From the NCBI RefSeq assembly GCF_006542355.1, contig NZ_CP038141.1:963001-1027000 (forward strand): 64,000 bases of DNA, read 5' to 3'. The DNA is from Swingsia samuiensis (GTDB lineage: Bacteria > Pseudomonadota > Alphaproteobacteria > Acetobacterales > Acetobacteraceae). The number at the start of each line of letters is the position of its first letter. Position 1 is the stretch's first letter. The position numbers and the translations under genes were made by a program. The notes beneath the pieces were generated by a model. It saw only the letters and a list, made by a program, of their open reading frames with translations, had not been told where the DNA came from and made no database searches. Shown piece after piece: positions 1-64,000 of the stretch.

Positions 1-1649
1 GGATAAGGACCGATTAAACTATCTAAATAACGAGCCTCAAATTTATGCGTTTCAGCAACCAATGCTCGCAAATCTGTTACGCCATATAAAGATGTTCCCG
101 CTACAAATACGGAAGACTGGGCTAATGCAGACAATACCGTTAAACCGCCGGCGCTACTTCCTCGGATAACACATCGTTTTGGATCAACCCATCCTTGGTC
201 AATAACAGCTTGGGCTCCTGCTATACAATCTTCAACATCAGCAACACCCCACTCGCCATCGAGCAATTCTCTGTATTTTCGTCCAAAGCCGGTAGAACCA
301 CGATAGTTTACATCTAAAACAGCGAACCCTCTGGATGTCCACCATTGAACTTTAAACGCAAAACCTGGATTAGAACGACCTGTTGGTCCTCCATGTACGA
401 TAACAACAAGTGGGGGTTTTTCATTTTCTATCAATGAATATTTACTACTCGTCGGTGCATAAAATAACGCATATGCTTCTATGCCGCCTTTCGTCGTAAA
501 TGTTATCGGTTTTGGTATAGATATATCATCTGGCATAATGCCGTCTGGCAAACGAACACTGACCTTAAAACGATCAAATTTTCCTGTTTCTAAGTCTCCC
601 AATGCGAGAGCAGGTGGAGCATTTTCAGGCGTGTCAATCCATGCGAACATTCCATTCTCTAGCGGTTCTGGAACGTTAAAAGGCGCTCCTAAATTTATTT
701 TTTTCCATTCTTTCCCACAATAAAGAAACGTTTTATTCAAACCATTTTCTATACCCAGTGCAATAATTTTCGAATCTGTTAACGGAACATATGTTCTTTG
801 GCCAAACACCCAGTGAGGAAGGCCTATTTCTGCACCAGCATCAGGTAAATTATCCTTTACCCACTCTTCATTCTGATGAGTAAATCTGACTGGTGTCCAT
901 CTACCATTTTCATCTGACGTAGCGTAAAGTGTTTTTTCATCGGCCCATCTTGGTTCAATAATACTACACGTCTTACCAAAATTAAGACAAATGGCAGATC
1001 CTAATGTTTTCTTTTCTGAACTGAATGATGCCACATACAACTGAGTAACTGTCCATGGCATTTCAGGATTATTCCACGTAAACCATGCTAAATACTTCCC
1101 GTCAGGAGAAAGACGAGGGGCTGCATAAAAATCATTCCCTTTGTCTAAAACAGTTTCCTGACCTTCTAAGCTAATATAAAAAATTGTAGACTCAACTATA
1201 TTCTCTTTATGTAATTCTTTTATACAAAAAAAACCTTTTCCAACATTATCCCATTTTAAATCAGCATATCTTTTTTCATTTTTATCTTCATTTTTTATAA
1301 TATTTTTTGTTTTATTATCAAAAGAAAGCCAAACCCCACCTTCTTTACTATCACTATAAATAACTTCTGGAATATTATTTTTTAATCGAACATCCCAAGC
1401 CCCTCCACCATATTCATGCACTCGGGTGCCAACTTTTCGCTCTGGAGGTGTTAAATCAAACATATTCCCTTCAGGAGAGCGGCCGACCACGACTGATCTT
1501 CCATTTTCTTCAGGTCTTCCTTCTAACCAAAAAACCCAATTTTGAACTGTTTTTATCTCTGAAAAAGAAATGTTTTTCCCTGCCACTAATTCGGGAGTTA
1601 CCCAAGAAGGCCAATGTCCTGTTGAGAAAAGTTTTTTTTGATTGACCAT
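1..1649 (-). CDS. S9 family (prolyl oligopeptidase-like) peptidase, C-terminus cut by window edge
   Basis: The reading frame starts at ATG (complement 1647-1649) and stays open to base 1, giving about 549 residues. The first two thirds read as a beta-propeller (repeats such as APRLSPDGKYLAWF), followed by an alpha/beta-hydrolase domain with VIVHGGPTGRSNPGF and the nucleophile elbow GSSAGG near residue 500. This is typical of dipeptidyl/acylaminoacyl peptidases of family S9, cytosolic serine peptidases that trim oligopeptides. The catalytic Asp and His should lie outside the window. No signal peptide is visible. It is divergent from the DedA gene, with about 80 bp between. Substrate specificity cannot be read from the sequence. 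Confidence 0.85.
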   Translation of the reverse strand, partial: MVNQKKLFSTGHWPSWVTPELVAGKNISFSEIKTVQNWVFWLEGRPEENGRSVVVGRSPEGNMFDLTPPERKVGTRVHEYGGGAWDVRLKNNIPEVIYSDSKEGGVWLSFDNKTKNIIKNEDKNEKRYADLKWDNVGKGFFCIKELHKENIVESTIFYISLEGQETVLDKGNDFYAAPRLSPDGKYLAWFTWNNPEMPWTVTQLYVASFSSEKKTLGSAICLNFGKTCSIIEPRWADEKTLYATSDENGRWTPVRFTHQNEEWVKDNLPDAGAEIGLPHWVFGQRTYVPLTDSKIIALGIENGLNKTFLYCGKEWKKINLGAPFNVPEPLENGMFAWIDTPENAPPALALGDLETGKFDRFKVSVRLPDGIMPDDISIPKPITFTTKGGIEAYALFYAPTSSKYSLIENEKPPLVVIVHGGPTGRSNPGFAFKVQWWTSRGFAVLDVNYRGSTGFGRKYRELLDGEWGVADVEDCIAGAQAVIDQGWVDPKRCVIRGSSAGGLTVLSALAQSSVFVAGTSLYGVTDLRALVAETHKFEARYLDSLIGPY

Positions 1650-1727
1650 TTTCCAACCTTCTTGTGATGTCCTAAGATAACAAAATCTGTAATATATCTT
1701 TTAACATTCTAACTTAAGGATACGAAA

Positions 1728-2384
1728 CTGTTTCATCTCACTCACATTCTTGCGCATCTTTTACAGCAATATGGTTACAGCGTTATTGGCTTAACTGTAA
1801 TGTTTGAAAGTATGGGCCTACCTTTACCTGCTGAAAGCTTGATTATTGCTTCTGCACTATATGCAGGAAGCACTCATCAGATGCAGATCCAATGGATTGC
1901 GCTTGCTGCTATCATTGGCGCCATTATGGGAGATAACTTTGGTTATCTTATTGGCCATCATTTTGGTTACAATCTTCTACAAAAGCACGGTAAAAAAATA
2001 GGTCTTACCGATGAACGCCTTCTTTTAGGACGGTATTTATTCAAAAAACACGGTGGAATTGTTGTTTTTTCTGGCCGTTTTCTAGCACTTCTACGTGTCT
2101 TTGTTGCTCTCCTTGCTGGTGCAACACGCATGCCATGGCATTCTTTTTTATTCTACAATGCTCTTGGAGGTATTTGCTGGGCCGGCGGATATTCCTTTAT
2201 TACATATGAACTCGGCAAACAAATTGAAAAACTTTCTGGTCCAGTTGGCATAACATTGGGTATTATTGGCGTCACTTGTATTATTCTTATTTTTCTTTTC
2301 CTAAAGAAAAATGAAAAACGCCTCACAGATGAAGCATTAAGAGAAGCTAAAAAAGACGAAAACTCCTTTAAACCCCAATCTTAA
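1728..2384 (+). CDS. DedA family membrane protein, probable CTG start
   Basis: Members of this SNARE-associated/DedA family are polytopic inner-membrane proteins, implicated in lipid flipping and membrane homeostasis. The family signature is visible as ESMGLPLPAES, GDNFGYLIGHHFG, and FSGRFLALLRVFVALLAG, followed by C-terminal hydrophobic segments and a charged tail. The first in-frame ATG (1800) would remove conserved N-terminal sequence: the frame upstream encodes LLQQYGYSVIGLTVMFES, which fits DedA N-termini. No ATG, GTG or TTG exists between the upstream stop (1710-1712) and 1800. CTG at 1728 has AAGGA (1716-1720) at 7 nt spacing, so I use it, giving 218 residues. The SDR gene follows 13 bp after the stop and is probably co-transcribed. 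Confidence 0.8.
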   Translation: MFHLTHILAHLLQQYGYSVIGLTVMFESMGLPLPAESLIIASALYAGSTHQMQIQWIALAAIIGAIMGDNFGYLIGHHFGYNLLQKHGKKIGLTDERLLLGRYLFKKHGGIVVFSGRFLALLRVFVALLAGATRMPWHSFLFYNALGGICWAGGYSFITYELGKQIEKLSGPVGITLGIIGVTCIILIFLFLKKNEKRLTDEALREAKKDENSFKPQS

Positions 2385-2397
2385 ATAGGATCTTTTG

Positions 2398-3354
2398 ATG
2401 AAGCACTCTTCGAAAAAAATCTGGTCTGTTAATGAGTTAAATAGACTAGATGGGAAAACAGCTATCATCACTGGAGCCACAAGTGGACTGGGTTTTGAAA
2501 TAGCCTGTGGCCTTGCAACTTGCGGGGCAAACATTATCCTTACCGGTCGAAATAACGATAAAGGTTATCAAGCTCTCGATCATCTTTATCGTCGTGTCCC
2601 AAGTGCACGAGCTTTATTCGAAAACCTTGATTTAGCTTCTCTTTCTTCAATTGCTTCTTTTGCTCATAAGCTTAAAGAAAGAAATAAACCTATACATCTT
2701 CTTGCAAATAATGCAGGCCTCTTTGGACCTCCTCATAGATTAGAAACAGAAGATGGTTTCGAAATACAATTTGGAACAAATCATTTAGGACATTTTGCAC
2801 TAACTGGTCGTCTTCTACCTTTATTGGCTTCTGGGAATGCAACAATTATGACTGTTTCTTCCTTGGCTGCACTGAAAGGACAATTACCTTTTGGTGATTT
2901 AAACGCTCGTCATTACTACAGTGCTCGCGCTCGTTATCGACAAAGTAAACTTGCAAACCTTCTTTTTTCTCTTGAGCTCAACAGACGTGCTCAAAAAGCA
3001 CCATGGCCTATTCACTCAAGAGCAGCCCATCCAGGTTGGGCTGCAAGCAATATTTTTTCAAATAATACTTTAAATCAAAAAAAATCAGTATCTGGTCTTC
3101 TTATAAAACATCTAGTTAAGCCAGTTTTCAATCATATGAGCCAAACCGTAGAAGAGGGTGCTTGGCCACTTCTTTATTCTCTTGCTTCTCCTTATGCAGA
3201 AGATGGAGAATATTACGGCCCTCAAGATAAAAAAGAACGTCTAGGCAACCCTGGATTGGCCCAAGTTCCTATACTTGCCCAAGATCAAAAGATAGCTAAA
3301 CGATTATGGAATATTTCTGAAAATATGACAGGAGTTAAATACGGATTATTATAA
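2398..3354 (+). CDS. short-chain dehydrogenase/reductase (SDR), retinol-dehydrogenase-like
   Basis: This NAD(P)-dependent oxidoreductase of about 318 residues has the Rossmann cofactor motif TGATSGLGFEIA, the structural NNAG motif, a catalytic Ser in TVSSLAAL and the catalytic YRQSK (YxxxK). Its length and the ARYRQSKLANLLF stretch match the retinol-dehydrogenase/WW-domain oxidoreductase-like branch, whose bacterial substrates are mostly unknown. I chose the ATG at 2398 because AGGA (2387-2390) lies 7 nt upstream; a TTG directly before it is also possible. It follows the DedA gene closely and converges on hemJ. The catalytic family is sure, the substrate is not. Confidence 0.88.
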   Translation: MKHSSKKIWSVNELNRLDGKTAIITGATSGLGFEIACGLATCGANIILTGRNNDKGYQALDHLYRRVPSARALFENLDLASLSSIASFAHKLKERNKPIHLLANNAGLFGPPHRLETEDGFEIQFGTNHLGHFALTGRLLPLLASGNATIMTVSSLAALKGQLPFGDLNARHYYSARARYRQSKLANLLFSLELNRRAQKAPWPIHSRAAHPGWAASNIFSNNTLNQKKSVSGLLIKHLVKPVFNHMSQTVEEGAWPLLYSLASPYAEDGEYYGPQDKKERLGNPGLAQVPILAQDQKIAKRLWNISENMTGVKYGLL

Positions 3355-3360
3355 ATCCGT
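3341..3360. terminator. weak hairpin between convergent SDR and hemJ genes
   Basis: ACGGATT and AATCCGT form a 7-bp stem with a 6-nt loop overlapping the SDR stop codon. The following sequence is pyrimidine-rich but has no clean T run, so a terminator role is only suggested by the convergent gene arrangement. Confidence 0.3.
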
Positions 3361-3380
3361 TACCTTCTTTCAAAATATAT

Positions 3381-3827
3381 TTATGGTCTTACAACAATCA
3401 TAATAACTAAAATAATCATCAAAACCGTTGGAACTTCATTCATCATTCGATAGAATTTTTCTGAATGATTATTTTCATTTTTATAAAATAATTTTCTCCA
3501 TTTTGAGCACGCTCCATGAAAAGACACTAAACCAAAAACACATATTAATTTTACCCACCACCACATGCTGTACCAATCAATAACATCTGGTATAGAAGCC
3601 ATAATGACACCAACCATCACTGTTACAATCATAGCTGGTGTCATTATTTGTTTGAGCAGCTTACGTTCCATCACTTTAAAGCGCTCATCTTCTGCTGTAC
3701 CCGCAATAACTTGGGTATGGTACACATATAATCGAGGTAAATAAAACATTCCTGCCATCCAAGCTGTGAAGGCCATAATATGCAATGCAAGCAACCAGCT
3801 TAAATGAATGGCAAAAAAATTTATCAT
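3381..3827 (-). CDS. hemJ: protoporphyrinogen oxidase HemJ
   Basis: A 148-residue membrane protein of the HemJ (UPF0093/TIGR00701) family, which oxidises protoporphyrinogen IX to protoporphyrin IX in heme synthesis. Visible features are LLALHIMAFTAWMAGMFYLP with the conserved His, the RLKVYH-like segment RLYVYH, four hydrophobic helices and WWWVKLICVFGLVSFHG with the conserved Lys. Its ATG overlaps the stop of the upstream HAD gene by 4 nt (ATGA), and that gene in turn overlaps hemE, so the three are translationally coupled. The hemE linkage strongly supports a heme role. No typical hemG or hemY is seen here. Confidence 0.9.
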   Translation of the reverse strand: MINFFAIHLSWLLALHIMAFTAWMAGMFYLPRLYVYHTQVIAGTAEDERFKVMERKLLKQIMTPAMIVTVMVGVIMASIPDVIDWYSMWWWVKLICVFGLVSFHGACSKWRKLFYKNENNHSEKFYRMMNEVPTVLMIILVIMIVVRP

Positions 3828-4528
3828 TGACTTTGCTGTTCCTCTAACACCTTTCCTAATAACGGCGCTAACTCTGATAAATGATTAATTTGAACGAAGC
3901 CTTTTACAGGCCAAAAAGGAGGTAACGCTTCTTCTTTAGAACGAAGAAGAATACAACTCATTCCAGCACGTCTTGCTGCTTCTGCTCCTGTGTCACTGTC
4001 TTCAATAACAACACAGTTTTCTGGCATTACTCCTTCAGCTTGAGATGCGTACAGATACACCTCAGGAGAAGGTTTTGGAGCTCCCATATCATTTGCTGAA
4101 TGTATTCTATTTTCCTCAAAAAACTGCGAAATTCCAGAAATTTTAAACTTCACTTCCATTTCTTTTAATGAAGAATTTGAACCCACACGAAATGGCATTC
4201 GTAAAGACACAATATCAGCAAGCATTTCTGGCGATCCATCAATAGGAACAGCCATTTTTTCCATAACTTGTACAATTTTTTTTCGCAAATTAAGTGCCGA
4301 ATTTTCTGGTAAAGAACGTCCTAAATCATCTTCTAATTCTTTTATGACCTGAGGAATGGCTTTCCCCGCAAAACGACGAAACGCCTCTTCATCTGAAATA
4401 TTCAAGCCTTGAGATCGTGCAAATTCTGCTGTTGCATGATTGGATGGACGTTCACTATCAACTAAAACACCATCACAATCAAAAATAACAAGCTTTAACT
4501 TACCGTTAGCATCAAGAGCTGTTGTCAT
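3824..4528 (-). CDS. HAD-IA family hydrolase (phosphatase / phosphoglucomutase-like)
   Basis: A 234-residue HAD-superfamily protein. Motif I is FDCDGVLVDSE with nucleophile Asp17 and Asp19, motif II is in VGSNSS, motif III Lys is in GAPKPSPEVY and motif IV is VIEDSDTGAEAA. The helical cap after motif I places it in subclass IA, together with phosphoglycolate phosphatase, beta-phosphoglucomutase and sugar-phosphate phosphatases; the substrate cannot be told. It sits between hemE and hemJ with 4-nt ATGA overlaps on both sides. That suggests co-regulated expression rather than a proven heme function; a house-cleaning phosphatase role is equally likely. Confidence 0.85.
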   Translation of the reverse strand: MTTALDANGKLKLVIFDCDGVLVDSERPSNHATAEFARSQGLNISDEEAFRRFAGKAIPQVIKELEDDLGRSLPENSALNLRKKIVQVMEKMAVPIDGSPEMLADIVSLRMPFRVGSNSSLKEMEVKFKISGISQFFEENRIHSANDMGAPKPSPEVYLYASQAEGVMPENCVVIEDSDTGAEAARRAGMSCILLRSKEEALPPFWPVKGFVQINHLSELAPLLGKVLEEQQSQ

Positions 4529-5589
4529 AAACCACGCACCGTTTTTACAAGTTCTGCAACATTTTCAGGGGGTGTATGCTGCATAACACCATGACCTAAG
4601 TTAAAAACATGAGGTTTTCCACGCAGTTTATCTCGTATGGATAAAGCTTCTTTGCGAAGATTTTCTCCCCCTGAAAACAAAATCATAGGATCCAGATTAC
4701 CCTGAAGGGTGACATTAGGGACTAATTCAGAAACTTTGGCAGGATCAGCAACTGTATCCAACGCTAATGTTTTTACACCAGTCTTTTCAACATATTCCTT
4801 AACCATTACCCCTCCAAGACGAGGGAAACCAATGATTGGAATTAAAGGATAACGCTTCTGAATATGAGCAACAATTTGTCGTGTAGGTTCAATAACATAC
4901 TTCCTAAAAGCTGAAGGTGGCAAAATTCCAGCCCAAGAATCAAATAACATAACAGTTTCTGCACCTGCTTCGATCTGACCACAAAGCATTTCTGCTGTAC
5001 CAATCGTTAATTTTTCTATTAATTTATCAAAAAGAACAGGTTCTGTTTGCATCATTTTGCGAGTAACCGCAAAATCTTTTGAACCACCTCCTTCAACCAT
5101 ATAACACGAAACCGTAAATGGGCTTCCTGCAAAACCTAATAAAGTTGTCATTTGAGGAAGTGATTTTCTTAAACGTGACAACGTTTCCCGGACAGGTGCG
5201 GTAATGTCTGGAACACGCGAAAGGCTAAGTTTTTCAAGATCTGAATAAGATTTTATTGCGTTTAAAACGGGTCCACGCCCTTCAATAAATTCTAAAGATT
5301 GGCCCATAGCCCAAGGCAAAATCAAAATATCTGAAAATAAAATAGCCCCATCCATCGCGTAGCGACGAATAGGCTGTAACGTTAATTCTTCAGCCATATC
5401 AGGCGTCATACAACGTGTTAAAAAGTCTGCCTTTTCACGCATTGCTCGAAATTCAGGAAGATAACGCCCAGCTTGACGCATAAGCCATATAGGTGGCGGC
5501 CAAACTGCTTCCCCATTTAAAGCTTTCAAAAGTGGTTTTTGTGATGGAGCTAAAGAGCTTTGTTCAGAATTCATACGACCATTAACCAT
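4525..5589 (-). CDS. hemE: uroporphyrinogen decarboxylase
   Basis: HemE removes four acetate carboxyls from uroporphyrinogen III to give coproporphyrinogen III in cytosolic heme synthesis. The 354-residue product has the diagnostic PPIWLMRQAGRYLPEFR (substrate-binding Arg residues), FSDILILPWAMG, GFAGSPFTV and the C-terminal FNLGHGVMQHTPPENV. Two starts are possible, ATG 5589 and an internal ATG at 5574; I keep the longer. It is the first gene of the hemE-HAD-hemJ operon. Its 5' end faces the 334-bp region proposed as oriC, an arrangement (hemE next to the origin) known from Caulobacter and Rickettsia. Confidence 0.95.
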   Translation of the reverse strand: MVNGRMNSEQSSLAPSQKPLLKALNGEAVWPPPIWLMRQAGRYLPEFRAMREKADFLTRCMTPDMAEELTLQPIRRYAMDGAILFSDILILPWAMGQSLEFIEGRGPVLNAIKSYSDLEKLSLSRVPDITAPVRETLSRLRKSLPQMTTLLGFAGSPFTVSCYMVEGGGSKDFAVTRKMMQTEPVLFDKLIEKLTIGTAEMLCGQIEAGAETVMLFDSWAGILPPSAFRKYVIEPTRQIVAHIQKRYPLIPIIGFPRLGGVMVKEYVEKTGVKTLALDTVADPAKVSELVPNVTLQGNLDPMILFSGGENLRKEALSIRDKLRGKPHVFNLGHGVMQHTPPENVAELVKTVRGL

Positions 5590-5923
5590 AAATAAAAAAA
5601 GAAAGAAATTCTGAAGTGTTATATGATCCTTGTGGATATCGGGGTACCCGGCTTTCTAAAAATGTACCCCAACTTATTCACACTGTGTACAACTTTATAG
5701 CTTAATGTTTTCTAAGGCTCTAGAAATTTGTCCCGAATTACCCACAGAAGCTCTGTGTACAACCCACAAAAATTAGAAGCGTACCAAATAATCCACGGTA
5801 CTCGGTACTGTTTTTTCTCTCCTTAGTACTATCCCCATGTACCCCAGTACTGACACAATCATTCTACCTTTTTATTGCTGAATTTTTTATATCTGATTCT
5901 TCATAACTTCTGGATTCGTTAAA
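5590..5923. other. oriC: putative chromosomal replication origin (oriC) between hemE and maf
   Basis: This 334-bp stretch has no gene. It carries DnaA-box-like 9-mers relative to TTATCCACA: ATATCCACA on the minus strand (5631-5639), TTATTCACA (5674-5682) and TTACCCACA (5738-5746), each with one mismatch. Weaker ones with two mismatches are TGTGTACAA at 5684-5692 and 5754-5762, and TAATCCACG at 5789-5797. An A-rich flank (5588-5612) and a T-rich flank (5868-5892) could serve as unwinding regions. Ten GTAC tetramers lie within 5644-5850. Placement between hemE and maf, with parAB, rsmG, mnmG, mnmE, rho and parS sites nearby, matches alphaproteobacterial origins. Promoters of both flanking genes must also lie here. 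Confidence 0.75.
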
Positions 5924-6535
5924 ATGACTGCTACGAATATTTCTTTATATCTAGCAAGTGGCTCTCAGATTCGGCGTGCTTTGCTCGAAGAGAGCGGTTT
6001 ATCTTTTTACACGAAGCCTGTTGATCTTGATGAAGAAGCCGTGAAAGAAAAATGTATGGCAGCAGGTTTTTCATTAGCAGAGACAGCTTTAGAGCTTGCT
6101 CGCAGAAAAGCTTTATTAGCTGCTCATTATTCTCCAGCAGGATCTTATATTATAGGAGCTGATCAAATCTTAGATTTAGACGGTGAGATTTTTTCAAAAC
6201 CACGCAATATGAAAGAAGCGCGTGACCATTTAATCAAATTAAGAGGAAAAACACATTTTTTGCATACAGCAGTGGTTTTATATCAGGGGAAGAAAAAAAT
6301 TTGGGAACATATAGAAAAACCAAAGTTGAAAATGAGAAGGTTCACAGATAATTTTTTAGATACTTATCTTGATGTGGAAAAAGAAAAAATTCTTTCTTCT
6401 GTAGGAGCCTATCGACTTGAAGGTCCAGGGATACAGCTCTTTTCCTCAATAGAAGGGCATTATGATTCTATACTCGGTCTTCCTAGGATGGGGCTTTTTG
6501 AAGTTTTAAGAAAAGAAAAAATCTTAATATCATAA
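5924..6535 (+). CDS. maf: Maf family nucleotide pyrophosphatase
   Basis: Maf/YhdE/YceF proteins hydrolyse non-canonical or modified nucleoside triphosphates to monophosphates and can delay septation. The 203-residue product begins with the family motif LASGSQIRRALLEESGL (S-x-S/Q-x-R-R), has LARRKAL, the GADQILDLDGEIFSKP segment with the catalytic Asp, LRGKTHFLHTAV, and a C-terminal SSVGAYRLEGPG. It starts at ATG 5924 at the edge of the proposed origin and is followed by a tRNA gene. In related genomes a maf-aroE-coaE block is common here; aroE and coaE are absent. Confidence 0.9.
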   Translation: MTATNISLYLASGSQIRRALLEESGLSFYTKPVDLDEEAVKEKCMAAGFSLAETALELARRKALLAAHYSPAGSYIIGADQILDLDGEIFSKPRNMKEARDHLIKLRGKTHFLHTAVVLYQGKKKIWEHIEKPKLKMRRFTDNFLDTYLDVEKEKILSSVGAYRLEGPGIQLFSSIEGHYDSILGLPRMGLFEVLRKEKILIS

Positions 6536-6605
6536 GATTAACTCTTGTAAGTCAGAAGGCATCCTTATATAGGCTTGTTATCTGTTCTTCTGAACAGGTC
6601 AAAGT

Positions 6606-6681
6606 GGGGCCATAGCTCAGTTGGTAGAGCGCTTGAATGGCATTCAAGAGGTCGTCGGTTCGATCCCGATTGGCTCCACCA
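6606..6681 (+). tRNA. tRNA-Ala (GGC)
   Basis: A full cloverleaf can be drawn. The acceptor stem GGGGCCA pairs with TGGCTCC (6671-6677), the D arm contains AGCTCAGTTGGTAGAGC, the anticodon arm CTTGAATGGCATTCAAG exposes GGC, and the T arm contains GGTTCGATCC. The 3' ACCA is encoded. Anticodon GGC reads GCC/GCU alanine codons. Confidence 0.95.
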
Positions 6682-6700
6682 GAGATTAATATTTAAGATG

Positions 6701-7174
6701 TTATTTTATGAAATTCTCTTGAATAGCATTCGTTACGATTACTGCATCATTAGAGTTTATTTCCAATAAAAATCCTTGTTTCCCTCCATTGATAATAAGA
6801 GGGGAGCCGCCCATAATGCTTTTTTCAAAAGCCGTAGGAACAGATCTTTTTTGTCCAAAAGGGCTAACACCACCAATTTGATAGCCTGTTAATTTTTGGA
6901 CATCTTCACGCTGCATCATTTTGGCTTTTTTCCCACCAAAAATTTGTGCGACACGTTTAAAATCAACTTCTTTATTTGCTGGTAAAACAACACAGGCTGG
7001 ATGTTGATCTACTTTTATCATCAGAGTTTTAAGAACATGGTCAGGAGAATGATTTAGAGCAGCTGCAGCTGCTATTCCTAATTTCTCGACAGAGGGATTA
7101 TACTCATAGACATGAGTTTTATAGGGAATATTGAGAGCATCAAGTAATAATGTTGCGGATGTTTCTATTGTCAT
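6701..7174 (-). CDS. ybaK: Cys-tRNA(Pro)/YbaK-type aminoacyl-tRNA deacylase
   Basis: A 157-residue YbaK/EbsC protein, a free-standing editing domain that hydrolyses mischarged Cys-tRNA(Pro). Family marks are HVYEYNPSVEKLGIAAAAAL near the N-terminus, VLKTLMIKV, the catalytic-Lys segment VLPANKEVDFKRVAQ and the Gly-rich GYQIGGVSPFGQKR. Length is typical for the family. It lies downstream of and opposite to the tRNA-Ala gene and is divergent from the lytic transglycosylase gene, with about 100 bp between. Family assignment is firm; the exact mischarged substrate is by homology only. Confidence 0.9.
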   Translation of the reverse strand: MTIETSATLLLDALNIPYKTHVYEYNPSVEKLGIAAAAALNHSPDHVLKTLMIKVDQHPACVVLPANKEVDFKRVAQIFGGKKAKMMQREDVQKLTGYQIGGVSPFGQKRSVPTAFEKSIMGGSPLIINGGKQGFLLEINSNDAVIVTNAIQENFIK

Positions 7175-7272
7175 ATCAATAAAGTTTCATTTTATGTAAA
7201 AAATAATCAGAGTAGAAGATATTATAACGGTATGTTATTTAATAAGGAATAGATTTTTTAAAATAAGCGCAG

Positions 7273-7698
7273 GTGAGTGTGGCCTCTAATATTATGGCCT
7301 GTATGTTGGCTGCTTCCATACATTATCATATTCCGCCGGGAGTTCTTCCTGCTATTCAAAAGGTAGAGGGCGGACAAATGGGGCATGTTAGTCATAATAG
7401 TGATGGGTCTGTTGATATTGGTTTAATGCAAATTAATTCGAGGTGGATTCTTCCTATATCAGCTCAATTACATGCGTATCCTGCACAAATTGCAACGCAA
7501 TTAGCTCTTAATCCGTGTTTTAATATTGAAACAGCTGCTATGATTTTAAGAATGGCTTTAAAAAGAGAGCATGGTAATTTATTAAAAGCGATAGGGGACT
7601 ATCATTCGCAGACCCCAATTTTAAATATTTTATACCAAAGAAAAGTTATAGCTGCAGCTGCACAAAGTTATGTGCGTTCTCGAGGCAAAAGAGGATAG
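7273..7698 (+). CDS. lytic transglycosylase, SLT-domain protein
   Basis: The product of 141 residues has the soluble-lytic-transglycosylase/lysozyme-like fold: catalytic Glu32 in AIQKVEGGQMG, the DIGLMQINSRW motif and a C-terminal helical tail. Such small proteins cleave peptidoglycan, often to open the wall for secretion or pilus systems (VirB1-like). No secretion-system genes are present nearby. There is no clear signal peptide; only a short hydrophobic patch lies at the start. GTG 7273 is used, with another GTG at 7279. A degenerate Zur-like palindrome half (TGTTATTTAATAAGG, 7233-7247) precedes it and znuA follows on the same strand, so shared zinc control is conceivable. Confidence 0.82.
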   Translation: MSVASNIMACMLAASIHYHIPPGVLPAIQKVEGGQMGHVSHNSDGSVDIGLMQINSRWILPISAQLHAYPAQIATQLALNPCFNIETAAMILRMALKREHGNLLKAIGDYHSQTPILNILYQRKVIAAAAQSYVRSRGKRG

Positions 7699-7704
7699 CC
7701 AGAG

Positions 7705-7725
7705 TATAATTGTTATTTTATAACA
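7705..7725 (+). promoter_or_regulatory. znuA promoter -10 and probable Zur operator
   Basis: TATAAT (7705-7710) abuts TGTTATTTTATAACA (7711-7725), a perfect 6-3-6 palindrome. It matches the Zur consensus core TGTTATAnTATAACA at all but one position. It lies 28 bp before the znuA start, so Zur-Zn would block transcription initiation in zinc-replete cells. No good -35 is visible. Zur itself is not encoded in the window. Confidence 0.7.
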
Positions 7726-7753
7726 TCTTTTTTTATTAAAGAAGGGGACATTC

Positions 7754-8590
7754 ATGCGCTATTTCCAGATCTTTGTTTTGACTGGATTGCTTGCTTTGAG
7801 TGTTCAGCCTGCTTGGGCAAAGCCTCTTTCGGTTGTGTGTGTTGAGGCTGCATGGTGTGATATTGTAAAGCAGATAGGAGGAGAGGAGGTAGAAACGAGG
7901 TCTTTAATTTCTTCCCCTACTATTGATCCTCATGAAATAATTCCTACTCCATCCATGATACGTGAAATATCATCTGCTTCTGTGTTCATTATAAATGGGG
8001 CAGCTTACGATGATTGGGTTAAGGGATTTTCCTCTGAATCACGTGTAGTTAGAGTTGCAGATATAGTGGGATGGAAACCTCAAGATAATCAGCATTTGTT
8101 TTTAAATATAGATAATGTGAGAAAATTCTCATTTTATATAAAAGATAAATTTTTTAAAAATGAGGAAAATAAAGAATATAATTTATTTTTGTTAAGTTTA
8201 GATAAAATTGATCAAAAAATAAAAGAAATAAAAAAAATATCTTCTGGAAAAAAAATAGCGATGATAGAGCCTATAGGGTCTGATTTACTAGAAAATTTAA
8301 GGTTTAATATTATTGATAAAGAGTTTTCTTTATCAACTCTTTCTCATAGAGAACCCTCTCCCAAAGAAATAGCTGAAATGGAAAAATCTTTTGATAAAAG
8401 AGATATAAAATTTCTTGTTGTTAATCCATCGATCCAATCAACTGAAATTACAAGAATAACTTCTTATGCACAAAATAGATCTATTCCTTTTATTGAAATA
8501 GGAGAGACTTTACCAAAGGGTTTATCCTGGCAAGAATGGGTATTTTCTATACTAGAATCGATACAGAAAGTAATGAATGAGCATGCCTGA
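7754..8590 (+). CDS. znuA: zinc ABC transporter, periplasmic substrate-binding protein
   Basis: A cluster A-I metal-binding protein of 278 residues with a signal peptide ending after VQPAWA. Metal-ligand motifs of the ZnuA/TroA family are visible: DPHEIIPTPSM (first His), NQHLFLNIDN (second His region) and SHREPSPKEIAEMEKSF. The acidic/His-rich loop found in many ZnuA proteins is absent. RBS AAGGGG (7742-7747) precedes the ATG. The gene overlaps znuC by 14 nt. Together with the upstream Zur-like operator this points to zinc rather than manganese. The middle section (about 8100-8460) is strikingly AT-rich. Confidence 0.88.
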   Translation: MRYFQIFVLTGLLALSVQPAWAKPLSVVCVEAAWCDIVKQIGGEEVETRSLISSPTIDPHEIIPTPSMIREISSASVFIINGAAYDDWVKGFSSESRVVRVADIVGWKPQDNQHLFLNIDNVRKFSFYIKDKFFKNEENKEYNLFLLSLDKIDQKIKEIKKISSGKKIAMIEPIGSDLLENLRFNIIDKEFSLSTLSHREPSPKEIAEMEKSFDKRDIKFLVVNPSIQSTEITRITSYAQNRSIPFIEIGETLPKGLSWQEWVFSILESIQKVMNEHA

Positions 8591-9242
8591 AGTTTTATCA
8601 TTTCAGTCTGTTTCTTTATATAGAGGGAATAAAGTGATCTTGAAAGATACGTCTTTGGATCTCCCCTTATCAGGAATAATACTTCTATCAGGAGAAAATG
8701 GCGCGGGTAAATCAACTATTTTAAGGGCGTGTTTAGGTTTAACCTCGTTACAAAAAGGGAATATATTATTTGCAGGTAATAACCCAAAGGATAGTAGAAA
8801 ATCCGTAGGATATATGCCTCAAAGTTTGAATGATGATGCTTTGATGATTCCTGCTATTAACCATGTTGCTTCAGGAATTGATGGAACTAAATGGGGGTTT
8901 CCTATTAACTTTAAAAGTAAAAGAAAAAAAGCAGAGCATTTTTTGCATATGACTAATTCATTAGGTTTTGCAAAACGTCCTCTTGGTTTTTTGTCAGGAG
9001 GGGAAAGGCAAAGAGTAGGTTTAGCTTTGGCGCTTACAGGAGAACCTAAGTGGTTAATTTTGGATGAACCATTCTCTGGGTTAGACCATAAATCTCAAGA
9101 TGAGATAGTTTTGTTATTATTGAAATTGGTAAAAAAATTATCGTTATCCATTTTAATGACCTCTCATGAAACAAGAAGTCTAGATGGAATAGTAGATCAT
9201 GTAGTTGAGTTAGAAAAAGGACAATTACATGTTCGAATATGA
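8577..9242 (+). CDS. znuC: zinc ABC transporter, ATP-binding protein
   Basis: An ABC ATPase of 221 residues with Walker A GENGAGKST, Q-loop region GYMPQSLND, signature LSGGERQR, Walker B WLILDEPFSGLD and the H-loop in MTSHETRS. It energises import of the metal delivered by ZnuA through ZnuB at the cytoplasmic membrane. It overlaps both neighbours by 14 nt, so the three are translationally coupled. An alternative start at ATG 8583 exists. It is shorter than E. coli ZnuC, whose C-terminal extension is missing here. Confidence 0.92.
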   Translation: MSMPEVLSFQSVSLYRGNKVILKDTSLDLPLSGIILLSGENGAGKSTILRACLGLTSLQKGNILFAGNNPKDSRKSVGYMPQSLNDDALMIPAINHVASGIDGTKWGFPINFKSKRKKAEHFLHMTNSLGFAKRPLGFLSGGERQRVGLALALTGEPKWLILDEPFSGLDHKSQDEIVLLLLKLVKKLSLSILMTSHETRSLDGIVDHVVELEKGQLHVRI

Positions 9243-10041
9243 ATTTATGCGGCATGCTTTTATAGGGTGTGCGCTTGTTTCAATAATATCGGGTCCAGTA
9301 GGTTGGTTTTTATCACTTAGACGGCAAACGTTTGCTGCTCACGCTTTGTCGCATGTTGGCTTCAGTGGCGCTGCTGCTGCTGTTTGGATGAGTATATCTC
9401 CTTTTTATGGGATGATTATTTTTACGTTAATTGCTGGTTTAGCAATGGGTGTAGAAAGTAAAAGTGATAGAAGAATACCGGTGCAAAGGGATAATGCTAT
9501 TGGACTGGTATTAGCTGCCAGTCTAGGGGTAGGAACGTGGTTTCTTCATGCGGCTAATAGTTCATCATCTATAGCTACAGCATTACTTTTTGGGGATATA
9601 CTAGGAATTGATACCCAAACGCTTTTTCTATTAATGATGGTAATGATTATATGTCTTTTAAGTCTTTTATTTTTAGCAAGGCCTTTATTATTTTTAAGCC
9701 TTTCTCCTCAGGTGGCTTTAGCGCGAGGAGTTCCTGTTAATTATGCCTCTCTTGGCTTTATGTGCATTACAGCTTTGGCGTGTGCTGCATGCTCAGAAAT
9801 AGCAGGAATGTTATTGGCATTTAGTTTGATGATTGGACCTTCTGCTACTGCATTACGGTTAAATCTAGCCCCCCTGGCAGGGATAATATTTTCTATAATA
9901 CTTTCTTTAGTTCTATCTTGGAGTGGTTTAATTCTGTCCTGGATAACAGATATACCTAGTTCCTTTTGGATAGGAATAGGTGCTGTTATATTTTATTGTT
10001 TTGCTATGGCTTGGAATAAGATTTTTAATGGTTCATCGTAG
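9229..10041 (+). CDS. znuB: zinc ABC transporter, permease
   Basis: An ABC-3 family permease of 270 residues with about eight hydrophobic segments. Recognisable pieces are SGPVGWFLSLRRQTFAAHAL, HVGFSGAAAAV near the N-terminus and ALACAACSEIAGMLLAFSLM before the C-terminal helices. It forms the membrane channel of the ZnuABC importer. The start at 9229 overlaps znuC by 14 nt; the next in-frame ATG is 9247. The last 17 nt overlap the 3' end of a small gene on the other strand. Confidence 0.9.
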   Translation: MFEYEFMRHAFIGCALVSIISGPVGWFLSLRRQTFAAHALSHVGFSGAAAAVWMSISPFYGMIIFTLIAGLAMGVESKSDRRIPVQRDNAIGLVLAASLGVGTWFLHAANSSSSIATALLFGDILGIDTQTLFLLMMVMIICLLSLLFLARPLLFLSLSPQVALARGVPVNYASLGFMCITALACAACSEIAGMLLAFSLMIGPSATALRLNLAPLAGIIFSIILSLVLSWSGLILSWITDIPSSFWIGIGAVIFYCFAMAWNKIFNGSS

Positions 10042-10162
10042 AAATAGTCCACGAGATAAAAGCAATAAATAAAGCCATTAATAGGTTCATTATGATTAAT
10101 GCTTTCAAAGTAATGACAGGCACGTCTTTAGTTGTTGCTAAAATAGCTTCATCTTGTTCCAT
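10025..10162 (-). CDS. small single-pass membrane protein (45 aa), unrecognised
   Basis: The complement encodes 45 residues starting MEQDEAILATTKDV, followed by a hydrophobic helix (about residues 17-40, LKALIIMNLLMALFIAFISW) and ending TMNH. A strong Shine-Dalgarno GGAGG lies 6 nt before the ATG. An acidic cytosolic head plus one membrane helix is typical of small membrane-protein regulators, but I do not recognise the family. It is convergent with znuB, overlapping its end by 17 nt. A link with zinc transport would be guesswork. Confidence 0.6.
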   Translation of the reverse strand: MEQDEAILATTKDVPVITLKALIIMNLLMALFIAFISWTISTMNH

Positions 10163-10230
10163 AAAACCTCCAGAATTTACGAAGCATTATATAGAATGTT
10201 TTTAGGATATAAAAGGGAAATATAGTGATA

Positions 10231-11220
10231 TTATTTTTTTGATAATAAAAACCAAATAAAAAATATTATATTTTCATAAATTGTTTGTCGTCTTAATTCA
10301 TTGTTTTTTAACAAAATAATTATTTTTTGAAAAAAACTATTTGATGAGTGAATACTATAAAGTATTTTTTTGTTTTTGATAGGAGTGTTTAAGCCAGAGA
10401 ATAACAGGACATGAATATTTTTATTAAAAATATTCATGAATATTTTTGGTCCTCTCTGTAAAGCTTTTATACCTCTTTGTAAGATAGAACTTCTTGCACC
10501 GATTGCATTATTATTATGTTGTCTATAGTGACTAACAAATTTATCATCGAAAATGATATTTCCATCAAAGTAGGAAACAAGAATATAACTCCACCAATCA
10601 TGTAAAACAGAAGGAGGAGAGGGGAGTAAGTTAATAATATCACGCGCTGTAGTATTAATAACGATCGTATGACCTGTTGCTATATTTTGTGTTAAAGATG
10701 CAGAAAAAGAAGGTTTCTTTTTTAAAGAAAAAGAAAGAGAAATTATATCTAGATTACTATTAGTTAAATACTGCCGAGCGCAATATAATGTTGGTTTTTT
10801 TGAATGAAGAGATTTTATTTTTGTAATAGCCCACTCGAGCTTTTGTGGGTGCCAAACATCATCTTGATCACAAAAAGCAATAAATGGTGTAGATGGAATT
10901 GCCTTTAAAAGATGTAGATATGAATTAGCAACGCCAAGCCGGTCTTTTATATCGCTAATTTCAATACATTTATCTTTACCATATTTCTTAGAAAAAGATT
11001 CTATAATAAATTTAGACTGGTCTGTAGATTGATCGTCTCGCCAAAAAATTACCCAATTTTGATAGGTTTGATTTACAATACTATTTAACTGTTCATGTAG
11101 ATATTTTTCACCATTATATAATGATAAAAGTATAGCTACTTTTTCTGACAAAAAATCAGTTTCTTCCCCTTTCTGTGTATGATGAGCCCAGCGTTTGCTG
11201 CTGGATGGGGAAGAAAACAT
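10231..11220 (-). CDS. family 2 glycosyltransferase, probable rhamnosyltransferase
   Basis: A GT-A fold glycosyltransferase of 329 residues: VAILLSLYNGEKYLHEQL (nucleotide-binding start), RDDQSTD at about 61-67 and FCDQDDVWHP at about 117-124 with the metal-binding DxDD. The FCDQDDVW form is common in transferases for rhamnose-containing polysaccharides, which fits its place directly downstream of rfbD. The C-terminal third is basic and lysine/isoleucine-rich with a hydrophobic end, suggesting membrane association. The gene is clearly more AT-rich than rfbD-rfbB, as often seen for exchangeable surface-glycan transferases. The acceptor is unknown. Confidence 0.82.
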   Translation of the reverse strand: MFSSPSSSKRWAHHTQKGEETDFLSEKVAILLSLYNGEKYLHEQLNSIVNQTYQNWVIFWRDDQSTDQSKFIIESFSKKYGKDKCIEISDIKDRLGVANSYLHLLKAIPSTPFIAFCDQDDVWHPQKLEWAITKIKSLHSKKPTLYCARQYLTNSNLDIISLSFSLKKKPSFSASLTQNIATGHTIVINTTARDIINLLPSPPSVLHDWWSYILVSYFDGNIIFDDKFVSHYRQHNNNAIGARSSILQRGIKALQRGPKIFMNIFNKNIHVLLFSGLNTPIKNKKILYSIHSSNSFFQKIIILLKNNELRRQTIYENIIFFIWFLLSKK

Positions 11221-11251
11221 AACGGCCTTAAACTAAAAACAACTCTTTCTA

Positions 11252-12139
11252 TTACGAAAAGAGAGATTGAACAGTCTTTTCTACACTTTCATGCCAATTT
11301 GGTAAACGGACATTGAACGTTTTTTCTAGTTTACTGTTATCAAGGCGTGAGTCTTTAGGGCGTTTAGCTGGAGTAGGCCAGTCTTCTGTTTTAATAGCGG
11401 TAATTTCTGGTAAAGCTTGTCCATGTTTTTCCGCTTCTTTTAAAGCTTTTACAGCAAGTTCATACCAAGTGGCATCTCCGCTACCTGTTGCATGGTAAAT
11501 GCCTTTATAATTGTCTTTCCAACCCTCTTTGCTAATTTTGTTTAAAATATCCAAAATAGCTTTAGCAAGATCATCTGAACTGGTTGGGTTTCCACTTTGA
11601 TCCCCAACAACTTTTAAAGCAGGGTTTTTTGCACCTGCATTAATCATTGTTTTTACAAAGTTTTTACCATGAGCAGAGTAAACCCAAGCTGTCCGTAAAA
11701 TGATACTTTTATTATGTTGAGCTAGAACAGCCTGCTCTCCAGTTGCCTTGGTGCTACCATAGACTGTTTGCGGAGATGTAGGATCTGTCTCAGTATAAGG
11801 AGAACCTTTATCACCAGAAAAAACGTAATCTGTTGAAACATGGATAAAAGGGATATCTAGTTCTGCTGATATTTTTGCCAGAAGGGTAGGGCCCGTATTA
11901 TTGGCTCTATCGGCTCCTTCTTTCTCTGTTTCTGCTAAATCAACCGCAGTCCAAGCTGCTGCATTTACAATAGCATCTGGATTATATTTTTTGACAACAT
12001 CAGAGATGGTTTCAGGCTTATCAAAATCAAATTCAGGACGGCCGACACGGATAATATGATCGCCACCTAAGTGTGCAAGTGATAAAGCAAGCTGGCCATT
12101 TCCACCCGTAACGAGAATACGTTTTATTTCTTTAGACAT
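11252..12139 (-). CDS. rfbD: dTDP-4-dehydrorhamnose reductase
   Basis: RfbD/RmlD performs the last step of dTDP-L-rhamnose synthesis, NAD(P)H-dependent reduction of dTDP-6-deoxy-L-lyxo-4-hexulose. The 295-residue protein has the extended-SDR motif VTGGNGQLA, the DAIVNAAAWTAVD segment, HVSTDYVFSGD and the catalytic YGSTKATGE (YxxxK). It lies 21 bp after rfbC in the rfbBACD operon, and the glycosyltransferase follows it. Length and motifs are typical. Confidence 0.95.
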   Translation of the reverse strand: MSKEIKRILVTGGNGQLALSLAHLGGDHIIRVGRPEFDFDKPETISDVVKKYNPDAIVNAAAWTAVDLAETEKEGADRANNTGPTLLAKISAELDIPFIHVSTDYVFSGDKGSPYTETDPTSPQTVYGSTKATGEQAVLAQHNKSIILRTAWVYSAHGKNFVKTMINAGAKNPALKVVGDQSGNPTSSDDLAKAILDILNKISKEGWKDNYKGIYHATGSGDATWYELAVKALKEAEKHGQALPEITAIKTEDWPTPAKRPKDSRLDNSKLEKTFNVRLPNWHESVEKTVQSLFS

Positions 12140-12160
12140 GATAATTCTCTCTTATTTATA

Positions 12161-12712
12161 TTAAAACCAGCCTTTAGCTTCAGAGAAATGAGGAGCAACT
12201 TTATCCTTATCGGATAAAACAGCTTCACTCTCAGAAATAGGCCAATCAATCTTCAGTTCAGGAGAATTCCAAATAACGGCTCGTTCAGAGGCTTTGTTAT
12301 AAAGAGATGTGCATTTATATTGAACTTCTGTGTCTTCTTCTAAGGTGACGAAGCCATGCAAGAAGCCAGGAGGAACCCATAATTGAGACCAATTTTCAGC
12401 AGAAAGTTCGGCCGCAACCCATTTACCATAAGTTGGTGAGCCTGTTCGTGCATCGACAGCAACATCCCATATGGCTCCACGGGTAACACGGACCAGTTTT
12501 CCTTGTTCATAAGGGGCTAGTTGGCAATGTAATCCACGGACAACGCCTTTTTGACGGGAAAGGCTTTGATTATCTTGCACGAAAGGCAGTTTGATACCTG
12601 CTTCTGACATGGCATCAAAATTATATGTTTCAGAAAAAAAACCACGATTATCAGAAAAACGGGGAGGCGTAACAAGGATTACATCTGGAATTGCGAGGCG
12701 TTCAGCTTTCAT
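12161..12712 (-). CDS. rfbC: dTDP-4-dehydrorhamnose 3,5-epimerase
   Basis: A cupin-fold epimerase of 183 residues that converts dTDP-4-keto-6-deoxyglucose to the L-lyxo form. Family motifs: PPRFSDNRGFFSETY, FVQDNQSLSRQKGVVRGLH with the catalytic His, KLVRVTRGAIWDVAVD and WVPPGFLHGFVTLEE. Length is standard. It is the third gene of the rhamnose operon, 56 bp after rfbA and 21 bp before rfbD. Confidence is high because all four pathway enzymes are present in order. Confidence 0.95.
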   Translation of the reverse strand: MKAERLAIPDVILVTPPRFSDNRGFFSETYNFDAMSEAGIKLPFVQDNQSLSRQKGVVRGLHCQLAPYEQGKLVRVTRGAIWDVAVDARTGSPTYGKWVAAELSAENWSQLWVPPGFLHGFVTLEEDTEVQYKCTSLYNKASERAVIWNSPELKIDWPISESEAVLSDKDKVAPHFSEAKGWF

Positions 12713-12768
12713 GTTGAGTTCTCTCTTTTGTGATAGGGTTTAGCTAAAAGGATTAGTTTCGGCTGCCT

Positions 12769-13665
12769 TTAGACTCCATGATCTGCAAGCTCGAGTAAAA
12801 GACGACCCAGTTCAGTTTTCGCCATTTTTTTAGCATGCTGACGAAGCTGGTCTGCTGTAATGAATTTATTACGGAAAGCAACTTCAGCTGGAGAGCCAAC
12901 TAGCATACCTTGACGGGATTGAATGGTTTGAACAAAGCTACTGGCTTGCATCAAGCTATCAGGCATACCTGCGTCCAACCATGCACATCCTCGGCTCAGA
13001 CGATCAACGTGCAATGTTTGTTCTTGAAGATACATCTGGTTGAGGTCGGTAATTTCAAGCTCTCCACGAGGGCTAGGCTTTACTTTTTTTGCAAACTCAA
13101 CAACTCGATGATCGTAGAAATAAAGGCCAGTTACCGCCCAGTTTGATTGTGGGTTTTCTGGCTTTTCAATAATTTCAAGAGCTTTGCCGCTTTCATCAAA
13201 AGAAACAACGCCATAACGCTCAGGATCACGAACCTGATAAGCGAAAACCGTCGCTCCTTCAGGGCGGTTTGCTGCTGCACGCAGTAATACCCCAAGGTGA
13301 TCAGAGAAAATCAGGTTATCACCCAAGGCAAGAGCGCAAGGAGAATTATCAAGCCAATCTTCAGCGATAAGGAAGGCTTGTGCTAACCCATCAGGAGAGG
13401 GCTGAATACGATATTCGAATGTGACGCCGAATTGTGACCCATCCCCTAAGAGCCTTTGGAATTGGGGCATATCATGAGGGGTTGTGATGATCATAATGTC
13501 CTTAATTCCCGCTAACATAAGCGTGGAAAGAGGATAATAGATCATTGGTTTATCATAGACAGGCAACAGTTGCTTTGATGAAGCAAGCGTCATGGGGTAA
13601 AGGCGTGTGCCTGAACCCCCTGCTAAAATGATGCCTTTCATTGGCTTGGTTTCAATTGTGCTCAT
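12769..13665 (-). CDS. rfbA: glucose-1-phosphate thymidylyltransferase
   Basis: RfbA/RmlA joins glucose-1-phosphate and dTTP to dTDP-glucose, the first step to dTDP-rhamnose. The signature [16 protein letters not shown] is near the N-terminus, followed by [27 protein letters not shown] and the C-terminal [18 protein letters not shown] chose the ATG at 13665 (protein [11 protein letters not shown], 298 residues) because it overlaps the rfbB stop as ATGA and has AGGA upstream; a longer frame to 13722 lies within rfbB. It is translationally coupled to rfbB. Confidence 0.95.
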
Positions 13666-14717
13666 GCCTTTGTTCCTAATCTTTGTCCTGTATAACGTTT
13701 GGATCGGATGCCTTCCCACCATGAGCGATTATCAAGATACCATTGAACGGTTTTTCTGATGCCATCCTCAAAGTTGTGTTTTGCTTTCCAATCTAATTCT
13801 TTTTCAGCATGTGAAGGGTCAATTTCATATCTGAAGTCGTGACCTGGGCGGTCGTTTACAAAACGTATGAGACGTTCACGAGATCCAGCAGGGTCTGGTG
13901 ATAACTCATCAAGAACGGCACAAATTTTCTTAACAACCTCAAGGTTGGTGCGAGGTTGGCGTGCACCAATGGCATATGTTTCGCCTGGTTTTCCAACTTC
14001 TACTGCTTTTACGAGTGCCTCGGCATGGTCCTCAACGAAGAGCCAGTCGCGAATATTCTCTCCCTTACCGTAAACAGGAAGTTCTTTTCCTTCGATGGCA
14101 TTGATCGTGACAAGAGGGATTAGCTTTTCAGGAAAGTGCCATATACCGTAGTTGTTTGTGGTGTTTGTTACGAATGAAGGGAAACCATAGGTATGGTACC
14201 AAGCTCTTACCAGATGGTCGGATGATGCTTTGGAGGCAGAATAAGGACTGCGAGGATCGTAAGGAGTTGTTTCTGTGAAGGGAGGGTCATTAGGCTCAAG
14301 ATGACCAAAAACTTCATCCGTAGAAATATGGTGGAAACGGAAAGCTTGCTTTTCTTCAGGTTTCAGAGTGTTCCAATATTTACGAGCCGCTTCGAGAAGG
14401 GAATAGGTTCCAACGATATTTGTTTGAATGAAAATGCCGGGACCATCAATCGAACGGTCAACATGGCTTTCTGCAGCAAGATGCATAACAGCATCAGGTT
14501 TAAACTCTTCAAATAAGCGCTGCATTTCAACGCCGTTTACAATATTGGCTCTTACATGGGAGTATCGAGGGTCAGAACTGACTTCTGCGACGGTATCTTC
14601 AGAAGCAGCATATGTCATGCAATCAACATTGAGAACAGAATGTTCAGTGTTTTTGATGATATGACGGACAACAGCTGAACCTATGAAGCCACATCCACCC
14701 GTTAATAATATTTTCAC
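13662..14717 (-). CDS. rfbB: dTDP-glucose 4,6-dehydratase
   Basis: RfbB/RmlB makes dTDP-4-keto-6-deoxyglucose. The 351-residue protein starts [20 protein letters not shown] (NAD-binding), has [12 protein letters not shown], the STDEVFGHL active-site Asp-Glu pair and [15 protein letters not shown] (YxxxK). GTG at 14717 is chosen because AGGGGAG lies just upstream and the conserved N-terminus begins there; the frame extends upstream to 14819 but that part is unlike the family. It is the first gene of the rfbBACD-glycosyltransferase operon, whose promoter should lie in 14718-14922. Confidence 0.95.
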
Positions 14718-14922
14718 TTTAACTCCCCTATCGATAACGCGAACGAAACCTGAACTACTATAATCGTAAAAAGAGTTTATAGAGTTGCGTAGGGGATGCA
14801 AAGAATCTTTAAATTTCACATAATGTTGAGAGTGGCTGAATTATAGAAAATCAAAGAAGAAGCTATTTATAAAAAATTTGATAAGTAATTGTTTTTATAA
14901 ACAATTTATATATCGTAAAAAA

Positions 14923-15612
14923 ATGACGAGAAAAAATAAAAATATTCCCCATGTTCATTTTCTTGATGACCCTCAACTTCCTGATAATGTAACACGGTTT
15001 TGGTTGATCAGGCATGCTGTTGTTGAAGAGAATGCTCGTAAAACAATGTATGGTGCTCTTGATGTTGCGCTTTGTGAAAAAGCAATTCTCAAACAGAAAA
15101 ATGGTTATATGTCTTTGGCGCAAAGACTGCCTAAAAAAGGAACTTGGTATAGTTCACCCTTAAAAAGAGCGATAAGAACGGCAGAAGAAATCCAAAAGGA
15201 AGGAGATTTTTTAAATAAGAAAGAAATTAAGATTGATTCTCGGTTTATTGAGCAATCTATTGGAGATTGGCACGGAACACCACATGATCAATTCACGGCT
15301 TTATTGAAACGTTCTCCTCATCCATTTTGGTCATTATCGGCTTCTGAAAAACCTCCGCGAGGGGAGAGTATATTGGATGTATATGCCCGTGTAGGACATG
15401 CTTTAGAGGATCTTGCTGACGAGAATGAAAGGCAGGATACCATTATAGTTTCTCATGGGGGAGCAATTCGGGCAGCTTTGGCGCATGCTCTGTCAATTCA
15501 TCCTGAAAATGCATTAAGATTTACAATTCAGAATTTGTCTCTTTCAATTATAGAAAGAATAAATGGAGCATGGAGAGTAATAGCTGTAAATGAGCTGCCA
15601 AAATTTAACTGA
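14923..15612 (+). CDS. histidine phosphatase family protein
   Basis: A branch-1 histidine phosphatase (phosphoglycerate mutase-like) of about 229 residues. The phospho-acceptor His is in FWLIRHAVVE, an Arg pocket in SSPLKRAIRTAEEI, a Glu in IEQSIGDWHG and the second His in IIVSHGGAIRAALAHAL. Such enzymes include alpha-ribazole phosphatase (CobC) and broad phosphatases; the DWHG element resembles CobC-like proteins, but no cobalamin genes are nearby. The ATG at 14923 is chosen over a TTG at 14878 because the extra residues look non-conserved. It is divergent from rfbB and ends just before the opposite-strand tRNA-Lys. Confidence 0.82.
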   Translation: MTRKNKNIPHVHFLDDPQLPDNVTRFWLIRHAVVEENARKTMYGALDVALCEKAILKQKNGYMSLAQRLPKKGTWYSSPLKRAIRTAEEIQKEGDFLNKKEIKIDSRFIEQSIGDWHGTPHDQFTALLKRSPHPFWSLSASEKPPRGESILDVYARVGHALEDLADENERQDTIIVSHGGAIRAALAHALSIHPENALRFTIQNLSLSIIERINGAWRVIAVNELPKFN

Positions 15613-15630
15613 TTTTATGGAATAAAAACA

Positions 15631-15706
<76 letters not shown>

Positions 15707-15781
15707 ATGTTTTTAACAAACGTCTTATACCTAAAGAAAGATGTTATATGCAAGCAATTTGGTTGATTTTTCTCAAAAAAC

Positions 15782-16663
15782 TTAATTTTTTTGGAGAAGG
15801 CGCATTAAGCTTTCAAATTGTTCGAGTGATTTATAGTCGATTTTGAGAGAGCCTCCCTTCTTCCCATTATAAGAAATTTTAACATTTAAGCCCAAGCGCG
15901 AAGATAAATCGGCTTCAAGTTGTATAATTTCGTTGTCACGAGTGGTTTTTTTAGGAGATTTTTCTTTAGTTGTGGCTGCAACAAGGGCCTCTGTTTGACG
16001 AACGTTTAGCTCTCGTTCAATCACAACTTTAGAGGCGGAAATCGGATCAGGATGCGCAAGAAGTGCACGTGCATGTCCTGCTGTTAATGTGCCTTGTCGT
16101 AAATGTGTTCTTATTTCTGAAGGAAGGTTTAAAAGTCTCATTGTATTCGCAATGTGGGGACGGGATTTCCCGACAGCTCCTGCGAGTTCTTCTTGCGTAA
16201 GTGTATAATCTGTCGCTAAGCGTTGTAGACCTTCTGCCTCTTCAATCGGGTTAAGGTCAGAGCGTTGTAAATTTTCGACGAGTGCTGCTGCCATAGCATC
16301 GGTATCATCGAATGCACGAATATGTACGGGCACGCTATGCAGCCCAGCTAATTGAGCGGCGCGCCAACGTCTTTCCCCAGCAATAATTTGATAACGTTCT
16401 TTATTGTGAGGATCTGGGCGGACCAAAAGAGGCTGTAAGATGCCGCGTGAGCGAATCGAAGTTGCAAGTTCTTCTAAGCGTTCTGGATTTATATCTTTAC
16501 GAGGTTGAAAAGGACTTGGTTCAAGGACGTCAATGCCTAAAGAACTAATATGTTGAGAAGAATTTGTTTGAGCGCGCGTTGCTTTTGCAAGTTGAGGCGC
16601 TTGATCTCCAAGTAGAGCAGCAAGACCACGACCGAGGCGAGGGGAGGAGTCTTTTTTGGCCAT
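15782..16663 (-). CDS. parB: chromosome-partitioning protein ParB
   Basis: ParB is a CTPase clamp that loads at parS, spreads along DNA and works with ParA to segregate origins. The 293-residue protein has the N-terminal ParA-interacting stretch RLGRGLAALLGD, the CTP-binding motifs QPRKDI and GERRWRAAQLAG (with ENLQRSDLNPIEEAEG), a helix-turn-helix around LTQEELAGAVGKSRPHIANT, and a C-terminal dimerisation tail. It follows parA by 5 bp. Several 16-bp parS palindromes occur in the window and are its expected targets. Confidence 0.96.
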   Translation of the reverse strand: MAKKDSSPRLGRGLAALLGDQAPQLAKATRAQTNSSQHISSLGIDVLEPSPFQPRKDINPERLEELATSIRSRGILQPLLVRPDPHNKERYQIIAGERRWRAAQLAGLHSVPVHIRAFDDTDAMAAALVENLQRSDLNPIEEAEGLQRLATDYTLTQEELAGAVGKSRPHIANTMRLLNLPSEIRTHLRQGTLTAGHARALLAHPDPISASKVVIERELNVRQTEALVAATTKEKSPKKTTRDNEIIQLEADLSSRLGLNVKISYNGKKGGSLKIDYKSLEQFESLMRLLQKN

Positions 16664-16668
16664 GTCTG

Positions 16669-17472
16669 CTAACCTTTTGATTTTTCTATGTTTCTTTTGG
16701 TGAGTTCTTCTGCAAGAGCAATATAGGCTGTTGCTCCAGTAGATCGTGGATCATAGTTTAAAACAGGACTACCATGGCTTTGAGCCTCAGAAATCCGGAT
16801 ATTTCTAGGGATAAGAGTACTGAAGACCTGATCACCAAAAAAGCCACGAGCATCTTGAGCAACAAGTTCTGAAAGATTGTTCCGCCTATCATACATAGTC
16901 AAGACAATTCCTTCGAGATGAAGGTCTGCATTAAAAGCGCGTCGAACCCGGTCAATCGTTTTAACGAGTTGGCTGATGCCTTCGAGAGCAAAGAATTCAC
17001 ATTGCAGAGGAACGAGAACGCTATCTGCGGCAACGAGAGCGTTTAAGGTCAATAGGCCAAGGCTCGGAGGGCAGTCGATTAGAATAATATCGTATTCGCC
17101 CTCTAATGCTCGAAGAGCGTCTCTTAGACGGTACTCTCTTCGTTCGTCTGTAATCATTTCCAGTTCAGCACCAGCTAATTCATTATTAGCAGTGATGATG
17201 GATAAATTATCAAACTCTGTCTCAGTCGCGAGAGATTGAGGTTCAGCTTCCTGCATTAAAGCGGTATATGTACCAATATTACGCTGATCATATTCAATAC
17301 CAAGGCCTGTGGATGCATTTCCTTGAGGATCTAAATCAACAAGAAGAACACGTTGTTTTAGGGCCAGCGCAGCAGCAAGATTAATGGTAGTTGTCGTTTT
17401 TCCAACGCCACCCTTTTGGTTTGTGATTGCAATAATTCGTGTAGTGGAGAGGGGAGCAGTATTAGACGACAC
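16669..17472 (-). CDS. parA: chromosome-partitioning ATPase ParA
   Basis: A Walker-type ATPase with the deviant Walker A KGGVGKTTTTINLA, DLDPQGNASTGLG, and Walker B DIILIDCPPSLGLLT. ATP-bound ParA binds DNA non-specifically and pulls the ParB-parS complex. GTG at 17472 is chosen, giving about 267 residues beginning [18 protein letters not shown]; it overlaps the rsmG end by 11 nt. A longer start at 17505 inside rsmG is possible. It is the middle of the rsmG-parA-parB run and likely co-transcribed with mnmG. Confidence 0.95.
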   Translation of the reverse strand: MSSNTAPLSTTRIIAITNQKGGVGKTTTTINLAAALALKQRVLLVDLDPQGNASTGLGIEYDQRNIGTYTALMQEAEPQSLATETEFDNLSIITANNELAGAELEMITDERREYRLRDALRALEGEYDIILIDCPPSLGLLTLNALVAADSVLVPLQCEFFALEGISQLVKTIDRVRRAFNADLHLEGIVLTMYDRRNNLSELVAQDARGFFGDQVFSTLIPRNIRISEAQSHGSPVLNYDPRSTGATAYIALAEELTKRNIEKSKG

Positions 17473-18046
17473 GCGTAAAATCACTAACCTTAATAATGGA
17501 ACCACCAGAGCCTGTGCGGCTAGGAAGAATTGTAGATGTCATGTGCCAGTTATTTCTGGCGTCGGTCAACTCATCTTGTGCCTTTACCCCCTTTAAAAAC
17601 AAACAAAATCCATTTTTTTTCACTAGAGGCTCTGCCCAGAAAAGAAGCTTATCGAGAGGGGCTAGGGCGCGCGCTGTAATAATATCAGCTTCAGGAAGAG
17701 AGGCAGTTTCGATTCTTTTTGGGACAACGGTTACTTTCACTTCACAAAGACGCGCAGCTTCACGCAGGAAAGCGCATTTACGTTGATCTGATTCAACCAA
17801 TGTTACCGGGTTTTTTGTCGCTATAGCAAGAATAAGCCCCGGGAAACCACCGCCAGAACCTAAGTCTGTTATTGTTGCACCCTCTGGAATAAGATCAGAA
17901 AGTTGGAAACTGTCTTCAATATGACGAGTCCATAGATGCTCCATATCTTTTGGACTAATCAAATTGATTTTAGTGTTCCACTCTTGGATAAGTGTAGAAA
18001 AAATTTCTAGCTTTTCCTGTGTTTCACGTGAAACAGATTTCATCAT
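17462..18046 (-). CDS. rsmG: 16S rRNA (guanine527-N7)-methyltransferase RsmG
   Basis: RsmG (GidB) methylates G527 of 16S rRNA using SAM. The 194-residue protein has [17 protein letters not shown], the SAM-binding [17 protein letters not shown] and VTARALAPL-like [13 protein letters not shown]. The N-terminus [13 protein letters not shown] is encoded through a perfect parS site, which explains the VSRET sequence seen in many alphaproteobacterial RsmG proteins. Its ATG overlaps the mnmG stop by 4 nt, so the two are coupled; parA follows. Confidence 0.95.
18020..18035. other. parS: parS site (perfect)
   Basis: TGTTTCACGTGAAACA, the exact 16-bp ParB-binding palindrome, lies within the first codons of rsmG. 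It is about 12 kb from the proposed oriC and beside parAB, as expected for a centromere site. Confidence 0.93.
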
Positions 18047-19896
18047 AAGGTTCTCACGTGTGCAAGTAAGGCAACTAGCGCGGCCGGTGTGACACCACGT
18101 ACACGCTGAGCTGCAGCAAAGCTTGGTGGCTTTGCTTGAGCTAGACGCTCGCGCATTTCACTGCTTAGACCTCCAATGGAGGCATAGTCCAAATTGGCAG
18201 GGATTGTAATCGCCGTTTCAGAGGCGAGTTGTTTAATCTCTCTGTTTTGACGGTTTAAATAGCCGCCATATCGTGCTTCTGTCTCAACATGACGTCGAAC
18301 ACGCAGAGGAAGCTCTCCAAACCAAGGCGCTAACGCGCTGATTTGTGAGTGATCTCCATTGCTGGCCAGAACGTCCATAATACTGCGTCTGCGCCCATCG
18401 AGAGAAACTTCGAACCCAACATCCCGAAGTTTTTGTGGAAGAAATGTTGTTGTAGCCGAGCGATCAAGGGCAGCATCAATTTCAGCTTTTAGCAGATTGA
18501 ATGAAGTTGCCCGCTCTGAAAGAACACATCCTGCATCAATGCCTTTCGGCGTTAAACGTAAATCACCATTATCTGCGCGCAGACTGAGGCGGTACTCTGC
18601 TCGGGAGGTAAACATGCGGTAAGGCTCACTAATACCATGCAGAGTGAGGTCATCAATCATGACGCCAATATAAGCCTCACTTCTATCAAGAATAAGAGGT
18701 GCATTGCCTGCAGTAGATCGAGCAGCATTTAATCCTGCGACTAAACCTTGTGCACCAGCTTCTTCGTATCCTGTTGTTCCGTTTATTTGCCCGGCAAGAT
18801 AAAGACCGGGTAATTTGCGGAGTTCTAAAGAGGGGAGTAGCTCTCTTGGATCAACATAATCATATTCTACAGCATAGCCAGCTGTAACAATACGTGCATG
18901 TTCTAAGCCCGGCATAGAAGCAATCATGGCTTTTTGAACGTCGAGAGGTAAGCTTGTGCTAATGCCGTTAGGGTAAATTAAATCACTTCCTGGATTTCCC
19001 GGAAGAGCTTCTGGCTCCAAGAAAATCTGGTGAGATTTTCGGTCTGCAAACCTTACAATTTTATCTTCAATTGAAGGGCAGTAGCGTGGGCCGCGCCCAG
19101 CGATAGATCCACCATACATGGCAGAAAGATGGAGATTATCGTTGATGATGTGATGTGTTTCTTCGGTGGTATGCGTAACACGACACGATATTTGTTTGTT
19201 TTGGATATTTGCGGTCAAAGGGCTGAAGGGTTCAGGATGTGTATCCCCACGGTCTTCAGGAAGATTTTCCCAATCGAGACTGTCTTTTGCTAATCGCGGT
19301 GGCGTTCCTGTTTTGAGGCGACCCATTTGAAGATGACGTGCTTCAAGACGTTCCCCGAGTTTTGTAGACGGTTGATCTCCTATCCGTCCGGCTTTCTCTT
19401 GTTGATGACCAAAATGGATAACTCCTCGCAGGAACGTACCTGTCGTTAAGACAACAGCACCTGATCGGAATGTTTGACCATCTTCGCAAATAACACCACA
19501 CACGCGCCCATCTTCTTCAATGAGATCACCCGCAGCGCCGGCTTTAATCGTAAGGTTTTTGGTTTCGGCAAGAAGGTTTTGTATTGCTGCTTTATATAAA
19601 GACCGATCGGCTTGGCAACGGGGACCATGAACAGCTGGGCCTTTAGATCGATTAAGAAGCTTAAAGTGAATTCCTGCTTGATCCGCAGCTTTCCCCATTA
19701 GTCCATCTAAGGCATCAATCTCACGCACTAAATGCCCTTTTCCAATCCCCCCGATGGCAGGATTACAGGACATAACTCCGATGGTATCGAGTTTATGTGT
19801 GAGTAATAATGTTTTTGCTCCAAAGCGTGCGGAGGCCGCAGCTGCTTCTGCCCCGGCATGGCCGCCCCCGATGACAATGACATCAAAATCGATCAA
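18043..19896 (-). CDS. mnmG: tRNA uridine-34 5-carboxymethylaminomethyl enzyme MnmG
   Basis: MnmG (GidA) is an FAD protein that, with MnmE, installs (carboxymethyl)aminomethyl groups on U34 of certain tRNAs. The 617-residue product starts with the FAD motif [19 protein letters not shown], then has [20 protein letters not shown] with the catalytic Cys, [21 protein letters not shown] (second Cys region lies in ISCRV and YCPSIEDK), and the Cys-free C-terminal MnmE/tRNA domain. Length is typical. It sits 3 bp after mnmE and overlaps rsmG by 4 nt, forming the mnmE-mnmG-rsmG-parA-parB block. Confidence 0.96.
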
Positions 19897-19899
19897 AGT

Positions 19900-21189
19900 T
19901 TATTTCCCGATACAAAACTGCCCGAAAATAGCATCGAGCAAAGATTCAACATCAACATGACCTGTTAGGCGACCTAAAGCATGCATAGATAAACGCAGTT
20001 CTTCGCCTCGTAGTTCTGGCCAAGTGGCTTTTTGAGCACGTTCTAAATGGACCACTGATTCTTGGATACCAGCACGGTGTCGGGCGCGGGTAAGAGGAGG
20101 GGTGCCGGATCCTGCCATAAGAGAGGAGATTTTTTCTTTGAGGAGATTACGTAACTCTTTTAAACCGAGGCCTGTTTCTGTGCTGATGCCTAACATATTT
20201 TCAGGGGCAGGTGAAAGATCGATTTTTGTTCTGATCGCTACTTCTTCGCTGGATAGGGAGGTTAGTTCTTCATCCGGTCCAATGAGATGGAGAACAATAT
20301 CGGCTTGTTTCACGTGAAACAACGCACGACGAATTCCTTCAGCCTCGATTTCATCTTCTGTTTCACGTAGGCCGGCGGTATCAATGAGGCGTACACGAAC
20401 ACCCTCTAACACCCAATCGACAGCAATAGCATCGCGCGTTGTTCCTGCACGATGCGTAACAATAGCAGCATCGTAACCAGAAAGAGAGTTCAAAAGGCTT
20501 GATTTTCCGACATTGGGAGAGCCTGCAATGACGACAGTTAAACCTTGCCGCATGAGTTCTCCGCGTTGATCCGTAAGATGTTCAGACATTTCATGATGTA
20601 ACGCATCAATCTCAGCACGGAGGGCATCTTCAACTTCTGGAGGTAAATCTTCGTCAGGGAAATCAATTAAAGCTTCTTGGTTTGCTAAAACTAAACGCAA
20701 ACGTTCTGCCCAACTATTGTATAAATTGCTGAGGGCGCCATTGGCTTGTTCGAGAGCTTGTTTGCGCTGACTTTCTGTTTCAGAATCAACTAAATCTGCA
20801 ATGGCTTCGGCTTGTATAAGGTCCATGCGTCCTTTTTGAACAGCACGTTTGGTGAACTCTCCTGGTTCTGCAGGACGAGCGCCCAAGTCTGTTAAGGCAT
20901 CCGCAACACGCGCAATGATAGCGGGGCCTGCATGAAGATGAAGTTCAAATCCATCCTCGCCTGTATAGGAATTGGGGCCAGGGAGCCATAAAACAACAGC
21001 ATGATCAAGAACTTCATCGTGATGGATTATTTTTTTTAAACTTGCGCGTTTTGGGGTGAGTGATCCGCGAATAAGAGTTTTAAGAATTTGCCCACTTTCG
21101 GCGCCACTTACACGGATAATAGCAATTGCTGCCCGGCCTGCTCCCGTAGCAAGAGCGAAGATAGTTTGAGATGAAGATGCTGTGATCAT
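19900..21189 (-). CDS. mnmE: tRNA modification GTPase MnmE
   Basis: MnmE (TrmE) is the GTPase and folate-binding partner of MnmG. The product of about 429 residues has the N-terminal [21 protein letters not shown], the [15 protein letters not shown] motif, a G domain with [14 protein letters not shown] (G1), DTAGLRE (G3) and a C-terminal FCIGK (CxGK) catalytic Cys. ATG 21189 is chosen because the conserved sequence begins there; the frame runs to 21306 but the extra residues are unlike the family. A perfect parS lies inside the gene. The gene heads the segregation/modification block. Confidence 0.95.
20306..20321. other. parS: parS site (perfect), inside mnmE
   Basis: TGTTTCACGTGAAACA lies within mnmE, where it encodes FHVKQ on the complement. 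A half-site TGTTTCACGT follows at about 20359-20368. It is 2.3 kb from the copy in rsmG. Confidence 0.92.
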
Positions 21190-21297
21190 GTGTCTTTTAT
21201 TTACAGGATGAGATTTGAAAGAATCTTGAGGAGGTGAAAGCAGATATATGCTAGGATTATTATAGAGTAATTTAAGAAAATATAAGGCTAAACTTCG

Positions 21298-21750
21298 ATG
21301 CCCCAATTATCATTCCATTCCCCACTTGGGGCTTTAACTGTTAGCGAAGAAGATGGAAAGATTGTTGCCCTGGACTGGGGGTGGGGGCGTGATCAGGAAG
21401 AGACACCGCTTTTGATAGCGGTACGGGATGTTCTGGAAAAATATTTTGATGGTAAGGAAGTTGATTTTTCGCAGTTACTCTTTGCCCCTTTTGGAACACC
21501 CTATAGAGAGAAAATTTGGGACGCTCTTTTGAAGATCCCTTATGGGGAGACGCGAACATATCAAGAGATTGCAAAGCAAGTTGGTGGGTCTGCTCGTTCT
21601 GTTGGAGGAGCTGTTGGTGCTAATCCTATCCCGATATTAATTCCCTGCCATCGTGTTGTTGGGAAGCAAGGGTTGGGAGGATATTCTGGATTAAACGGGA
21701 TTGTTGATAAGCAATATTTATTGACTCTTGAAAGAGGCGATAAAGAATAA
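21298..21750 (+). CDS. ogt: methylated-DNA--[protein]-cysteine S-methyltransferase
   Basis: A 150-residue suicide repair protein that transfers O6-methyl groups from guanine (or O4-methyl from thymine) to its own Cys. Signature motifs: [20 protein letters not shown] (helix-turn-helix with Arg finger), [12 protein letters not shown] and the active-site IPCHRVVG with Cys in PCHRV. There is no Ada N-terminal domain, so it is Ogt-like. It is divergent from mnmE and convergent with rho, with a shared hairpin between. Confidence 0.93.
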
Positions 21751-21751
21751 A

Positions 21752-21774
21752 AAAGAGGGAGGTTACCCTCCCTC
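21752..21774 (-). terminator. intrinsic terminator of rho (also serves ogt side)
   Basis: GAGGGAGG and CCTCCCTC (21755-21774) form a perfect 8-bp stem with a 4-nt loop. On the minus strand it is followed by six T's, so it terminates the rho transcript; on the plus strand there is no T run, so action on ogt is weaker. Confidence 0.8.
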
Positions 21775-21782
21775 ACGGTGCT

Positions 21783-23075
21783 CTAGTTATTCATTGCTTC
21801 AAAGAAATCTTGGTTGGATTTGCTGTATTTGAGCTTATCCAATAAGAAATCCATCGCATCCATTGGACCCATTGGAGCAAGAATACGGCGGAGAACCCAC
21901 ATTTTTGATAGTTCTGCACGGTCAACAAGAAGTTCTTCTTTTCGTGTACCAGACTTGGTGATGTCAATTGCAGGGAAGGTACGCTTATCGGAGAGCTTCC
22001 GGTCAAGGATAAGTTCCGCGTTACCTGTACCTTTGAACTCTTCAAAGATCACTTCATCCATGCGAGAGCCCGTATCGATCAACGCTGTCGCTATAATGGT
22101 GAGTGAGCCACCCTCTTCAATATTACGAGCGGCACCAAAGAAGCGTTTTGGGCGTTGAAGAGCGTTGGCATCCACACCACCTGTTAAAACTTTTCCAGAT
22201 GATGGAACAACCGTGTTATAGGCACGGGCCAGACGTGTGATGGAGTCAAGCAGGATGACAACATCGCGTTTATGTTCAACGAGACGCTTCGCTTTTTCAA
22301 GCACCATTTCCGTGACTTGAACGTGGCGTGTTGCTGGCTCATCAAAGGTTGAAGAAACAACTTCACCACGTACGGAACGAGCCATATCCGTAACTTCTTC
22401 TGGGCGCTCATCAATGAGAAGAACGATCAGAAAAACATCTGGGTGATTGGCAGAAATGGATGCTGCGATGCTTTGCAGCATTACCGTTTTACCCGTGCGG
22501 GGAGGAGCTACGATAAGAGCACGCTGTCCCATACCAACAGGTGTTACAAGGTCGATAACACGAGATGTAAAGTCGCGTTGGTCTTTCTTGCCTTTTCCTT
22601 TTGGCTCAGCAGGTTGTTCTGCTTGTTCAACCTCCATTTTGAGGCGACGTTCAGGGTAAAGAGGGGTTAGGTTGTCAAAATTAATACGTGTTTTGACGAC
22701 TTCAGGGTCTTCAAAATTAATAGAATTAACTTTTAAAAGAGAAAAATAACGTTCTCCATCGCGAGGAGCACGAATTTGACCTTCTACGGTATCACCTGGA
22801 CGTAATCCAAACCGGCGAACCTGTGTGGGAGAGATATAAATATCATCTGGACCAGGAAGGTAATTCGCTTCGGGGCTTCGTAAAAAACCAAATCCATCAG
22901 GAAGGATTTCGAGAGTTCCCTCGCCATAAATGGCCTGATCGCGGTCTGCGAGAGTTTTAAGAATGGCGAACATAATGTCCTGCTTGCGCATGGACGAAAC
23001 ATTCTCAATCTCCAGTTCTTCAGCATAAGCAAGAAGATCAGCGGGAGATTTCTTTTTCAATTCGGCGAGATGCAT
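21783..23075 (-). CDS. rho: transcription termination factor Rho
   Basis: Rho is a hexameric RNA-dependent ATPase that ends transcription of untranslated RNA. The 430-residue protein has the N-terminal domain ([20 protein letters not shown]), the RNA-binding cold-shock-like region [19 protein letters not shown], Walker [13 protein letters not shown], Walker [17 protein letters not shown] and the R-loop [12 protein letters not shown]. Length is normal. It is preceded by a 257-bp non-coding leader, consistent with known autogenous control of rho in other bacteria. It lies between the GMC dehydrogenase pair and ogt. Confidence 0.97.
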
Positions 23076-23332
23076 GAAAGTCGCGCTTTAATATTGCCTA
23101 TGAGGCAGAGCTGAAAAGGGAAGGATGTGTGTCTGTCTAAAAGGTATGGTCTAATCTAATAAAAAGATTTTGGTGCGTAAAAGCCATTTGAATGACTTAA
23201 AAACACAACAGACAGACAACATCCGGTTAGGAAGATTGTATTAGCTGAGGTGGTAGCTAATGGTTGCACTGGTTAGACATGGATGCGCAATATGTCAAGT
23301 GAAATGGCGGCTAACCGTCATTTTGATATACG
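23076..23332 (-). promoter_or_regulatory. rho leader with candidate promoter
   Basis: This 257-bp gap between the GMC gene end and rho holds no ORF I can support. On the minus strand TTGACA (23293-23298) and TAACCA (23270-23275) are separated by 17 nt; the -35 is perfect and the -10 is poor. Transcripts would have a leader of about 190 nt before the rho start. Confidence 0.35.
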
Positions 23333-24862
23333 TCAACCTTTCAGAATGGCATCTGCTGTTCTTAAGGACAGAGCCATGATTGTTAACGCAGGGTTGGCTG
23401 CTGTTGCGCTGGGGAAGGTTGAATGATCGCTGATCCACAAATTATCAATGTCAAAACTCTTGCCATAGGGATCAACAACATTTTGGGATCCATCTGCCCC
23501 CATGCGGCAGGTACCGCTCATATGAGCCGCTCGATCAACGACACGGATTTCTTGAGCTCCTGCGGATTGCCAAATGTGAGAAAGTAATTTGGCTGCATGA
23601 TTATGCATGGCGTGTTCATTGGGGCCATAAGAGTGTTCAATCAACGGTTTGGGAATTCCAAAGGTATCTTTTTCTTCTGAGAGTGTAACGCGGTTTTTGG
23701 CGCTAGGAAGGCATTCTCCGTTAATACCAATTCCGGCACTACGATTGTAATTGAGAAGCGTTTTAGCCAGTTCGTTTCCTTTTTGATTTGTGCCTCGTGC
23801 GAGGTTGGTGGCCCATGTTATGGGCATAGCCCCCAAAGATTGAATAAGGTAACCGCCTACAAAGTCAGCATCCTTAGGGCGGACCATATCTTCTGTAATG
23901 GTTAGAGACGGGTAGCCACGGTTCGGTCTCATATCATCATCAAAAACGCCCCATACCTGCGTGGAAACATGGGTCATATAGTTTTTACCAACTTGGCCGG
24001 AGCTATTGGCAATATCGTTATGTAAAAGCAAGCGAGGTGTCTCGACGGCTCCTGCTGATAGGACAAGATGTGCGCAATTTTGACGATAATCCTTTCCGTC
24101 TTTGCGATAAACGACGCTACTCACACGCCCTTGCGTGTCACGTTCAATTGTATGCACAAAACAATTTGGACGGAGTTCTGCTTCATGGGCTACGGCGTAA
24201 GGGAGCCATGTATTATCTGCACCTGATTTAGCGCTGTTTCGACATCCTTGATGGCAAGCGCCACAATTAACGCACGCATTCCTTGTGCCAAAATGAGGTT
24301 GTTGAATGGTCTTGGTAATAAGGGCCGCTGGGCCATCAGCATGGCGAAGGCCCAGCGCATCACATCCTTCTCTCATTTTCAAAGCAGCTGAATTGGCGGG
24401 AGGAGGTGGATAAGCGTAACGACGCTGTTCGTCCCACGGATAATGAGAGGGGCCGGATACACCAATGAAATGTTCAACCTGTTCGATATAGGGGAGAAGC
24501 GTTTCCATCCCAAAAGGCCAATCCACACCTTTTCCGGTTTCACGGTGAAGGAAGAAATCTCTTGGATCTATCCGAGGCATGAAAGCACCGTAATGCAGCA
24601 AAGACCCACCAATACCTGTGCCACTGTTATTCCCGCCAAAGGCTTGTGGGTTTTCGCCGCCTGAAAGACGTTCATTTAGCCAGTAGAGTTCACGTGCTGC
24701 GATTTCGTCAGGCGTATGGTTGGAGGCAGAGAAAAGAGGACCAGCTTCCAGAACAACAACAGTCTTACCGTGCTGTGCGAGTTTTGCGGCAAGGGGAGCA
24801 CCTCCTGCGCCACTACCAATAACAACGACATCAACCACATCTTGATTGGAATAAGTTTTCAT
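23333..24862 (-). CDS. GMC family FAD oxidoreductase, gluconate-2-dehydrogenase-like large subunit
   Basis: A flavoprotein of 509 residues. VVVIGSGAGGAPLAAKLAQ (residues about 12-30) binds FAD and the C-terminus has HMSGTCRMGADGSQNVVDP and the GMC signature SATAANPALTIMALSLRTAD. A four-cysteine cluster C197-x2-C200-x2-C203-x3-C207 (NACVNCGACHQGC) suggests an iron-sulfur centre, as in FAD-dependent sugar and alcohol dehydrogenases. There is no signal peptide. It overlaps the downstream-encoded start with the subunit-3-like gene just upstream by 4 nt, giving a two-gene unit; the usual cytochrome c subunit is missing here. The substrate (gluconate, fructose, sorbitol or other) cannot be read. 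Confidence 0.85.
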   Translation of the reverse strand: MKTYSNQDVVDVVVIGSGAGGAPLAAKLAQHGKTVVVLEAGPLFSASNHTPDEIAARELYWLNERLSGGENPQAFGGNNSGTGIGGSLLHYGAFMPRIDPRDFFLHRETGKGVDWPFGMETLLPYIEQVEHFIGVSGPSHYPWDEQRRYAYPPPPANSAALKMREGCDALGLRHADGPAALITKTIQQPHFGTRNACVNCGACHQGCRNSAKSGADNTWLPYAVAHEAELRPNCFVHTIERDTQGRVSSVVYRKDGKDYRQNCAHLVLSAGAVETPRLLLHNDIANSSGQVGKNYMTHVSTQVWGVFDDDMRPNRGYPSLTITEDMVRPKDADFVGGYLIQSLGAMPITWATNLARGTNQKGNELAKTLLNYNRSAGIGINGECLPSAKNRVTLSEEKDTFGIPKPLIEHSYGPNEHAMHNHAAKLLSHIWQSAGAQEIRVVDRAAHMSGTCRMGADGSQNVVDPYGKSFDIDNLWISDHSTFPSATAANPALTIMALSLRTADAILKG

Positions 24863-25503
24863 AAAGAAGAATTCTTTTTTGGGAGAGGGCTTTGTGGAGA
24901 AACGGGTTCAAAGGCTTCACGCGTGTTGGGTGTCACAGACACAAACCCCTGAAAAACATCATCACCTCCCGTGAGAGAAGACGATATTCCTAGAGCGTCT
25001 TGGACGTGAGCGTGAGAAAGGAAGCACTCAAGAGTTTCGGCTCTGAAGTCACTATACCATTTTTGCATTTGCTGAGCATTAAAACGGTGAGGCGCGACAA
25101 CACCGATTGTACCTGCATAGAGCTTATCAAAAAGAGAGTGTATTTCGTTAATAGAAAGGGATGCAGTGTTTTTTTTATAATTGGAGAGGCTTATGTCTTC
25201 TAGGGTTAATAAGGCCTGCTCCCATGCTTCTATGTCAGATGGAAGTTCAGCAAAGCGCCACCCATCTCGTGAGCCAGAGAGTGCTTGATCAATCTGTGCT
25301 GCTAACTCAACGAGATCATTTTTTAAAATATTTTCTTGTGGAAGGAGAGCCGGAATAATTGAGGAAAGAACAGAAAAAGCAAGAGATGAAAGATTCCGCG
25401 AGTGTAGTGGTTCAGGTGTTAAAGATCGTGTTTCAAGAATCTTTCGCGTGCGTGTGGAGATATGGTTCGATTCCATAAATGGAGGTGATATAGAGGAGGG
25501 CAT
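24859..25503 (-). CDS. gluconate 2-dehydrogenase subunit 3 family protein
   Basis: A 214-residue protein resembling the small (gamma) subunit of membrane-bound gluconate/fructose/sorbitol dehydrogenases: LSSIIPALLPQEN, a central helical region and KWYSDFRAETLECFLSHAHVQ. In studied complexes this subunit carries a Tat signal and escorts the large subunit across the membrane. Here no twin-arginine motif is evident in the N-terminus MPSSISPPFMESNHIST, so export is uncertain. The ATG is at 25503 and the stop overlaps the GMC start by 4 nt. Family match is good but weaker than for the large subunit. Confidence 0.72.
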   Translation of the reverse strand: MPSSISPPFMESNHISTRTRKILETRSLTPEPLHSRNLSSLAFSVLSSIIPALLPQENILKNDLVELAAQIDQALSGSRDGWRFAELPSDIEAWEQALLTLEDISLSNYKKNTASLSINEIHSLFDKLYAGTIGVVAPHRFNAQQMQKWYSDFRAETLECFLSHAHVQDALGISSSLTGGDDVFQGFVSVTPNTREAFEPVSPQSPLPKKNSSL

Positions 25504-25627
25504 CGTGTTTTCTTCTCTTTCCGATAATTCTACAATATAGAGTTAAGACATAGGTAATGAGTTGATTAGTTGATATGAAGCCCCCCATATCTTGGGAAAT
25601 AGTTTGTTGAAGTTTAGAGGAGAGGTC

Positions 25628-26767
25628 ATGGCGGTCGATATTCGGGTTCCTGCGCTTGGTGAAAGTTTAACGACCGCAACTGTCGCTCGTTGGTTGAAGC
25701 ATGAGGGTGATTATGTTCAACATAATGAAACGATCCTTGAGTTAGAGACGGATAAGGTAAGTGTTGAGGTTGTGGCCCCCTCAGCAGGGCAATTGGGAAA
25801 GTGTTTACCAGAGGGCACTGAAGTTGAAATAGGAGGTGTGCTGGGAGAGGTTGATGAAACCGCTCAAGCGCCGGAACCTTCCGAGGAGCTTCAACACGAA
25901 GAACCGCAGTCCTCCGAACCAGATCAAGCCACACCAAAAAAAGAGAAGAAAGAAGATGAGGAGATAGCAGCTCCTCAACCTCAAAAAGCAGTAGAGCGCG
26001 AAGATGATAAAGACATTCTTTTTGCTTCTGCAAAAAAAATGACGAGCCTCACGCGGGGAAGTGACGTGCGTGAAAAACGTGTCCCTATGTCGCGTTTAAG
26101 GCAAACGATTGCACGTAATCTAAAGGCAGCACAAAATACAGCGGCGATCCTTACAACATTTAATGAAATCGATATGTCTGCTGCTAAGCAGTTGCGAGCA
26201 GAATATAAGGAAGAGTTTGAAAAAAAACATGGCGGTGCCCGATTAGGGTTCATGTCTTTTTTTGCACGAGCTGTCATTGGAGCTTTGAGGGATTATCCTG
26301 CTTTAAACTCTCAAATAGATGGTGATGAAATTATACAAAGAGATTTTGTAAATTTAGGAATTGCCGTGGGAACAGAAAGAGGGCTAGTCGTTCCCGTCCT
26401 TCATGATGCAGACCAGATGAGTTTTGCTGAGCTTGAGCGTCGCATAGCCGATTATGGCAAACGTGCAAAAGCTGGAGCATTGAAGCTTGAGGAATTATCT
26501 CACGGAACATTCTCAATTACGAATGGGGGTATTTTTGGATCGTTGCTTTCGACCCCGATTTTAAACACTCCCCAATCCGGTATTTTGGGCATGCATGCTA
26601 TTCAAGACCGTCCTGTTGTTAAAGATGGACAGATTGTTATAAGACCGATGATGTATGTTGCCCTTTCTTACGATCATCGAATTGTGGATGGACGGGAAGC
26701 TGTTAGCTTTTTAGTGCGTATAAAGCAGTTGGTCGAAGACCCTCGCAGGTTGCTATTGGATCTTTGA
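25628..26767 (+). CDS. sucB: 2-oxoglutarate dehydrogenase E2 (dihydrolipoyl succinyltransferase)
   Basis: E2o transfers succinyl groups to CoA in the 2-oxoglutarate dehydrogenase complex. The 379-residue protein has an N-terminal lipoyl domain ([15 protein letters not shown], lipoyl Lys43), an acidic/proline-rich linker (about 80-125) and a catalytic domain from about 150 with [40 protein letters not shown] and the active-site [12 protein letters not shown]. The usual E3-binding domain (SPAxRKLAxE...GTGxxGRV) is not present between linker and catalytic core, making it shorter than most bacterial E2o. AGAGGAGAGG precedes ATG 25628. No sucA or lpd is adjacent. Confidence 0.9.
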
Positions 26768-26878
26768 TTGGTAGGGTAAGAGTATAACGTTTAATCGTTA
26801 ACTATTAGCTGAACGCTGAGAAACGGTAATATGTATCCTCGCGTTCATAGTAAAGCTTTGAACCGAGGTAGTTAATTT

Positions 26879-27874
26879 ATGCAGTTTCTATATGGCAAAA
26901 GTTATTCATCTAAGGCGTTGCTTTCGACAACTCTTCTTAGCCTTGGTGCTTTGTCGTTAACAGCGTGTGCTCACGCTCAGCAAACGGAGCCTGTTGTTTC
27001 ACATGAAACACCAGCAGATGCTTCAACGGCTGTATCTCCGCCACCTCCTGCTGTGAATATTCCAACGGATACGCAACCTGTAACACCTCCGGTGAATATA
27101 CCGCCGTTACCCGATCTAAAAGAAGCAGATGCGAAGAAAGAAGCAATTCGGCTTCAAAGCTTGATGGTAAAATCGATTAAACGATTTACAAAATATACCC
27201 CAGAGAGGCGCGAGAAGTTTATTAATTTGGCACAAGAAGAAATCAAAAGTGCTAACATTACAATTTCAAGACCACAACTTGTTATGGTTGTGGATAGGAA
27301 CGAGCGTGTTCAGCATCTTGATTATGTGTTGGCTTTACCGGATGCGACATGGGTTTCTCTTGGGGGAACACCTGTATCGACTGGGTCTACCGGTAGGAAA
27401 TATTATTATATAACACCTACGGGTGTTTTTCAGAATACGATTGACCGTTTAGGTTATCGGGCTGAAGGCACTAAAAATAAGTACGGTATTCGTGGGATAG
27501 GGGCTAAAGGTTCTCGAGTGTGGGATATGGGATGGCAAACAGCTATGAAAGGCTGGTTGCCGAAGCATGAAACAGGCCAGATTCGTTTGGAAATTCATGC
27601 AACCGATCCCCAATTCTTGGAAGGAAGATTAGGGCATCCCGCATCAGAAGGATGTATTCGTATTCCTGCGACAATGAATCATTTTATGGATCATTACGGC
27701 TTAATTGACGTTCTGTATGAGCAAGCCGCCAGCTATGATCGTCGCTTTTCGGCCCTTTTACCGAAAGATCGACAGCCGACACCAATCGCGGGTGATTTAG
27801 TTGTTGTGATAGATTCAGGCCCTTTAACAGAGCCTAAAATAGATCCAATCGCTAATAAAAGGCCATTACCATAA
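26879..27874 (+). CDS. YkuD (L,D-transpeptidase) family lipoprotein
   Basis: A 331-residue exported protein. The N-terminus has a signal peptide ending in a lipobox (LSLTAC), then a proline-rich stretch (about 40-80) and a YkuD domain with the catalytic motif GHPASEGCIRIP, Cys at about 259. L,D-transpeptidases cross-link peptidoglycan through 3-3 bonds or attach lipoproteins to it, and the His and Cys-Arg arrangement here is standard. It lies 111 bp after sucB and has its own terminator. A parS-like site lies in its 5' part. Enzyme class is likely, physiological role inferred. Confidence 0.85.
   Translation: MQFLYGKSYSSKALLSTTLLSLGALSLTACAHAQQTEPVVSHETPADASTAVSPPPPAVNIPTDTQPVTPPVNIPPLPDLKEADAKKEAIRLQSLMVKSIKRFTKYTPERREKFINLAQEEIKSANITISRPQLVMVVDRNERVQHLDYVLALPDATWVSLGGTPVSTGSTGRKYYYITPTGVFQNTIDRLGYRAEGTKNKYGIRGIGAKGSRVWDMGWQTAMKGWLPKHETGQIRLEIHATDPQFLEGRLGHPASEGCIRIPATMNHFMDHYGLIDVLYEQAASYDRRFSALLPKDRQPTPIAGDLVVVIDSGPLTEPKIDPIANKRPLP
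26995..27010. other. parS-like site (1 mismatch)
   Basis: TGTTTCACATGAAACA differs from the parS consensus at one central base (CACATG for CACGTG). It lies in codons 39-44 of the YkuD gene, encoding VSHET. It is 21 kb from the proposed oriC. Confidence 0.65.
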
Positions 27875-27897
27875 GAAATTAATGTAAGTGAAAGAAT

Positions 27898-27933
27898 ATA
27901 GCTCTGCTTGGTAATAAGCAGGGCTATATTTTT
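27898..27933 (+). terminator. intrinsic terminator after the YkuD gene
   Basis: ATAGCTCTGCTT pairs with AAGCAGGGCTAT (12-bp stem, one G-T pair, 6-nt loop) and is followed by TTTTT. It separates the YkuD gene from the glycosyltransferase gene. Confidence 0.85.
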
Positions 27934-27970
27934 AAGTATGTAGATAAAAGATATTTAGAGATTATAACAT

Positions 27971-29072
27971 ATGCATATAGTTTATATTGTAAGCAGTTTT
28001 GAAGGGGGCGGAGCGGAGTTTGCTATCCCTGATATTGTTAAAGCCTTGCAGGGGTGTGGCCATCAGGTAAGTGTTGTAGGGTGCACACTCGGTGATGGAA
28101 TGGCTTGTTCTCGCCTGGATGCTGCTGGAATAGCCTATAAGGTTTTAGGGCAGCCTAATACGAATAGATGGAAAAGAGTTTTAAATCTGCTTTCGTATGT
28201 GAAAGCAAAAAAGCCTGACTTGATATGGACATCTTTGCCAAAGGCGACGCTTGATGGGCAGATTATAGGGAAGCTGTTAAAGATACCTGTAATTAGCTGG
28301 CAACATAGTGCCTTCACAAAGAGATACAAAGAATGGGCTATGCCTTTTTTGCAGAGGCTTAGTCATTATTGGATTTCAGATTCAGCGAGTGTTTCTCAGT
28401 ATTTGAAAGCACGGATGAAGGTTAAGCCTTCTCGAATTATTGAGTGGCCTATATTTATTGCGCACTCTGATTGGCCTCAATCTCAACTTTGGGATGGGCA
28501 AACACCATTGCGGATTGGTAGCTTAGGGCGATTACATTACCATAAAGATTATCCCACTTTGTTACGTGCGTATGCACATTTACGTAATATTGCTCCTGAT
28601 CTTTATAAAAAGAGTGTTTTGATAATTGCTGGCGCTGGGCCTGATAAGGAAGCATTACAAAAACTTGCTGTTGAGCTCGGAATAGAAAATCAGTTGGAGT
28701 TAGTTGGCCACCTTGAGGATCCATCTCAGTTTTTGGCTAGTCTGCATGTCTATGTGCAGCCATTCAAGAATGGAAGGGATGTGTATTGCCGCACACGAAG
28801 CGATGGTGGCTGGCGTGCCTGTTCTTTCAACCCTTGTTGGGGAGTTGGTCTATAGCGTTCTGGATGGAAAAACAGGCTATCACGTGCAGCATGGGGACTA
28901 TAAAGGAATAGCCATACGGATAGAAGAGTTGGCACGGCGTCCTATAGACATGCACAGGATGGGTTCTCAAGCGCGTTTATTTGTTTTGAAACGTTTTTCA
29001 AAAGAAAGTTTTTTGACAAGAATACAGGTGATTATGGATCAACTAGAACTGCAGTATGTGAAACGGATTTAA
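27971..29072 (+). pseudogene. family 4 glycosyltransferase, interrupted by a single-base frameshift
   Basis: The first frame (27971-28855) encodes a GT-B glycosyltransferase N-terminus (MHIVYIVSSFEGGGAEF) and most of the C-terminal domain (LRIGSLGRLHYHKDYPTLLRA, IAGAGPDKEALQKLA), then turns into junk after VYVQPF. The +1 frame continues the family's conserved donor-binding part SRMEGMCIAAHEAMVAGVPV, then LSTLVGELV, to 29072. One extra T at about 28763-28764 explains the break; removing it restores about 366 residues. Either the gene is inactive or this is a sequence error; the site is not a long homopolymer. Its 3' end overlaps the convergent flippase gene by 41 bp. Likely role in surface polysaccharide assembly. 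Confidence 0.82.
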
Positions 29073-30354
29073 TTTTCCAAAAGAGGAGTAAGACTAACGC
29101 TAGGGCGGTTGTTGTCGCTGCGGTGATGGAGTAGAGACCAATACCTTGGAGGCCAATCCATGTGAGGCATAGAGGTAATAAGGGCAGCAGTAGCAGGCGG
29201 CACGATATATTGGCGCTGAGAGACAGCCCAGGCGATCCTAGAGCAACAAGAGCTGCACTGGTTGGGGGCACAATAAGCAGAATAACTTGTGCGAGAATAA
29301 GCCACAGCATTAGTGGAGCGGCAGCATTGAATTTATGGCCACCTAAGAGAGACGCAATTGGTTTGCCAATAAAGGCTGCCAGTAGAACAAGAGGGATGCT
29401 GGCCCCAATAGCGATGCCAATCGCGCGAAATAATGTTCTTTTAAGGAGAGGTGTATCTCCAGTTGTTACAATTTGTGCAAACTCGGCATAGGCGGTTCGA
29501 CCGAAGAGCTCTGCTGGCTGTGCAATGAAAACAGTTGCTCTTTGGGCTAAGTTGAAAAGGGCAACCGTTGTTGAACCACTCCACCAACCAATAACTTGAG
29601 GGACAAGGCGGTCGGCTAAATCACCAAAAGTTGTATCTGCATTGGCGCCGAGCATAAAAGCAAAAAGACGCTCATTTTCTTTTAGAACTCCGCGTGTAGG
29701 GCCCCATATACGTTTGATTCCGATATGTTTATGAAGCTCAAAAAGAGCCATCAGCCACATGGAACTCCACTCTACAAGAGCAGCAGCAAGCCATGCCCAG
29801 AGGAACCCGCGCAAACCTGCTCCCGTGGTTGCGGCTAAAACTGCTCCTATCGTACGAACAATGGGTTGTAGTGTTGCGTGAAAAGCAATCAGATCGTAGC
29901 GGTCATAGAGTTGGAGATAAGCGGTTGGAACAGATCGTATAGAGGCAAGTGCTGCAAACCCGAATGGTATGGCAAAATTAATAGCATCTTGCGACCATCC
30001 AAGAGATTTACCTAAAAATGTCCCTAGTAAACCAACGGATAAAACAGCAATTACACCTCCAATGGCTTCGATGAAAGTTGTGAAGCGGAGGAGGCGGAGA
30101 AGGCGGTCTTGATTATTGTTTGCAAGAGCATCCGAGCCATATCTTAAAATGGCATGCCATGATGGGAATTCTGCAATTCCGCCAATCATTGTCGTAAAGC
30201 CACTTACAAGAATGAGGACGCCAAATTTATCTGGACCTAGAGTTCTTGTCGAAATACCAAGATGAATAATCCCAATAATCCCTGCTGCAACTTTGCCAGT
30301 AAGAAGGCGACCAAGCTTGCTATAAATTCGTTGAACGGCAGTGGTTTGAGACAT
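29032..30354 (-). CDS. polysaccharide flippase-like membrane protein (MOP/Wzx superfamily)
   Basis: A 440-residue integral membrane protein with about 12 hydrophobic segments: KVAAGIIGIIHLGISTRTLG (first helix), FGVLILVSGFTTMIGGIAEF and later repeats. This pattern is that of O-antigen/exopolysaccharide flippases, which move lipid-linked oligosaccharide across the inner membrane. It converges on the frameshifted glycosyltransferase gene, overlapping 41 bp. No polymerase (Wzy) or full export cluster is present here, so the sugar substrate cannot be assigned. Confidence 0.82.
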   Translation of the reverse strand: MSQTTAVQRIYSKLGRLLTGKVAAGIIGIIHLGISTRTLGPDKFGVLILVSGFTTMIGGIAEFPSWHAILRYGSDALANNNQDRLLRLLRFTTFIEAIGGVIAVLSVGLLGTFLGKSLGWSQDAINFAIPFGFAALASIRSVPTAYLQLYDRYDLIAFHATLQPIVRTIGAVLAATTGAGLRGFLWAWLAAALVEWSSMWLMALFELHKHIGIKRIWGPTRGVLKENERLFAFMLGANADTTFGDLADRLVPQVIGWWSGSTTVALFNLAQRATVFIAQPAELFGRTAYAEFAQIVTTGDTPLLKRTLFRAIGIAIGASIPLVLLAAFIGKPIASLLGGHKFNAAAPLMLWLILAQVILLIVPPTSAALVALGSPGLSLSANISCRLLLLPLLPLCLTWIGLQGIGLYSITAATTTALALVLLLFWKIKSVSHTAVLVDP

Positions 30355-30433
30355 ACCTTTAGGGTTAACGACACAATGGTTTTAAAGTCTAGTCCTAACG
30401 AGGGCTTGTTTTATAAAAAATAAAATAATAAGA

Positions 30434-30462
30434 ATAGCTGGGAGCACGAGGCACCCAGCTAT
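30434..30462 (-). terminator. intrinsic terminator of the ahcY-DUF3597 operon
   Basis: On the minus strand ATAGCTGGG pairs with CCCAGCTAT (9-bp stem, 11-nt loop), followed by the T-rich TCTTATTATTTTATTTTTT. It lies 9 bp after the DUF3597 stop. Confidence 0.85.
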
Positions 30463-30470
30463 TATGGAAA

Positions 30471-30851
30471 TTAGTGAGCCCAGCCGGCTGGGATCTTACC
30501 ACCATTTTTTTCTAGTTCAGCATAGACTTGTTTAATAAGCCATACGTTCATCGCTGCTGAATCTTCTGTATTACCTGTATAGTGAAGTTCTTGAGCGAGT
30601 TCTTTACGAGCTGTAAGAGAACTATCCAAACCAAGAAGCTTCAATAGGTCAACAATCGATGTTTGATAGTTGAGAGGTTGGCCTGCTTTTGATGCCATTT
30701 CAGCTAAAACAGCATCAACGTCAACTGGAGCTTGTGCTGGCGCTGAACCAGCATCAGAAGAAGTTGGGGCTTGTGCCGGGCTGTCAGATGCTGGTGTTGC
30801 AGCTTGTGCACTACCAAAAATCTTGGACATAATTGAACTAAAAAGACCCAT
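30471..30851 (-). CDS. DUF3597 domain-containing protein
   Basis: A 126-residue protein. The N-terminus MGLFSSIMSKIFGSAQAA is followed by an Ala/Pro/Ser-rich segment and the DUF3597 core VDVDAVLAEMASKAGQPLNY, IVDLLKLLGLDSSLTARKELA and LHYTGNTEDSAAMN. This is a small soluble helical domain of unknown function, related in fold to LysM-associated proteins in some annotations. It lies 71 bp after ahcY and probably shares its transcript. A function cannot be given. Confidence 0.82.
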   Translation of the reverse strand: MGLFSSIMSKIFGSAQAATPASDSPAQAPTSSDAGSAPAQAPVDVDAVLAEMASKAGQPLNYQTSIVDLLKLLGLDSSLTARKELAQELHYTGNTEDSAAMNVWLIKQVYAELEKNGGKIPAGWAH

Positions 30852-30922
30852 AAGAAGTCTCCTGATGTTTAAAATACGATAAAGATGGAGAACGAAAATT
30901 CTCCATCCATGATGTATTCCGA

Positions 30923-32218
30923 TCAGTAACGATATTCTTCGTGTTTGAACGGACCTTTAACAGGAACGCCGATGTAGTCTGCTTGTTTCTGTGACATTGT
31001 TGAAAGTTTTGCTCCAACCTTTGCAAGGTGAAGAGCAGCCACTTTCTCGTCCAGTGCTTTTGGAAGAGTATAGACCTTGATTTCATATTGGCCTGGCTTT
31101 GCATTCCAGAGCTCAATTTGCGCCAGTGTCTGGTTGGTAAAGGATGCAGACATCACAAAGGATGGGTGTCCTGTTGCATTGCCAAGGTTAACCAGACGGC
31201 CTTCTGAAAGAAGGATGATACGACGGTCCGCCGCAAGTTCAATTTCATCAACTTGAGGCTTAATGTTGTTCCAGCGGTAGTTTCTTAACGCTTCGACCTG
31301 AATTTCGCTATCAAAGTGACCGATATTACATACGATTGCGCGGTCTTTCATTTTGCGCATGTGGTCAATGGTAATGATATCGACGTTACCTGTGCATGTT
31401 ACGAAGATATCACCACGAGGTGCTGCTTCATCCATCGTGACAACTTCATAGCCTTCCATAGCCGCTTGAAGAGCACAGATTGGATCGACTTCAGTCACAA
31501 GAACGCGGCAACCAGCACTGCGTAGAGAAGCAGCAGAGCCTTTTCCTACGTCACCATATCCAGCAACAACAGCAACTTTACCAGCCATCATTACATCCGT
31601 ACCGCGACGGATGGCATCAACAAGGCTTTCACGGCAACCATAAAGGTTATCAAACTTTGATTTTGTGACGCTATCATTCACGTTAATGGCAGGCACTTTG
31701 AGTGAGCCGTCTTTCTGCATGGCCCATAGGCGATGAACGCCTGTTGTTGTCTCTTCAGACAAGCCTTTGACGTGCTCAAGAAGTTCTGGGAACTTGTCGT
31801 GCATCATAACCGTCAGATCCCCACCATCATCAAGGATCATATTTGGGGTCCAGCCATCTGGGCCTTTAATGGTCTGTTCAATGCACCAATTAAATTCGTC
31901 CTCTGTGAGGCCTTTCCAAGCGAAGACAGGAATATTAGCGGCTGCAATGGCAGCAGCTGCATGGTCTTGCGTGGAGAAAATATTGCAAGAAGACCAACGA
32001 ACTGTTGCACCAAGTGCGATTAATGTTTCAATCAGAACAGCCGTCTGGATGGTCATGTGTAGACAGCCAGCGATGCGTGCGCCTTTAAGAGGTTGACGTT
32101 CTTTATATTCTTCGCGAAGAGCCATAAGGCCTGGCATTTCGCCTTCAGCGATGGAAATTTCTTTACGTCCCCAGTCTGCGAGAGAAATATCACGGACTTT
32201 ATAATCTTGAAATGACAT
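30923..32218 (-). CDS. ahcY: adenosylhomocysteinase
   Basis: AhcY hydrolyses S-adenosylhomocysteine to adenosine and homocysteine, relieving inhibition of methyltransferases. The 431-residue protein has [36 protein letters not shown] with substrate Lys and Asp residues, the NAD-binding [16 protein letters not shown] and the C-terminal KHEEYRY (C-terminal Lys-x-x-x-Tyr that inserts into the neighbour). ATG 32218 is chosen because AAGGG lies 8 nt upstream; an ATG at 32239 is an alternative. DUF3597 follows. Confidence 0.96.
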
Positions 32219-32518
32219 GAATTGGCCCTTATTGCCCATATATTGAGTGAGGCAAGATATAGAGGTTTGAGGCGCTCAAGCAAAGAGCAAGAGTGAGGAT
32301 TAAGTTGTTTTATAAAGTGACAGGCGTTTGGATGAGGAGAGAAAATTCTCTTTAATCGTTTAAAACATTAAATTAATTTCTAAAAAATGAAATATAGTTA
32401 TGGTTGTTGTATTGCGTTGGTAATTATACCGTGTAAGAGAACCACACGTTCATTTTGTTGATACCTGTTACCCAATGTATCCGGTTCAGAAACTCCCCTG
32501 AGAAGCCAGGAGGATACC
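32219..32518. promoter_or_regulatory. 300-bp intergenic region between divergent ahcY and corA
   Basis: It must contain promoters for both genes. I found no ORF, no convincing -35/-10 pair and no recognisable SAH, SAM or M-box riboswitch fold by eye. The only clear element is the corA ribosome site CAGGAGGATACC just before 32519. Confidence 0.35.
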
Positions 32519-33583
32519 GTGTCCGACAATCCAAATTATACATTTCCATTCACGGTGATTGATCCTGCTCATAAGGATTCAGATAAACCGTCCTTTGCTA
32601 ATGGGCTGGTGTGGGCCGTGCATGCTGTTCCCGGGCAGGAGTTGCGTTCATTAGAAGCCGCCGAAGTAGAAGAATTCCTTGAAAAGGGCGCTCTGCATGC
32701 CAATGAAGGATGGTTTTGGCTGCACTTTGATACGATACATAGCTCGGCCCGGTCTTTGGTGGCTCATCTTCCAAGGCTTCCTGAAGATGTGTGTGGTATT
32801 CTGGCAGAAACAGAATATGGGATCGCATTAGAAGCGCAGGGCAATCTGGTTTGGGGGTCTTTGCCAGCATTTGATGATGCTTTGTCAGAGGAAGACCGGG
32901 AAATTAGGGCATGGCGTTTTGTTATGCGGCCTGATTTGTTGATAACAACACGTAGAAACCCTGTGCCTGTATTAGGAACTGTATATCGCTCGTTAAAACC
33001 GGATCAAACGCCAAGAACCCCGGCGGGGGTTATTGATCGTGCGCTAAGAGAGTTTACAGGAGTGGTTAGACGTCAGCTTGGGCAGCTCGATGATGAATTG
33101 GATCGGGCTGAGGATGTGTTGTTGTTAATTGAACGCCGTTCGGACTTAGGGCATCTGGGTGGTATTGTGGGCAAGGTTCGACGCCGAGTGACTGAGTTGC
33201 GGCGAGTGGTTATGCCGATAGACCGCGTCTTTCATGAGGAAGATCTGGACCTTCCTGTTTGGGCTGAGGATGAGCTTCGAGACCGTGCTGAGCGGCAAGT
33301 GCATGCAGCATTGGATGATTTGATCGCTCTTCAGGACCGCTCTCGTTCGCTCCAAGATGAATTATCATCTAATCAGGCAGAAGAAACGAATAGACGGCTT
33401 TATATCGTGTCTGTTGGAACAACATTGATGTTGCCAGCAACATTTGTAACTGGATTCTTCGGAATGAATACGGGGGGAATGTTTTTGGCAAATGGCCAGT
33501 GGGGTACGGTAGAAGCTGGTGTTGTGTGCTTTGTTTTTATGGCCGTAACATTCTTATTTATGAAGTTGGCCCAGCTTTTATAG
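32519..33583 (+). CDS. CorA family divalent-cation transporter
   Basis: A 354-residue transporter. The large cytosolic domain is followed by two C-terminal membrane helices, with the pore motif GMN in VTGFFGMNTGG. The acidic loop GQWGT follows. Relatives include CorA (Mg2+/Co2+ uptake) and ZntB (Zn2+ efflux); the N-terminal GLVWAVHAVPG and GEGWFWLHFD-like EGWFWLHFD stretches resemble ZntB-type proteins, so Zn or Mg are both possible. GTG start with CAGGAGG upstream. It converges on pdc with a strong shared terminator. Confidence 0.88.
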   Translation: MSDNPNYTFPFTVIDPAHKDSDKPSFANGLVWAVHAVPGQELRSLEAAEVEEFLEKGALHANEGWFWLHFDTIHSSARSLVAHLPRLPEDVCGILAETEYGIALEAQGNLVWGSLPAFDDALSEEDREIRAWRFVMRPDLLITTRRNPVPVLGTVYRSLKPDQTPRTPAGVIDRALREFTGVVRRQLGQLDDELDRAEDVLLLIERRSDLGHLGGIVGKVRRRVTELRRVVMPIDRVFHEEDLDLPVWAEDELRDRAERQVHAALDDLIALQDRSRSLQDELSSNQAEETNRRLYIVSVGTTLMLPATFVTGFFGMNTGGMFLANGQWGTVEAGVVCFVFMAVTFLFMKLAQLL

Positions 33584-33587
33584 AAAA

Positions 33588-33624
33588 TTTGTAGACCTCC
33601 CCCATAAAAGGGGAGGTCTACAAA
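33588..33624. terminator. bidirectional intrinsic terminator between corA and pdc
   Basis: TTTGTAGACCTCCCC and GGGGAGGTCTACAAA form a perfect 15-bp stem with a short A-rich loop. T or A runs flank it on both sides, so it can act for both convergent genes. Confidence 0.85.
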
Positions 33625-33630
33625 TAGGAC

Positions 33631-35319
33631 TTAGTTTACTTTTGGTTTGCGTGAGTTGGTTGCAGCAACACGTTTGCCCCATTCGACAAGGGCTTCTGTG
33701 CAATCTTCACGATCGAGTTTGCACTCAATCAATGTTGGCCCACGGGTGTTCTTTTTGGCTTTTTCAATAGCTTCTGCAAGCTCAGCGCCTGTTGTTGCTT
33801 TAAGGCCAAGACCATGTCCGCCGCCTTCGCCGCCAACGCCACCATTGAAGTTTTGAACAAGCCCGGCGTAATCCCAGTTTTGGATATAGTTGTAAGGCCC
33901 GTCATGGATTTTGATTTCGATGACGTAGCCGTAGTTGTTTACAAGGAAGATGATGACAGGCAGTTCATAACGAACCATCTGTGCAACTTCTTGTGCCGTA
34001 AGCTGGAATGAACCATCACCGACCATAACAACATGACGGCGCTCTGGAGCAGCAAGGGCGTTACCGACGATGGATGGCACGCTCCAACCGATATGACCCC
34101 ACTGCATTTCGCTTTCAACTTTAGCGCCTTTTGGTAGGTTCATGCGTGCAGCATTGAACCAAGAGTCACCCGTTTCTGCGAAGAGCGTGGTTTTCTCATC
34201 AACCAGATCATTGATCTGACGTGTCATTTCGTCGTTGGTTAATGGAGCTGCTGGGTCAGCTTTTGGTAATGTAACTGGCTTATAGTTCTCTGTAAGAGAT
34301 GCTGGTTTGCTTGGTGCACGTTCTGTAAGGGCTTTTACGAACTCTTTGAGGCGGAAGCCCTCGAACGTACGATCATTTACTGTTACGCGGTCAGGGTTAA
34401 CCTCAAGAACATTGTTGCCTTGGATCAGGTTACGCCAGCCAACAGAAGAATAGTCGTTCCAAACGGGTGCAAGAGTAATAACACCATCAGCTTCTTCAAC
34501 GAGCTTTTGAGCACCTGGGCTGCTGACTTCGCCCCAATATACTCCACGGAAGCCAGGGTGTGTCTCTGGGAAGAAGCTTTTTGACGCAGCCATGACTGTA
34601 ACAGCGCAACCAAGCTTGTCAGCGAGCGCCACAGTTTCTTCTAAAGCTTCAGCAGCACGTAGCTTACTGCCGACTAGAATAACGACTTTATTGCGTTTTT
34701 CTAAAAAGCTCAGACTTTCTTTGAGAGCAGCGTTTAAGCTTTCTTGGTCTGGAATAGGGTGAGAAAGTAAAGAAGAAACTGGGCCCGGACGTGCGCAAGG
34801 AAGGTTCGCAACGTTACAAGCAATTTCTAGGTATGCAGGCTTTTTTTCGCGCAGTGCGGTACGAATAACGTGATCAATTTGCGCAGGGGCTGTTTCTGCT
34901 GAAACAATGCTTTCGGCTGCAACCGTGATCTGTTTTGCCATTTCCATTTGGTAGTTATAGTTTGTTGTACCAATGGTATGATGCAGAACATGGCCTGAGC
35001 CATAGTCGTTTGTATTCGGAGCGCCAGAAATTAAAATGACAGGAAGATTTTCTGCATAAGCTCCTCCGATGCCGTTCATTGCAGAAATAGCACCAACACT
35101 GAAGGTGATAATCGCTGCAGCTGCACCATTTTCACGAGCATAACCTTCTGCAGAAAAGCTACAGTTTAGTTCGTTGCAGCTATAAATCTGCTTTGTGCCG
35201 CCATGCTCTAGAAGTTGATCAAGGAGGATGAGGTTATAATCACCAGCAACAGCAAAATGGTGCTTCAGTCCAATTTGCGTTAGACGTTCGGCAAGATAAT
35301 GTCCAACGGTAAAAGTCAT
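33631..35319 (-). CDS. pdc: pyruvate decarboxylase
   Basis: A TPP-dependent enzyme that splits pyruvate to acetaldehyde and CO2. It is rare in bacteria but known in Zymomonas and acetic acid bacteria, where it feeds ethanol or acetate formation. The 562-residue protein has the catalytic-Glu segment [25 protein letters not shown] (active-site His pair) and the TPP/Mg motif [15 protein letters not shown]...NN (VNNYGYVIE). The length and the [16 protein letters not shown]-terminus match Acetobacter/Zymomonas PDC. No alcohol or aldehyde dehydrogenase lies nearby. A palindrome upstream may regulate it. Confidence 0.96.
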
Positions 35320-35426
35320 ATTTCAGTACCTCAGAGGCCATGTATTCGATAGAACCTGATAATGGTGTCACATTATGCGCAACACTAAAATGTTTCTAAT
35401 CAAAAACAGGCAATTTCCGTTTTTAG

Positions 35427-35446
35427 ACTGGTCTTAAAAGACCAGT
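35427..35446. promoter_or_regulatory. inverted repeat in the pdc upstream region
   Basis: ACTGGTCTT-AA-AAGACCAGT is a perfect 9-bp inverted repeat 107 bp upstream of the pdc ATG. A perfect -35 TTGACA on the minus strand (35484-35489) lies just upstream, with only a poor -10 (TCACAT, 35461-35466). The repeat would fall near +10 to +30 of such a transcript, so it could be an operator or an RNA hairpin. The rest of 35320-35609 shows nothing else. Confidence 0.45.
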
Positions 35447-35609
35447 GGGTAACGCGCTCTATGTGAAGGGTGTTGGGGGTGTTTGTCAAAGGCATAAAAG
35501 TAAAAAAAAGGATATGAGAATGAAAAAGGAAAAGATGAAAATCTACCTCTCTGATTAAGAGGAAAAAGAAGAGAAGTAGCTTTTTAAATGTTAATGAAAA
35601 ATTGAGATA

Positions 35610-36233
35610 TCACGCTAATGGGCGCGAAATGTTAAGTATCCAAGGTTCATGGCTCTGGTGTTTTAGAAATGTGATTTCTGTGCTGGAGCCAGCGGGTAGG
35701 GATCCTATTTTTTCTAAGGCCTCTAGGTTTTCATTAAGAGCAAAAGATGTTTCAGAAAGCTGCCCTATAAAACCGTCATGTATTTTCAATGTAGAAAGAA
35801 CAGATTGGCTTGCTGAATCTACTATGGTTAAGGCGGACGGAACCAACAAGGAGCTTATGCCTCTTAGAAGGTTTTCGGACAGAGGTAAGAAATATTCCCA
35901 TCCTGCGCAATTTGGTGAGTCTAAAGTGATTTCACGACTTTTTTCATGAGGAGAGCTGCTCATATATGTGTTGGTTTTTTCATTCTTGAAAAAAACCAAA
36001 TTTTCTCCAGCATCGCCCATTGTTAAAAGAGGAAAAGCACGTGGCATGGAGATCTGTTTTTTAAATGTGACTTCTGTAGGTAATGTAAAGTCAGACGGAA
36101 CAATAATGGATAATCCGGGATAAGAGCCAGGTTGGAATGGGTGTCGAGAGAAAAAGTCTCTTGCTAGATTGTGGTCTAAAACCCAACCATGCCAGTCCAT
36201 AAACCATAAGCGCTTTGTTGTTGTATCTGTCAT
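35610..36233 (-). CDS. hypothetical protein coupled to mutY
   Basis: A 207-residue protein starting MTDTTTKRLWFMDWHGWVLDHN, soluble and without membrane segments or signal. I do not recognise its family. Notable parts are DWHGWVLDHNLARDFF near the N-terminus and a C-terminal ITFLKHQSHEPWILNISRPLA. The ATG at 36233 overlaps the mutY stop as ATGA, so it is translationally coupled; a longer start at 36269 lies inside mutY. Linkage to mutY hints at DNA repair or nothing more than operon convenience. It is followed by the 290-bp pdc promoter region on the same strand. Confidence 0.75.
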   Translation of the reverse strand: MTDTTTKRLWFMDWHGWVLDHNLARDFFSRHPFQPGSYPGLSIIVPSDFTLPTEVTFKKQISMPRAFPLLTMGDAGENLVFFKNEKTNTYMSSSPHEKSREITLDSPNCAGWEYFLPLSENLLRGISSLLVPSALTIVDSASQSVLSTLKIHDGFIGQLSETSFALNENLEALEKIGSLPAGSSTEITFLKHQSHEPWILNISRPLA

Positions 36234-37291
36234 TGTTTTTCCACATCCACGCCAACCAGAGTGAAACATTTTTGAATGACACCTGGTAAAGCTGCTGTCT
36301 CTAAAGGTCGGAACGCACCAAAAACAGGATCGATCAAAGTGTTACTTCTTTCTGGTACGTTTGTCACATACACATCGATTAAAAGAGTAAAATGAGAAAA
36401 TATATGTGTGATTTTTCCAGAAAACGTCCATGAGGAAAGGAAGGGAGCATTTTTTAAAGCTTCTGTCTGTTCCCACGTTTCTGTACGCCACTCTGTACCA
36501 GGCGGTTCATCCATACATGCAAGCAGACCTTTTGGAGGGCGCTGCCTTAATAAGAAAGTATCGTTTGCTCTTTGAGCAATAAAATAAACACCGTAGCGGA
36601 TAGGTTTTGGCTTTTTTGCCGTTTTCTTGGGAAGGCTGGCCGCAATTCCTTGTTTGTGCCCTTGGCAGGAGGATTGCCATGGACACATCAGGCAAGATGG
36701 ATTTTTCGGGGTGCAGATTGTTGCACCAAGGTCAAAGAGCGCTTGAGAGAAATCAGAGGGGTGTTTTCTGGCAGGATCAGAATTATTAAGCGAGGAAGCT
36801 TTTTCGGCAATATGAGAGCGTGATTGAGGAAGAGGGGCGGTAATAGCAAAAACCCGTGATGTAATGCGCTCAACGTTTCCATCAACAGGAACAACAGGAA
36901 CACCAAAAGCAATCGAGGCGATAGCATTTGCCGTGTATTTCCCGATTCCGGGGAGCTTGATGAGTTCAGTTACAGAGGAAGGAAAACTCCCCAATTCGGA
37001 AACAACTTTTGCACACGCATGAAGGTTTCTGGCTCTGGCATAATAACCTAAACCTGCCCAAAGTTGGAGAATATCTTCAAGAGGCGCTGCGGCAAGTTCG
37101 TGTATGGAGGGATATTTTTTTAGAAAGCGTTTATAGTAAGCTTCAACAGTTTTGACCGTTGTCTGTTGGAGCATAATTTCGCTAAGCCACACATGGTAGG
37201 GATCAGGCTTTTCTCCCGGCAGGAAGCGCCAAGGGAGAGAGCGTCGGTGTTGATCATACCAATGGAGTAAATCAGAAGAACTGTGTGTCAC
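36230..37291 (-). CDS. mutY: A/G-specific adenine glycosylase
   Basis: MutY removes adenine mispaired with 8-oxoG or G. It has the catalytic segment LSEIMLQQTTVKTVEAYY with Glu, HhH LPGIGKYTANAIASIAFG, VPVDGNVERI with the catalytic Asp, and the 4Fe-4S cluster CTPKNPSCLMCPWQSSC (C-x6-C-x2-C-x5-C). A C-terminal NUDIX-like domain (RYGVYFIAQRA, RQRPPKGLLACMDEPPG) for 8-oxoG recognition is present. I use GTG 37291; TTG 37327 is possible but would overlap the divergent DUF721 gene by 26 bp. The hypothetical gene downstream is coupled by 4 nt. Confidence 0.95.
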   Translation of the reverse strand: MTHSSSDLLHWYDQHRRSLPWRFLPGEKPDPYHVWLSEIMLQQTTVKTVEAYYKRFLKKYPSIHELAAAPLEDILQLWAGLGYYARARNLHACAKVVSELGSFPSSVTELIKLPGIGKYTANAIASIAFGVPVVPVDGNVERITSRVFAITAPLPQSRSHIAEKASSLNNSDPARKHPSDFSQALFDLGATICTPKNPSCLMCPWQSSCQGHKQGIAASLPKKTAKKPKPIRYGVYFIAQRANDTFLLRQRPPKGLLACMDEPPGTEWRTETWEQTEALKNAPFLSSWTFSGKITHIFSHFTLLIDVYVTNVPERSNTLIDPVFGAFRPLETAALPGVIQKCFTLVGVDVEKQ

Positions 37292-37301
37292 CGGAGTTGA
37301 T

Positions 37302-37811
37302 ATGATGAAAGAAAAGAGGTTAAGCAAGGCTTCTTATCAAAACAAAGATAATTTCGTTGAGAAAACATGGATCCCCAAAAGGGGTGGAACAAAACAAATA
37401 GGGGTTTTCGTCTCTGAAATTACAGAGCCTGCTTTTAAAAGGAAATCCTCACTTTTTGTGAGAATGGCCATGGACTGGACTGATTTTGTGGGGGCACGAT
37501 TGGCTCAGCAAACACAGCCTAAGCGTATTACGGGCACGACATTAACAATTGGATGCTCAGGTCCCGTTGCGATGGAATTGCAGCATATGGCACCGCAGAT
37601 GATTGATCGGATTAATACGACAGCAGGTCTGGTAGGAGAGCGTGCGCTAACAAAGATAAAAATAGTTCAAGATATGAGCATAGTCGAAGAGACTAAACGG
37701 CTTAGACCTAAGCCAGCTCAAGTAGAAGTGACGCATATTGAAGATGAGGAGTTAAGGGCTGCGCTGGAGCGACTAGGAGGGCATATAAAAGTTAAAAAAA
37801 AGCGTTTTTAA
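37302..37811 (+). CDS. DUF721 family protein, DciA-like replicative helicase loader candidate
   Basis: A 169-residue basic protein with a central DUF721 domain: WTDFVGARLAQQTQPKRIT and TIGCSGPVAMELQHMAPQMIDRIN. DUF721 is the fold of DciA, the ancestral loader of the DnaB helicase in bacteria lacking DnaC. GGAG lies just before two adjacent ATGs (37302, 37305). It is divergent from mutY with about 10 bp between start codons, a pairing common in alphaproteobacteria. A perfect parS follows 78 bp downstream. Family is firm; loader function is by homology. Confidence 0.8.
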   Translation: MMKEKRLSKASYQNKDNFVEKTWIPKRGGTKQIGVFVSEITEPAFKRKSSLFVRMAMDWTDFVGARLAQQTQPKRITGTTLTIGCSGPVAMELQHMAPQMIDRINTTAGLVGERALTKIKIVQDMSIVEETKRLRPKPAQVEVTHIEDEELRAALERLGGHIKVKKKRF

Positions 37812-37888
37812 GGAATATTTCCACGAGCATCTAGGATTCATTTTTCATTTATATGTTTTGATTAAAATGGACCGCAGCAGCGACTAAG

Positions 37889-37904
37889 TGTTTCACGTGA
37901 AACA
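37889..37904. other. parS: parS site (perfect), intergenic
   Basis: TGTTTCACGTGAAACA lies between the DUF721 gene and the following secreted-protein gene. It is not inside a coding region, unlike the other copies, and lies 32 kb from the proposed oriC. Confidence 0.92.
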
Positions 37905-37942
37905 AACGTCTTCGGGAAGCTGTATCAGAAAATGGAAATAGA

Positions 37943-38287
37943 ATGCTTTTCAAAAAGAAAAATATTTTCATCGTTCTGGGGGTGCTTTGCCTTCAGAATA
38001 ATCCTGTAGCAAAAGCTTTGCCGTATAATATGAAGTATGGGCTTCTCCCCAAGAGACAAGATATGGGGGAAGGGAACTCAACCAAAGATATGGATAAGAC
38101 TTTATTGCAGGGTTTCATGTTTGATCAAATGATCAGGAACGATTGGGGGATGAGGATATTACTTCCTCCCACATGCGTGAGTGTGGATAATATGGTGATG
38201 GGGTGCAACACCACGTTAAAAACAACACTTCCGTTAGAAGATAAAAGCCACACCTCTCTCGATCGTTCCCCACCACTTTCGTATTAA
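37943..38287 (+). CDS. small secreted protein (114 aa), unrecognised
   Basis: The product starts MLFKKKNIFIVLGVLCLQNN and has a Sec signal peptide probably cut after ALP or AKA near residue 24-26. The mature part of about 90 residues is polar, with PPTCVSVDNMVMGCN giving two Cys that could form a disulfide, and a polar C-terminus. I do not recognise it. In many relatives a thioredoxin-like gene follows DUF721, and this could occupy that slot but has no CxxC. It ends 1 bp before the convergent serB stop. Weak GGAA precedes the ATG. Confidence 0.6.
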   Translation: MLFKKKNIFIVLGVLCLQNNPVAKALPYNMKYGLLPKRQDMGEGNSTKDMDKTLLQGFMFDQMIRNDWGMRILLPPTCVSVDNMVMGCNTTLKTTLPLEDKSHTSLDRSPPLSY

Positions 38288-38288
38288 A

Positions 38289-39182
38289 TTAATCTACGAC
38301 GAAATCAGATGCTTTGTATCCTTGTATGAAAAGATGCGCGCGGAGATCGGCAAAGTTTACTTGACGTGAGATAAGCTGTTTCACTTTTGGTTTGGCATGG
38401 AAAGCGATGCCTAAACCTGCATGCGAGAGCATAGGAATGTCGTTAGCGCCATCACCTGTTGTAAGAGCCGCTTTTAGCTGGACGCCTCGTTCTTGGGTAA
38501 TTGTTTGGAGGTATGTTAATTTTGCATCTGGATCTAAAATAGGCCCGGCTAACTCTCCGGTTATTTTTCCATCTTTTATATCAAGAATATTACCATAATG
38601 TTCGTCAAATCCGCAGAGCTTTGCAACACGTTCTGTAAACCATGTAAAACCACCAGAAACTAACGCTGTACGAGCATTGTTTTTATGCATCGTACGGACA
38701 AGTTCCAGTGCTCCGTCAGTAAGCTTTGTGTCTTTCCAGACGCTCTCTAACACAGCAGAGGACTGGCCTTTAAGAAGAGAAACTCGTTTCTTTAAAGATG
38801 CGTCGAAATCAAGCTCCCCAGCCATGGAAGCGCGTGTAATTTCAGCCACTTTTTCGCCAAAGCCAAGAAGAGCCGCAATTTCGTCAAGTGTTTCGCTGGT
38901 TACAATTGTGCTGTCCATATCTGCAATGAGAACAGCTTTGCGACGGCCGCGTGTTTTGGTAAGAACAGCATCCACTTTGTAGGGAGCTAGAGCGGCTCGA
39001 ATTGTTGTTTCAGTTGCTGCGCCGGGCGCTGGTGTTGGGCATGGAATATCAACAGCTTCTCCGTCTGATAAAATGACAGGTGCACTGCCTTTGACGAGAG
39101 ACCGTGCAATATCAATAGCTTCAGAGGGGAGAGATCCTGACTTGCGGTTGATAATCAGGGTCAAAACAGAAGGGAGGGACAT
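38289..39182 (-). CDS. serB: phosphoserine phosphatase
   Basis: SerB dephosphorylates O-phospho-L-serine, the last step of serine synthesis. The HAD motif I IADMDSTIVTSETLDEIA (nucleophile Asp and acid Asp), ALVSGGFTWFTERVA (Ser motif II) and TTGDGANDIPMLSHAGLGIAFHAKP (motif III/IV) are complete. The N-terminal part is an ACT-like region. I chose ATG 39182 (297 residues), where family sequence MSLPSVLTLIIN begins; the frame extends to 39302 into miaA, which is unlikely. It is divergent from miaA with about 40 bp between. Confidence 0.93.
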   Translation of the reverse strand: MSLPSVLTLIINRKSGSLPSEAIDIARSLVKGSAPVILSDGEAVDIPCPTPAPGAATETTIRAALAPYKVDAVLTKTRGRRKAVLIADMDSTIVTSETLDEIAALLGFGEKVAEITRASMAGELDFDASLKKRVSLLKGQSSAVLESVWKDTKLTDGALELVRTMHKNNARTALVSGGFTWFTERVAKLCGFDEHYGNILDIKDGKITGELAGPILDPDAKLTYLQTITQERGVQLKAALTTGDGANDIPMLSHAGLGIAFHAKPKVKQLISRQVNFADLRAHLFIQGYKASDFVVD

Positions 39183-39223
39183 AAACTCTCGCAATGCTTC
39201 TGCACGTATGGCAGAATCTAAAA

Positions 39224-40207
39224 ATGAATACTTCGAATGTAGCGGTGATTGTGGCTGGCCCAACGTGCTCAGGCAAGTCTGCTTTAGCAATTGATTTGGC
39301 AAAAAACTTTAATGGAACAGTGATAAATGCTGATTCCATGCAAGTTTATCAGGATCTTCGTATTTTAACAGCACGTCCGAGTGAAGAGGATGAAAGAGAA
39401 GTTCCGCATACATTATATGGTGTGCTGGATGCTTCCATTGCTGGAAGTGTTGCTTGGTGGAGGCAACAAGCCTTAACGGAAATGCAGCAGGCATGGAAGA
39501 ATAACCGCATACCGATTTTGTGTGGTGGTACAGGGATGTATTTGCGTGCCTTAACAGATGGACTGGTAGAGGTGCCTGACCCGGGCGAGGACGCGCGGAA
39601 TGAAGCGCGGTCTTTTGTAAAAATGCACGGTTCTGCCGCTCTTTATGATGATTTAATGCGCGTGGACCCAGAAACGGCTCAGCGCCTCACACAGAACGAT
39701 TCTCAGCGTATTTCACGTGCTTGGGAGGTCTGGAAAGGAACCGGGAAGGGGTTGTCGTGGTGGCGTTCTCAACCAGGCATTCCCGCTGCTCCGTGTCGTT
39801 TTCTATCGATACAGTTGGACCCACCTCGTGAGGAGTTGAGAGAGGCGATTGATAAGCGATTTTCTCATATGCTTGCTCAAGGTGCACAGGCGGAGGTCCG
39901 TAAACTTTTAGAGAGAAATTTGCCTACCTCTTTACCGGTTATGCGTGCACATGGTGTGCCAGAGTTGATTGCGGCTGAAGAGGGGCGGATCTCGCTAGAG
40001 GAAGCTCAAAAAACGGCTGTTTTAATGAGTGGCCGGTATACTCGCAGGCAAGCGACGTGGTTTAGACATCACAAACTGGGGAAAGGGCAAGACGCTATGA
40101 TTTCATTGCGTAGATATGTAGGTTTTGAGAAAGAATTGGAAAGCGAACATATAAAAATAAAAAATTTTATATCCCAACGAGTTGACGCATATCATATCTC
40201 TCTTTAA
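39224..40207 (+). CDS. miaA: tRNA dimethylallyltransferase
   Basis: MiaA transfers a dimethylallyl group to A37 of tRNAs reading U-starting codons. It has the P-loop GPTCSGKSALAIDLA, NADSMQVYQDLRILTARPS, GGTGMYLRAL and RYTRRQATWFRHH. ATG 39224 (MNTSNVAVIVAG) is chosen over 39194 because it begins at the expected N-terminus. It is divergent from serB, and ilvB follows 30 bp downstream. Confidence 0.94.
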   Translation: MNTSNVAVIVAGPTCSGKSALAIDLAKNFNGTVINADSMQVYQDLRILTARPSEEDEREVPHTLYGVLDASIAGSVAWWRQQALTEMQQAWKNNRIPILCGGTGMYLRALTDGLVEVPDPGEDARNEARSFVKMHGSAALYDDLMRVDPETAQRLTQNDSQRISRAWEVWKGTGKGLSWWRSQPGIPAAPCRFLSIQLDPPREELREAIDKRFSHMLAQGAQAEVRKLLERNLPTSLPVMRAHGVPELIAAEEGRISLEEAQKTAVLMSGRYTRRQATWFRHHKLGKGQDAMISLRRYVGFEKELESEHIKIKNFISQRVDAYHISL

Positions 40208-40237
40208 ACCACATGATCCATACTTTTGGAGGATAAA

Positions 40238-42033
40238 GTGACTTCTTCTGCTGAAAGAGACGCAAAAATGAGCAAAGACGTGCTAACGGGCGCTGAGGTG
40301 CTTTTGCGTGTTCTTGATGAACTTGGTGTGGAAGTCATTTTTGGTTATCCAGGTGGTGCTGTCCTCCCTATTTATGATGCTTTGTTTAAGCAGGAACGAA
40401 TACGCCATATCCTTGTTCGGCATGAGCAGGCCGCTGTGCATGCGGCAGAAGCTTATGCGCGCTCGACAGGGAAAACGGGTGTAGTTCTTGTGACATCAGG
40501 GCCGGGAGCAACCAATGCTGTTACCGGGTTGGTTGATGCATTGCTGGATTCGATTCCTGTCGTTTGTCTGGCAGGGCAAGTCCCAACGAAGCTGATTGGA
40601 AATGATGCTTTTCAGGAGGCTGATACAACGGGCATAACCCGTCCAGCCACAAAGCATAATTATCTTGTGCGTGATGCTGGGTCTTTGGCCCCCATCATTC
40701 GAGAAGCTTTTTATGTGGCGCAGTCAGGTCGTCCGGGGCCAGTTCTTGTTGATTTGCCGAAAGACATAACGGTTGGTTCAGCACCATTAACACCAGCTAC
40801 AGCATCACGCTTAAAATCTTCTCGTTTTAAAGGCAAAGCCTCTTCCGAGGGGATTAAACGTACAATAGAGGCCATGAAATCCGCCAAAAAGCCTTTGTTT
40901 TATACAGGCGGTGGAATAATTAACTCAGGTCCTGAAGCATCCACGCTTTTGCGTACTCTTGCACGTAAGACTGGCTTCCCCGTGACATCAACTTTGATGG
41001 GGTTAGGGGCTTTTCCATCTCCCGACCCGCAGTTTCTGGGAATGCTAGGGATGCATGGCTCTGTGGAGGCCAATATGGCTACGCATGGGTGTGATTTATT
41101 GATCGCTTTAGGAACGCGGTTTGATGATCGCGTAACAGGGCGTGTCGATGCATTTTCTCCTGATTCTTTTAAGGTTCATGCAGACATAGATCCGAGTCAG
41201 ATCGATAAGATCATTTCAGTGGATGTCCGTTTGGAAGGCGATGTTGGAGAGACACTTTCCGCCTTATTAGAGGCATGGGGGGACACCCCAGCACCAGACC
41301 TGACAATGTGGTGGAAGCAAATTGCGTCGTGGCGCAGTGTCGATGGGTTTGGGTTTACCCAAGACATGACGCCTTCGGCTGTTATTCGTCCGCAATACGC
41401 TATCAAGCGTCTGTATGAGTTGGTGCAGGAGCGTGGGCGCGATACGTTTGTTTCAACGGAAGTAGGGCAGCATCAGATGTGGGCCGCTCAGCACTTTCAG
41501 TTTGATAAGCCGAACCGGTGGCTGACTTCCGGTGGCTTAGGCACAATGGGGTATGGACTGCCTGCTGCCGTAGGGGCGCAGGTCGCTCATCCAGATGCTT
41601 TGGTGATTGATATTGCGGGTGAAGCCTCAACATTGATGAATATTCAAGAGTTGGGAACGATCGCGCAATATCGCTTGCCGGTGAAAGTTTTTATTCTGAA
41701 TAACCACTATATGGGAATGGTGCGGCAGTGGCAGGAGTTGCTGCATGGATCGCGTTATTCTCAGTCCTATAGTGAGGCTTTGCCTGATTTTGTGAAATTG
41801 GCTGAAGCCTTCCATGGAACAGGCTTACGCGCAACGACTGTAGGTGAGCTGGATAACGTTATTCATGCGATGTTAGATCATGATGGGCCTGTGATCGCGG
41901 ATATTTGTGTAGCCGAAAATGAAAATTGCTACCCTATGATTCCATCGGGTGCGGCTCATAATCAAATTCTGCTTGGCCCTGATCAGGATACGGCAGCAGC
42001 GGGTTTAACCGAAGAAGGGAAGATGTTGGTCTA

Positions 42034-42034
<1 letters not shown>
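40238..42034 (+). CDS. ilvB: acetolactate synthase, large (catalytic) subunit
   Basis: The TPP/FAD enzyme condenses pyruvate with pyruvate or 2-ketobutyrate for valine/isoleucine synthesis. The 598-residue product has VEVIFGYPGGAVLPIYDAL, VLVTSGPGATNAVTG, HEQAAVHAAEAYARSTG (catalytic Glu), LGTRFDDRVTGRV and IAGEASTLMNIQEL with NNHYMGMVRQWQ for TPP/Mg. GTG at 40238 follows GGAGG (40228-40232) at a good distance; a TTG at 40226 would place the ribosome site inside the gene. The stop overlaps the ilvH ATG (TAATG). Confidence 0.96.
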
Positions 42035-43580
<1,546 letters not shown>

Positions 43581-43590
43581 TGAGTTAATA

Positions 43591-43639
43591 AGGCTAAATT
43601 ATTAGCAGAATCAGAAAAAAGCTCTGTTGGTAATTTAGC
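43591..43639 (+). terminator. long hairpin after ilvC
   Basis: GGCTAAATTATTAGCAGA pairs with TCTGTTGGTAATTTAGCC, interrupted by a 2-nt internal loop, around an A-rich loop. There is no T tail, so it may be a terminator or an mRNA-stabilising stem at the end of ilvBHC. Confidence 0.6.
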
Positions 43640-43647
43640 CTATACGG

Positions 43648-43799
43648 TGTCACATAACGTATTAGCCTGTAAGTTATGTGACATATTCAAGAAAATCGTA
43701 AAAAACTCTTGCATATATCGACCAAGGGTTTTATCAGTCGGCCTTCCTGGCCCAAGGGGGCGTTTTCGCCCAACAGGCTGTCTACTGGTTTGGGGGTAC
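43648..43799 (+). ncRNA. structured 5' leader of speD, possible cis-regulatory RNA
   Basis: A perfect 11-bp inverted repeat, TGTCACATAAC and GTTATGTGACA, spans 43648-43683 with a 14-nt loop. It is followed by GGCC-TTCCT-GGCC, then GGGCG-TTTT-CGCCC, and by CAGT/ACTG and CCAA/TTGG pairings that reach the G-rich ribosome site (GGGGG) just before speD. The nested stems and inclusion of the ribosome site suggest a translational switch, perhaps sensing polyamine or SAM. I do not recognise an exact riboswitch family. Confidence 0.5.
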
Positions 43800-43802
43800 G
43801 TG

Positions 43803-44282
43803 ATGAACGCACTTGCTCAACTGGGGATGGTATCGGGACTCCCGAGAGATATCCAGAACAGCGAAGTTCATTCTGTTGAGGATGAACGTAAAGATTATTT
43901 CATTGAACGTGATGGCGAGCGTTATGCTGGCAATCATTTGCTGATCGATTTTTGGGATGCCCAAAATCTTGATGATCCGCAGCGTATTGATGAAACACTT
44001 CGTGAATCTGCTCTAGCAGCAGGGGCTACTATTCTGCATAGCCACTTTCACCATTTCACACCAAATGGTGGAGTCTCTGGTGTGATCGTTTTGGCTGAAA
44101 GCCATATTTCTATTCATACGTGGCCTGAGCGTAATTTTGCAGCGGTTGACGTATTTATGTGTGGCGTGTGTGATCCTAACTTATCGATCCCAGTCATGCA
44201 GCGTTTATTTCAAGCCGGTCGCATAGAGGTTGATTCAATGCGTCGTGGTCGTGTGCAAAAGAGAGAAGCAGACGTAGCTTAA
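43803..44282 (+). CDS. speD: S-adenosylmethionine decarboxylase proenzyme
   Basis: SpeD makes decarboxylated SAM, the aminopropyl donor for spermidine. The 159-residue protein has the cleavage/active-site AESHISIHTWPE, where the Ser becomes the pyruvoyl group, AAVDVFMCGVCDP with the catalytic Cys, and SHFHHFTPNGGVSGV. It is of the short Bacillus/Thermotoga type. ATG 43803 with GGGGG upstream is chosen; the open frame begins at 43647, but that part is the leader hairpin and not protein-like. speE follows after a terminator. Confidence 0.93.
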   Translation: MNALAQLGMVSGLPRDIQNSEVHSVEDERKDYFIERDGERYAGNHLLIDFWDAQNLDDPQRIDETLRESALAAGATILHSHFHHFTPNGGVSGVIVLAESHISIHTWPERNFAAVDVFMCGVCDPNLSIPVMQRLFQAGRIEVDSMRRGRVQKREADVA

Positions 44283-44293
44283 ATCTTACTTGA

Positions 44294-44321
44294 ATGAGGA
44301 GGCTTTCCCTCCTCATTTTTT
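44294..44321 (+). terminator. intrinsic terminator between speD and speE
   Basis: ATGAGGAGG and CCTCCTCAT form a 9-bp stem with a 5-nt loop, followed by TTTTTTC. It lies 12 bp after speD, so speE may have partly separate expression or read-through. Confidence 0.82.
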
Positions 44322-44345
44322 CTTTAAAATTCGATAAAGGAATTA

Positions 44346-45218
44346 ATGACCATGGCTGAAACATGGCTAAACGAGACTTTGTACCCAAATTGGGGACAGC
44401 GTTTTCTCGTTACGCGTGAACTCGCACGTGTAAAGTCAGACTTTCAAGATGTTGTTGTTTTTGAAAGTTCTAGTCATGGTCGGGTTCTCGTTTTGGATGG
44501 CGTTATCCAGATAACAGAACGAGATGAATTCGTTTATCAGGAAATGTTAACGCATGTTCCTATGCTTGCTCATCCCCATGCGAAGCGTGTTCTGATTATT
44601 GGCGCAGGGGATGGTGGTGTTTTGCGGCGTGTTTTACAGCATGACACCGTAGAAAAAGCCGTCATGGTTGAGATTGACGGTGCTGTTATTGAGCTTTCCA
44701 AGAAGCATCTCCCTAATATTGCGGGAGATGCATGGAATGACCCTCGTGCAGAGGTCATTGTTGGTGATGGAATAGATTACGTCGCCAAGGCAAAAGACGC
44801 ATCGTTTGATGTGATTATCGTTGATAGTACGGACCCAATCGGAGTGGGTGAAGTATTATTTACGGATGAGTTTTATCGTGATTGTGCACGGATTCTGTCA
44901 GATGAAGGGATTATCGTTAATCAGTGCGGTGTGCCCTTTATGCAAGCTGATGAATTACGTGAGACAAGTTTGCGTAGAGCAAAGTTTTTCCCACACGTAA
45001 CAGCTTATGTCGCGGCGGTTCCAACGTATGTTGGTGGCTTTATGACATTGGGTATGGCGTCTAAAGGACAATCTCCTAACGTTCAAACCGTTGAACAAAT
45101 TCGTGAGCGTGCTGAAAAAGCCAAAATTATTGGAACAACACGGTATTGGACACCAGAGATTCACGTTGGATCTTTTAACCTGCCACCTTATATCAATGAG
45201 CAGCTTCCTAGGAAATGA
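44346..45218 (+). CDS. speE: polyamine aminopropyltransferase (spermidine synthase)
   Basis: SpeE transfers the aminopropyl group from decarboxylated SAM to putrescine. The 290-residue protein has QDVVVFESSSHGRVLVLDGV, the SAM-binding VLIIGAGDGGVLRRVLQH, VEIDGAVIELSKKH and the catalytic IVDSTDPIGVGEVLF with the Asp. ATG 44346 follows AAGGA (44337-44341). It directly follows speD with an intervening terminator, completing spermidine synthesis except for putrescine supply. Confidence 0.95.
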   Translation: MTMAETWLNETLYPNWGQRFLVTRELARVKSDFQDVVVFESSSHGRVLVLDGVIQITERDEFVYQEMLTHVPMLAHPHAKRVLIIGAGDGGVLRRVLQHDTVEKAVMVEIDGAVIELSKKHLPNIAGDAWNDPRAEVIVGDGIDYVAKAKDASFDVIIVDSTDPIGVGEVLFTDEFYRDCARILSDEGIIVNQCGVPFMQADELRETSLRRAKFFPHVTAYVAAVPTYVGGFMTLGMASKGQSPNVQTVEQIRERAEKAKIIGTTRYWTPEIHVGSFNLPPYINEQLPRK

Positions 45219-45225
45219 CTTTAAT

Positions 45226-45258
45226 AAACCTCTTCCTCTTGAGCAGAGGAAGAGGTTT
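45226..45258. terminator. strong hairpin between speE and the ABM gene
   Basis: AAACCTCTTCCTCT and AGAGGAAGAGGTTT form a perfect 14-bp stem with a 5-nt loop between convergent genes. The T/A ends are short, so strength is mainly from the stem. Confidence 0.75.
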
Positions 45259-45274
45259 AGTCGATTCGTTTCAA

Positions 45275-45577
45275 TTAAAGAATTTCTTTTGTAAGAGTAC
45301 GAACATTTTTTTCAATGACATTATAGTCTTTTAATGCCTGCGCAAACTTCTCAAAATGGGGCATTTTTAAATGAAGATCAAAAGCCTCTTGGTTTTCATA
45401 GGACTCAATTAAAATAATAAGATTGGGGTCACTTGTAAGAGAGTTTACTTCAAATGAATAACACCCCGGTTCATCTTGAACTGAACGTTCTTTATCGTAA
45501 GCGCATACTTTAAGGAAAGCGGCTCTATATTTCGTTTCGACATAAAATTCAGCGATAACGATAAATGTTCCAGACAT
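45275..45577 (-). CDS. antibiotic biosynthesis monooxygenase (ABM) domain protein
   Basis: A 100-residue dimeric ferredoxin-like-fold protein with FIVIAEFYVETKYRAAFLKV, EPGCYSFEVNSLTSDPNLI and LIESYENQEAFDLHLKMPHF, matching YgiN/ABM quinol monooxygenases. Such proteins act on quinones, heme or small aromatic compounds without a cofactor. It is opposite to speE and to the glycine riboswitch, with which it is divergent. The specific substrate is unknown. Confidence 0.85.
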   Translation of the reverse strand: MSGTFIVIAEFYVETKYRAAFLKVCAYDKERSVQDEPGCYSFEVNSLTSDPNLIILIESYENQEAFDLHLKMPHFEKFAQALKDYNVIEKNVRTLTKEIL

Positions 45578-45683
45578 AAAATATATTCCTAAATTGATTG
45601 CCCTTCCAAGATCAAAAGAAGGGGCCTTATTTTATTCAGGTGACATGATGGCAGGAATTGCATTAAGCTGACAAATGTTAAAA

Positions 45684-45848
45684 ATCGATGACGGGAGAGA
45701 CCATTCTTCGAGAGTGGCGCCGAAGGAGCAACCGCCCCGGAAACTCTCAGGCAGAAGGACCGAATCGAGTGTAAATTCTGGAGAGAGGCACATGAAAGTG
45801 TGTCCGCCGATGGGATAATGATCTCAGGCAAAAGGACAGGAGGGGTGA
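45684..45848 (+). promoter_or_regulatory. tandem glycine riboswitch (gcvT leader)
   Basis: Two glycine aptamers in series. The first (about 45688-45768) has GACGGGAGAGACC, CGCCGAAGGAGCAA and CTCTCAGGCAGAAGGACC. The second (about 45774-45848) has TCTGGAGAGAGGC, CCGCCGATGGGATAATGATCTCAGG and AAAAGGACAGG. These are the textbook conserved cores, with the usual short linker. A weak hairpin with T run (GGCG...GCCTTTTT, about 45864-45881) follows and may be the expression platform. Glycine binding activates the downstream cleavage-system operon. Confidence 0.95.
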
Positions 45849-45907
45849 CGTTTCTTTACCAAAAGCGGCGTCTGCCTTTTTGTACTTAGGGCTGGATCTA
45901 CCCTCTT

Positions 45908-47041
45908 ATGAATACTCCTTTGATGCGCACGCCTTTATATGATCTTCACCTTCAGCACGGCGCTAAAATGGTCCCTTTTGCTGAATATGAAATGCCGCTG
46001 CAGTATACAGCCGGGGTAATGGCTGAGCATCTTCACACGCGGTCAAAAGCTGGTTTATTTGACGTGTCCCATATGGGGCAAATTAAAATTTCTCCCAAAA
46101 GCGGACATATAAAAGATGCTGCTTTGGCGCTGGAGCAATTAATTCCCATTGATATTGTTAATTTACCGGAAGGTAAGCAGCGTTATGGATTTTTAACAAA
46201 CGATATTGGCGGAATTTTAGATGATATAATGCTTGCTCATTTCGGTGAGTATTTTCTGCTTGTTGTAAATGCGGCGACTAAAAAGCAAGACTTAATTCAA
46301 TTAGAGTCAAAAATTTTTGACCAATGCATCATTACCCCACTGTTTGATCGTGCATTGTTGGCGTTGCAAGGTCCTTTGTCGGAAGAAATTATAAAGTCTT
46401 TTTGTCCCAGTGCTCAAAAAATGCGCTTCATGGATGTGTTGGAAACTCATTTTATGAAGATACCAATTACCTTGTCCCGCTCTGGATATACAGGAGAAGA
46501 TGGATATGAGATTGGTTGTTCTTCAGAAGATGCCGTAGAGGTTGCTCAATCTCTCCTCGCCGTTGCAGATGTGTTGCCGGTAGGCTTAGGGGCGCGTGAT
46601 TCGTTGCGTTTAGAGGCCGGGTTGTGTCTCTATGGCAATGATATTGATACCGAAACAACTCCAGTGGAAGCTTCCTTGAGTTGGGCAATTCAAAAGACAC
46701 GTCGAGAGGGTGGAGAAAGAGCTGGCAATTATCCGGGCGCACCTATTATCGCTCAACAGTTGCAAAAAGGCGTCTTAAAGAAGCGTGTAGGCTTACTTCC
46801 AGAAGGCAAGGCGCCTATTCGCTCAGGTGCACTACTCTATGCCGATATAAACGGCTCTCAATGTGTTGGGAAGGTGACGTCTGGAGCGTTCGGCCCCACT
46901 CTGAAAGCTCCTGTAGCAATGGGATATGTTGCAACGGAATACTCTGCGGAAGGAGCATTGCTGTACGCTGAATTACGCGGAAGATTTGTTCCGGTTAAGG
47001 TACAAAAAATGCCTTTTGTCCCTGCGGCCTTTAAACGATAA
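45908..47041 (+). CDS. gcvT: glycine cleavage T-protein (aminomethyltransferase)
   Basis: GcvT transfers the methylene group of glycine to tetrahydrofolate and releases ammonia. The 377-residue protein has TPLYDLHLQHGAKMVPFAEYEMPLQY, SKAGLFDVSHMGQI, DDIMLAHF, SRSGYTGEDGYEI and the C-terminal SGAFGPTLKAPVAMGYV. A glycine riboswitch lies directly upstream. gcvH follows after 18 bp. Confidence 0.96.
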   Translation: MNTPLMRTPLYDLHLQHGAKMVPFAEYEMPLQYTAGVMAEHLHTRSKAGLFDVSHMGQIKISPKSGHIKDAALALEQLIPIDIVNLPEGKQRYGFLTNDIGGILDDIMLAHFGEYFLLVVNAATKKQDLIQLESKIFDQCIITPLFDRALLALQGPLSEEIIKSFCPSAQKMRFMDVLETHFMKIPITLSRSGYTGEDGYEIGCSSEDAVEVAQSLLAVADVLPVGLGARDSLRLEAGLCLYGNDIDTETTPVEASLSWAIQKTRREGGERAGNYPGAPIIAQQLQKGVLKKRVGLLPEGKAPIRSGALLYADINGSQCVGKVTSGAFGPTLKAPVAMGYVATEYSAEGALLYAELRGRFVPVKVQKMPFVPAAFKR

Positions 47042-47059
47042 AAGAAAAGGAAATAAATT

Positions 47060-47422
47060 ATGACACTCTATTATACATCATCTCATGAATGGATCCGTCA
47101 TGAAGAGGGGCAGGATGCTGTTGTCGGTATTACAGCTCACGCCTCGGAGGAGTTAGGAGAGCTTGTTTTTGTAGAGGCAAAAGAAGACGGAACAGAACTT
47201 GCCGCTGGGGATGTTGCCGCTGTTGTAGAGTCTGTCAAAGCAGCGTCTGATATTTATGCCCCTGTATCTGGAACAATTGTTGAGTTTAATACGAAACTTT
47301 CAGAAGACCCGACATTGATTGGTAGTGCTCCAGAGGGAGAGGGGTGGATTTTTAAAATCAAGCTCTCCAAGCCTGAAGAGTTAAAAAGCCTGTTGAGCTT
47401 GGAACAATATAAAGCACTTTAA
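47060..47422 (+). CDS. gcvH: glycine cleavage H-protein
   Basis: The 120-residue lipoyl carrier shuttles the aminomethyl intermediate among P, T and L proteins. It has SHEWIRHEEGQDAVVGITAHA, GELVFVEAKEDG and the lipoyl-Lys motif AVVESVKAASDIYAPVSG. Length is normal. A hairpin separates it from gcvP, so gcvP expression may be tuned. No lipoate ligase or lpd is nearby. Confidence 0.96.
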   Translation: MTLYYTSSHEWIRHEEGQDAVVGITAHASEELGELVFVEAKEDGTELAAGDVAAVVESVKAASDIYAPVSGTIVEFNTKLSEDPTLIGSAPEGEGWIFKIKLSKPEELKSLLSLEQYKAL

Positions 47423-47429
47423 AAAATAT

Positions 47430-47456
47430 GAGGCTATCCCTCGGAGAGGGAGCCTC
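47430..47456 (+). terminator. intergenic hairpin between gcvH and gcvP
   Basis: GAGGCT-AT-CCCTC pairs with GAGGG-AGCCTC over a 3-nt loop. No T run follows, so it looks like an attenuating or RNA-processing element rather than a full terminator. Confidence 0.5.
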
Positions 47457-47491
47457 TTCATACTGCACTTATTCAGAGCGAGAATATTCCT

Positions 47492-50329
47492 GTGACAAAC
47501 TTATGGCCCGAAGTAAATGAGCGTTTCAGTTCTCGTCATGTAGGTCCTCGGACCTCTGAAATTGCAGAGATGCTGTCTGTTGTGGGTGCAAGCAGTTTAG
47601 ATGATCTAATAGATCGAACCATACCCAGAACTATTCTAGATAAAAATGATTATGGTATTGGCGCGCCTTTAACAGAGCAGGAAGCCTTGGCGCGGCTAAA
47701 AAAAATTGCTTCTCGCAATCAGGTTTTCACCTCCATGATAGGGCAAGGATATTACGATACGATCCTGCCGACTGTCATTCAACGTAATATCCTTGAAAAT
47801 CCGGCATGGTATACCGCGTATACGCCTTACCAGCCTGAAATCAGTCAAGGCCGACTGGAAGCTTTGTTGAACTTTCAAACCCTTGTGTCTGATTTAACGG
47901 GGTTAGACATTGCGAATGCCTCTTTATTAGATGAAGGAACAGCCTGCGCAGAAGCCATGGCTTTGGCAAAGCGAGTAGGCAAGTCAAAATCCAATATATT
48001 TTTTGTGGATCAGGATACTCACCCACAAACTATATCTGTGTTAAAAACACGAGCAGAGCCTTTGGGATGGGATATCAAGGTTGGCGACCCTAAGAGTGAT
48101 CTTTTAGAAGAAGATGTTTTTGGTGTTTTGCTGTCTTACCCTGGATCATCAGGTAAGGTTTGGGATCCTAAAGAACTTATAGAAAAATTACATACCAAGA
48201 ATGTAATTGTAACGCTGACATGTGACCCCCTCGCTCTTGTTTTGCTCGATAGCCCTGGGAATTTAGGGGCTGATATAGCGGTAGGGTCAATGCAGCGTTA
48301 TGGAGTTCCAATGGGAGCTGGCGGCCCGCATGCTGCTTTCATGGCCACGCGTGAAGTTTATAAACGTAGTATTCCCGGCCGGCTAGTTGGTATTTCCCGT
48401 GATCGGAGTGGGAAACAAGCTTACAGATTGGCGCTTCAAACCCGGGAACAGCATATTCGTCGTGAAAAAGCGACATCGAATATTTGTACAGCACAGGTTT
48501 TGCTTGCCATTATTGCATCCATGTACGCTGTATATCATGGCCCACAGGGGCTGAGAGCAATTGCTCAACGCGTCAATCGGTTGAGTTCTATTTTGGCCGC
48601 GGGCTTGAGAGATTTGGGTTTCCAAATTGGCTCGGATAACTTTTTTGATACGATTACGATCAATGCAGGTTCGTTAGCCCAGCAGATCAAGAAGAAGACC
48701 TTAGAGGCAAAAATAAATATCCGTGAATTAGAGCATGGATATTTTGCGATTTCCTGTGACGAAACAACAGAGCCAGAGACTATTCGTACGTTGTGGCGTT
48801 GTTTTGGTGCTACGGAAGAACAGATCAAAAAATTTGAACAGAGTTTATCTATCGTGGAGAGCTTGCCTTCTGATTTGCTTCGAAAAGGTGATTTTTTAAA
48901 TCACTCTGTTTTTCACGAGCATCATTCAGAAACGGATCTTTTGCGTTATATGCGTGCGTTGTCCGATAAGGATTTGGCTCTTGATCGGACGATGATCCCA
49001 CTTGGATCGTGCACCATGAAGTTGAATGCTACGACGGAAATGATGCCAATTACATGGCCTGAGTTCGGTCGTATCCATCCGTTTGCCCCAGAAGAACAAA
49101 AAGAGGGTTATTCAGAGCTTTTTGCGTATCTTGAAGACGCATTGTGTAAAATTTCAGGGTATGATGCTGTCTCCCTTCAGCCAAATTCAGGTGCTCAAGG
49201 TGAGTTTGCAGGGCTTATCGCTATTCGTGAATATTATGCTGCGAAGGGTGATGTGCAGCGCGATGTCTGTTTAATTCCTGCATCTGCTCATGGAACAAAC
49301 CCTGCATCTGCGCATATGGCAGGGATGCGTGTTGTCGTTGTTGCATGTGATGATAATGGGAATGTGGATGTGGCGGATTTGAGAGAAAAAATCTCTCAGA
49401 ATGAAGGCCGGATAGCCGCCATTATGATTACCTACCCTTCGACACATGGCGTTTTTGAAGAACGTATTGTTGAGATTTGTGACCTTGTTCATGAAGCTGG
49501 AGGGCAGGTTTACCTCGATGGTGCGAATTTGAATGCACAAGTCGGTTTTGCTCGGCCAGGACAGTATGGGGCAGACGTTTCACATTTCAATCTGCACAAA
49601 ACTTTTTGTATTCCACACGGCGGTGGTGGCCCAGGAATGGGACCAATAGGTGTTCGGCAGCATTTAGCGCCTTATTTACCACGTGAGGGGGGGGGTACTA
49701 TTTCGTCAGCTCCTTATGGTTCAGCTTCTATTTTGCCGATATCGGTAGCTTATATAATGATGATGGGCGATGAGGGGCTGCGTCAGGCAACAGCCGTTGC
49801 TGTTTTAAATGCGAATTATATCGCCGCTCGTTTAGACGGAGCGTACTCTGTTCTTTATCGGGGAGAGAACGGGTTTACAGCGCATGAATGCATTATTGAT
49901 TTACGGCCTTTGAAAGATAAAGCAGGAGTATCCGTCGATGATATTGCAAAGCGTTTGATAGACCATGGATTTCATGCACCGACCGTCAGTTTTCCTGTTG
50001 CTGGAACATTTATGATTGAACCAACGGAATCCGAGGGTAAAAAAGAACTCGATCGTTTTTGTGAAGCTATGATTTCTATTCGTCATGAAATAACAGAAAT
50101 TGAAAAAGGCGAAATGGCGCTAGATGAAAGTCCATTACATTTTGCACCACATACGATAGCGGATATAGCTGGTGAATGGGCGCGCGCTTATCCCCGTGAA
50201 AAAGGTGCTTTTCCACAAGGTGTTGAAGTCATTAAATATTGGCCTCCTGTTGGACGGCTTGATAATGCGTGGGGGGATAGAAATTTAATCTGTTCTTGCC
50301 CAGATATATCGCAATATATGGAAGAGTAA
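47492..50329 (+). CDS. gcvP: glycine dehydrogenase (aminomethyl-transferring), P-protein
   Basis: The PLP enzyme decarboxylates glycine and passes the aminomethyl group to GcvH. The 945-residue product is the single-chain form. It has [45 protein letters not shown], and the PLP-Lys region [21 protein letters not shown] in the C-terminal half. GTG at 47492. It closes the riboswitch-controlled gcvT-H-P operon. The next gene, an HMA-type chaperone, is 35 bp on. Confidence 0.96.
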
Positions 50330-50364
50330 GGTTTAATAATCGCAGGATAAAAGGAGAAATGGGT

Positions 50365-50577
50365 ATGAACGATTCAATTATAATAAAGGTTGACGGGATG
50401 TCCTGCACAGGATGCTCAAACAAGTTACAAGACGCTTTGAGTAAAGTCGTAGGGGTATCTCAAGCAAGTGTAACGTTAGAGGACGGCTTGGCGCGCATCC
50501 ACTATGATCCTCAAACTGTTTCGGTTAAACAGCTTAAAGAAACTGTTGAAGATGTGGGGTTTGATGTTGTTGCTTGA
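50365..50577 (+). CDS. heavy-metal-associated domain protein, copper-chaperone-like
   Basis: A 70-residue HMA domain: IIIKVDGMSCTGCSNKLQDAL carries the MxCxxC metal site, and VEDVGFDVV closes the fold. Such proteins carry Cu(I) to P-type ATPases. No copper ATPase is next to it. ATG 50365 follows AGGAG (50352-50356) at 8 nt; upstream ATGs at 50359 and beyond are poorly placed. It follows gcvP, possibly by read-through only. Confidence 0.85.
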   Translation: MNDSIIIKVDGMSCTGCSNKLQDALSKVVGVSQASVTLEDGLARIHYDPQTVSVKQLKETVEDVGFDVVA

Positions 50578-50595
50578 GTGAGTGCAACTACGCAC

Positions 50596-51216
50596 TCATC
50601 TTTGATAGTGAGGAAGACCGAGCCCTTTCCATAGTGCAAGGGCGCGCAACCCAAAGCCTGCTAGAACAGCGATTGCGGTGGCAACATAAATATTGCAGCC
50701 AAGTTCATATAATAAAGCATAACTTCCCGAAGAAAGCGCAACAGCTGTTACATAGAGCTCCGGGCGAACAACAATTGAGGGAACACCCGCAAGCATGTCA
50801 CGGAATATACCTCCCATGCATGTACTGACAATTCCCATAATAATAGAAGGCAATAAAGGAACGCCATATGCGATAGCTTTTGCTGTTCCAAAAACGCTGT
50901 AGGCGGCAATTCCTAAACCATCGAACCAATCGATGGCTTTTGCTGGCCATATTCGGCTTGGTGTGAACCAAATAATAAGACCACAAACAACACAAACGGC
51001 AAGGGGGGTTGAGTTATGCATCCAGATAACGGGTGCACCGATAAGCAGATCTCGGACTGTGCCGCCGCCTACACCTGTAATTGCTGCGAAAAAAATAAAA
51101 GTAACGATGTTAAGATTTTCACGCGCGGCCGCAAGTGCGCCAGAAATAGCAAAAACAGCTGTCCCCGCTATATCAAGTAAGGGGAGTAAAGAATGAGAGA
51201 GAGAAGAGGAAAACAT
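50596..51216 (-). CDS. trimeric intracellular cation (TRIC) channel family protein
   Basis: A 206-residue membrane protein of the YadS/UPF0126 family. It has LLDIAGTAVFAISGALAAAREN, ITGVGGGTVRDLLIGAPVIW, and the second repeat GIVSTCMGGIFRDMLAGVPS, i.e. two Gly-rich halves with six to seven helices. Bacterial TRIC proteins are K+-permeable trimeric channels. It converges on the copper chaperone gene and lies about 110 bp before the glnA end. Role in this organism is not clear. Confidence 0.88.
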   Translation of the reverse strand: MFSSSLSHSLLPLLDIAGTAVFAISGALAAARENLNIVTFIFFAAITGVGGGTVRDLLIGAPVIWMHNSTPLAVCVVCGLIIWFTPSRIWPAKAIDWFDGLGIAAYSVFGTAKAIAYGVPLLPSIIMGIVSTCMGGIFRDMLAGVPSIVVRPELYVTAVALSSGSYALLYELGCNIYVATAIAVLAGFGLRALALWKGLGLPHYQR

Positions 51217-51284
51217 AACATTTCGCTAGTTAGCGCAACGCGACAGAAAAGGGAAATGTTATAACGTGTTTGAGAAGCAGTTGG

Positions 51285-51317
51285 TTTTGTGCCCAGCTAT
51301 AAAAGCTGAGCACAAAA
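51285..51317 (-). terminator. intrinsic terminator of glnA
   Basis: On the minus strand TTTTGTGCTCAGCT pairs with AGCTGGGCACAAAA (14-bp stem, one mismatch, 5-nt loop). It lies 8 bp after the glnA stop; the stem ends in A/T runs on both sides. Confidence 0.75.
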
Positions 51318-51324
51318 TTCAAGG

Positions 51325-52818
51325 TTAAACAGAGTAGTACATTTCGAACTCAACCGGGTGAGGTGTGTGCTCGAATTTGTAAACTTCTGGCCATTTAATC
51401 GCGATGTAGCTTTCGATTTGATCTTTTGTGAAAACACCACCTTCAAGAAGGAAGGCATGATCCGCTTCGAGAGCTTCGAGAGCTTCGCGCAGAGAACCGC
51501 AAACAGTAGGAATTTGTGCGAGTTCATCTTTAGGAAGTTCGTATAGATCCTTGTCCATAGCATCGCCCGGATGGATCTTGTTACGAATACCATCAAGCCC
51601 TGCCATTAGCATTGCGGAGAATGCGAGATATGGATTGGCTGTAGGATCAGGGAAGCGAACTTCAACACGCTTTGCTTTAGGGCTTGTCGCATGAGGAATA
51701 CGACACGAAGCAGAGCGGTTCGCTGCTGAGTAAGCCAGAAGCACAGGAGCTTCAAAGCCTGGGATTAAACGTTTGTAGGAGTTGGTGGAAGGGTTTGTGA
51801 AAGCGTTAAGGGCCTTCGCATGTTTAATGATTCCACCAATGTAGTAGAGCGCTTCTTCTGAAAGGCCTACATATTTGTCGCCTGCAAAAGCTGGTTTACC
51901 ATCTCTCCAAATGGATTGATGCACATGCATGCCCGAACCGTTATCGCCCGAGATTGGTTTTGGCATAAATGTTGCTGTTTTGCCGTAGGAGTGAGCAACG
52001 TTGTGAACGCAATATTTGTAGATCTGCATGAAGTCAGCAGATTTCACGAGTGTTGCAAACTTCGTACCAAGTTCGTGCTGGGATTGAGCAACTTCATGGT
52101 GGTGCTTTTCAATAGGAAGCCCCATTTCGCCCATGGTTGAGAGCATTTCAGCGCGAAGGTCATTTTCGCTATCCACTGGTGGAACAGGGAAATATCCCCC
52201 TTTGATCGTAGGGCGGTGTCCCATATTCCCTTCTGGGAACTCTTTCATGGAAGAGCCAGGGCCTTCAATGCTATCGAGCTGGTAAAGACCGTAGTTTTGG
52301 CCTGTGCCAAAGCGTACATTATCAAAGATGAAGAATTCAGCTTCTGGACCAAAGAAAGCTGTGTCACCAAAACCAGCTTCTTTTAAATAAGCTTCTGCAA
52401 GTTTTGCTGTAGAGCGTGGGTCACGGTTATAAAAATGACCTGTTTTTGGATCTACAATGTCACAAATAAGGATAAGCTGTGGCTTTGCAGAGAAGGGATC
52501 CATAACAGCTGTTTCTGGATCAGGAAGAAGAACCATGTCTGATTCATTAATGGCTTTCCAACCTTGGATTGAAGAGCCATCAAACATGAAGCCTTCAACG
52601 AAGGTATCATCTTCGATTGTGGAAACAGTTTGTGTGGTATGGTGCCACTTGCCTTTGGGATCTGTGAAGCGAAGATCGACAAATTCAGCTGCATGTTCCT
52701 GAATCATTTCGAAAACGCGTGCTACCGCTTCAGGATTAGGAGTATGAGGTTTACCTACAATAGGATTTTGTTTTGTTTTAGACTTTGAGGAAGAGGAAGT
52801 AGAAGATTTTTTTGCCAT
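51325..52818 (-). CDS. glnA: glutamine synthetase, type I
   Basis: GlnA forms glutamine from glutamate, ammonia and ATP in a dodecamer. It has [66 protein letters not shown] and the C-terminal KDLYELP, where Tyr is the adenylylation site. The N-terminus is longer than usual: [17 protein letters not shown] plus a Pro-rich stretch before the conserved [11 protein letters not shown], about 30 extra residues. ATG 52818 is used; the open frame goes to 52869. No glnB is adjacent. Confidence 0.95.
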
Positions 52819-53123
52819 CGATCTGTCGCCTTGCATCTTGTAAACGGCTACAAAACGATTACGGGACAATTGCCTCTCTGTCGAGTATGAAGGTTGAGAT
52901 ATTTTATGGGATTTTTCTCGTCTAACGCATTGAATTATTGGGATTGCTACTAAATCAGGTTATTTTTTAAACCTGAAAAAAAATATAAACTTTTCGTATA
53001 GTTGTTAGTTAACGGCCATTTTTTGCAAAAAAAATCTTTGTCGGGGTAGGTAAGAGATATAAGACGGAGTATCTTACATTAAGGGCGTCATGGATCGAAC
53101 CGAATCTGGAACGTTTCGAATTG
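52819..53123. promoter_or_regulatory. intergenic region between divergent glnA and aminotransferase
   Basis: About 300 bp with no supportable gene. It includes the inverted repeat TCAGGTT (52955-52961) and AACCTGA (52970-52976) with an 8-nt loop, which may be an operator or hairpin in the glnA leader. No -24/-12 sigma-54 promoter is evident by eye. Confidence 0.35.
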
Positions 53124-53132
53124 TGATATAAT
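53124..53132 (+). promoter_or_regulatory. extended -10 promoter of the aminotransferase gene
   Basis: TGA-TATAAT is a perfect extended -10 element 37 bp before the aminotransferase ATG, and no -35 is clear. Transcripts should begin near 53139, giving a leader of about 30 nt. Confidence 0.55.
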
Positions 53133-53168
53133 AGAGGTCATGAATACGGTACGAGGTATTATATTTAT

Positions 53169-54332
53169 ATGAAGCATTTTAATTCATATCTTACAGAATT
53201 ACCGACAACAATTTTTACATTAATGTCACAGCTGGCCGTTAAACATCAGGCCATCAATTTAGGGCAAGGCTTTCCAGACACAGAAGGTCCGTCTGATATT
53301 ATTGATGTTGCTGCCGAAGCTTTAAAAGATCACAAAAATCAATACGCCCCCTTGGTCGGCCTTCCGGAGTTACGAGAGGCGATAGCGCGTTCAAATCAAC
53401 GGTTTTACGGATTGGAGATTGATCCGCTGACGGAAGTTATGGTCACATCGGGGGCGACAGAAGCACTGGCGGCCTGCTTTATGGCTTTGATCGAGCCGGG
53501 TGATGAAGTGGTTCTTATTGAACCTTTATATGATACATATTTACCAATGCTGAAGATGGTCGGGGCTATTCCGAAATGTGTTCGGTTAAATCCTCCAGAT
53601 TGGAAACTGTCTGAGGAAGAGTTGCGCAAGGCTTTTAGTTCCAAAACAAAAGCCATGATTTTAAACTCTCCAATGAACCCATCCGGGAAGGTTTTTTCTT
53701 ACGAAGAGTTGGAGGTGATCTCAAGGCTGGTCCGTGAGTATGATGCCTTTGTGGTGTGTGACGAGGTTTATGAGCACCTTACGTTCCACGTGAAACATAT
53801 TCCCTTAATGACGCTTCCTGAAATGCGTGACAGGTGCGTGAGGATTGGGAGTGCAGGGAAAAGCTTTTCCTTAACGGGATGGAAAGTTGGTTATATTACA
53901 GCATCTTCTGCATTGATTTCAGTTATTGCTAAAGCCCATCAGGTCTTGGTTTTTTCAACCGCCCCGAACTTGCAGCGTGCTGTAGCATATGCTCTGAATA
54001 AAGATGATGCGTATTATCAAGACCTCTCAACGGAGCTTGAAAAACGGCGTGATTTTTTAAGGAATGGCCTTCATCGTTTGGGTTTCCAAACCTTGCCTTC
54101 TGATGGAAGTTACTTTCTGGTGGCAGACATTTCGGCGCACGCAGGCCAGAAGTCGGACGTAGAGTTTGCGCAATGGCTTGTTGAGCATGCGGGTGTAGCT
54201 GTCATTCCAGTGTCTGCTTTCTATGATGCACATGAGCGGCAGCCGCCACAAAATATGATCCGGTTTGCATTCTGCAAAAAAATGGAAGTGTTAGAAAAAG
54301 CCCTAAAACAAATGGAAAAAGCTTTGATGTGA
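53169..54332 (+). CDS. class I/II pyridoxal-phosphate aminotransferase
   Basis: A 387-residue fold-type I aminotransferase. It has INLGQGFPDTEGP near the N-terminus, VTSGATEALAACF, NSPMNPSGKVFS, the VVCDEVYEH segment and the PLP-Lys motif SAGKSFSLTGWKVGYI. The GFPDTEGP and VTSGATEAL parts resemble methionine (YbdL-like) or kynurenine-type aminotransferases. The ribosome site is weak: GAGG lies 12 nt before ATG. It is divergent from glnA. A degenerate parS lies inside the gene. The amino acid substrate cannot be fixed. Confidence 0.9.
   Translation: MKHFNSYLTELPTTIFTLMSQLAVKHQAINLGQGFPDTEGPSDIIDVAAEALKDHKNQYAPLVGLPELREAIARSNQRFYGLEIDPLTEVMVTSGATEALAACFMALIEPGDEVVLIEPLYDTYLPMLKMVGAIPKCVRLNPPDWKLSEEELRKAFSSKTKAMILNSPMNPSGKVFSYEELEVISRLVREYDAFVVCDEVYEHLTFHVKHIPLMTLPEMRDRCVRIGSAGKSFSLTGWKVGYITASSALISVIAKAHQVLVFSTAPNLQRAVAYALNKDDAYYQDLSTELEKRRDFLRNGLHRLGFQTLPSDGSYFLVADISAHAGQKSDVEFAQWLVEHAGVAVIPVSAFYDAHERQPPQNMIRFAFCKKMEVLEKALKQMEKALM
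53782..53797. other. degenerate parS-like site (2 mismatches)
   Basis: CGTTCCACGTGAAACA differs from the parS consensus in two bases of the left arm, while CACGTGAAACA is intact. It encodes FHVKH in the aminotransferase gene, the same peptide encoded by parS elsewhere, suggesting a decayed or weak ParB site. Confidence 0.4.
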
Positions 54333-54408
54333 TTGCGCCCTTTTATTTTAATAAAGTAAGATTATCTTAGAAAGACTTAAACATTATAGCCCCCGGAGAA
54401 GAAAAGAC

Positions 54409-55872
54409 ATGGTTACAGCGATAGATACGCTCGGGGCTTTGGCAACGACAGACGCGTTGTTTTTTGAGCGTCCTGATTCTCATTTGACACGGGATGATGC
54501 CGAAAAACTGGTGACTGAGGCGCTGACAGGGGTCGATGATGGGGAGTTGTTTTTAGAATATCGTGAGAATGAAGGCATCGCCCTTGATGACGGAACCATT
54601 CGTTCTGCAAATTTCACAACATCATCTGGGTTTGGTTTGCGGGCAGTTTTAGGCGCTGAAACAGCTTTTGCTCATTCTGATGATATGAGTAAGGCTGCTT
54701 TGCAAAGAGCCGTTAAAACGGTGAGCGCAGTAAGACAGGGGCGAAGTGGGGTTATGTCGCCTGCGCCAAACCCCACAAACCGGCAATTATATGCTGATAC
54801 ACGCCCTCTTGAGGGAAGTGATTTTGCTCAACGTGCCGCTGTTTTGAGTGAAATTGATGCCTATGCGCGAGGAAAAGATCAGCGTGTCGTACAGGTGAGT
54901 GCAAGTATTTCATCTGAGTGGCAGGCCGTTCAAATTATGCGCCGGGCAGACTCTGGGGATCGTATTGCTGATTTGCGTCCATTGGTCCGGTTGAATGTTT
55001 CGGTTGTTGTGGAGAAGAATGGCCGGCGTGAAAGTGGGAGTTATGGCCAAGGCGGTCGTTATGCGTTGGATCGTTTGTTAACTCCAGATGTGTGGAAATC
55101 TGCTGTCGACGAATCATTAAGACAGGCTTTGCTAAACCTTGAAGCTGCCCCTGCACCGGCTGGAGAAATGGATGTTGTGCTTGGTGCTGGCTGGCCTGGT
55201 ATTCTCTTGCATGAAGCTGTGGGCCACGGTTTGGAAGGGGACTTTAACCGAAAGGGAACGTCCTCCTTTACTGGAATGGTCGGAAAGAGAGTGGCCTCTC
55301 CGGGTGTGACGGTTATTGATGACGGAACGCTGCCAGAAAGACGTGGCTCCCTCAGTGTGGATGATGAAGGTACACCTACGGGCCGAACTGTTTTGATTGA
55401 AGATGGCATTCTACAAGGATACTTGCAGGATCGGCAAAATGCTCGATTAATGAACGTCGCCCCAACAGGGAATGGTCGACGGGAATCATATCAACATACT
55501 CCCATGCCACGTATGACGAATACCTTAATGTTAGAAGGGCAGCATACAACAGAAGAAATGATCCGTTCGACGAAGCGTGGATTGTTCGCCGTTAATTTCG
55601 GTGGCGGACAAGTTGATATTACATCTGGAAAGTTTGTTTTTGCTGCGTCTGAAGCATACTTAATTGAGGACGGAAAAGTGACGCGCCCCGTGAAAGGCGC
55701 AACTTTGATCGGAAATGGTTCTGATGCGATGAATCAGATATCCATGATTGGAACTAATGTTGAGCTTGATCCAGGGATAGGAACATGTGGCAAAGCTGGC
55801 CAAGGAGTTCCTGTTGGCGTCGGGCAACCGACACTAAAGCTATCAAGCTTAACGGTAGGGGGAACAGCTTAG
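54409..55872 (+). CDS. tldD: metalloprotease TldD
   Basis: TldD with TldE (PmbA) forms a zinc metalloprotease that degrades unfolded peptides and matures some microcins. The 487-residue protein has the catalytic HEAVGHGLEGDF (about residues 267-272) with the HExxxH metal site, FTGMVGKRVASPGVTVIDDG and the C-terminal VGVGQPTLKLSSLTVGG. No tldE homologue is in the window. The gene stands alone between the aminotransferase and the outer-membrane protein gene, with short gaps on both sides. Confidence 0.95.
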   Translation: MVTAIDTLGALATTDALFFERPDSHLTRDDAEKLVTEALTGVDDGELFLEYRENEGIALDDGTIRSANFTTSSGFGLRAVLGAETAFAHSDDMSKAALQRAVKTVSAVRQGRSGVMSPAPNPTNRQLYADTRPLEGSDFAQRAAVLSEIDAYARGKDQRVVQVSASISSEWQAVQIMRRADSGDRIADLRPLVRLNVSVVVEKNGRRESGSYGQGGRYALDRLLTPDVWKSAVDESLRQALLNLEAAPAPAGEMDVVLGAGWPGILLHEAVGHGLEGDFNRKGTSSFTGMVGKRVASPGVTVIDDGTLPERRGSLSVDDEGTPTGRTVLIEDGILQGYLQDRQNARLMNVAPTGNGRRESYQHTPMPRMTNTLMLEGQHTTEEMIRSTKRGLFAVNFGGGQVDITSGKFVFAASEAYLIEDGKVTRPVKGATLIGNGSDAMNQISMIGTNVELDPGIGTCGKAGQGVPVGVGQPTLKLSSLTVGGTA

Positions 55873-56009
55873 TGCTGTTTCTCTGATTTTTGTTTTTAAA
55901 GTTATAAAATAAATTTATTAATATTATGGTTAACTCTTGTTAATGAGGGAAAATTACGTAATAGTAATATTGATCGCAATATTCCACTCAACAACAATGG
56001 TGTAAGACG

Positions 56010-56996
56010 ATTAGCACATTATTTTCCCTTTCCTTTAGTCGCAGAGTTGCTCCTTTAGTAGGGGGCATTGGGCTTGCATGGGCTGCTTTTTCCTCTGCAA
56101 ATGCTGCAACGCAACATGTGCCAACTGTGTGGTACACAGGATCGCTTTATGCTCCGTCGCCTGCTTATCCACAAGGTTCATTATCTCTAGAGCCATATGT
56201 TCAGGTGACTGACCCATGGCAGCGCTTTGATTCTAAAGGGAGAATAAGCCCTGCGCCAGGTCAGAAAACGTTAGTTCAATATTCTGTTGTTAAGTATGGG
56301 ATAACAGATAGATTAGCACTTAATTCTCTGCCAACGTTGACTAAAAGCTGGGGACATGGACAACAGGCAACGGGAGATCAATTTAATGATTTACCGTTGG
56401 AGTTGCAGTATAATTTAATAAAAGCCAACCCAACACATTATAAACCGTCGTTTACAGTTTACTTAGGCTTTATCGCTCCAACAGGTGCGTATAGAGGTTT
56501 AGCTAAACCACAAAGTGGTGTCGGAACAGGCGCATGGTTTATGCGGTTTGGTTTACAGAGCCAGTCTCTTTATAATGTATTCGGCCATGGTGCTCGTTTG
56601 CGTGTTTGGGTTCAGGAACGTCAACCTGTTTCGTCCCCACATCTGCATGATATTACGAGCTATGGTACGACGACGGGCTTTGAAGGAACAGCTCATCCAG
56701 GTGCTTTCGGAAATGAAGGATTCTCTTTGGAGTTTGGATTCACAAAACGTTTAGTTGCAGCTTTAGATCTATATGGAACTTGGTCTGGATCGAACCGCGT
56801 TGATGGGGTCTATGCTAAAACCAATAGTCGAATTTCGACGCATTCAGGTTGGTCGACATCCTATAACATTGGTCCAGCCTTAGAATATAGCTGGACTCCT
56901 AATATGGGCATATTGTCAGGTATTATTATTCCTTTTAGTGGACATAATACTTCAAGGAGTTTGATGCCGCAGGTTGCTTTGAACTTGTTTTTCTAA
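56010..56996 (+). CDS. outer-membrane beta-barrel protein, start unresolved
   Basis: The frame encodes a signal peptide (RVAPLVGGIGLAWAAF, SSANA) that lies upstream of the first standard start codon, GTG 56118, then beta-strand-rich sequence such as LEPYVQVTDPWQRF and ends in ALNLFF, a C-terminal outer-membrane signature with terminal Phe. It resembles phenol-degradation (MetA-pathway) meta-transporter-like barrels only loosely. No ATG, GTG or TTG exists between the stop at 55971-55973 and 56118. Either ATT at 56010 starts it, or one extra T at 56003 separates ATGGTG (55997-56002) from the frame (AAG ACG ATT...), in which case the gene is frameshifted at its very start. Confidence 0.7.
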   Translation: MSTLFSLSFSRRVAPLVGGIGLAWAAFSSANAATQHVPTVWYTGSLYAPSPAYPQGSLSLEPYVQVTDPWQRFDSKGRISPAPGQKTLVQYSVVKYGITDRLALNSLPTLTKSWGHGQQATGDQFNDLPLELQYNLIKANPTHYKPSFTVYLGFIAPTGAYRGLAKPQSGVGTGAWFMRFGLQSQSLYNVFGHGARLRVWVQERQPVSSPHLHDITSYGTTTGFEGTAHPGAFGNEGFSLEFGFTKRLVAALDLYGTWSGSNRVDGVYAKTNSRISTHSGWSTSYNIGPALEYSWTPNMGILSGIIIPFSGHNTSRSLMPQVALNLFF

Positions 56997-57024
56997 AAGA
57001 GTTTTACCTTAAGAGGATATAACG

Positions 57025-57240
57025 ATGGCTCATAACTACGCCAAGCCTCTGACAGAACAGGTTCGGATAGAAAGAGTATTAAGTCGTATCCCTCAAGACT
57101 GGGGAATTCGTGTTGAGCGAGTTCCTTCCCAAGGATGGAAAGCTTATCTTCACCCTCCTGAGTATGATGAGCAGGAGGGGATGTTTTTTGAGACTTTAGC
57201 CGAAGCTCTTGAAGATATCTGGCGGAAAATGCGTCGTTAA
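57025..57240 (+). CDS. small hypothetical protein (71 aa)
   Basis: A soluble protein starting MAHNYAKPLTEQVRIERVLS, with acidic middle (YDEQEGMFFETLAEALEDI) and basic end (WRKMRR). GAGG lies before the ATG. It follows the outer-membrane protein by 28 bp and converges on yggT. I do not recognise it; the compact shape suggests a real, conserved small protein. Confidence 0.6.
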   Translation: MAHNYAKPLTEQVRIERVLSRIPQDWGIRVERVPSQGWKAYLHPPEYDEQEGMFFETLAEALEDIWRKMRR

Positions 57241-57253
57241 AGATGCTTGGACT

Positions 57254-57565
57254 TTACCCTAATAGAGCTAGAAAAAAATGCTCTAAAATGGGAATGATTA
57301 CAAACTGAATCAGAAGCACTAAAACCATAGGCGAAAAATCCATCCCTCCCATATTGGGAAGGATGTTGCGAATGGGTGTGAGAACGGGCTCTATGATGGA
57401 GGCTAATGCATTATAGAGAGCATAAAAAAATCGATTGTTCGGGTTTAAAACACGGAAACCAAGGAGCATTGAAAGAATGCAATATCCGAACAAAATCCAA
57501 ATAAAAACTTGAATAAGCATCATCAGAATTTTGAAAATCTCGACAAGTGTGCCCGGATTAGTCAT
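57254..57565 (-). CDS. YggT family membrane protein
   Basis: A 103-residue membrane protein with two YggT-type hydrophobic regions: IQVFIWILFGYCILSMLLG and the conserved ALASIIEPVLTPIRNILPNMGG. Such proteins are linked to cell-division or osmotic functions in various bacteria, with unclear mechanism. It converges on the 71-residue gene and follows the arnT-like gene's end region. Length is typical of the single-domain form. Confidence 0.88.
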   Translation of the reverse strand: MTNPGTLVEIFKILMMLIQVFIWILFGYCILSMLLGFRVLNPNNRFFYALYNALASIIEPVLTPIRNILPNMGGMDFSPMVLVLLIQFVIIPILEHFFLALLG

Positions 57566-57624
57566 TCTAAAAAGCCTATTGAAAGTTTGGTATTATTAAC
57601 GTTGCCTTATACTCGTTCAGAAAG

Positions 57625-59277
57625 CTATTTGAAATAGAAGAATGTAAGATCGAGATGGTGGCCGTTTGAATAATTTACCCCTTTAATCGATCCATAAGTG
57701 GTTTTGGTTAAATTAGATTTTTCCATATATGCGTTGAATTTTGATATGTCTTTTTTGTCAATTAAAAGCAAACTGCATTTTGGGTTTTGTTGAATATAAT
57801 GGGCAGAATCTTCGATATTGAGAAGTTTGGTCTTTTCGCCAGCGAGGAAAACAAGGCTTGGTTCAGAGTATGATGGAGAGACGAGTATGCTTTCTGGGCA
57901 TGGCTTGATGGTTTCAAATGCTTGGGCCACTCTTGGCGATAAATTGACGGCTTCAAGATGAGGAATAACCCCTAAAAACAAGCCTGCTTGCGCAATGATA
58001 GCTGTTCCAATAGCACAGAACGCTGCTTGTAAATGCTTCTTCCGATAAATGAGAAGAATAGCCCCAATCATAAGAGGCGTTGCCCCGATGACCGCGAGGC
58101 CCTCTGTTAGCGAAAAACTATGCTCAAATGTGTAAAGAAGTATAGAGCCGGCAAAACAGAAGGATAAACCAAGACTAATCCAGATCAGACCATACAGAGA
58201 GAATAAAAACTTTGCCCAACGTGGGAGGGGCATTTGCTTCCATACTGTAAGGGATGCCGCGGTTAATATGGCAATAGCAGGATAAGTGGGGAGTACATAA
58301 TGAGGGAGTTTTGTGGCGATGGCTTCAAAAACGAGCCAATGAGGAATAATCCAGCTGATAAGAAATTTAACACTCGTGAGATTACGATTCTTCCAGATTT
58401 TAGGAAGAGCTAAGGCGGTAAAAAAAGACCCCGGCCAAAAGGCCAAAGCAAATACGGCTAAATGAAACCCCGGAGGCAGGCCATGTGCCTCTTGTCCATG
58501 GGCCACTTTTCCTAAAAAGTTTCGACCAATAGATTTGGAGAAGAAATCACCGTGGCTTACAATTTCGATTGCGATACACCATGGCAAAACGATTGCAAAC
58601 ATAACGAGCCAGCCCCATTGAGGGCGAAACCCTTTGAGCCAGCGATAATTTTTTTCAAGAAAAGATAAGCATATAGGTGTTGCGAGCCCTGGGATTAAAA
58701 CGACCGGGCCTTTTAGCATGAGGCCTAATCCCATCGTCACCCAGTAACCGATAGCGATAGGTAATGGGGTAGGAGTATTTCTTTTTTCTGATTTAAAGGT
58801 GAGGAAAATTAAGATTTCTGTCGATAAAATATCAAGAAGCAAAACAGTATCGATAGTTGCCATGTGACTTTCGGCAACAAATAACGTTGATGTCATTAAC
58901 AGACCTGCTGCGAGCAGTCCTGTTATGCCATCGAAAAGCAGACATCCCAGCCAAGCTGTTAGAGGAATGATAAGCGCTGCTGCAATAAGGCTTGGAATAC
59001 GATAAGGCCATGTTTGTCGCAGGACTTGAGGTCCCAAAATATGCTGAGAAATTTTTGTAGAAGCGACCTCTAGCCAGTAGATTCCTGCTGGTTGGAGATA
59101 TCGAGGCTTATCCTGAAAACGAACGTCAATGTAATTACCTGACGTTATCATTTGCTCTGAGGCTTCCATATATCGTGGTTCATCACGATCAAGGGGAGGC
59201 AAAGTTGTGCGCCCAGCAAGAGCTAATAGGAAAGCAACAATTCCAAGAAGAGCATAGTGCCGGAATGTTAGTTTCAT
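57625..59277 (-). CDS. ArnT/PMT-like membrane glycosyltransferase
   Basis: A 550-residue GT-C type protein: N-terminal DRDEPRYMEASEQMI (with the catalytic-type Asp and Glu), a dozen hydrophobic helices, and a C-terminal periplasmic part. This family transfers sugars from undecaprenyl-phosphate to lipid A or other acceptors. DEPRYMEASEQM strongly resembles ArnT. It follows the GT2 gene by 53 bp, an order typical of lipid-linked sugar modification. Which sugar and acceptor is not clear. Confidence 0.85.
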   Translation of the reverse strand: MKLTFRHYALLGIVAFLLALAGRTTLPPLDRDEPRYMEASEQMITSGNYIDVRFQDKPRYLQPAGIYWLEVASTKISQHILGPQVLRQTWPYRIPSLIAAALIIPLTAWLGCLLFDGITGLLAAGLLMTSTLFVAESHMATIDTVLLLDILSTEILIFLTFKSEKRNTPTPLPIAIGYWVTMGLGLMLKGPVVLIPGLATPICLSFLEKNYRWLKGFRPQWGWLVMFAIVLPWCIAIEIVSHGDFFSKSIGRNFLGKVAHGQEAHGLPPGFHLAVFALAFWPGSFFTALALPKIWKNRNLTSVKFLISWIIPHWLVFEAIATKLPHYVLPTYPAIAILTAASLTVWKQMPLPRWAKFLFSLYGLIWISLGLSFCFAGSILLYTFEHSFSLTEGLAVIGATPLMIGAILLIYRKKHLQAAFCAIGTAIIAQAGLFLGVIPHLEAVNLSPRVAQAFETIKPCPESILVSPSYSEPSLVFLAGEKTKLLNIEDSAHYIQQNPKCSLLLIDKKDISKFNAYMEKSNLTKTTYGSIKGVNYSNGHHLDLTFFYFK

Positions 59278-59330
59278 TAAGAAGCTCCGCCCCGAGTGAA
59301 GAAGAACATCGGAGAATTTAAGGTTTTTCT

Positions 59331-60080
59331 TTAGTGTTTTTTTATTGTCTTAGGGAGTTTGGTACGGTTTTGAAGCCACATTACTCCCAGAAGATCACGG
59401 ATACCGACCAAAGCACGGTTAAAGTTTGTATATTTGGAGGAGCCATGTAAGCGCGCACGATGCTTGACTTCATGACAAATTAAAGTTGCACCATAGTGCC
59501 CTAATAAGGCCGGTAAAAAACGATGTACGCCTTCAAATTGAGGGATCTGTAGAAAAAGCTCTCGTGGAAAAAGCTTTAAAGGCGCACCTGTATCTGGGCA
59601 GCCGTCCTGAAGAAGTTTTTGACGAAGACCGTTGGCAAAACGTGTGGCGAAACGTCTTGATAAACGGTCACTTCGCTTTTTACGAACCCCGACAACCAAG
59701 GGGTGTGTAAAGTTGGACTGGCTTGCAAGCTTAAACATAGTAACGATTGCCGAAGGGTCATCTTGCCCGTCTCCGTCAATCGTTGCAATCCAATCACCAG
59801 AAGCAGCCGTAATACCTGTTCGAAGTGAGGCCGATTTACCTAATCGGGAAGGGTGACTGATAATCTTTAGGTTGGGAATAAAGTTTTCGCGAACGTAAAG
59901 CAGTTTGTTGATAGTGTCGTCTGTGCTGCCGTCATTAACGGCTATAATCTCTGTATGATCTGGTAAAGAAGGAAGAACGTTTTGGATTTCTCGAAAAACT
60001 GGGATGATATTATCTGCCTCATTTAAAACGGCCGTAACAATAGACAGTGTCTTGGGCGTGTTTAATTCAGAGGCAGACAT
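59331..60080 (-). CDS. family 2 glycosyltransferase, dolichol-phosphate-mannosyltransferase-like
   Basis: A GT2 protein of about 249 residues: LSIVTAVLNEADNIIPVFREI, IAVNDGSTDDTINKL, and TIDGDGQDDPSAI with the metal-binding DxD. These are the features of enzymes that load undecaprenyl-phosphate with a sugar (ArnC/DPM1 type). It has a basic C-terminus without two clear membrane helices. ATG 60080 is used; TTG 60092 overlaps the atpF stop. It likely supplies the following ArnT-like gene and sits at the end of the F0 operon. Confidence 0.87.
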   Translation of the reverse strand: MSASELNTPKTLSIVTAVLNEADNIIPVFREIQNVLPSLPDHTEIIAVNDGSTDDTINKLLYVRENFIPNLKIISHPSRLGKSASLRTGITAASGDWIATIDGDGQDDPSAIVTMFKLASQSNFTHPLVVGVRKKRSDRLSRRFATRFANGLRQKLLQDGCPDTGAPLKLFPRELFLQIPQFEGVHRFLPALLGHYGATLICHEVKHRARLHGSSKYTNFNRALVGIRDLLGVMWLQNRTKLPKTIKKH

Positions 60081-60088
60081 GATAGCAC

Positions 60089-60589
60089 TCAAGCGGCTGA
60101 ACGACGCAAAGCTTCTGGTAGAGCTTGAAGACTTTTATCAACAAGTTGAGTTGAGACTTCAGATTGTTGAGAAAGATGCTCTGTAATAACTTCTTTTGAT
60201 GCAGATAGAGCAATTTTCATAGCGTAATCTTTTACATCCCGAATAGCTGCGCGTTCTGCAGCTTGGATTCGATCACGAGCCATTTTCTCGAAACGAGCAG
60301 CAGTTTCTTCTGCGTCGCGACGTGCTTTTTCTGCAAGAGCTGCGGCTTCTTGCTCAGAGCGGGTTAAAAGCTCTTTAGCTTCGGCAAGCGTTTTTTCACG
60401 TTCACGCGTTGCATCTTCAAGCATTTGTTCTGCTTCACGACGTAACTTAGCAGCTTCATCCAGATCCTTACGTATACCTTCAGCGCGTGCGTCTAAATGA
60501 TAGGAAAGTGCTGCCCACAGTTTACGGCCAAAAAGGAGAAAAAAAACGACAAATGCTGTCGCCGTCCAGAACCGAGGATCATGAAACAT
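60089..60589 (-). CDS. atpF: ATP synthase F0 subunit b
   Basis: A 166-residue peripheral-stalk subunit: N-terminal membrane anchor (WTATAFVVFFLLFGRKLW) and a long charged coiled coil (EQMLEDATREREKTLAEAKE). It links the membrane a subunit to the F1 head. It is the last of atpI-B-E-F'-F; the F1 genes are elsewhere, as in other alphaproteobacteria. A sugar-transferase gene begins right after its stop. Confidence 0.93.
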   Translation of the reverse strand: MFHDPRFWTATAFVVFFLLFGRKLWAALSYHLDARAEGIRKDLDEAAKLRREAEQMLEDATREREKTLAEAKELLTRSEQEAAALAEKARRDAEETAARFEKMARDRIQAAERAAIRDVKDYAMKIALSASKEVITEHLSQQSEVSTQLVDKSLQALPEALRRSAA

Positions 60590-60600
60590 TTTTATCCCCT

Positions 60601-61161
60601 TTAAATGCTATTGCGTTTGACAGCATCAGAAATAGCTGTGTCATCTTTATGACCGATAAGACGTTCAACAAGATTTTTAGCTGTCTCGGACGCAATTTCA
60701 GGCAGCTCTGCGAGAGCTTTTTCGCGAGATTGATTGATGGTTAACTCAGCATTCTTGATTTCAGCTTCAAGGCGCTTATTCGCTTCCGCCGTATAGGCTT
60801 CAGCACTTTGACGAGCTTCATTTTGAATGCGCTCTATATTTGCTTTCGCTTGAGCGGAAGCTTCATATTGAGTTTTAAAGAGCTCAGCACTTGCACGATC
60901 TGCTTCGTCTTTTGCATGACGCGCAATATTAAGATCATTCTCAATGCGTGAGCGCCGGTTGGCGATTACATTTTCGATTTTTGGAAGAGCCGAACGGCTG
61001 AGGATAATGTAAAAACCGGCAAAAATGACGCCCCCCCAAACGACTTGGCCGATAACAAGAGGGTCATGAAAGTTCAATTGAGGCATGCCCGCAGCCACAG
61101 CTTGGCCCGGCACGGCCGCCAAAGGAACGGCGAACTGGAAAAAACGTGGCATGCGGCGCAT
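60601..61161 (-). CDS. atpG: ATP synthase F0 subunit b'
   Basis: A 186-residue b' subunit: an N-terminal signal-like stretch (FFQFAVPLAAVPGQAVAAGM), a membrane helix in VWGGVIFAGFYIILS and a coiled coil (RIENDLNIARHAKDEADRAS). Alphaproteobacteria use a b/b' heterodimer stalk. It lies 8 bp downstream of atpE and 11 bp upstream of atpF. The symbol atpG is used in these bacteria for b', not for the gamma subunit. Confidence 0.92.
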   Translation of the reverse strand: MRRMPRFFQFAVPLAAVPGQAVAAGMPQLNFHDPLVIGQVVWGGVIFAGFYIILSRSALPKIENVIANRRSRIENDLNIARHAKDEADRASAELFKTQYEASAQAKANIERIQNEARQSAEAYTAEANKRLEAEIKNAELTINQSREKALAELPEIASETAKNLVERLIGHKDDTAISDAVKRNSI

Positions 61162-61169
61162 GAATGACC

Positions 61170-61394
61170 TCAGGAGAACAAAATTAGGAAAGCGATAAGA
61201 AGGGCAAAAAGAGCAATCGCTTCAGTAAGAGCAAAGCCAAGCATACCAAGGCCAAACACGTGTGGGCGAGCAGCTGGATTACGAGCGATTGACCCTACAA
61301 GAGTAGAGAAAATGTTACCCAGACCGATACCTACGCCAGCGAGTGCGATAACAGCAATGCCAGCGCCAATTTCACGAGCAGCTTGAACGTCCAT
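61170..61394 (-). CDS. atpE: ATP synthase F0 subunit c
   Basis: A 74-residue proteolipid of two helices with the Gly-rich loop-ring motif [11 protein letters not shown] and the proton-carrying Glu58 in [15 protein letters not shown]. The polar loop [13 protein letters not shown] contacts the gamma/epsilon stalk. The gene lies between atpB (55 bp upstream) and atpG. Length is typical of alphaproteobacterial c subunits. Confidence 0.95.
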
Positions 61395-61449
61395 TAATCA
61401 GGTTCCTTAGAAGAGGTCGAAACAGTTAAAGAGTTAGACTTGACGTCGC

Positions 61450-62199
61450 TCAGTGAGCGATCGCCTCGCGGAGATAGATGCAGGTGAGGATAGCAAAAAC
61501 GTATGCTTGAAGAGCACCCACCAGCAGCTCAAGAGCCGTCAACGCAACATTGATCGCAATTGGAGCAACAGCCAGAACATGGCCGATAAATCCAAAACTT
61601 GCGAGCATAATTGTGAAGCCGGCAAACACCTCTAACAGCACGTGACCGGCGACCATATTGGCAAATAAGCGGATCGACAAGCTGACAGGGCGAGAAAGGA
61701 AAGAAAGAATCTCGATAGGAACAAGCAGAGGAGCCAACCAGACTGGTGCACCTGCTGGCATGAAATGCTTAAAAAAGCCGAGACCTTGGAAGCGAAGAGA
61801 CGCAAGTATCGAGATTACGAATACCGTAAGAGCCAAAGCAAGAGTAACAGCGATATGGCTGGTAAAAGTAAACGAAAATGGCAATAAGCCGAGATAGTTA
61901 CCTGCGAGAATAAAAAAGAAAAGGGCAAATATGAACGGGAAGAAAGTGGCCCCTTTTTCGCCCATGGTGTCAATTGCAAGCTTGTGCACTGAATCATAAC
62001 AGATTTCAGCCGCGGCTTGTAAACGACCTGGAACAACTGCACCTGGACGCATCCCAATGAACAGGAATGCGAGAACAAGGGTTACAGCAATTAACATAAA
62101 AAGAGGGGATTGAGAGAAGCGTAGGGCTTCCCCTAACGATCCTAGAACAGGGTGGAGCTCGAATTGCCCGAGCGCATCAATCGTTGATCCGGCTGCCAC
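61450..62199 (-). CDS. atpB: ATP synthase F0 subunit a
   Basis: A 249-residue membrane protein with five to six helices. The essential Arg is in SLSIRLFANMVAGHVLLE, and the C-terminal LELLVGALQAYVFAILTCIYL is typical. It forms the two proton half-channels against the c ring. The ATG is at 62199, overlapping atpI by 23 nt, so the two are coupled. The operon promoter candidate lies before atpI. Confidence 0.96.
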   Translation of the reverse strand: MAAGSTIDALGQFELHPVLGSLGEALRFSQSPLFMLIAVTLVLAFLFIGMRPGAVVPGRLQAAAEICYDSVHKLAIDTMGEKGATFFPFIFALFFFILAGNYLGLLPFSFTFTSHIAVTLALALTVFVISILASLRFQGLGFFKHFMPAGAPVWLAPLLVPIEILSFLSRPVSLSIRLFANMVAGHVLLEVFAGFTIMLASFGFIGHVLAVAPIAINVALTALELLVGALQAYVFAILTCIYLREAIAH

Positions 62200-62542
62200 G
62201 CTGGCTTCTCCCGTCTTCTTTTGGCGCAGACATCATGCCTGGCCCATTCACAACTCGCCAGACATTTAACATGCCGGCACTACAACCCAGTAGGGCAAAG
62301 ATAATCAGAAATAAAGCTCGATAACCTAGCCAACGGTCTAAGAAGTATCCAATAAGAACACCGACCGCCAAACCGGCAATAAGCTCAGTCCCGACACGGA
62401 GTGCAATTCCAAACGAAGATGTTGTCGTTCCATCATCGGATGATTCCGCGGAGGACTTTTTCAAGCGAGGATTTAATTTATGATCGGCAGCCTGAAGGCG
62501 CTTGTCAAAATTATGTCCATCACCAGAACTGTTTTGTTCCAC
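62177..62542 (-). CDS. atpI: ATP synthase assembly protein AtpI
   Basis: A small protein of about 121 residues: polar N-terminus (SSGDGHNFDKRLQAADHKLN), then two helices with ELIAGLAVGVLIGYFLDRW and ALFLIIFALLGCSAGMLNVW. AtpI helps assemble the c ring. GTG 62542 is used because the in-frame TTG at 62587 has poor upstream spacing. It begins the F0 operon and overlaps atpB by 23 nt. Confidence 0.87.
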   Translation of the reverse strand: MEQNSSGDGHNFDKRLQAADHKLNPRLKKSSAESSDDGTTTSSFGIALRVGTELIAGLAVGVLIGYFLDRWLGYRALFLIIFALLGCSAGMLNVWRVVNGPGMMSAPKEDGRSQRGSRIND

Positions 62543-62621
62543 GCGATTGCAATCCTTAACCCTGCGCAATCCTTCTCCAAAGAGCAAACTATGGATAAGA
62601 ATTAATTTACAACGCAGGCGC

Positions 62622-62650
62622 TAGCTAGCGGGACGCATGCTTACTGTCAA
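62622..62650 (-). promoter_or_regulatory. candidate promoter of the F0 ATP synthase operon
   Basis: On the minus strand TTGACA (62645-62650) is followed after 17 nt by TAGCTA (62622-62627). The -35 is perfect, the -10 poor. A 12-bp palindrome CGCTAGCTAGCG (62619-62630) overlaps the -10. Confidence 0.4.
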
Positions 62651-62692
62651 TCTTTCTCTCGCTTTAATATAAAAATCGACCATGAAAAATTG

Positions 62693-64000
62693 TCAGCTTA
62701 CCAGTTTCAGACGGCTATTTCGGTGAGGAGGCTTTGGAGCACCGTCAAAAGGCAGCATAGGAGATTGGTCGGTTAAATATTTTTCTTGCTGAGGTGCATC
62801 CGGCATGTGCACGCCAAGATAAGCTTCAGATAAAGTTCGGAAAGCATAATCGACAATAGAAGAAGCATATGCAGATTTAGGATCTCCTTCCACCGTGCCA
62901 GCTGGACCAAACCGGGTGTAAGCGAATCGTTCAACAAAAGCTTCTAGTGGTGCGCCGAATTGCAGACCAATACTGACAGCATGACCGAGGCAGTCCATTA
63001 AACCTTTTGCCATAGGGCTTTCTTTGGGAGGGGTAATGCTAATTTCTCCCAAGGTTCCATCTTCGAACTCACTCGTACGCATAAATAAACTATGGCCGCC
63101 AACGGATGTTTTTTGCGTAAATCCACTCTGTCGGAGCGGGAGAGGGCGCCTAATGCCACGTGCAAGTTTGGCTTTTTGATCGACCAAGTCTGGCTCAGGT
63201 AATTCTGGCATAAAGTCCACATAACCAGAGAGGGCTTGCTGCATGTCATGATGGGCATGTGGGTTGGTGGGGGGGAGTGGGTTTTCCCCCGAAATAGCCA
63301 TAGCTAAAGCAGTTTCAACCGTAAGCCCTTTATGGGATAAGCGCGCAAGAGTCGACGCTCGGAGATGCCCGTTTTCCTGTAGTGGAGAGAAAATGGGGGC
63401 TAACCCGCACGCTTCTACCCCTAAGATTGCGTCGATCGGGCCTGAAGAGGAAAATCCAGTTTCAATGATGGCGAGGTTCTTGTCAGGGAAAGCTTGGTTC
63501 GTGGCTTGTGTTATCTTTTCCAAGTCAGGAATATCTGAAGTGGGAATTTTAACAGCAGGTAGCCGCGTCCCTGCGCGAGCAATACTTGTCGCAACAGCAG
63601 AAACAGCGCGAGCGACCTGACGGCCTGCGTTACTATCGTAGTCCAATCCCATATTGGCAAGGCATGCATCGAGGTCTGAGAGCAGGATTAGCCCTGCTGT
63701 TTCACAGGCAGGGACAGTTGGGACATCAAATAAAGGAAGCTCTCCACTACGTTCTGCACGAGTTGCAGAATGTAAACGCCGCAGAGCGCTGCATGCAAGT
63801 TTGATGCACGCGATATAATGTTCGGAAGCAAAACATCCATCCTGAACAAAACTGGAGAGTTTAACCACAAACCCTGGAGTTTCATCAGGGCGGTTTTGCC
63901 AGAGAGCAATATTAGGAGCAATTTGTCTCATCAATAAGAGATAAGACAAGCTTCTCCCTAAATTGATAGGGGCTGCTTCACCTTCGCCTTCGCCTTCACT
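62693..64000 (-). CDS. TSCPD-domain protein, ribonucleotide-reductase-C-terminus-like, N-terminus beyond window
   Basis: The frame stays open to the window edge, so the N-terminus is missing; about 436 residues are visible. The C-terminal third carries a TSCPD domain (GGHSLFMRTSEFEDGTLGEI, AVSIGLQFGAPLEAFVERF, YTRFGPAGTVEGDP) as found at the end of B12-dependent ribonucleotide reductases. The part before it is unlike the catalytic barrel, and no active-site NxCxE is seen. So it is either a stand-alone TSCPD protein or the end of a longer reductase. Near the edge is an acidic Gly-Glu repeat. The Cys pair that closes many NrdJ tails is absent. Confidence 0.72.
   Translation of the reverse strand, partial: SEGEGEGEAAPINLGRSLSYLLLMRQIAPNIALWQNRPDETPGFVVKLSSFVQDGCFASEHYIACIKLACSALRRLHSATRAERSGELPLFDVPTVPACETAGLILLSDLDACLANMGLDYDSNAGRQVARAVSAVATSIARAGTRLPAVKIPTSDIPDLEKITQATNQAFPDKNLAIIETGFSSSGPIDAILGVEACGLAPIFSPLQENGHLRASTLARLSHKGLTVETALAMAISGENPLPPTNPHAHHDMQQALSGYVDFMPELPEPDLVDQKAKLARGIRRPLPLRQSGFTQKTSVGGHSLFMRTSEFEDGTLGEISITPPKESPMAKGLMDCLGHAVSIGLQFGAPLEAFVERFAYTRFGPAGTVEGDPKSAYASSIVDYAFRTLSEAYLGVHMPDAPQQEKYLTDQSPMLPFDGAPKPPHRNSRLKLVS

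Follow-up and report, generated by a model that had tools for sequence, protein, structure and literature searches.

The 64-kb stretch of DNA analysed here (the window) contains a 334-bp intergenic gap at 5590..5923, flanked by the open reading frames of HemE (4525-5589, minus strand) and Maf (5924-6535, plus strand). Near 6 kb of the window, GC skew switched sign from negative to positive, and cumulative G-C over the whole 64 kb reached its minimum at 5910. The hemE-maf region is the chromosome replication origin. The origin of Caulobacter (Cori) is likewise located next to hemE. The genome measures 2.19 Mb and its closest named HemE relatives are those of Gluconobacter (about 80%). At the other end of the window, AT skew rose to 0.26 in the interval 61001-63000, well above the rest.

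Ten GTAC tetramers are packed into 207 bp of the gap (5644..5850), at positions 5644, 5664, 5687, 5757, 5781, 5798, 5805, 5826, 5839 and 5847, where 1.2 would be expected. These positions and this count are exactly those given in the initial annotation, and its estimate of about one expected occurrence was borne out by 5000 dinucleotide shuffles of the gap (mean 1.2, sd 1.0, maximum 6, none at 10). Across the window as a whole GTAC is scarcer than expected (76 vs 104.6 in shuffles of the whole window), and the next-richest 207-bp stretch holds only 3. We scanned the whole genome for the pattern GTAC-N0-30-GTAC-N0-30-GTAC and obtained 15 matches, 6 in the hemE-maf gap and 9 scattered. No cluster of comparable density was found elsewhere in the 2.19 Mb by this three-GTAC scan. 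Equal clusters elsewhere, or a background density in orthologous hemE-maf regions, had been named beforehand as findings that would count against a dedicated array; the former were not seen, and in orthologous regions the array stands far above background. Over 29 origins, GTAC was the most over-represented tetramer among those with more than 5 expected occurrences (308 vs 52.5 expected from dinucleotides).

The individual sites share only the 4-bp core. The cores of four are invariant, being present in all 38 origins that were aligned: GTAC 5644 in the first site, GGGGTACCC (5641..5649), whose flanks are kept in more than 75%; GTAC 5664 in ATGTACCCC (5662..5670); GTAC 5687 in TGTGTACAA (5684..5692, minus strand, on which it reads TTGTACACA); and GTAC 5757 in a second TGTGTACAA (5754..5762, minus strand). 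As TGTGTACAA resembles a DnaA box, two of the four invariant GTACs of the window fall inside DnaA-box-like sequence. Five others were found in 23 to 34 of the 38 origins, namely the two of the tandem pair CGGTACTCGGTACT at 5796..5809 (GTAC 5798 in 34, GTAC 5805 in 32) and the three of the stretch 5826..5850 (GTAC 5826 in 29, GTAC 5839, inside another ATGTACCCC, in 32, and GTAC 5847 in 23). GTAC 5781 (5781..5784) is the least conserved column, present in 10. The wider contexts described earlier are all there, with GGGGTACM at 5641, 5663 and 5838, CGGTACT in tandem, AGTACTR twice and TGTGTACAA at 5684 and 5754.

We also checked the origin for other known elements. The canonical DnaA box TTATCCACA has no perfect copy in the window's origin and three copies with one mismatch: ATATCCACA (5631..5639, minus strand, gap position 42), TTATTCACA (5674..5682, plus strand, gap position 85) and TTACCCACA (5738..5746, plus strand, gap position 149). 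GANTC occurs 3 times in this origin, against 10 for GTAC, and 0-7 times per 480 bp in the origins compared. An RNA element was discarded as the identity of the array, as Rfam at E up to 1 gave no match within it; a tRNA at 6606-6678 and two sub-threshold matches all lie outside.

All 26 genomes of the genus carry 10 to 17 GTACs in the 600 bp upstream of hemE. In 450 bp, named isolates of Acetobacter, Asaia, Neokomagataea and Gluconobacter carry 12 to 16 (12 in each of two Asaia isolates), and the spacing, whose conservation the initial annotation had proposed to check, is near-fixed in these relatives. Over the 38 aligned origins, the GTAC columns were better conserved than the rest of the alignment (0.88 vs 0.64). 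The flanks of the core are nearly free, save that a C before and a G after are avoided (7% each). Of 378 GTACs in the alignment, 63 stand at columns without a GTAC in the window's origin, as if their number counts as well as their place. The GTAC array is conserved and integral to the chromosome origin in acetic acid bacteria.

Three metagenomic or uncultured records differed. Two metagenome records titled Asaia bogorensis (L064 and L080) have 0 and 2 GTACs, but HemE identity is as low as 57 and 53% and their upstream region is unlike that of the Asaia isolates, so they are probably misnamed. An uncultured acetobacterial relative (L045) has no GTAC in the 600 bp beside hemE and no DnaA box in 480 bp, and its skew is negative throughout 7 kb. 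Its origin therefore seems to lie elsewhere and the record was set aside.

A stand-alone methyltransferase of family PF01555 (276 aa) is encoded outside the window, at G000:C1:1767538-1768365, and is predicted to be an m4C enzyme of the RsaI type. It carries a TSPPY motif, whilst the CcrM-like protein has DPPY; SPPY is the m4C-type form of the catalytic motif. A PF01555 search gave two matches of steady score in all 26 genus genomes, one CcrM-like (218-228 bits) and a second at 135-146 bits. In the three genomes read at this locus, the second gene follows directly after a putative mltA with a four-base overlap, in a shared chromosomal neighbourhood, the neighbours (mltA among them) being named from their translations rather than by family search. 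No restriction gene was recognised among the adjoining open reading frames of these three genomes. A Dam-type enzyme (PF02086) is absent from this genome and present in 5 of the 26, and SeqA gave no match in any of the 26, although the E. coli control matched. Comparison with solved structures returned only general relatives of the methyltransferase such as CcrM.

Homologues of the enzyme were found in 11 phage records, four of which were opened. In Syn19 and ACG-2014j, which represent two cyanophage genera, the homologue lies directly after a gene annotated as R.RsaI endonuclease, a name taken from the phage records themselves. In Syn2, which is close to Syn19, a hypothetical gene stands where R.RsaI would be; for ACG-2014f none is listed. 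Identity to the acetobacterial enzyme over about 260 aa is 40-43% for those of Syn19 and ACG-2014j, which also carry an SPPY motif, PDLC03295 is the best PADLOC profile for both the G000 and Syn19 enzymes, and the central region, where the target-recognition part is expected, is well conserved between phage and acetobacterial enzymes. M.RsaI of Rhodobacter blasticus is described as methylating GTAC as m4C (PMC6256690), and archaeal orphan enzymes producing m4C at GTAC are also known, HG10 and HG18 being presented as persistent orphans (PMC10609329). With homologue identities of 40-46% and the phage annotation underlying the GTAC specificity, we predict that the methyltransferase is of the RsaI type, specific for GTAC and m4C-forming. 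The annotated RsaI-type restriction-modification pair of Synechococcus phages (L280:1974-3274, L282:1496-2774) consists of overlapping genes, and its methylase is annotated as an adenine methylase although the motif is m4C-like. Two Paracoccus homologues emerged from a plasmid search, and no restriction gene is listed next to either.

Next, the distribution of enzyme and array across the family was compared. An orthologue of the methyltransferase was found in 73 of 160 family genomes (enzyme-positive). hemE was found in 155 of the 160 and its upstream region was taken for 100. Apart from G000 there are 72 enzyme-positive genomes, of which these regions represent 66; L036 and L037 stand for G003 and G019, and the enzyme-positive G129, G134, G066 and G162 stand outside the comparison. 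The enzyme-negative set comprises 34 of the 87 genomes that have no orthologue; these came more or less from the head of the hemE list and are not a random sample, and G107 (a weak 82-bit match) was counted as negative. With an array defined as 5 or more GTACs, a threshold set after the counts were seen, 38/67 enzyme-positive and 0/34 enzyme-negative genomes have one (101 genomes), the largest enzyme-negative count being 4. Any GTAC within 300 bp of hemE was present in 67/67 enzyme-positive genomes, four of them via the relocated arrays described below, vs 13/34 enzyme-negative genomes, which retain one to three. The 29 enzyme-positive genomes without an array of at least 5 all lie outside the array clade and carry one to four GTACs, indicating that the enzyme alone does not require an array.

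A midpoint-rooted tree was built from partial HemE and Maf, with 29 of its 98 inner branches drawn open. In it the array clade comprises 38 genomes on a branch with SH-aLRT 94. The array is present in all 35 enzyme-positive members (at hemE in 31, relocated in 4) and missing from all three enzyme-negative members (G054, G140 and G090). The tree places these in two losses: G054 and G140 share a branch, and G090 groups separately with the enzyme- and array-bearing G094 (SH-aLRT 97). No origin-type array was found in the three assemblies, whose 3, 10 and 2 three-GTAC matches (G054, G140 and G090, respectively) are all away from the origin. Six of the ten in G140 belong to a GTACT tandem repeat at C1:536876-536914. 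One GGGGTACC is retained in G054, and at apparently the same place G140 shows GGGGTTTC. Independent-pair tests all pointed in the expected direction but were not significant (median p 0.25-0.5), the pairs being too few. The in-clade losses amount to three genomes, and some of the other negatives are fragmented assemblies from which the gene may be missing. G068 was rejected as a close enzyme-negative relative, as it falls outside the clade on the tree; it keeps one GGGGTACCC.

In the four enzyme-positive clade genomes with a relocated array, the hemE-maf gap has no array and the same array string is found about 20 to 26 kb from hemE. It lies at C28:887196-887403 in G142 and C22:56628-56843 in G181 (both about 24-25 kb from hemE), and at C21:59534-59699 in G057 and C12:42196-42390 in G125 (about 20-26 kb). 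Skew was checked over 60 kb of G142 and 40 kb of G181, and in both genomes its minimum was at the array and not at hemE. The array travels with the origin and not with the hemE-maf genes, as seen where skew was checked. The origins of G142 and G181 are about 24-25 kb from hemE-maf, unlike the hemE-linked origin of the window.

Outside the clade, a GGGTAC/GTACCC element was present within 150 bp of hemE in 29/32 enzyme-positive and 11/31 enzyme-negative genomes. GTACs averaged 1.97 per 300 bp in the former and 0.65 in the latter, uncorrected for kinship. Between enzyme-positive and enzyme-negative deeper relatives, nominal p was 9e-6 for GTAC, 0.009 for CATG and 0.019 for TGCA, again uncorrected for kinship. 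The array may have grown in the acetous clade from a single GGGTAC/GTACCC site. As the single element can persist without the enzyme, a strict dependence is disfavoured and a binding protein may be involved.

The DnaA boxes and DnaA itself also differed between array-bearing and array-losing genomes. Perfect TTATCCACA boxes number 14, two and one in the origins of the enzyme-negative clade members G090, G054 and G140, respectively, and boxes within one mismatch number 5 in G054 and 9 in G140. By contrast, only one of 33 array origins has a perfect TTATCCACA, a single copy, and boxes within one mismatch never exceed 3 per origin. In G090 (L183 / L290; 2.0 Mb) the 14 perfect boxes lie in 480 bp beside hemE; its tree sister G094 has no perfect TTATCCACA and 8 GTACs. 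Among 24 DnaA proteins compared, domain IV has diverged in G090, G140 and G054 (L319-L321), and the last two have lost one residue ahead of the DHTTV motif. Domain IV of most array genomes matches that of array-less deeper relatives (G166, G091 and G061), with some changes in G026 and G158.

The initial annotation had read the locus as an array of binding sites for an initiator or regulator of replication. The origin and the conserved dense array both stand, but methylation sites are favoured over plain initiator-binding sites, because only a 4-bp palindrome is invariant while its flanks vary, and because a stand-alone methyltransferase of the RsaI type co-occurs. A protein that reads the GTAC sites may still exist. 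We consider it somewhat probable that the array is the target of this methyltransferase and that GTAC methylation controls the origin, in a manner analogous to Dam/GATC/SeqA but separately evolved. The enzyme would methylate the GTAC sites of the origin, probably as N4-methylcytosine, and one round of replication would leave the array hemimethylated. This state could be read by DnaA or by another, putative protein, and would set when DnaA reloads on the weak boxes between and over the GTAC sites, such that each origin fires once per cycle. A search of open-licence papers gave nothing on GTAC methylation, or on GTAC at origins, in acetic acid bacteria.

Several other explanations were weighed against control by methylation. 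The position of the array between two divergent genes might suggest that it is the regulatory region of hemE and maf. This reading was dropped as scarcely credible, since the array is parted from both genes in G142, G057, G125 and G181 and, over the stretches checked in G142 and G181, lies where GC skew has its minimum. The enzyme might instead be a relic, or the immune half, of an RsaI restriction system and unrelated to the origin array, as its homologues adjoin an RsaI gene in two cyanophage genera. We regard this as very improbable. In all three genomes read at this locus the gene has a common chromosomal location, a match of the same score occurs in all 26 genus genomes, and the RsaI nuclease profile matched by the Syn19 RsaI (PDLC03550) hit none of the 26, though no control matched it either; a relic would also leave the joint loss of enzyme and array unexplained.

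Two further alternatives place a protein directly on the sites. The array could consist mainly of divergent DnaA boxes (TTGTACACA and its kin) for a DnaA of shifted specificity. All 33 array origins contain one to three exact copies of TTGTACACA/TGTGTACAA and those of G054, G140 and G090 none, canonical boxes are nearly absent from array origins, and a G at position 3 is described as accepted by actinomycete boxes (PMC4285127). However, the other eight GTACs of the window's array lie outside TGTGTACAA, and domain IV, including DHTTV, is much alike in most array genomes and array-less deeper relatives. The most changed DnaA belongs to the three array-losing genomes, although the array genomes G026 and G158 show some changes. 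An altered DnaA specificity in the array clade is thus disfavoured, and we judge this explanation improbable. Alternatively, the GTACs could be direct sites of a putative origin-binding protein that recognises the palindrome, with the methyltransferase merely co-occurring or fine-tuning. The near-fixed spacing fits such a protein, as does the element kept beside hemE by 11 of the 31 enzyme-negative deeper relatives, where one site may act without the enzyme. Against this, 4 bp common to the sites offers little for recognition, and loss of the array coincides with loss of the enzyme within the clade. We consider direct binding rather unlikely.

Methylation of an array of origin sites is known in detail as a control for Dam and SeqA, in a small bacterial group. 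If the methylation reading is true, the acetic acid bacteria have a second such system, which arose independently and uses a different site, a different enzyme family and probably a different methylated base, and this kind of replication timing evolves repeatedly. The chances are about even that an N4-methylcytosine clock at origin GTACs evolved apart from Dam/SeqA, and that lineages losing the enzyme shed the array and changed both their DnaA boxes and the DNA-binding domain of DnaA. The three close relatives without the enzyme, which also lost the array, are natural experiments, and the reading can be tested directly in tractable industrial strains, for example Gluconobacter oxydans.

Of the known systems, Dam/GATC/SeqA of E. 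coli shares with this origin a 4-bp palindrome that is over-represented in oriC and overlaps weak DnaA sites, and a stand-alone methyltransferase, as far as its description in PMC4285127 and PMC13076061 extends. It differs in that the site here is GTAC, the enzyme is a PF01555 protein with SPPY, and the hosts are alphaproteobacteria. This genome has no D12-type enzyme and SeqA was found in none of the 26 genus genomes, indicating that it is not a member of the Dam/SeqA system. Sequestration is described as apparently exclusive to a few Dam-bearing proteobacteria (PMC4285127). M.RsaI and the archaeal HG10 and HG18 share the GTAC specificity (predicted here) and the m4C-type motif, and HG10 and HG18 are likewise orphans as portrayed in PMC10609329, but their descriptions mention no origin role, and the acetobacterial gene goes with an array at the origin; the likeness is drawn from those descriptions. 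With the CcrM/GANTC and CtrA system of Caulobacter Cori, the genus shares a CcrM-like enzyme in all 26 genomes, whilst the dense origin site is GTAC and GANTC is sparse. An oriC rich in DnaA boxes would carry several canonical TTATCCACA, of which the window's origin has no perfect copy.
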